Shown piece by piece: positions 1-21,483 of a DNA stretch of 21,483 bases. Location: positions 1 through 21,483 of the IMG/VR virus record IMGVR_UViG_3300017744_000190; one strand, written 5' to 3'. The notes beneath the pieces are model-generated. The model was not told where the DNA came from, made no database searches, and was given only the letters and a program-made list of their open reading frames with translations. This DNA comes from a virus. Both the position numbers and the translations under genes were made by a program. The stretch's first letter is position 1, and each line of letters starts with the position of its first letter.

Positions 1-174
1 CTTTTTGGTTTAGCAGCAGACATATACTTGCCTAAAAGTTCTAGAGAAAGGTTTTTAATCATAAATGCTTTATTGGAAGTTGGGTTAAACAGAATAGGCA
101 TAAACTTTAAAGGAAAATTTGTACACGTGGATATGGATAGAAGTAAAGATAAAAATGTCCTATGGACATATTAA
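1..174 (+). CDS. M15-type peptidoglycan peptidase (endolysin), C-terminal fragment
   Basis: The reading frame is open from base 1 and stops at TAA 172-174, giving the last 57 residues of a protein that begins before the window. It contains LFGLAADIYLP followed about 35 residues later by FVHVDMD and a final W-Y. This matches the end of the M15A/M15_3 D-Ala-D-Ala carboxypeptidase-like family, where HxxGxAxD and a later HVD supply the zinc ligands. The first ligand His would lie in the codon just before the window (inferred). The Asp of AADI and the His of HVD are present. Such enzymes cut cell-wall peptide cross-links. In a phage, next to a small membrane protein, this is most likely the endolysin. 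A virion-associated or host-remodelling peptidase is the alternative. Confidence 0.75.
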   Translation, partial: LFGLAADIYLPKSSRERFLIINALLEVGLNRIGINFKGKFVHVDMDRSKDKNVLWTY

Positions 175-193
175 TTAATTTAAAATAATAAAA

Positions 194-376
194 ATGAAAA
201 ACTATTTAATTTTAACAATGTTAAAGTCTAAAAAGGTGTGGTTTACAATAGCAGCGATTATCGTTCCTTTTATAGCAAGAAGTTTAGATGTAGATGAAGT
301 TCATGTAAGCGAGATGTTTTGGGCATTAGTAGGTTTAACAGGCGCACAAGGTTTAGCTGATAGTGGAAAGAAGTAA
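194..376 (+). CDS. Small membrane protein, holin candidate
   Basis: A 60-residue protein with a short basic N-terminus (KSKK near 12-15), a hydrophobic helix at about 16-30 (VWFTIAAIIVPFIA), an acidic linker, a second moderately hydrophobic stretch at about 41-56, and a GKK tail. It follows the M15 peptidase by 19 bases, and its start is preceded by an A-rich leader (TAAAATAATAAAA). Small size, membrane character and position beside the probable endolysin suggest a holin or other lysis accessory protein. No family-specific motif was recognised, so this is inference from context. Its end overlaps the next gene by 14 bases. Confidence 0.55.
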   Translation: MKNYLILTMLKSKKVWFTIAAIIVPFIARSLDVDEVHVSEMFWALVGLTGAQGLADSGKK

Positions 377-1085
377 TAGATACAGATTAAAGCCACACGA
401 GATAAAAGTTCTTCAGAAACTGCGAGAGCAAGAAAAAAGTAATGTATTAGTAATCGGAGACTTGCACGAACCTTTTTGTTTGGACTCTTATCTTGATTGG
501 TGTATAGAACAATACCACACCTATAATTGCACGGAGATAGTGTTTATAGGCGATATAATAGACAATCACTACTCAAGCTACCACGAAACCTCAGCAGATG
601 GTATGGGTGGCTTAGATGAGCTAGAATTAGCTATTAAGAGAATATCAAGGTGGTACGAAGCATTTCCTAAAGCCACAGTTGTTATTGGTAACCACGACAG
701 AATCATAATGAGAAAGGCACAAACAAGTGCAATCCCATCAAAGTGGATAAAATCTTATAAAGAAGTATTAGAGGTTCAAGGTTGGGAGTTCGTTGAAAGG
801 TACGAATTAAATGGGGTTCAGTATATACACGGAGAAGGTGGTACTGCTAGAACTAAATGTCGTGCAGATATGATGAATACTGTTCAAGGACACTTACACA
901 CTCAGGCATATTGTGAACATTATGTGGGTAAAAAGTTTAGAATCTTCGGTATGCAAGTTGGTTGTGGTATAAATCACAAGTCATACGCAATGGCTTATGC
1001 AAAATATGGTAAACGTCCTGCGGTTGGTTGTGGAGTTGTCTTAAATAACGGCGAAACACCACTTAATTTATTAATGCCTTTATAA
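363..1085 (+). CDS. Calcineurin-like metallophosphoesterase
   Basis: A 240-residue protein carrying the full metallophosphatase signature in order: GDLHEP (32-37), GDIID (63-67), GNHD (109-112), HGEG (156-159) and GHLHTQ (176-181). These supply the Asp, His and Asn ligands of a two-metal centre, so the enzyme should hydrolyse phosphomonoesters or phosphodiesters. The substrate (nucleotide, nucleic acid end or signalling molecule) cannot be told. The start is GTG at 363, overlapping the preceding gene by 14 bases. No ATG occurs before the first motif, so GTG is the best choice. It is the last gene before the regulatory gap at 1086-1254 and probably ends the lysis-side transcription unit. Confidence 0.8.
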   Translation: MERSNRYRLKPHEIKVLQKLREQEKSNVLVIGDLHEPFCLDSYLDWCIEQYHTYNCTEIVFIGDIIDNHYSSYHETSADGMGGLDELELAIKRISRWYEAFPKATVVIGNHDRIIMRKAQTSAIPSKWIKSYKEVLEVQGWEFVERYELNGVQYIHGEGGTARTKCRADMMNTVQGHLHTQAYCEHYVGKKFRIFGMQVGCGINHKSYAMAYAKYGKRPAVGCGVVLNNGETPLNLLMPL

Positions 1086-1114
1086 AAAATTAGCTTAATT
1101 TTCTCGGTTTTTTT
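1086..1114 (+). terminator. Weak terminator-like hairpin
   Basis: A 7-bp inverted repeat (AAAATTA, loop GCT, TAATTTT; 1086-1102) lies directly after the phosphoesterase stop. Five bases later comes a run of seven T (1108-1114). The stem is nearly all A-T and the T-run is not flush with it, so this is a weak candidate. It makes sense as an end point between the lysis genes and the early promoter downstream. Confidence 0.3.
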
Positions 1115-1133
1115 AAAAATTATAATTTTATTT

Positions 1134-1148
1134 TAGTAAAATTTACTA
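1134..1148. promoter_or_regulatory. 15-base inverted repeat, possible operator
   Basis: TAGTAAA, central A, TTTACTA: perfect 7-base arms around one base. It lies about 50 bases upstream of the host-type promoter that drives the first early gene. Position and symmetry suit a binding site for a dimeric regulator or an activator, but AT-rich DNA produces such palindromes by chance and no cognate protein is identified. Confidence 0.35.
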
Positions 1149-1196
1149 GAGTAGAATTATTTTTTTATATATATTAGTTAAAAACTAAGTTAAAAA

Positions 1197-1228
1197 TTTG
1201 GTTGGTAAATATATTTTTTTTAAATTTG
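1197..1228 (+). promoter_or_regulatory. Bacteroidota-type early promoter
   Basis: TTTG at 1197-1200, 20 bases, then TAAATTTG at 1221-1228. This agrees with the established Bacteroidota promoter pattern (TTTG or TTG near -33, TAnnTTTG near -7). It precedes the ATG at 1255 by 26 bases, leaving a short A-rich untranslated leader. It opens the long early gene run and is the best single clue to the host phylum. Confidence 0.7.
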
Positions 1229-1254
1229 AATCATAAATAAAAACAAAAACAACT

Positions 1255-1473
1255 ATGAAAATGAATATAGTAACACATAAATTTAATAAACAAGAATTTT
1301 TATTAAATGAAATAGAAACTGAAAAGTTTTTTGAAAAACAAGACAAAACAAATTATACAGTAAAAACAAAAATATCAATTAAAGATGTAATAAATTTTAT
1401 TGTATGGTTTTTAATTGTAGGTATTGGTTCTGTTGGTTTATTAATGTTAGGTGCTTTATTAGATAGAATATAA
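1255..1473 (+). CDS. Small single-pass membrane protein, first early gene
   Basis: A 72-residue protein of unknown family. Residues 1-45 are polar and Lys-rich. About residues 46-68 form one strong transmembrane helix (VINFIVWFLIVGIGSVGLLML and beyond), followed by a short DRI tail. It is the first gene after the host-type promoter, so it should be made early in infection. A membrane protein there might act on the host envelope or superinfection, but nothing in the sequence shows that. Its TAA overlaps the next ATG by one base (TAATG), indicating translational coupling. Confidence 0.65.
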   Translation: MKMNIVTHKFNKQEFLLNEIETEKFFEKQDKTNYTVKTKISIKDVINFIVWFLIVGIGSVGLLMLGALLDRI

Positions 1474-1820
1474 TGGATATATATAAACCTACCCCACCAA
1501 CTGCCGAAGAATTAGTTGAAATGCAAAAGCAACACGAACTAGACAGGCAAAAAAGACTACTGACTTATGACAATAGAATTGTAGAAGCTAAATTAGTTTA
1601 CTACAAAGGTTATATCGCTGCATCAGGAACTGATTATAATTTAAACAAAAAGTTTGCTGATATAAAAAGAGATAGCAATTCTGTAATTATGATAGGAACA
1701 ACTAGACAAAGATGTGCAGATGATACAATAGATAATATCACAGGCACATACTCTTTAAATCTTACAGAAGAAATGTTAAAGGAATATGAAAATAACGATA
1801 AACAACTTTTAATAATATGA
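1473..1820 (+). CDS. Hypothetical early protein
   Basis: A 115-residue soluble protein I do not recognise. The N-terminal third (about residues 7-35) is charged and helix-prone. The rest alternates hydrophobic and polar residues, including IMIGTTRQRCADDTIDNIT and NLTEEMLKEY. It has no signal peptide, membrane segment or metal motif. It is coupled to both neighbours (TAATG at its start, a 4-base ATGA overlap at its end), which supports it as a real operon member. An antisense reading frame over the same bases is a shadow. Confidence 0.6.
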   Translation: MDIYKPTPPTAEELVEMQKQHELDRQKRLLTYDNRIVEAKLVYYKGYIAASGTDYNLNKKFADIKRDSNSVIMIGTTRQRCADDTIDNITGTYSLNLTEEMLKEYENNDKQLLII

Positions 1821-2116
1821 AAACAACAGTAAACTTTTATCAATTTCAAAATTGGTTTGAAAAAAATAGACCTAACAATTTTTCTTATGATGGCTTGATT
1901 GCTTTATGGGAAATGTTAGAAGAATATGAAGAAGGAACAGGGGAAGAAATAGAATTTGATGGTATTGCTTTATGTTGTGAATATTCAGAATATGAAGATA
2001 TGGAAGAATTTTGGTTAGATTATGATAAAGAAGATTACCCTAATGAACAATCAATAATGGATGCAACAATGTATTGGGCATTTGGTGATGGTTCATTTAT
2101 AATACAACAATTTTAA
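1817..2116 (+). CDS. Very acidic small protein, conserved phage type
   Basis: A 99-residue protein with about 24 Asp/Glu and only 4 Lys/Arg, rich in Tyr, Trp and Phe. The densest stretch is residues 32-73 (including MLEEYEEGTGEEIEFD and EYEDMEEFW). It ends in SFIIQQF. The pattern resembles a small phage/plasmid protein type I recall from many bacteria, but I cannot name a characterised member. The charge would suit a DNA mimic that blocks a DNA-binding host or defence protein; that is speculation. It starts in a 4-base ATGA overlap with the preceding gene. Confidence 0.65.
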   Translation: MKTTVNFYQFQNWFEKNRPNNFSYDGLIALWEMLEEYEEGTGEEIEFDGIALCCEYSEYEDMEEFWLDYDKEDYPNEQSIMDATMYWAFGDGSFIIQQF

Positions 2117-2118
2117 TT

Positions 2119-2310
2119 ATGATACTAAAAAGATTACACGAATTAAATACATTTGCTTGTCAAGACAACGAATTGTATTTAGCAGGGAAGGATGAAAATG
2201 GAGAGGATTTTACAATAGTATTTGATGCTTTTAACTTTCTAGAATGGATAGATAGAGAGCAAATACAATACATAAAAAAACAAACAATTAAATATATTAA
2301 ACAAAAATGA
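2119..2310 (+). CDS. Hypothetical small protein
   Basis: A 63-residue unrecognised protein. Residues 18-40 look like beta strands separated by a charged turn (LYLAGKDENGEDFTIVFDAF). The C-terminus is basic and helical (IKKQTIKYIKQK). The start lies two bases after the previous stop, and the end overlaps the next ATG by four bases. This tight packing in the operon is the main support. Confidence 0.5.
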   Translation: MILKRLHELNTFACQDNELYLAGKDENGEDFTIVFDAFNFLEWIDREQIQYIKKQTIKYIKQK

Positions 2311-2687
2311 AAACAGAATTGATTAAAGAAAAGTACAACAAGTACAATTTAGAACCTAGTGATGTATTTAAACATCAACACTATATTATTATAACAAGAA
2401 GTGGTATAGAAAAAATTCAAGCCCAAGAAGAAATAACTATGGATTTTCAAGTTATAAAATGTGAAAAAGACTTTGCAGTTGTTAAAGCTATTGCAAATAA
2501 AAAAGATACTCTAATAGAAACCTTTGGTAGTGCTTTAAAAGGGGATTATAAAAATGGTAACTGTAACACTTGGTACGTTATGGAAATGGCTGAAAAAAGG
2601 GCTATGTCTAGGGCAGTATTGAAGCTTACAGGTTTTTATGAACTTGGGGTGTTTGGAGAAGATGAAAGTGAAGAATTTAAACAATAA
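2307..2687 (+). CDS. Possible Erf/Rad52-like single-strand annealing protein
   Basis: A 126-residue protein. Residues 40-75 look like a beta meander (ITMDFQVIKCEKDFAVVKAI). Then comes an ETFGSAL segment and the helix AEKRAMSRAVLKLTGF at about residues 93-108, followed by an acidic tail. The A-E-x-R-A-x-x-R-A helix resembles one seen in phage single-strand annealing proteins of the Erf/Rad52 type, though this protein is short for that group. The next gene encodes an SSB-like OB-fold protein, and annealing proteins are often paired with SSBs. The call is inference; an unrelated replication accessory protein is possible. Confidence 0.4.
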   Translation: MKTELIKEKYNKYNLEPSDVFKHQHYIIITRSGIEKIQAQEEITMDFQVIKCEKDFAVVKAIANKKDTLIETFGSALKGDYKNGNCNTWYVMEMAEKRAMSRAVLKLTGFYELGVFGEDESEEFKQ

Positions 2688-2703
2688 TTAAAATAATAAA
2701 AAA

Positions 2704-3045
2704 ATGAGAATAGAAGGAAAATTAGTTAAAGTATTTGATTTGGAAACAGGAGTTTCTAAAGCAGGTAAGGAATGGAAAAAGCAATCAATCTTAATAGAGC
2801 AAGATACTGAATACAACAAAGAGGTTGTGGTTAGTTTTTTTGGAGATAATGTAAACAAGATAAAAGCAAAAACAATAGGGGATATTGTAAGTTGTAATAT
2901 TAATTTATCATCAAGAGAATATAATGGTAAATGGTATCACAATATAGATGGTTGGACTTGTAATATGTCTGATGTTAAAGCTGATATCAAAGATGCTTTT
3001 AATGAAAAGTATGCAGGTAAAACTTCTGATGATTTACCATTTTAA
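2704..3045 (+). CDS. SSB-like OB-fold protein (DUF3127 family)
   Basis: A 113-residue protein matching the DUF3127 pattern: N-terminal GKLVKVFDLETGVSKAGKEW (5-24), beta-rich core, then SREYNGKWY (70-78), and an acidic C-terminal tip DDLPF (109-113). The DDLPF tip is the kind single-stranded DNA-binding proteins use to recruit partners. I infer that it coats single-stranded DNA during phage replication or recombination. DUF3127 is common in Bacteroidota, which supports the host assignment. The leader before its ATG (TTAAAATAATAAAA) is nearly the same as that before the gene at 194. It sits between the putative annealing protein and the DnaA-like protein. Confidence 0.75.
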   Translation: MRIEGKLVKVFDLETGVSKAGKEWKKQSILIEQDTEYNKEVVVSFFGDNVNKIKAKTIGDIVSCNINLSSREYNGKWYHNIDGWTCNMSDVKADIKDAFNEKYAGKTSDDLPF

Positions 3046-3047
3046 TT

Positions 3048-3563
3048 ATGACAGATAGAATAAAATTTGAATTATTATGCGACCTTACTACAGATATAGT
3101 AGGGTTGCATCAAGGTGCATTGTCTGATAAAACTAGGAAACAAATAATTCACGTGCCTAGAATGGTAGCATCAGTTGTTGCTAGAATGACAAATGATATA
3201 CATCCAACAATTATAGCAGATGTATTAGGCAGAGATAGAACATCTATATTACATTATGAAAAATTTCATAGTCATAATTATGCTTCATTCCCTAAGTATA
3301 GAGAAACTTTTGATGAAGTATATAATGCTCATAATACTTTGGAAAATTGTAAGTTAGTTTTTGAAGATAAAAATGATATGAGAATGTATTTAATTAAGGA
3401 AGGTATTGATACAGTAAAAAAACCACAAGTAAAAATAATTGTTAAAAGTGGTAAAATAAGCCATACAGTAAAAACTAATTATATTTTATGTTCTAAAATA
3501 ATTAATGAAATCAAACAAGCATTAAAAGATTATAGTTATTCAATAGAAATAAAAACAATATGA
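3048..3563 (+). CDS. DnaA domain IV-like DNA-binding protein
   Basis: A 171-residue protein whose first half resembles the DnaA C-terminal DNA-binding domain. A basic helix (RKQIIHVPRMVASVVARM, 30-47) leads to IIADVLGRDRTSILHYEKF (55-73), where GRDRTSILH corresponds to the GRDHSTVLHA signature of DnaA domain IV. There is no AAA+ ATPase domain, so it is not a full initiator. The second half (about 75-171) is unrecognised and basic. It most likely binds origin-like or DnaA-box DNA, either initiating phage replication with the next gene or interfering with host initiation. The end overlaps the next gene by four bases. Confidence 0.6.
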   Translation: MTDRIKFELLCDLTTDIVGLHQGALSDKTRKQIIHVPRMVASVVARMTNDIHPTIIADVLGRDRTSILHYEKFHSHNYASFPKYRETFDEVYNAHNTLENCKLVFEDKNDMRMYLIKEGIDTVKKPQVKIIVKSGKISHTVKTNYILCSKIINEIKQALKDYSYSIEIKTI

Positions 3564-4213
3564 AAGCATTACTGAGCAGCACTGCTTTTCTTGTAGTCAA
3601 TAAAGAACTTGCTAGGAATATTGGTTTAAAGGAAACAGTCTTGTTAGCTGACTTAATTAGCAAGGAAGAATACTTTATTGAAAAAGGAATGACTGATGGG
3701 TGGTTTTTTAATACTGAAGCGAATATACAGAAAGATACTACGCTTACCCCCTATCAGCAGCGAAAGGCTCTTAAAACTCTTAAGAAGTATGAAATAATAG
3801 AAACTAAACGCAAGGGTGTTCCTGCAAAACAATACTTTAAAATAAATGAAGAACAAGTTGTTCAGTTTCTTAACAACAAGTCCTTAACAAACTTAACTTC
3901 TATTAATAAGAATAAAGAAATAATATTAAATAATAAGTTATCTATAAAAGAAAAATTTGAAAACTTGGTTATGTTCTTTGATTACCCTAAAGAATTAAAG
4001 CAGGAATTTATAGATTATTGGACAGAAAAAAGCTCTGATAGACCTAATGCTAAAATGAGGTATGAAAAACAAGCTACCTTTGATGTCAAGTTGAGATTGG
4101 TTCGTTGGGAAAAAAACAGTAAGAAATGGAATAATAATAAATCTAATAAATCAAAATTAGAAGAACAAATAAGCGAATGGGAAAAAGCAAAGAAATATAT
4201 AGAAAAAATATAA
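3560..4213 (+). CDS. Winged-helix replication protein
   Basis: A 217-residue protein. Residues 48-95 form a winged helix-turn-helix of the type found in plasmid/phage replication initiators and DnaD-like organisers (WFFNTEANIQKDTTLTPYQQ, then a basic helix and a wing ending in YFKI). A low-complexity Asn/Lys linker (about 104-130) joins it to a C-terminal segment with FIDYWTEKSSDRPNAKMRYE and FDVKLRLVRWEKN, a pattern I associate with Bacteroidota phage replication proteins. The last 30 residues are charged and helical. Together with the DnaA-like neighbour it probably starts replication or loads the helicase. Confidence 0.6.
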   Translation: MKALLSSTAFLVVNKELARNIGLKETVLLADLISKEEYFIEKGMTDGWFFNTEANIQKDTTLTPYQQRKALKTLKKYEIIETKRKGVPAKQYFKINEEQVVQFLNNKSLTNLTSINKNKEIILNNKLSIKEKFENLVMFFDYPKELKQEFIDYWTEKSSDRPNAKMRYEKQATFDVKLRLVRWEKNSKKWNNNKSNKSKLEEQISEWEKAKKYIEKI

Positions 4214-4380
4214 TAGAACTAGATGACTACTTCGCCTATAGTGGTAAAGTAGAAATAGATGGTAAGTTTGTTAAACCAAATGATGATTTAATATACCAAG
4301 AAAAATCTATTATAAAAAACGATATGAGTAAGTATAAATTAAAAAACTATTATGAAAACACTTCAGGAAGAAAACATTAA
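4177..4380 (+). CDS. Small hypothetical protein, uncertain
   Basis: A 67-residue frame filling the otherwise empty 138 bases between two replication-region genes. It overlaps the upstream gene by 37 bases and the downstream one by 29. It is polar and Lys/Tyr-rich (GKVEIDGKFVKPNDDLIYQE near the middle), with no recognisable motif. The ATG at 4177 lies inside the previous gene. No other ATG is close to its beginning, so the true N-terminus is unclear. It may be real because it fills the gap exactly, or it may be a chance frame. Confidence 0.4.
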   Translation: MGKSKEIYRKNIIELDDYFAYSGKVEIDGKFVKPNDDLIYQEKSIIKNDMSKYKLKNYYENTSGRKH

Positions 4381-4720
4381 GGAACTAACTGCAAAAGTCT
4401 TGGACTTAGTAGCTAAGACATCAGTAGAGTTAGGACACAGGGCAGATGCAAAGACAATGGCATCACTATCACAAATATTTGCACAAGACTTACAAAAGGA
4501 AAACAGGTTCAGGCGAATGACATTTAACCAAATACAAGATGCTTTTCACATTGGGGTTAGATATTGTGAGTTTGAACCTTTTTTAAATATAAAGACATTT
4601 TTCAGGTGGATTATTGAGCATAAGAAAAAAGTGAATGATGCTTATTACCAAGTACATACACTAAATAAAAACCCTAACCAAGTTCCTTTTTATCAGGAAC
4701 CTTTAAAATTATTAAAATGA
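4352..4720 (+). CDS. Hypothetical replication-region protein
   Basis: A 122-residue mostly helical protein. Features are KTMASLSQIFAQDLQKENRF (about 35-54), RMTFNQIQDAFHIGVRY (about 55-71) and FFRWIIEHKKKVNDAYY (about 85-100). The arrangement of a small helical domain followed by FNIKTFFRWI-like sequence resembles phage proteins encoded beside replication initiators in Bacteroidota phages. A helicase-loader-type role would fit the position but is not shown. It lacks a Walker motif, so it is not itself an ATPase. It is coupled to the next gene by a 4-base ATGA overlap. Confidence 0.55.
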   Translation: MKTLQEENIKELTAKVLDLVAKTSVELGHRADAKTMASLSQIFAQDLQKENRFRRMTFNQIQDAFHIGVRYCEFEPFLNIKTFFRWIIEHKKKVNDAYYQVHTLNKNPNQVPFYQEPLKLLK

Positions 4721-4995
4721 AAACAATAAAAATAACTAAAGAAGAAATCAAGACAGGCAAAGATGCAATTAAATGGCACTTAAAAAACTATGGACATATA
4801 ACAAGTTTAGAAGCTATCAGAGAATATGGTGTTACTAGACTTGCTAGTATTATATGGTATTTAAAAGAAGAAGGTTACACTATACATAGTGAAGATTTAA
4901 AAAAGACTACAAGGTTTGGTAGAACAACTACTATAGCTAAGTATCTGTATTTTAAACCAAAACCAACATTCGAACAGAAAGTAATATGGGGGTAA
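4717..4995 (+). CDS. Helix-turn-helix protein (HTH_39-like)
   Basis: A 92-residue protein with a helix-turn-helix at about 27-58: GHITSLEAIREYGVTRLASI then WYLKEEGYTI. This is the pattern of the small phage HTH family in which a TxxEAxxxyGxxRLaxxI motif precedes a short wing. The C-terminal part is basic (KKTTRFGRTTTIAKYLYFKP). It should bind DNA and could be a regulator or replication accessory. It starts in an ATGA overlap, and its stop overlaps the NinG-like gene by 10 bases. Confidence 0.65.
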   Translation: MKTIKITKEEIKTGKDAIKWHLKNYGHITSLEAIREYGVTRLASIIWYLKEEGYTIHSEDLKKTTRFGRTTTIAKYLYFKPKPTFEQKVIWG

Positions 4996-5399
4996 AGAAA
5001 CCTGTTAGCAAACTAAAAAAAGAGTTAGACAGTTGGTTTTCTAAATACATAAGACTTAGGGAAGCAAATGATTATGGAATGGCTCAATGTTTTACTTGTG
5101 GTAAAGTTGATTATTACAAGAAGTTACAGAACGGACACTTTCAATCTCGCAGACATCATTACACAAGGTGGAACGAACAGAACTGCCAAGTACAATGTGT
5201 TAAGTGTAATATGTTTGAACAGGGGGAACAGTATAAATTTGGTTTAAACCTTGATGCAAAGTATGGTTTAGGAACTGCTGAAGAATTAGAATTAATGGCT
5301 AAGCTAAATATTAAAATGACTAGGATTGATTATGTAGAACAAATCACTTATTACAAAAACCTTGTTAATAACTTTATAAAAGAAAAAAATCTAGAATAA
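4986..5399 (+). CDS. ninG: NinG/Rap-like recombination nuclease, HNH zinc type
   Basis: A 137-residue protein closely matching the lambda NinG (Rap) pattern. It has SWFSKYIRLREAN (16-28), CFTCGK (35-40), NGHFQSRRH (49-57), TRWNEQNCQVQCVKCN (60-75), then GEQYKFGLNLDAKYG. Cys35/38 with Cys71/74 are the likely zinc ligands, and His51 (GHF) the HNH-type catalytic residue. NinG/Rap acts on branched recombination intermediates, helping resolve junctions during phage recombination. Length and motif order agree with the family. It overlaps the HTH gene by 10 bases and closes the replication/recombination block. A stretch of 21 bases separates it from the next gene. Confidence 0.85.
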   Translation: MGVKKPVSKLKKELDSWFSKYIRLREANDYGMAQCFTCGKVDYYKKLQNGHFQSRRHHYTRWNEQNCQVQCVKCNMFEQGEQYKFGLNLDAKYGLGTAEELELMAKLNIKMTRIDYVEQITYYKNLVNNFIKEKNLE

Positions 5400-5408
5400 A
5401 ATATTTTC

Positions 5409-5416
5409 TATATTTG
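5409..5416 (+). promoter_or_regulatory. Possible -7 promoter element
   Basis: TATATTTG fits the host TAnnTTTG element and lies four bases before the ATG at 5421. No TTG is found at the expected distance upstream, so the promoter is incomplete. If it works, the mRNA would be leaderless. The surrounding TTCTAT...ATATG also vaguely resembles the late-unit motif described at 7251, 11187 and 20792. Confidence 0.3.
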
Positions 5417-5420
5417 GAAT

Positions 5421-5777
5421 ATGACTAAACCCATATTTGCAAATACAATGCATCAAATAATTGTTAATGATTATTTGAACCTTATGATGTCTTTTGCAAA
5501 AGAAATATCTACAAAGACAAAATACCAAAATTTTAAAGAAGTACTAGAACTAATTATTGAATATCATAATAGTTATGGGGAAGATGTTTCAATGGGTAAT
5601 TGGAATGATTGGTTAATGATTATACCTATAAATACTTCGGTAATGGTTAATGGTTACTTTGCAGGATTATCTACAAGAAATAACTCAGAAATAATTAAAT
5701 CATATAAATTATTGTTAGACAATAGTTTAGAATTATTAGTCAGAGATTTAAAAGATATAGAATATAATAATGAATAA
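5421..5777 (+). CDS. Hypothetical protein
   Basis: A 118-residue, mostly helical, mildly acidic protein with no family I recognise. Helices are suggested at about 10-30 (IIVNDYLNLMMSFAKEIS), 37-50 (NFKEVLELIIEYHN) and 88-112 (IIKSYKLLLDNSLELLVRDL). A central segment NWNDWLMIIPI is hydrophobic but too short for a membrane helix. It overlaps the sigma-like gene by eight bases, so the two are probably made together. A role as partner or regulator of that factor is possible but not shown. Confidence 0.55.
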   Translation: MTKPIFANTMHQIIVNDYLNLMMSFAKEISTKTKYQNFKEVLELIIEYHNSYGEDVSMGNWNDWLMIIPINTSVMVNGYFAGLSTRNNSEIIKSYKLLLDNSLELLVRDLKDIEYNNE

Positions 5778-6330
5778 AATATATCAAGCAGTAGCAGATT
5801 GTAGAAAGACATTCATAGAGATGTCCTACACTTTTACGCAAGATATAAATGAAATAGAAGAAACAGTTCAGGAGTTAATGTTGTATTTTATGCAGATGAA
5901 CCCTGATACTTTAACGTCAATATATGAAAAAGATGGAACAAAAGGTATTATCAGATATGGTGCAGTAGTCTTGAGAAGAAGTTACACTAGTACACGTAGT
6001 CCGTATTATTATAAATATAAAAAATACTACACACATATTGACACAAGTTCAACTAATATAACTTATGATATAATAGAAAAAGACGATAACAATAGAAAAC
6101 ATTTATACAATATTCCTAACGCTGAAGAATATAAACAATGGCAGAAGTTAGAATTAATAGACAAAGCATTAGATGATTTTTATTGGTATGATAGAGATGT
6201 GTTTAAACTATACTACTATGAAGGAAACACTTTGACAGGACTAGCAAAAAAGACAGGCATAAGCAGGAACAGTTTGTTCACGACTATAGACAAGGTTAGG
6301 GAACAACTAAAAGACTTGCTAGATGAATAA
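5770..6330 (+). CDS. Sigma-70-like transcription factor
   Basis: A 186-residue protein. The N-terminal part (about 20-75) resembles a reduced sigma region 2, with INEIEETVQELMLYFMQMNP and GIIRYGAVVLRRS. Residues 129-186 resemble region 4: LIDKALDDFYWYDRDVFKLY, then GLAKKTGISRNSLFTTIDKV as a helix-turn-helix. The Tyr-rich middle (SPYYYKYKKYYTHI) is basic. Similar factors occur in Bacteroidota phages. I infer that it directs host RNA polymerase to phage middle or late promoters. The repeated motif before the three downstream units is the obvious candidate target. A general DNA-binding protein is the alternative. Confidence 0.65.
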   Translation: MNKIYQAVADCRKTFIEMSYTFTQDINEIEETVQELMLYFMQMNPDTLTSIYEKDGTKGIIRYGAVVLRRSYTSTRSPYYYKYKKYYTHIDTSSTNITYDIIEKDDNNRKHLYNIPNAEEYKQWQKLELIDKALDDFYWYDRDVFKLYYYEGNTLTGLAKKTGISRNSLFTTIDKVREQLKDLLDE

Positions 6331-6721
6331 ATTTTTAGTAAGTGATGAGGTTTACAAAGACAGAATAAACATCTGTAAAGGTTGTGATTATTACTTTAGA
6401 CCTACAGGAAGTTGTAAAGTGTGTTTGTGTTTTATGTCTATCAAGGCACGTATTAGTTTAATGGAATGCCCACAGAAGTATTGGCTAAAGACTAAAGAAC
6501 TAGAACAACCTGAAGGAATACCTGAAGAATTAATAGAAGAAGTAATAACAATATGGGAAGATATAAAAACAGGCATAGCAAAAAATCAAGCAACTAAAAA
6601 AAGAATGATAACATTATTTAATACAATCTATGGAACTAACTACGACACAGGAACAAGTTGTGGTACTTGTCTTAGTGATTGTTTTAAAGGAATAAAAAGA
6701 ATATATGAAAAATACAAATAA
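6323..6721 (+). CDS. Cys-rich zinc-binding protein (DUF6171-like)
   Basis: A 132-residue protein with two cysteine clusters. The N-terminal one is C18, C21, C31, C34, C36 and C49 in ICKGCDYYFRPTGSC, KVCLCFMSIKAR and MECPQKYW, resembling the DUF6171 zinc-binding pattern. The C-terminal one is C113, C116 and C120 in SCGTCLSDCF. Between them lies an acidic helix (IPEELIEEVITIWEDI). The clusters imply structural zinc and perhaps nucleic acid or protein binding. No enzyme activity is evident. It overlaps the sigma-like gene by eight bases and the next gene by 17. Confidence 0.6.
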   Translation: MNKFLVSDEVYKDRINICKGCDYYFRPTGSCKVCLCFMSIKARISLMECPQKYWLKTKELEQPEGIPEELIEEVITIWEDIKTGIAKNQATKKRMITLFNTIYGTNYDTGTSCGTCLSDCFKGIKRIYEKYK

Positions 6722-6950
6722 AACCCCAAACTATTATAAAGGAAAAGTATATGGCTATAAAGCATTTGACATTATAGAAGATTTTGAATTAAATTATAAT
6801 TGTGCTACTGCACTTACTTATATCTTACGTTCAGACAGGAAACACAACAGTCCTGATGAATGTTTGCAAAAAGCTATAGACCATTTGAATAATGAAATAA
6901 AATTATTAGAAAAAAAGAAAAAAAAGAATGTAAGGATAAGTCATATATAA
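6705..6950 (+). CDS. DUF3310-like small protein
   Basis: An 81-residue protein fitting the DUF3310 layout: PNYYKGKVYGYKAFDIIEDF (8-27), CATALTYILRSDRKHNSPDE (33-52), then CLQKAIDHLNNEIKLLE. This corresponds to the H/YY...IE...aiKYllR...K...DLkKAi.YL pattern of the family, which is widespread in phages and lacks a proven function. It is sometimes annotated as nucleotide-kinase-associated, which I would not repeat as fact. The Lys-rich tail comes from an A-run. Its stop codon is inside the left arm of the long inverted repeat at 6947-7006. Confidence 0.65.
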   Translation: MKNTNKTPNYYKGKVYGYKAFDIIEDFELNYNCATALTYILRSDRKHNSPDECLQKAIDHLNNEIKLLEKKKKKNVRISHI

Positions 6951-7006
6951 AGGAGAGTAGGCATATTGCCATAATAATTATTAAATGTTTTTATGCTCTC
7001 CTTTAT
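6947..7006 (+). terminator. Long stem with inner hairpins, terminator or regulatory RNA
   Basis: Perfect 11-bp arms, ATAAAGGAGAG (6947-6957) and CTCTCCTTTAT (6996-7006), enclose 38 bases. These contain a hairpin GGCA-TAT-TGCC (6960-6970) and the palindrome TAATAATTATTA. An alternative pairing of GCATA (6961-6965) with TATGC (6992-6996) would extend the outer stem instead of the inner hairpin, so two competing folds exist. The 3' flank is TTTATTTAAAATAAA, only loosely U-rich. It separates the early/middle genes from the late genes. A terminator is the simplest reading; a processed or regulatory RNA element is the alternative. Confidence 0.5.
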
Positions 7007-7021
7007 TTAAAATAAAATACT

Positions 7022-7255
7022 ATGTTAAAATATCAATGCAATAAATGTGAGATACAAAAAGAACTAAGCAAAGTAACTATGAAAGTTATAGATGGAAAAG
7101 TTGTCAATCTTGGAACTGAATGCCCTGAATGTGGGGAATATATGCAAGAGATAGAAAAGGCATTCGGTGGTTTTCCTTCGCTTAAAAGAACTGAACCAAC
7201 CTTATCAAATAGAAAAGACAAGATGTGGAGTGGGGTAAAAGACAGATTAAACTAA
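7022..7255 (+). CDS. Small zinc-ribbon protein
   Basis: A 77-residue protein with Cys6-x2-Cys9 (YQCNKCE) and Cys34-x2-Cys37 (ECPECGEY), a four-cysteine zinc ribbon. The basic C-terminus includes RKDKMWSGVKDRLN. Similar zinc-ribbon proteins are common just before packaging genes in Bacteroidota phages. A role in DNA binding or in contacting the transcription or packaging machinery is plausible but unproven. It stands alone between the long stem at 6947-7006 and the late-unit motif at 7251, with a 15-base gap before it. Confidence 0.6.
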   Translation: MLKYQCNKCEIQKELSKVTMKVIDGKVVNLGTECPECGEYMQEIEKAFGGFPSLKRTEPTLSNRKDKMWSGVKDRLN

Positions 7256-7280
7256 ATACTAATTAATTCTATTATATACT
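7251..7280 (+). promoter_or_regulatory. Late-unit upstream motif, copy 1
   Basis: This is the 30 bases before the ATG at 7281. They align without gaps to the 30 bases before the ATGs at 11217 and 20822. The core TCTATTATATA (7268-7278) is identical in all three and always ends two bases before the ATG. An AAATA block about 23-27 bases before the ATG is also shared. The host TAnnTTTG element is absent. I infer a phage-specific late promoter giving leaderless or nearly leaderless mRNA. A translation signal is the alternative. Its first five bases overlap the end of the preceding gene. Confidence 0.55.
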
Positions 7281-7838
7281 ATGAAACTAAAAATCAATGA
7301 GTTAAAACCAAACCTCAGCAATCCGAGGATAATAAAAGAAAGTAAATTTAAAAAACTTGTAAAGTCAATAAAAGATTTTCCTGAAATGTTAGAGCTGCGA
7401 CCTATAATCGTAGATGAAGATATGACAATTCTTGGGGGAAATATGAGGTACAAGGCAAGTGTTGAAGCAGGGCTGAAAGAAGTAAACGTAAAAGTAGCTA
7501 AAGGATTAACAGAAGAACAGAAACAAGAGTTTATTGTTAAAGACAATGTGGGTTTTGGAGAGTGGGATTGGAGTATATTAGCTAATGAATGGGATAATAC
7601 AAAGCTAGGAGATTGGGGAATGGACGTATGGCAACCTGAAAAAGAAGTTGATTATTCTATATTAGATGACATAGACTTAGGTTCAACTTTAGATGATAAA
7701 ACCTCAGCAGTAAAAAGAGGGATAGTAGTAGAGTTTGAAGCAGATAACTATGATGAAGCTAACGACCTAATTACACAGGCAAGGAAAGATGGAAAAAATG
7801 TAGGTATGATTGTTCTTAATGCTTTCAGGAATTTATGA
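7281..7838 (+). CDS. ParB/sulfiredoxin-fold protein of the modification cassette
   Basis: A 185-residue protein. Residues 1-75 form a ParB/Srx-like domain: NPR (14-16), LRPIIVDEDM (39-48) and the signature GGNMRYKA (52-59). A middle section holds GFGEWDWSILANEWD, a pattern seen in ParB-like domains that precede DNA methylases in phages. The last 45 residues (about 140-185) form a separate small domain (GIVVEFEADNYDEANDLITQ). No methylase domain follows. ParB-fold proteins bind DNA or nucleotides, and some cut DNA. Here it is coupled by a 4-base overlap to a glycosyltransferase and a TET/JBP oxygenase, suggesting it guides or licenses base modification (inference). Confidence 0.7.
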   Translation: MKLKINELKPNLSNPRIIKESKFKKLVKSIKDFPEMLELRPIIVDEDMTILGGNMRYKASVEAGLKEVNVKVAKGLTEEQKQEFIVKDNVGFGEWDWSILANEWDNTKLGDWGMDVWQPEKEVDYSILDDIDLGSTLDDKTSAVKRGIVVEFEADNYDEANDLITQARKDGKNVGMIVLNAFRNL

Positions 7839-8662
7839 TACCAATTTACATACCATCATATAACAGGGCAGAAACAATATGCACAACAAAATGGTTAGAC
7901 GAAGACAATATACCTTATAAGGTTTTATTACACACAGAGAAATGTAAAAGTGATTATATCAAAGCAGGTGTTGTTAAGGAAAAAAACATAATAGTAACCA
8001 ACGCAAAAAAAGGTATAACTAATCAAAGGAATTGGATAATCAATAATTTAGCAGAGTTAGGTAAATGGTATATATCTTTTGATGACAACATTAGAACATT
8101 CAAAAGGGTAAACGATAAATATTATTTTGATAAGAAAAAAATTGATGTCAATCATAAAGAGATAACTCAAAAAACATTTAACCAAGAAATGAGTGCAAAA
8201 GAATATATAGATTTATTATATAAAGATATAGAAATTGCAGAAAGCATTAAAGCTGAATACATTGGTTATGCAACTGTTGATAATTACTTTTTTAATTCTA
8301 AAAAATATAAAAATGTTGGGTATGTTATATCTAAGGCAGTAGCAATTAAATATCAGGGATTAACTTATGATGAAAATGTAGAAGCTATGGAAGATTTTTG
8401 TTATTGTGCTGAACAATTAATAAAAAACAACTGTGTTCTTATAAATGCTTGGATTAAACCAAAAGCAGGTCATTATGAAAAAGGTGGTATAGGAACTTAT
8501 GATGAAAGAGTAGAAAGAAAAATAATTGATTGCGAATATCTGATGAACAAATATCAAAATTTTTTTAGATATAAAAAGAAAAAAGGTTGCCACCCAAAAG
8601 CAGAATTACAAATCAGATTTAACAACCCTAAACAAATAATAGAATGGAAAAAATCAAATTAG
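7835..8662 (+). CDS. TET-associated-type DNA base glycosyltransferase
   Basis: A 275-residue GT-A-like enzyme. It opens with IPIYIPSYNRA (2-12), the nucleotide-sugar-binding strand. AKKGITNQRNWIINN (57-71) and the acidic metal motif SFDDNI (81-86) follow. This order matches the phage glycosyltransferases described by comparative genomics as associated with TET/JBP oxygenases. Those are proposed to add a sugar to hydroxymethylated bases in DNA. The next gene, overlapping by 19 bases, is such an oxygenase, which strengthens the call. The donor sugar is unknown. The C-terminal 60 residues are basic and may contact DNA. The alternative is a general family-2-like glycosyltransferase acting on surface glycans. 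Confidence 0.7.
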   Translation: MIPIYIPSYNRAETICTTKWLDEDNIPYKVLLHTEKCKSDYIKAGVVKEKNIIVTNAKKGITNQRNWIINNLAELGKWYISFDDNIRTFKRVNDKYYFDKKKIDVNHKEITQKTFNQEMSAKEYIDLLYKDIEIAESIKAEYIGYATVDNYFFNSKKYKNVGYVISKAVAIKYQGLTYDENVEAMEDFCYCAEQLIKNNCVLINAWIKPKAGHYEKGGIGTYDERVERKIIDCEYLMNKYQNFFRYKKKKGCHPKAELQIRFNNPKQIIEWKKSN

Positions 8663-9453
8663 AAAAAGTAGAACACAATAGAAAGGTAGGAAAAAGATGT
8701 GAATACATAGAACCTAACGTAAAAGAAGATTGTTTATTAGAATCAGATGGGGTAATAATAGGCTTTTATATTAAAGATGTAAACAAGTACAGTAAAAAGC
8801 TAGGGGCATTGATAGATATAGCTAACAAAGAGTTTAAAAGTGATAATGTGCCTAAGTCATTATTAGAAAGAAGTGATGTTTTTGCTAATAAATATAAAAA
8901 AGGAATGACACGAAAAGAAGCTAAAGCAATGGGAACTGTACAGATGAGTTCTATACTTGGCTCAATACCACCTAAACCACATATGCGAAGACCTTACCCA
9001 TCAATATCTTCAGTACACAGAGAACCAAAGGCAAAGACATTTATCAAGGCAATGTGGGGAGCCTGTGTTGAAGCTGAAAAGATAGTGAAAGAATTAACTC
9101 CTGAAATATACGACAGGCAAATAGAACTGTTTAAAGAAATAAAAAAAGACTGGAAGTTTGGAAATATGTTTACAAGCAGTATATCTAATTTTAACATATC
9201 AGCACCATTTCACAGAGATACAGGAAACTTAGAAGGAACAGTAAACATAATCCTCACGAAAAGAAACAATGCTAATGGTGGTTGTTTAAACGTACCTGAC
9301 TATAATGCAACATTTGAACAGGCTGATAACTCAATGCTAGTATATCCTGCTTGGAGAAACGTACACGGAGTAACACCAATTAAACCAATAGCTGATGATG
9401 GTTATAGAAACTCATTAATATTCTATCCATTAAAAGCATTTAAAGGAATATAA
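8644..9453 (+). CDS. TET/JBP-family Fe(II)/2-oxoglutarate dioxygenase
   Basis: A 269-residue protein whose C-terminal double-stranded beta-helix carries the full active site. His190 and Asp192 (FHRD) and His241 (VHGVTP) bind iron. Arg255 in YRNSLIFY is the likely 2-oxoglutarate ligand. Between them GGCLNVPDYNATFEQADNSM has the usual strand spacing. The YRNSLxFY ending and the GxLxVPDY segment are hallmarks of the TET/JBP group, which oxidises 5-methylcytosine or the thymine methyl group in DNA to hydroxymethyl. Residues 1-110 form a less familiar N-terminal region. It overlaps the glycosyltransferase by 19 bases and is one base from the small terminase gene. No methyltransferase is seen in the window. 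Confidence 0.85.
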   Translation: MEKIKLEKVEHNRKVGKRCEYIEPNVKEDCLLESDGVIIGFYIKDVNKYSKKLGALIDIANKEFKSDNVPKSLLERSDVFANKYKKGMTRKEAKAMGTVQMSSILGSIPPKPHMRRPYPSISSVHREPKAKTFIKAMWGACVEAEKIVKELTPEIYDRQIELFKEIKKDWKFGNMFTSSISNFNISAPFHRDTGNLEGTVNIILTKRNNANGGCLNVPDYNATFEQADNSMLVYPAWRNVHGVTPIKPIADDGYRNSLIFYPLKAFKGI

Positions 9454-9454
9454 T

Positions 9455-9808
9455 ATGAACAAAGATAGACACATAAAAAAGGAAAGTATTTTAAAAGCAT
9501 TGGAAAAGTCTTTAGGGGTAGTGACAGTTGCCTGTAAATCTTCTGATGTTCCACGTTCAACATATTACAAATGGTTAAACGAAGATGAGGAATTTGCTAA
9601 GGCAGTAAAAGACATTGAGAACATAGCATTAGACTTTGGGGAAAGTCAGTTACACAAGCAGATAGGAGATGGAAACACCTCGGCAACTATTTTCTTTTTA
9701 AAGACAAAGGGTAAGAAAAGAGGATATGTAGAACGTAACGAACTAGATTTAACATCAGGAGATGAACCAATTAAAATTAATGTAAATATAAAAGGGGTTG
9801 AATATTGA
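9455..9808 (+). CDS. terS: Terminase small subunit
   Basis: A 117-residue protein typical of small terminases. A helix-turn-helix at about 22-42 (GVVTVACKSSDVPRSTYYKW) leads to an oligomerisation helix (FAKAVKDIENIALDFGESQL). Then come ATIFFLKTKGKKRGYVER (77-93) and a short beta tail. In this family the subunits form a ring that recognises the packaging site and feeds DNA to the large subunit. It follows the TET/JBP gene by one base and overlaps the large terminase by 11 bases, so modification and packaging genes form one unit. Confidence 0.85.
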   Translation: MNKDRHIKKESILKALEKSLGVVTVACKSSDVPRSTYYKWLNEDEEFAKAVKDIENIALDFGESQLHKQIGDGNTSATIFFLKTKGKKRGYVERNELDLTSGDEPIKINVNIKGVEY

Positions 9809-11108
9809 TACTGAATTTACTGTCACACAAGGACAGGCGATAGAATATCTATTTGACAACAAAACAACAGAAGTATTATTTGGTGGTGCAGCAGGTGGTG
9901 GTAAGTCTTGGGTTGGTTGTAGTTGGTTGATTCTTTTATGTATTAAATACCCTAAGACAAGATACTTAATGGGCAGGTCTAAGTTAGATAGTTTAAAAAA
10001 GACCACTCTAAATACTTTCTTCGAAGTATGTCAGACTTGGGGTATCTTAGCTAATAAGCACTATAACTTCAATGCAGGTTCTAACATCATTAAGTTTTAT
10101 AACGGAAGTGAGATAATACTTAAAGACCTTTTCCTTTACCCATCAGACAGGAACTTTGACAGTTTGGGTTCACTTGAAATTACTGCTGCTTTTATAGATG
10201 AAGCAAATCAGATAACAGAAAAAGCTAAGAACATAGTAGCATCAAGAATGAGGTATAAATTAGACGAATATGGTATTATACCTAAATTGTTAATGACTTG
10301 TAACCCTGCTAAGAATTGGGTATATACTCAATACTATAAACCTGCAAAGGAAGGTGTAGAAAAACCCCACAGAAAGTTTATACAAAGCCTTGTAGATGAC
10401 AATCAATTTATTTCAAAGCATTACAAATCACAACTACTCACTTTAGATGAATTAAGTAAACAAAGATTACTATTTGGTAATTGGGAATATGATGCTACTA
10501 ACGATAACTTAATAGAATATGATGCTATACTTAACTTATTTAGTCAGTTTGGGAAAGAAGGCGATAAATACATCAGTTGTGATGTTGCACGATTTGGAAG
10601 CGATAAAACAGTTATAATGTATTGGGAAGGGCTTCATATCATAAAAATAAGAACGTTGCTTAAATCGGCTGTAAATGAGGTTGTTGAGGAAATTAGAAGG
10701 TTACAACAACAATATGCAGTTAAACTAACAAATATTATAGTTGATGAAGATGGTGTGGGTGGTGGTGTTAAAGATTATATGCGTTGCCGAGGTTTTGTAA
10801 ATAACTCAAAGGCAATCAAAGGAGAAAACTATCAAAACTTAAAAACTCAATGCTATTATAAATTAGCTGACTTAGTAAATACTGCACAAATTGGTATTGA
10901 ATGTCCTGATATAAATATTAAAAACCAAATCATTGAGGAGTTAGAGCAGGTAAGGACAAAAGATGCAGACAAAGACAACAAGCTAAAGATAATACCTAAA
11001 GAAACTGTAAAAGACATAATAGGTCGTTCGCCTGACTATTCTGATGCCTTAGCTATGAGAATGTTTTTTGAGTTAGATGCTAATTATGGTAGGTATTTTG
11101 TTCAATAA
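9798..11108 (+). CDS. terL: Terminase large subunit (ATPase-nuclease)
   Basis: A 436-residue packaging motor. The ATPase domain has Walker A GGAAGGGKS (29-37), Walker B FIDE (132-135) and the coupling motif TCNP (167-170). The nuclease domain has ISCDVARFGSDKT (Asp262), IIVDEDGVGGG (Asp316) and SPDYSDALAM (Asp413/Asp416). The length is normal for the family. The start is TTG at 9798: an in-frame stop lies at 9789-9791, and the first internal ATG falls after Walker A, so a non-ATG start is forced (ATT at 9804 is the only near alternative). It overlaps terS by 11 bases, consistent with translational coupling. Confidence 0.92.
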   Translation: MNIDTEFTVTQGQAIEYLFDNKTTEVLFGGAAGGGKSWVGCSWLILLCIKYPKTRYLMGRSKLDSLKKTTLNTFFEVCQTWGILANKHYNFNAGSNIIKFYNGSEIILKDLFLYPSDRNFDSLGSLEITAAFIDEANQITEKAKNIVASRMRYKLDEYGIIPKLLMTCNPAKNWVYTQYYKPAKEGVEKPHRKFIQSLVDDNQFISKHYKSQLLTLDELSKQRLLFGNWEYDATNDNLIEYDAILNLFSQFGKEGDKYISCDVARFGSDKTVIMYWEGLHIIKIRTLLKSAVNEVVEEIRRLQQQYAVKLTNIIVDEDGVGGGVKDYMRCRGFVNNSKAIKGENYQNLKTQCYYKLADLVNTAQIGIECPDINIKNQIIEELEQVRTKDADKDNKLKIIPKETVKDIIGRSPDYSDALAMRMFFELDANYGRYFVQ

Positions 11109-11110
11109 AA

Positions 11111-11138
11111 AAGGTGCAATCCCTAAGAACTGCACCCT
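11111..11138 (-). terminator. Hairpin after terL, terminator-like on the minus strand
   Basis: GGTGCA (11113-11118), a 12-base loop, and TGCACC (11131-11136) form a 6-bp G/C-containing stem just after the terL stop. Read on the minus strand, the stem is followed directly by TTTTTT, a good intrinsic terminator. Read on the plus strand it is followed by CTTAATAAAC, which is poor. It may stop antisense transcription, end plus-strand transcription weakly, or mark a processing or packaging site. Confidence 0.45.
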
Positions 11139-11186
11139 TAATAAACAAAAACTTTATTGAAAACGAGGTCAAATATACGATTTTAA

Positions 11187-11216
11187 ACTAAATAACCAAA
11201 AATTCTATTATATAAT
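11187..11216 (+). promoter_or_regulatory. Late-unit upstream motif, copy 2
   Basis: This is the 30 bases before the ATG at 11217. By hand alignment 24 of 30 positions equal the copy at 7251-7280, including the core TCTATTATATA at 11204-11214 two bases before the start. It lies in a 108-base gap after terL that also holds the hairpin at 11111-11138 and a weaker AATAAA/TTTATT inverted repeat at 11140-11158. It begins the tail-gene unit. Confidence 0.55.
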
Positions 11217-11861
11217 ATGCGATTACAAATAAATAAAGATGGCAAGGAGAGTGTTTACACACTAATCAACAGTTGGAATGATGTAACACTTGAAAAGTGG
11301 GTAAGGCTAATCAATAATAAAAACGAATCTAAGAGCGAGGAAGCTATACACACAATAAATGTTTTATCAGATATACCAAGAAAGTTAGTAAAAGAATTAG
11401 GTATAAATGATGTGGCTAATATATTGCAACGTATTTCTAAAATGCAGGAAGAAACAAGTAGTAAATTAAAAAAGATAATTAAAGTAAATGATATTGAATA
11501 TGGTTTTCACCCAAACCTTGAGGAAATCACATTAGGCGAGTATGCAGATATAGAAACGTCTCTTAAAAATGGTATTGAAACAAACTTACCTAAGTTAATG
11601 GCAGTACTTTATAGACCTATTATAGAAAAAGATGAGGGTAGTTATTCTATTGAAGCTTATGGAGTTAGTGATATGCGAATGAGGGCAAAGAAGTTTGAGA
11701 AAATGAAAGCAGAAGATGTTAATAATGCTCTGGTTTTTTTTTGGACTTTAGGGAAAGAACTGTCAATGATTTTGCCGCAGTATTTAATGGAACGCAGTCA
11801 GGAGATACTGAACAAAGTACAGATGAACAATTCGCAGACAAGTGGGGTTGGTTTGGGGTAA
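11217..11861 (+). CDS. Tail assembly chaperone-like protein, zero-frame product
   Basis: A 214-residue protein of a type I associate with Bacteroidota phage tail regions: SWNDVTLEKWVRLIN (19-33), EYGFHPNLEEITLGEYADIE, then LPKLMAVLYRPI and NNALVFFWTLGKEL. It contains a run of nine T (11734-11742) read as GTT TTT TTT TGG. A -1 slip there would replace the last 39 residues with a different 81-residue extension ending at 11986. This resembles the G/GT arrangement of tail assembly chaperones, where both products help build the tail around the tape measure protein. The tape measure gene is far downstream, so the role is inferred. It starts directly after motif copy 2. Confidence 0.55.
   Translation: MRLQINKDGKESVYTLINSWNDVTLEKWVRLINNKNESKSEEAIHTINVLSDIPRKLVKELGINDVANILQRISKMQEETSSKLKKIIKVNDIEYGFHPNLEEITLGEYADIETSLKNGIETNLPKLMAVLYRPIIEKDEGSYSIEAYGVSDMRMRAKKFEKMKAEDVNNALVFFWTLGKELSMILPQYLMERSQEILNKVQMNNSQTSGVGLG
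11734..11742 (+). other. Nine-T slippery site, candidate -1 frameshift
   Basis: Nine T flanked by GG on both sides, read in frame as GTT TTT TTT TGG. It contains T TTT TTT in the correct phase for tandem -1 slippage. The -1 frame has a stop at 11723-11725, just before it, and stays open to 11986, so the site lies at the upstream edge of the overlap where a shift is needed. Confidence 0.55.
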
Positions 11862-11986
11862 TGTATAGATTAACTAATGGAGAGATAATAAATTTAGAAA
11901 GAATAACTAATTTAAGTTTGTATGAATGTTTGACTTGGCTAACGTATGAAACAGATTTAAACGAAACTAAAGCAGTACAGAAATGA
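11741..11986 (+). CDS. Frameshift extension of the preceding gene (-1 frame)
   Basis: This is the -1 frame of the upstream gene, open from 11726 to 11986. It has no convincing start of its own near the overlap; the first ATG is at 11862. A -1 slip on the nine-T run gives a fusion of about 175 upstream residues plus 81 residues from this frame, near 256 in total. The extension contains DKWGWFGVMYRLTNGEIINL and LYECLTWLTYETD, a compact W-rich segment reminiscent of the second part of tail chaperone fusions. Alternatives are a short separate gene from ATG 11862, or a sequencing miscount in the T-run. It overlaps the next gene by four bases. Confidence 0.5.
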   Translation: MDFRERTVNDFAAVFNGTQSGDTEQSTDEQFADKWGWFGVMYRLTNGEIINLERITNLSLYECLTWLTYETDLNETKAVQK

Positions 11987-12477
11987 CATATTTTAAAGAT
12001 TATAACAACACAATAGACACTTTAAAAAAATTAGGTGCTAATCATTTTCAAATCAAAACTGTATCATCAGGTGATATATATGAGATAGACTTAGAAAAAA
12101 ACACAATGTACCCATTGATGCATATTAACCCTGTAAATGCTATAGCAGGTACGCACGAAATGACTTTAAACTTTCAGATATTTATTATGGACTTAGTGTT
12201 TCCTGACCAATCAAATGAACAGGAAGTGTTATCAGATTGCCTACAGATTTGTAATGACCTAATAGGAACGTTTAAAAATGGGGAAAGCCTTTTATTGTCT
12301 AATCAAGGTGTTAATGCTATACCTAAATACTTTACTGATGGAGATATAACTTTAGAACCATTTACAGAAAGATTTGACAGTTCAGTAACAGGTTGGGTAT
12401 TTACCTTGCCGATAATAATAGAGAATGAATATAACACTTGTATAGCACCACAATTAACTACAGATGCAATACAATAA
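11983..12477 (+). CDS. Putative tail completion/structural protein
   Basis: A 164-residue protein with a beta-rich pattern: GDIYEIDLEKNTMYPLMHIN (30-49), EMTLNFQIFIMDLVFPDQSN, EQEVLSDCLQICNDLIGTF, then FTERFDSSVTGWVFTLPIII and a short tail. The TERF...VTGW segment and the acidic D-rich centre fit phage tail terminator or neck proteins, which have a similar size and alternating beta-strand/helix layout. This is pattern-level similarity, not a firm family assignment. It is coupled to the gene before (ATGA) and lies within the virion block. Confidence 0.5.
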   Translation: MTYFKDYNNTIDTLKKLGANHFQIKTVSSGDIYEIDLEKNTMYPLMHINPVNAIAGTHEMTLNFQIFIMDLVFPDQSNEQEVLSDCLQICNDLIGTFKNGESLLLSNQGVNAIPKYFTDGDITLEPFTERFDSSVTGWVFTLPIIIENEYNTCIAPQLTTDAIQ

Positions 12478-12545
12478 TGTTTAAATTTAGAATAGGAAAA
12501 TTAACAATACAACTAATACCACCAAAGATAAGTTATGAATTATGA
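12477..12545 (+). CDS. Tiny ORF of 22 residues, candidate
   Basis: An ATG overlapping the previous TAA by one base (TAATG) opens a 22-codon frame encoding MFKFRIGKLTIQLIPPKISY plus two residues, ending at TGA 12543-12545. It fills the 57-base gap between two virion genes and uses the same TAATG junction seen elsewhere here. It is basic and beta-like. It is too short for certainty; it may only carry ribosomes across the gap. Confidence 0.35.
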   Translation: MFKFRIGKLTIQLIPPKISYEL

Positions 12546-12882
12546 AGATTTAGTAGAGAAGTTAGAAGCGATTAGTATAGAATTAGAAACATATAATGAC
12601 TATCCTGATTCAGCCAGTAACAATGCAAAAAAAGCAATAGAATGGAAAAAGAAAAATGGTAGTGATTGTGGAACTAGAGTTGGTTGGACTAGGGCATCAC
12701 AATTAGCAGGTAAGAAAAATATAAGCAGAGATACCATAGCACGTATGGCTTCATTTAAAAGACATCAACAACATAAAGGTGTGCCTTACTCACAAGGTTG
12801 TGGTGGAATTATGTGGGATGCTTGGGGTGGTACATCAGGAATAGAATGGGCAATTAATAAATTAAAAAAAATAGATAAATAA
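12535..12882 (+). CDS. Phage virion-region domain protein (YP-A-NA / GTRVGWTRA type)
   Basis: A 115-residue protein. After an N-terminal helix comes YPDSASNNAKKAIEWKKKNG (23-42), then DCGTRVGWTRASQLAGKKNI, SRDTIARMASFKRHQ, and finally GCGGIMWDAWGGTSGIEWA. I recognise this arrangement from phage structural regions, where it occurs alone or attached to prohead proteases and other head proteins, but I know of no proven function. Here it sits among tail genes as a separate protein. Conserved Gly, Trp and Cys suggest a compact fold. Confidence 0.6.
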   Translation: MNYEDLVEKLEAISIELETYNDYPDSASNNAKKAIEWKKKNGSDCGTRVGWTRASQLAGKKNISRDTIARMASFKRHQQHKGVPYSQGCGGIMWDAWGGTSGIEWAINKLKKIDK

Positions 12883-12883
12883 A

Positions 12884-13327
12884 ATGGCAGATTTAACAAC
12901 AACAATAAGTGAATCGGTAGTATTGAATGGTGCAGTTAGAGGAACAACAAACACAGTAACAACTACAGGAATAAATAACGTATATGAAAGAATTGTAACT
13001 TGCACTACAGGACAAACTACTTTTTTAGCAGCTTTTGATACTAACTCTTATGGTTCAGCAGTTCAGATAGACAAAGAAGATGTAAGATATATTAGAGTAA
13101 CTAACTTAGATGCTACTAACACTTTAGAATTAGCAGTAGTTGGTGCAGCTACATTATACCAAGTATTAATAAAAGCAGGTCAGTCGCATATACTATGTGC
13201 AGCAGAAGATGTTATGTTAGCAGAAGCTGATACATCTCCTAGCTTTGGTACTATGGCTGACTTAACTAACTTACAGGTTAAACCTGCTGCTACTTTAGAT
13301 GTTGAGATATTTGTAGCTAGTGTATAA
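12884..13327 (+). CDS. Small beta-rich virion protein
   Basis: A 147-residue Thr/Ala/Val-rich, acidic protein without charged clusters or membrane helices. Segments such as SESVVLNGAVRGTTNTVTTT (9-28), DVRYIRVTNLDATNTLELAV and YQVLIKAGQSHIL predict a beta-sandwich like tail-tube, decoration or fibre-attachment proteins. The composition fits a many-copy structural protein, and a tail tube or decoration role is possible. It is placed one base after the preceding stop and joined to the next gene by TAATG. Confidence 0.5.
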   Translation: MADLTTTISESVVLNGAVRGTTNTVTTTGINNVYERIVTCTTGQTTFLAAFDTNSYGSAVQIDKEDVRYIRVTNLDATNTLELAVVGAATLYQVLIKAGQSHILCAAEDVMLAEADTSPSFGTMADLTNLQVKPAATLDVEIFVASV

Positions 13328-13881
13328 TGATAGCATTAGAACGATACTTAAATAGTTTCGGTAAGAGTGTAGTAAATAAGTCTAAGGGGATACTTAAAAG
13401 AAAAAAGAAAGTAGTTACAGGTGCTTTAATGAACTCTATTAACTATAAAATTGTAAAGACAACACAGGGTTATGATGTGCAGTTTAGTATGCTTGACTAT
13501 GGTAATTTTATGGACAAAGGTGTTTCAGGTGCAGGTGGAGAAATAAAGACAGGAAAAAACAAAGGGCAATATTCAGGCATAAGAAATTTTACAGACTATA
13601 AAGGAATAACACAAAAAAGCCCATATAGTTATAAAAGTAAAATGCCACCAACTAGAGCCTTAGACAAGTGGACTGTTATGCGAGGAATAGCACCAAGAGA
13701 TGCTAGGGGTAGGTTTATGACAAGAAGTAGTTTAAAATTTGCTATAGCTAAGTCAATTTATATTAAAGGTGTAGAGGGTATTAGTTTCTTCCAAAAACCT
13801 TTAGGGTTAGAATTAAGAGGGTTTTCAGCAGAGATAGGTAAAGCAGTTAAACAAGACATATTAAATAATTTAAGAAAATGA
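13327..13881 (+). CDS. HK97 gp10-like tail/neck protein
   Basis: A 184-residue basic protein. TGAL near 31-34 follows a basic helix. YGNFMDKGVSGAG (58-70) then corresponds to the VEFG-like G-rich motif of HK97 gp10/tail completion proteins. MPPTRALDKWTVMRGIAPRD (106-125) and ARGRFMTRSSLKFAIAKSIY follow. The family helps join head and tail or finish the tail. The central Lys/Gly-rich insertion (70-105) is longer than usual. Coupling to the next gene is by ATGA. Confidence 0.5.
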   Translation: MIALERYLNSFGKSVVNKSKGILKRKKKVVTGALMNSINYKIVKTTQGYDVQFSMLDYGNFMDKGVSGAGGEIKTGKNKGQYSGIRNFTDYKGITQKSPYSYKSKMPPTRALDKWTVMRGIAPRDARGRFMTRSSLKFAIAKSIYIKGVEGISFFQKPLGLELRGFSAEIGKAVKQDILNNLRK

Positions 13882-15344
13882 GTTTAGTAATAGAACAAAG
13901 ACCATTATACAGAACAATGCCTGTTGGTCAAGACATAATATTTGCAGTATCAGAAAATGATATAGTTGCTAATAAATTTAGAGTAAAGTTTGTTGCAGAA
14001 ATGTTTGTTGCTGATAGTCTTTCAGGAACATTTAATGTATTAAGCAGGGTAAACACTTTAAAAGTTACACCTAATAACAAAGGGGTAGGTATATTTTCTT
14101 TACAACCTTTTTTAGAAAGTTATGTAAGCCCACAATATGAAGGTACAGATTTTGATGGTGTGTTTTATAGTTCATATAAAGGAGATGCTTTTACTGAAGA
14201 TAATGAACACCCTATACACTTAATAGACAAGTATTCTTGTAATAAAAATAATTTTAGATATTTTGGGGTTTCTTTTAATGTTCAATGGTATGATACTGCT
14301 ACATCTTCTAATTTACAAACTTTTACTGCACCAATTTTAAGCCAACAATATATGGTTTATAATGGTGTAATAGATTATGATTCAGTATTACAATCTATAC
14401 AAGGTAATTATGGTTTTAACCTGAACAAAGATAAATCAGTATTGAATAACTACTATGGAACTTTAGGTAAATTTTTAAGTGATGCACCTTTAACACAGTA
14501 TGCTAAATTGACTGACTATGGAACTATATCTTTTTTAAATTGGTTAAATACATCTTCTTATAGTTTTGCAGTAGGAACTATTAATGCAACTTTAAATATG
14601 GTTAAGCAAATACAAGTTAAGTTATTTAATAATTTAGGTAATCAAATGGGTGCTTTTAATGTAGAATGCACTACTGCAAATGGTGGTTTTGAATATAATA
14701 ATGATGATTCTTTAACTAGGGTAATGTATTTTGGTGGTTTTCCTGCAAATTTTGATGGTGCAGGTTATAGTATTTGGAACAACTTTAAAGCTAATACATC
14801 TTATTATACTTTAGTTGCTTTTGATGATGAAGATGAAGCTATTAGCCAAACATATACAGTCAATATAATTGGTAATAGTTGTAAAGGTTTTGAAAGCATT
14901 AGACTAGCTTGGTTGAATAGCTTTGGAACTTGGGATTATTATACGTTTAAAAAGAAGTCAGTTAAATCTTTACAAACTAATAGAACATCATATACACAAC
15001 AAAGTGGTACTTGGAATGAAAGTAAATTTAGAATAAGAGGTTACAAAGGTGGTAAGAAAAACTTTAGAGTAAATACTAAACAATTAATAAGTGTAAATAC
15101 TGACTTTGTAAATGAAGATGAAGCAGTTTGGTTCGAAAACCTAATTAATAGTACAGATGTATATATGTTAAATGGTTATGATGGTGGTACGAGTGATAGT
15201 AACTTTGGTATAACAAACAAGTATGTAGAACCTGTATCTGTAACCACATCAAGCTATACTAGAAAGACAAAATCAAATGATAAATTGATTCAATATACAT
15301 TTCAATTAGAAAAAACACATAATAAAAAATCTCATTCTGTATAA
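13878..15344 (+). CDS. Large tail-associated structural protein
   Basis: A 488-residue beta-rich protein with many Asn, Thr, Tyr and Phe residues and no enzymatic motif. The first 30 residues (VIEQRPLYRTMPVGQDIIFA) and the segments FRVKFVAEMFVADSLSGTFN and NKGVGIFSLQPFLESYVSPQ suggest repeated immunoglobulin-like strands. Near 350-385 SIRLAWLNSFGTWDYYTFKK has a pattern I have seen in Bacteroidota phage tail proteins. The C-terminus (SYTRKTKSNDKLIQYTFQLE) is strand-rich. It is most likely a distal tail or baseplate component. It ends in a TAATG junction with the even larger next gene. Confidence 0.5.
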   Translation: MSLVIEQRPLYRTMPVGQDIIFAVSENDIVANKFRVKFVAEMFVADSLSGTFNVLSRVNTLKVTPNNKGVGIFSLQPFLESYVSPQYEGTDFDGVFYSSYKGDAFTEDNEHPIHLIDKYSCNKNNFRYFGVSFNVQWYDTATSSNLQTFTAPILSQQYMVYNGVIDYDSVLQSIQGNYGFNLNKDKSVLNNYYGTLGKFLSDAPLTQYAKLTDYGTISFLNWLNTSSYSFAVGTINATLNMVKQIQVKLFNNLGNQMGAFNVECTTANGGFEYNNDDSLTRVMYFGGFPANFDGAGYSIWNNFKANTSYYTLVAFDDEDEAISQTYTVNIIGNSCKGFESIRLAWLNSFGTWDYYTFKKKSVKSLQTNRTSYTQQSGTWNESKFRIRGYKGGKKNFRVNTKQLISVNTDFVNEDEAVWFENLINSTDVYMLNGYDGGTSDSNFGITNKYVEPVSVTTSSYTRKTKSNDKLIQYTFQLEKTHNKKSHSV

Positions 15345-18151
15345 TGTCAGTACAATTAATATTATTTCCTCAAAATTATAAAGGTTATTCTGCAACCCAA
15401 GTAACCCCTAATAATGAATATGTAGCTGATAAAACACAATTCTTGACTTTGTTAAATCATAGTGGTTATAGTTCTTCAAATGTATATCCTGGAGCAGATG
15501 CTATTAATAATGACCTTGCTATATCATCTTGGAAAAGATACAGGTCTTTTTCTAATCCTCAATGGGCAGATGCACCTATGCCTTCTAGAAGTAATGCTAA
15601 CAGATTAGAATTATACTGTAATTCAGGTACTTCAGCTTCACAAAGTGGAGTGTATCAAAGAATAGTTGGTTTAACCCCTTATGTGAATTATGATTTAAGT
15701 ATAACAATAACACAAGCTAGTTCAGTTGGTGGTATTATATCAATAGGAACACAAGGTGCAGGAAATATTACTGTAACACCAACAACACTACAAGATGGAA
15801 CTTTCTACACACCTTTAGGAGCAAGTGCAACAGGAATACAAACTGTTACTTTTCAAGCAGATTCATCTGATGAAATATTATTAGTAAATTATACAAATAG
15901 TGGTGGCTCAACAGTACATATAGGAAAAATTAGTATTACAGAATCAGCACAACAACCAACACAAATATTTTCAGACCTAAATGATGGTCAAGTTATATGC
16001 GATTTATATGAAGAGGAAGACATACCTTTAAGTCTTTCTGTTGATGACTTTAAAAATGTAGCTGAAAAAGTACAAAGCTATTCAAAGGACTTTAATCTTC
16101 CTGCAACAAAAAGAAACAATAAGATATTTAATCAAATATTTGATGTAACTAGAGTTGATGATGGGATTAATTTTAATCCTTATGTAAAGACTAAGTGTGT
16201 TTTAAAGCAAGATGGTTACACTTTGTTTGATGGTTTTCTAAGGTTAATAGATATATCTAATAAAGAAGGGGAAATAAGTTATAACGTAAACCTTTATGAT
16301 GAAGTAATAGCCTTAGCAGATATACTAAAAAATAGAAAATTTCAAGACCTTTCAGGAACTTTTGCAGAGTTAGAACACGATTATAACAAATCTAATATTA
16401 AAGCTAGTTGGACAAGTGGAGTAACGTTGACTAACCCTTTAGGTGCTGATTCATTTGCAGGTAACCAAGGAGATACAACAACAGAGGTTATTAAGTACCC
16501 TTTTGTTGATTGGACAGGTAATATATCTTTGGCTATAAGCACAAACTTAGGAAGTGGTTCAGGACCTATTAATGGAAGACCTGAATTAGAAAAACTAGAA
16601 GATGCTTTCAGACCTTTTATAAATTGTAAATATCTTTTAGACAATATATTTTATAATGCAGATTTTACATATACTTCTAGTTTTTTAAATAGTGATAGGT
16701 TTACTAAGTTGTTTATGGACTTTAACTTCACAGGAGAAACACCTAGCGAAACTATGTTGGGGTACTATGGTTTTCAGTCAGGCATAACTACTATAACATC
16801 TAACACAACTTATCAAAATATAGCACCATTAAATTACAATGCTTTTACTAATCAAGTTGGTTGGAACAATACCCAAAAGAAATTTGTAGGACAATCAGAT
16901 AATGTAGGGTATAGAATAGATTATTATATATATTTTAGAGGTCAATCTAATAACACCTTAGACCATAGAATAATAAGAAAAGATAGTGGTGGTAATATAA
17001 TTCAAACTTATTATAGTAATAGTCTTGCTATTTCTACAGGACAAGTAGTGGTGTGGAATAATTCTTTATATGCTACTATAAACCAAAATGAAACTATAGA
17101 ATTTCAATTTAAAAGCAGTACTAATAATGGGGTTTCTTTATTCCAAAATGCTGCTAATGGTTCAGAGTTTAATGTTTCTGTAGGTCTTACTACAGTTGTT
17201 AATACTACTTTATTAAATAGTAGAAGAGGAGATTTAGGTCAATGGGAGTTTTTAAGTGGTATATTAACAATGTTCAATTTAGTCACTATAAAAGACACTG
17301 ACAACCCTAAAAACATAATTATAGAACCATATTCTGATGTATTTATAAATCATAGTAATAGTGGTGTTCTTTCTGATTTATCTTTAGCATCAAGAGGAAT
17401 AAAATATGATTGGACAGAAAAAGTAGATGTAACACAAATAGATTTAAAGCCTTTAGAATTAATAAAACAAACTACATTTAAGTATGAAGAAGATGATGAT
17501 GATTATGCTTTTAGAATATATAAAGGTGGTACAGGTGGTAAGTTATATGGAGAAAAAATATTTAGAGAACAAAATATGACTTTGTTAGAAGGGGAAGAAG
17601 AAATAATAGCTACCCCTTTTGCTGCTACAGTTATTAAACCACTATTTGATAGGTACCCTAACCTATTAACACCATCAGTATACAACAGTAATGATGAACA
17701 AACAGAATTTGAAGGTTTTGACAATCTACCTAGAATATTATATAACAATGGGCAAAAAACTATATCAGCTTCATACTATATACCTGAACAAAATGGTTTA
17801 ACAAGTGAAAACCAATCTAATTTCTTACAGTTTAGTCATTTGTCAGAAATAAACCCAACAACTTCTACAACAGAGGATTACAACTTTGGTGCTAGTCAAT
17901 TAATACAACCTGCAGGGGTTCCTTTTGTTCCTGCTGCTAACTTGTTTAATTTATATTATGCACCTTATTATAATGAATTGTATGACAGTAATACTAGGGT
18001 AATGAAACTAAAAGTAAACCTAACCCCTGCAGATATTAATTCATTTAATTTTTATGATACTGTTATGATTCAAAATCAAGTGTACAGGGTAAATATGATA
18101 GAATATAAGCCAAATAATTTATCAACTGTTGAATTTATATTAATAACATAA
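15344..18151 (+). CDS. Baseplate/tail protein with carbohydrate-binding-like insert
   Basis: A 935-residue protein, the largest in the window. About residues 100-200 look like a jelly-roll carbohydrate-binding module (GVYQRIVGLTPYVNYDLSIT through HIGKISITE). From about 210 comes a conserved tail block with YSKDFNLPATKRNNKIFNQI (about 247-266) and YTLFDGFLRLIDISNKEGEI, resembling baseplate hub or upper-fibre proteins of Bacteroidota phages. The remainder is beta-rich, ending in YRVNMIEYKPNNLSTVEFIL. I infer a baseplate component, with the jelly-roll part perhaps touching host glycans. Neighbouring genes are joined by TAATG. Confidence 0.55.
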   Translation: MSVQLILFPQNYKGYSATQVTPNNEYVADKTQFLTLLNHSGYSSSNVYPGADAINNDLAISSWKRYRSFSNPQWADAPMPSRSNANRLELYCNSGTSASQSGVYQRIVGLTPYVNYDLSITITQASSVGGIISIGTQGAGNITVTPTTLQDGTFYTPLGASATGIQTVTFQADSSDEILLVNYTNSGGSTVHIGKISITESAQQPTQIFSDLNDGQVICDLYEEEDIPLSLSVDDFKNVAEKVQSYSKDFNLPATKRNNKIFNQIFDVTRVDDGINFNPYVKTKCVLKQDGYTLFDGFLRLIDISNKEGEISYNVNLYDEVIALADILKNRKFQDLSGTFAELEHDYNKSNIKASWTSGVTLTNPLGADSFAGNQGDTTTEVIKYPFVDWTGNISLAISTNLGSGSGPINGRPELEKLEDAFRPFINCKYLLDNIFYNADFTYTSSFLNSDRFTKLFMDFNFTGETPSETMLGYYGFQSGITTITSNTTYQNIAPLNYNAFTNQVGWNNTQKKFVGQSDNVGYRIDYYIYFRGQSNNTLDHRIIRKDSGGNIIQTYYSNSLAISTGQVVVWNNSLYATINQNETIEFQFKSSTNNGVSLFQNAANGSEFNVSVGLTTVVNTTLLNSRRGDLGQWEFLSGILTMFNLVTIKDTDNPKNIIIEPYSDVFINHSNSGVLSDLSLASRGIKYDWTEKVDVTQIDLKPLELIKQTTFKYEEDDDDYAFRIYKGGTGGKLYGEKIFREQNMTLLEGEEEIIATPFAATVIKPLFDRYPNLLTPSVYNSNDEQTEFEGFDNLPRILYNNGQKTISASYYIPEQNGLTSENQSNFLQFSHLSEINPTTSTTEDYNFGASQLIQPAGVPFVPAANLFNLYYAPYYNELYDSNTRVMKLKVNLTPADINSFNFYDTVMIQNQVYRVNMIEYKPNNLSTVEFILIT

Positions 18152-18996
18152 TGCAATTTAAAAAAGGATTAACAATAAAACCTAAAGTAATTAATTCAGT
18201 AGGTGAAGTTATTTTTACTGATGGAACCAATGATGTTGTAGCTAATCAAAGAGTTTGTGAAGCCTATGGTTATAGATATAATGCAGGTAAGGGTACTTGT
18301 GAAGCATTTATTTATAACACTAAAATAAATCGTACATCTAATGATGTGCACAATATAATAAAAGGTTCTAAAAACACAACTAATTCAGGTACTGAAAATA
18401 CTTTTGTATTAGGTAAAAACAATACAACATTTGGAGAGAATAAAAACAGTATAGTAGTAGGGGAAAATAATCAAATAGCTAATCAAATAAATAATGCTGC
18501 AGTAATTAGTGGTACTTATGCTGAAGCTACAAATCAAGGGGAATTTGTTTTAGGTGGTGGTGGTTTTAATGAAGCAGTAGGAATGGCTCAGACTTCATTT
18601 ATTCAACAATCAGGAAACACTATAGATGGAACTGAAACTGCTTTACTTGTTCAGTATTTACCCTTAACTTATATACAAAAAGTAGCTAATTCAGTAATAG
18701 GTTTTGAAGCTAATGTAATAGGTGTGAACACAGGGGTAGGGGAAGGTAATACAGGAGATTATGGCTATGTTCAAGTAACAGGAGCAGTTAAGTTTACAAA
18801 TGGACTAGCATCTACATATCATCAAGCTACAACACATATAGTACAATCAGGACATAGTGGAATGAATATTACTGCAGTAATGAAAGATGTGACGGCTACA
18901 TCATTTGGAATAGCAGTAACAGGATTAGCAGAAACATACATACAATGGACTGCAGATATAAAATTATTTAGAAACAACATACAACAAACTTTTTAA
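18151..18996 (+). CDS. Trimeric-adhesin-like tail fibre protein
   Basis: A 281-residue protein. About residues 57-140 hold repeats rich in N-x-x-V/I-G and NN (NTFVLGKNNTTFGENKNSIV, VGENNQIANQINNAAVISGT, QGEFVLGGGG). They resemble the head repeats of trimeric autotransporter adhesins and beta-helical phage fibres. The N-terminal 50 residues contain two Cys (VCEAYG, TCEAF). The rest is a Thr/Val-rich beta domain. It probably forms a homotrimeric fibre or spike that contacts the host surface. It lies between the large tail protein and the tape measure gene. Confidence 0.5.
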   Translation: MQFKKGLTIKPKVINSVGEVIFTDGTNDVVANQRVCEAYGYRYNAGKGTCEAFIYNTKINRTSNDVHNIIKGSKNTTNSGTENTFVLGKNNTTFGENKNSIVVGENNQIANQINNAAVISGTYAEATNQGEFVLGGGGFNEAVGMAQTSFIQQSGNTIDGTETALLVQYLPLTYIQKVANSVIGFEANVIGVNTGVGEGNTGDYGYVQVTGAVKFTNGLASTYHQATTHIVQSGHSGMNITAVMKDVTATSFGIAVTGLAETYIQWTADIKLFRNNIQQTF

Positions 18997-18999
18997 GAT

Positions 19000-20787
19000 A
19001 TGGCACAAGAAGAAATAGTAATGACAGTGAAAGCAGAGGTTAGCCCTGCTAAAAAACAAGTTGAAGAATTTACTAAATCATTAACCAATGCTGAAAAAGC
19101 ACAAAAAGAACTTAATGAACAGATAAGCATACAGAATCAGGTTCTTAATGAAATGGAAAAAGAATTAGTAGAATTAAAAGCTACTCAAGATGCTATACCT
19201 AAAGGTGCGTTTTATGCAGGTATGGACGACCTTAATAAAAAAATAAAAGAAACTGAAAAAAACATAAAACTTGAAAAATTAGGGTTAAAAGATTTACAAA
19301 ACCAACAAAAAGATAATAATAGAGAATTAAAAGAGCAAAATAAAGAATTAAAAGAAAATGAAAAGTTAGTAAAAGAAGGCATTGGTAACTTTAGGTTATT
19401 TGGTGTTTCGATAAATGATGTAAACAAATCTTTAGGTAGAGTTATACCAACTATAAAAGTAATGTTCGCTACAATTATGAGAGGTATAGCTAGTACAGGG
19501 TTAGGTTTGTTTTTAGTTGCTTTAGGCTCTTTAACTACATTTTTTACAAGTACAAAAAGAGGTGCAGATGCTTTATCAGTAGCTTTTGCAGGTATGGGTG
19601 CAGCAGTAAATGTTTTAAGAGATAGGGTTTCTCAAGTGGGAGAAAGTTTATTTAATATTTTTAACCAACCATTTAGCAAAACATTATTAGGCATTAAAGA
19701 TGCTTTTACAGGTATAACAGAAGAAGTTACAAAAGAAGTAGCAATAATGACTGCTCTTGAAACTAGAGTGCAAAAACTTAGAGATGCAGAAATACAATTT
19801 ACAATACAAAGAGCAGAAACTAGAAAAGAAATAGAAAAAGCTAGATTATTAGCTGAAGATGAAACACAAACACAAGAAGTAAGAATTGAAGCATTAAAAA
19901 AGGCTCTTGATTTAGAAAAACAAACAGTAGATACTGAATTAAAACTAGCAAAAGAAAGGGTTGCTATTCAAGAGGAACAAATGGAAACTGCTGAGAATAA
20001 AGTTGAAGCAGAAAAACAATTAGCTGATTTTAAAGCTGAAGTATTGAAAGTTGAAACTAGGTCGTTAAGGTTACAAAAAAGGGTACAAACAGAGATAAAT
20101 GAATTAGAAAGAGAACTACATACAGAAAGAATGCAGCGATTAAAAGAGTTGCAAGATGCTAATAAAGAAAGAACTGATGGTATGGTTGCTTTAGCTAATT
20201 TGTTTGAGCAACAAATCAATAAACAAATAGATGGTTATGACAAACTGTTCAAGGCTGCTGATTTTACTTACGCGAAACAAGAAGATTTAGAAATGTCATT
20301 GAGGGAATTAGCAGAAAACAGAATAGAATGGGCTGCTATGACTGATAACGAAAGATTAAATCTAGCTAAAAATACTTTGAACGATTTAGGAAAAATAGCA
20401 GGGGAAGAAACAGAATTAGGAAAAGCATTAGCAATAACACAAACAACAATAGCAACATATCAATCTGCACAGGAATCATATAAATCTTTATCTGGAATAC
20501 CTGTTATCGGACCTGCCTTAGGTGGTGTTGCTGCTGCTGCTGCTATAGCTATGGGTTTGAAAAATATACAAGCTATTAGAAGTGCAGGAAAAGATGGGGT
20601 TAAAAACACAGGTGGTGTGCCTACACCTAGTATGTCAGGGGGAACACCTGCACCTGAAATGTTAAGTGGTAGATTTGAATTAACCCCACCAACAGAACAA
20701 CAACCTGTTCAGGCTTATGTAGTTACAGATAACCTAACAGACAATCAGAATAAACTTGCTTATATACGTAGGAGAGCAACAATATAA
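19000..20787 (+). CDS. Tail tape measure protein
   Basis: A 595-residue protein with the usual tape measure layout. A long coiled coil (about 8-130, Lys/Glu/Gln-rich) is followed by a hydrophobic stretch (about 148-183, IMRGIASTGLGLFLVALGSL), a second long coiled coil (about 240-390), and a C-terminal Ala/Gly-rich hydrophobic segment (about 500-530, GIPVIGPALGGVAAAAAIAM). It sets tail length and helps DNA entry. By the usual rule of about 0.15 nm per residue the tail would be near 90 nm, so a siphovirus-like tail is likely. It is three bases after the fibre-like gene. An antisense frame over the coiled coil is a shadow. Confidence 0.8.
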   Translation: MAQEEIVMTVKAEVSPAKKQVEEFTKSLTNAEKAQKELNEQISIQNQVLNEMEKELVELKATQDAIPKGAFYAGMDDLNKKIKETEKNIKLEKLGLKDLQNQQKDNNRELKEQNKELKENEKLVKEGIGNFRLFGVSINDVNKSLGRVIPTIKVMFATIMRGIASTGLGLFLVALGSLTTFFTSTKRGADALSVAFAGMGAAVNVLRDRVSQVGESLFNIFNQPFSKTLLGIKDAFTGITEEVTKEVAIMTALETRVQKLRDAEIQFTIQRAETRKEIEKARLLAEDETQTQEVRIEALKKALDLEKQTVDTELKLAKERVAIQEEQMETAENKVEAEKQLADFKAEVLKVETRSLRLQKRVQTEINELERELHTERMQRLKELQDANKERTDGMVALANLFEQQINKQIDGYDKLFKAADFTYAKQEDLEMSLRELAENRIEWAAMTDNERLNLAKNTLNDLGKIAGEETELGKALAITQTTIATYQSAQESYKSLSGIPVIGPALGGVAAAAAIAMGLKNIQAIRSAGKDGVKNTGGVPTPSMSGGTPAPEMLSGRFELTPPTEQQPVQAYVVTDNLTDNQNKLAYIRRRATI

Positions 20788-20791
20788 ATCA

Positions 20792-20821
20792 AACAAATAA
20801 CAATTAAATCTATTATATATT
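20792..20821 (+). promoter_or_regulatory. Late-unit upstream motif, copy 3
   Basis: This is the 30 bases before the ATG at 20822. They share the core TCTATTATATA (20809-20819), ending two bases before the ATG, and the upstream AAATA block with copies 1 and 2. It fills the 34-base gap after the tape measure gene and starts the capsid-side unit. Confidence 0.55.
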
Positions 20822-21483
20822 ATGCCTTGTAAAAAATGTGGAAAAAAATGGAAGTGGGGAGAAAATGGAGAGTGTAAATACGATTCTAAAGATGCTTGTG
20901 AAAAAGCTAACCCTAAACACTATGAAAGTCTTAAAAACACTAAGATAGTTGAACTAGTAATTAGTGATGATAGTGAAGAACTAACTATAGATGCTATCAG
21001 TCTAGTAACAAGTCCTGCTATTGAGCAAGATTTTGTATTCTTCGGTAAAGAAAAAAACAACTTGACTTTTGCTAAAATAGATGAGGAAAAAAGAATGCTA
21101 GTTAGTCCTGCATTAATTCCAAACAAACAAATATTTAGATACGACCCAAATACAGATAGTGATTACTATGTATATTTTTCTAAGGACACAGTTAGACAAG
21201 CTGCTGAACTGTATTTAAAACACAACAACCATCATAAAGCTACTTATCAGCACGAAGAAAGAGTATCAGGTGTCTTGACTATTGAAAGTTGGATTAAAGA
21301 AGGAGATATGGATAAGTCAAAGATGTATGGTTATGACTTGCCTAACGGAACTTGGTTCGTAAAAATGAAGATAGAGAATGATGAGATGTGGGATAAAATT
21401 AAAGGTGGAGAATTGAAAGGTTTAAGTATTGAAGGTTACTTTATAGACAAGATGGAGAAAATGTCTGAAACTATAAAACCAAC
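20822..21483 (+). CDS. XkdF-like prohead serine protease, C-terminus beyond window
   Basis: 220 codons plus two bases are open from ATG 20822 to the window end without a stop. From about residue 42 the sequence fits the XkdF-type phage protease: AISLVTSPAIEQDFVFFGKE (58-77), KRMLVSPALIPNKQIFRYD (90-108), YYVYFSKDTV, TYQHEE (His144), TIESWI, GTWFVKMKIENDEMWDKIKG, and LKGLSIEGYF (Ser202). His144 and Ser202 are the probable catalytic residues by analogy with HK97-type proteases, which trim scaffold or capsid proteins during head assembly. A Cys-rich N-terminal extension (C3, C6, C18, C26) precedes it. Its position after the tail genes is unusual. Motif copy 3 lies directly before the start. Confidence 0.75.
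   Translation, partial: MPCKKCGKKWKWGENGECKYDSKDACEKANPKHYESLKNTKIVELVISDDSEELTIDAISLVTSPAIEQDFVFFGKEKNNLTFAKIDEEKRMLVSPALIPNKQIFRYDPNTDSDYYVYFSKDTVRQAAELYLKHNNHHKATYQHEERVSGVLTIESWIKEGDMDKSKMYGYDLPNGTWFVKMKIENDEMWDKIKGGELKGLSIEGYFIDKMEKMSETIKP

Follow-up and report, generated by a model that had tools for sequence, protein, structure and literature searches.

Phage enzymes of the TET/JBP family that have been characterised act on 5-methylcytosine (5mC), in systems that also include a C5-methyltransferase and glycosyltransferases and bring about cytosine hypermodification (Burke et al. 2021, as reported in PMC12730594). The TET-associated glycosyltransferase (TAGT) of T-even phages glucosylates modified cytosine (PMC13216743). 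In cultured actinophages with a related TET, including Tonitrus (PMC11955845), Prince and MossRose, a ParB-like gene, a TET, an amino acid:DNA transferase (ADDT/aGPT-PPlase) and a P-loop kinase lie ahead of the terminase and no C5-methyltransferase is found; the gene set of this type in Tonitrus has been described as one for thymidine hypermodification (PMC11955845). ParBc proteins also occur in the context of modification genes in carboxymethylcytosine phages, where their function is called unknown (PMC12783734). Associations among TET, TAGT and ParB are already known or predicted (Pfam naming; PMC13216743, PMC12730594, PMC11955845). Kinetoplastid base J, which we liken to these systems by description only, is likewise made in two steps, with oxidation of a C5-methyl pyrimidine by JBP and glucosylation by a glucosyltransferase.

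The locus described here lies on a fragment from IMG/VR that is 21,483 bases long (the window; all counts for the window refer to this piece). It shares with the system of Burke et al. a TET/JBP dioxygenase and a DNA glycosyltransferase (GT) but differs from it, as that system is portrayed in PMC12730594, in that the window clade has no consistent C5-methyltransferase, probably acts on thymine, and has a fixed ParB–slot–TET–terminase frame of which the slot is exchangeable. Compared with the actinophages, the window has a GT in place of ADDT and kinase, and its TET is about 25–30% identical to theirs. Prochlorococcus phage MED4-184 has the same frame as the window, with an FkbM-type methyltransferase (43.8 bits) in the slot, and the TETs of MED4-184 and MED4-117 are each 46% identical to the window TET over their full length. 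Among named phages, no close DNA match to the window was found.

Results

Three overlapping genes run into the terminase genes

The features of the locus are as follows.

7281..7838, plus strand: ParB-like gene, 185 aa (ParB_N, PF02195); the invariant 5′ member of the cassette
7835..8662, plus strand: slot gene, TET-associated glycosyltransferase (TAGT, PF20691), 275 aa, GT subtype 3
7832..8624, no strand: interval exchanged relative to the related loci L004 and L005 (slot breakpoints); identity is lost between the flanks
8644..9453, plus strand: TET/JBP-family Fe(II)/2-oxoglutarate dioxygenase, 269 aa
9455..9808, plus strand: terminase small subunit-like gene (TerS), constant 3′ neighbour
9798..11108, plus strand: terminase large subunit gene (TerL), constant 3′ neighbour (Terminase_3, 60.6 bits)

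A first-pass annotation of this DNA had placed three overlapping open reading frames at 7281–9453 and assigned them to a ParB-like protein, a glycosyltransferase and a TET/JBP enzyme. Both the coordinates and the motifs on which it relied (GGNMRYKA, IPIYIPSYNRA and SFDDNI) are present, and the family assignments agree with Pfam scores above all curated cut-offs: 27.3 bits for ParB_N (cut-off 26.3), 32.7 bits for TAGT (cut-off 27.5) and 38.2 bits for Tet_JBP (PF12851; cut-off 34.9). The reading frames overlap by 4 bases (ParB/GT) and 19 bases (GT/TET), suggesting translational coupling, and the terminase genes follow immediately, starting at 9455 and 9798. Because more than 200 homologues keep this arrangement, it is not due to chance. 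For the ParB-like protein and the GT, PHROGs concurs with Pfam. No defence family in PADLOC accounts for the window GT or TET. Elsewhere in the window, a NinG/Rap-type junction endonuclease-like gene lies at 4986–5399 (PF05766, 52 bits).

The oxygenase has a TET fold

The iron triad H190/D192/H241 and the 2-oxoglutarate-binding R255 of the window TET, which the first-pass annotation had singled out as the four key residues, align with the ligands of human TET2 and are invariant among 29 diverse relatives. The AlphaFold2 model is of high quality (pLDDT 94, pTM 0.90), and its best 26 matches in the PDB (E 1.2e-11 for the best of them) are exclusively CcTet, TET2, NgTET1 and CMD1. AlkB ranks after these 26 TET-family structures, so that the fold is nearest to that of TET enzymes. 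By its family and context, the window TET would oxidise the 5-methyl group of a DNA pyrimidine. The PHROGs label of the oxygenase's family, queuine tRNA-ribosyltransferase, is contradicted by the TET fold. The same label has been propagated as a misannotation to the TETs of MED4-184, MED4-117 and many RefSeq actinophages, and in the RefSeq record of MED4-184 the ParB-like gene is labelled DNA methylase; the coordinates noted for these labels are 7995–8780 and 6656–7297 of L001.

The glycosyltransferase and the ParB-like protein

The window GT (phrog_842 in PHROGs) carries an acidic motif, D83-D84-N85, that is invariant in the GT alignment. Its structural model is poor (pLDDT 66), and a PDB search from that model gave no significant match; among named phages no relative was found at E <= 1e-5. 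By its family, the enzyme is predicted to add a sugar to the TET-made hydroxyl in the window phage DNA.

The ParB-like protein (phrog_498/620) is encoded in nearly every locus for which the upstream flank is available and also in actinophages, and residues N14, R16, G53, R56, D88 and N89 are conserved across 76 relatives. ParB_N was the only domain found, with no DNA-binding HTH detected by Pfam, and no ParA-like partner ATPase was present among the neighbouring window proteins scanned, making a role in partition unlikely. As a guess, the protein might serve in DNA targeting or loading.

A constant frame holds a variable slot

The order ParB–[slot]–TET–TerS–TerL is constant in about 200 related loci, while the gene in the slot varies. 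Slot GTs fall into nine TAGT-like subtypes with a mutual identity of at most 37%; the TAGT profile is nevertheless matched by 18 of the 21 other slot GTs sampled, and the profile of the window-type GT is homologous to those of other slot GTs (hhalign 99.8%). Alternatives to a GT, besides the FkbM methyltransferase of MED4-184, are a P-loop kinase of 154–160 aa with the motifs GxxGxGKT and EGDR, a relative of Ploopntkinase3 from phage Prince, and ADDT (41–64 bits) fused to or beside the kinase, as in the slots of L104, L122 and L126. The window cassette itself contains neither a 5hmU kinase nor an ADDT. In some slots, genes with PLP or FAD folds accompany ADDT/kinase: ADDT and a FAD-dependent oxidoreductase-like gene are found together with the kinase in L122 (330–1858) and with an FkbM methyltransferase in L125 (3747–5281), sets that resemble a multi-step amino-acid-derived base modification which would be built on the TET product. 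Two different slot GTs stand in tandem in L039 (8599–10004), possibly giving rise to a disaccharide on the base. The slot can also be empty, with ParB followed directly by TET (L157, 827–2260; L175, 5411–6765). In an alternative layout, the tailoring genes (PALP-like, ADDT-like and kinase) lie 3′ of TET just before the terminase, and two ParB-like genes lie upstream (L109, 3113–6480; L113, 3013–6465). Arthrobacter phage Prairie (L214, 5816–7146) encodes a TET together with a TAGT-like GT and a GlcNAc deacetylase of the PIG-L type, a gene set that suggests addition of GlcNAc to the DNA followed by its conversion to glucosamine.

Slot genes are exchanged recently and gene-exactly

The first-pass annotation had read the locus as a DNA hypermodification cassette. 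Family, structure and conserved context lend good support to that reading, which overlooked that the glycosyltransferase occupies an exchangeable slot. Relative to L004 and L005, the window is 93.6% identical over 4134–7832 and 95% identical from 8624 onward, with no match between 7832 and 8624, i.e. the ends of the glycosyltransferase gene. Similarly, the TETs of L074 and L077 are 98% identical, yet one slot contains a kinase and the other a glycosyltransferase. Of 41 TET pairs with an identity of 95% or more, 37% have slot genes that are less than 45% identical, and none has a ParB, TerS or TerL below this threshold; for TET pairs with 90–95% identity the slot has been replaced in 58% and ParB, TerS or TerL never. 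Mapped onto a TET tree with 81 rows, slot type changes at least 37 times, compared to a minimum of 10 and an average of 52.6 for shuffles. When the TETs are less alike, TerL is exchanged too, so that regional recombination is general; at close range, only the slot is affected among the genes that were compared. Slot exchange is thus both recent and gene-exact. We found no description of single-gene slot exchange, as judged for Iyer 2013, Burke 2021 and Lee 2022 from papers that cite them.

Thymine is the favoured substrate

The first-pass annotation had left the substrate as either 5mC or thymine. No C5-cytosine methyltransferase (PF00145) is encoded in the 21.5-kb window fragment. Among the records of relatives, mostly fragments, 3 of 47 and 2 of 50 carry PF00145 (5/97 in total), and it is absent from the genome record of MED4-184 (38 kb). 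A thymidylate-synthase-type hydroxymethylase (PF00303) was found in none of 33 records of relatives. In TET2, H1904 contacts 5mC; the window TET has a leucine, L263, at this position in the alignment. N195, Y261 and L263 are further residues of note in the window enzyme. Since neither the methyltransferase nor the nucleotide-level hydroxymethylase is consistently present, since kinase and ADDT partners resemble those of thymidine hypermodification, and since the H1904 position is a leucine, thymine is favoured over 5mC, and we consider it the probable substrate. Other phage TET groups, the P12024L-type TETs among them, also largely lack PF00145 (0 of 11 named phages, 1 of 20), so that the missing methyltransferase is supportive of thymine but not diagnostic for it. 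The sample for this comparison between TET types included no methyltransferase-linked phage TET as a positive control.

The main alternative is that the same cassette oxidises 5mC made by a C5-methyltransferase of the host, or by one encoded by the phage outside the fragment, and thus generates glycosylated 5-hydroxymethylcytosine. The precedents of the characterised phage TETs, as portrayed in PMC12730594, and of the T-even TAGT (PMC13216743) speak for it, as does N195, the retained equivalent of TET2 N1387; moreover, a few relatives in the window clade (L040, L043 and L053; records L091–L094) carry PF00145, and the window is a fragment of a phage that could encode the methyltransferase elsewhere. 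The rarity of PF00145 among relatives and its absence from MED4-184, the leucine at the H1904 position, and slot alleles (kinase and ADDT) that belong to thymidine hypermodification all count against 5mC, and we regard this alternative as unlikely, although it is the best-surviving rival to oxidation of thymine.

Related loci and the host

The first-pass annotation had suggested that such a cassette might be uncharacterised in a phage of Bacteroidota type. In sequence, the Nonlabens phage P12024L (Bacteroidota) provides a precedent, its TET adjoining a TAGT-like GT as in the window, and the Pfam name TAGT itself records the pairing. The P12024L TET is of another type, with HxDxxD and an arginine at the L263 position, and the gene order is unlike that of the window, with no ParB slot. 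Near-identical loci are present in several other contigs. One contig of a Flavobacteriaceae MAG (L221) keeps the order ParB–slot GT–TET–TerS; it could be a mis-binned phage, and we see in it a weak hint of a Bacteroidota host, with which it fits.

Discussion

Altogether, our results make it likely that the locus is a post-replicative DNA hypermodification cassette in which TET oxidation, probably of thymine, is followed by addition of a sugar with the assistance of a ParB-like protein, and in which the tailoring gene is swappable. In our model, the TET/JBP enzyme would act after replication on a C5-methyl pyrimidine of the phage DNA and hydroxylate its methyl group, most likely converting thymine to 5-hydroxymethyluracil and, less likely, acting on 5mC, and the TAGT-family glycosyltransferase would then place a sugar on the hydroxyl made by TET. 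The ParB-like protein may assist, perhaps in DNA loading or in the choice of sites. The window GT would be one allele of a single-gene slot, and its replacement by a GT of another subtype, by a kinase with or without ADDT, by an FkbM methyltransferase or by no gene at all would alter the final chemistry of the base. Because every class of slot enzyme acts on or needs a hydroxyl or an activated hydroxymethyl group, a TET-made hydroxyl that is finished by the slot enzyme is the simplest reading of the locus. Such a cassette probably helps the phage to evade host restriction, as well as defences directed against a single kind of modified base.

We also considered that the cassette regulates rather than protects, i.e. 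that limited oxidation and tagging close to the packaging genes would single out phage DNA to be packaged. The strict position of the cassette just before the terminase genes and its constant ParB-like protein of a DNA-binding type would fit such a function; slot chemistry, however, varies freely between near-identical phages and the slot may be empty, as in L157 and L175, neither of which is easily expected of an invariant packaging signal, making this explanation very improbable. That the GT is unrelated cargo inserted between ParB and TET, serving for instance in surface glycans, is less probable still: many GT-A enzymes take part in making surface glycans, slot genes are often exchanged and the GT structure search (from a poor model) gave no significant match, but the TAGT match lies above the curated cut-off in the window GT as in most slot GTs sampled, all slot occupants could modify a hydroxyl and include ADDT, a DNA-modification family, and the gene overlaps suggest coupled translation.

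Returning to the hypermodification model, these marine phages appear to exchange one chemical coat on their own DNA for another. We tentatively entertain the broader possibility, for which the odds are somewhat against us, that a widespread family of marine phages uses a TET enzyme to oxidise thymine in place, makes base J-like and related DNA, and alters the exposed group (sugar, phosphate, methyl or amino acid) through gene-exact exchange of one tailoring gene, in the manner of serotype switching and in step with host defences aimed at specific modified bases. If so, phages would diversify their DNA chemistry as readily as bacteria vary their capsules, one oxidation core being combined with tailoring enzymes that are swapped among phages nearly identical in other respects. 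The nine GT subtypes, the kinase and the methyltransferase, all of which are expected to work on the same TET product, would form a toolbox for writing modified DNA. Finally, these loci would provide a testable natural system for asking if phage TET-family enzymes act on thymine, a question with implications for how base J arose.
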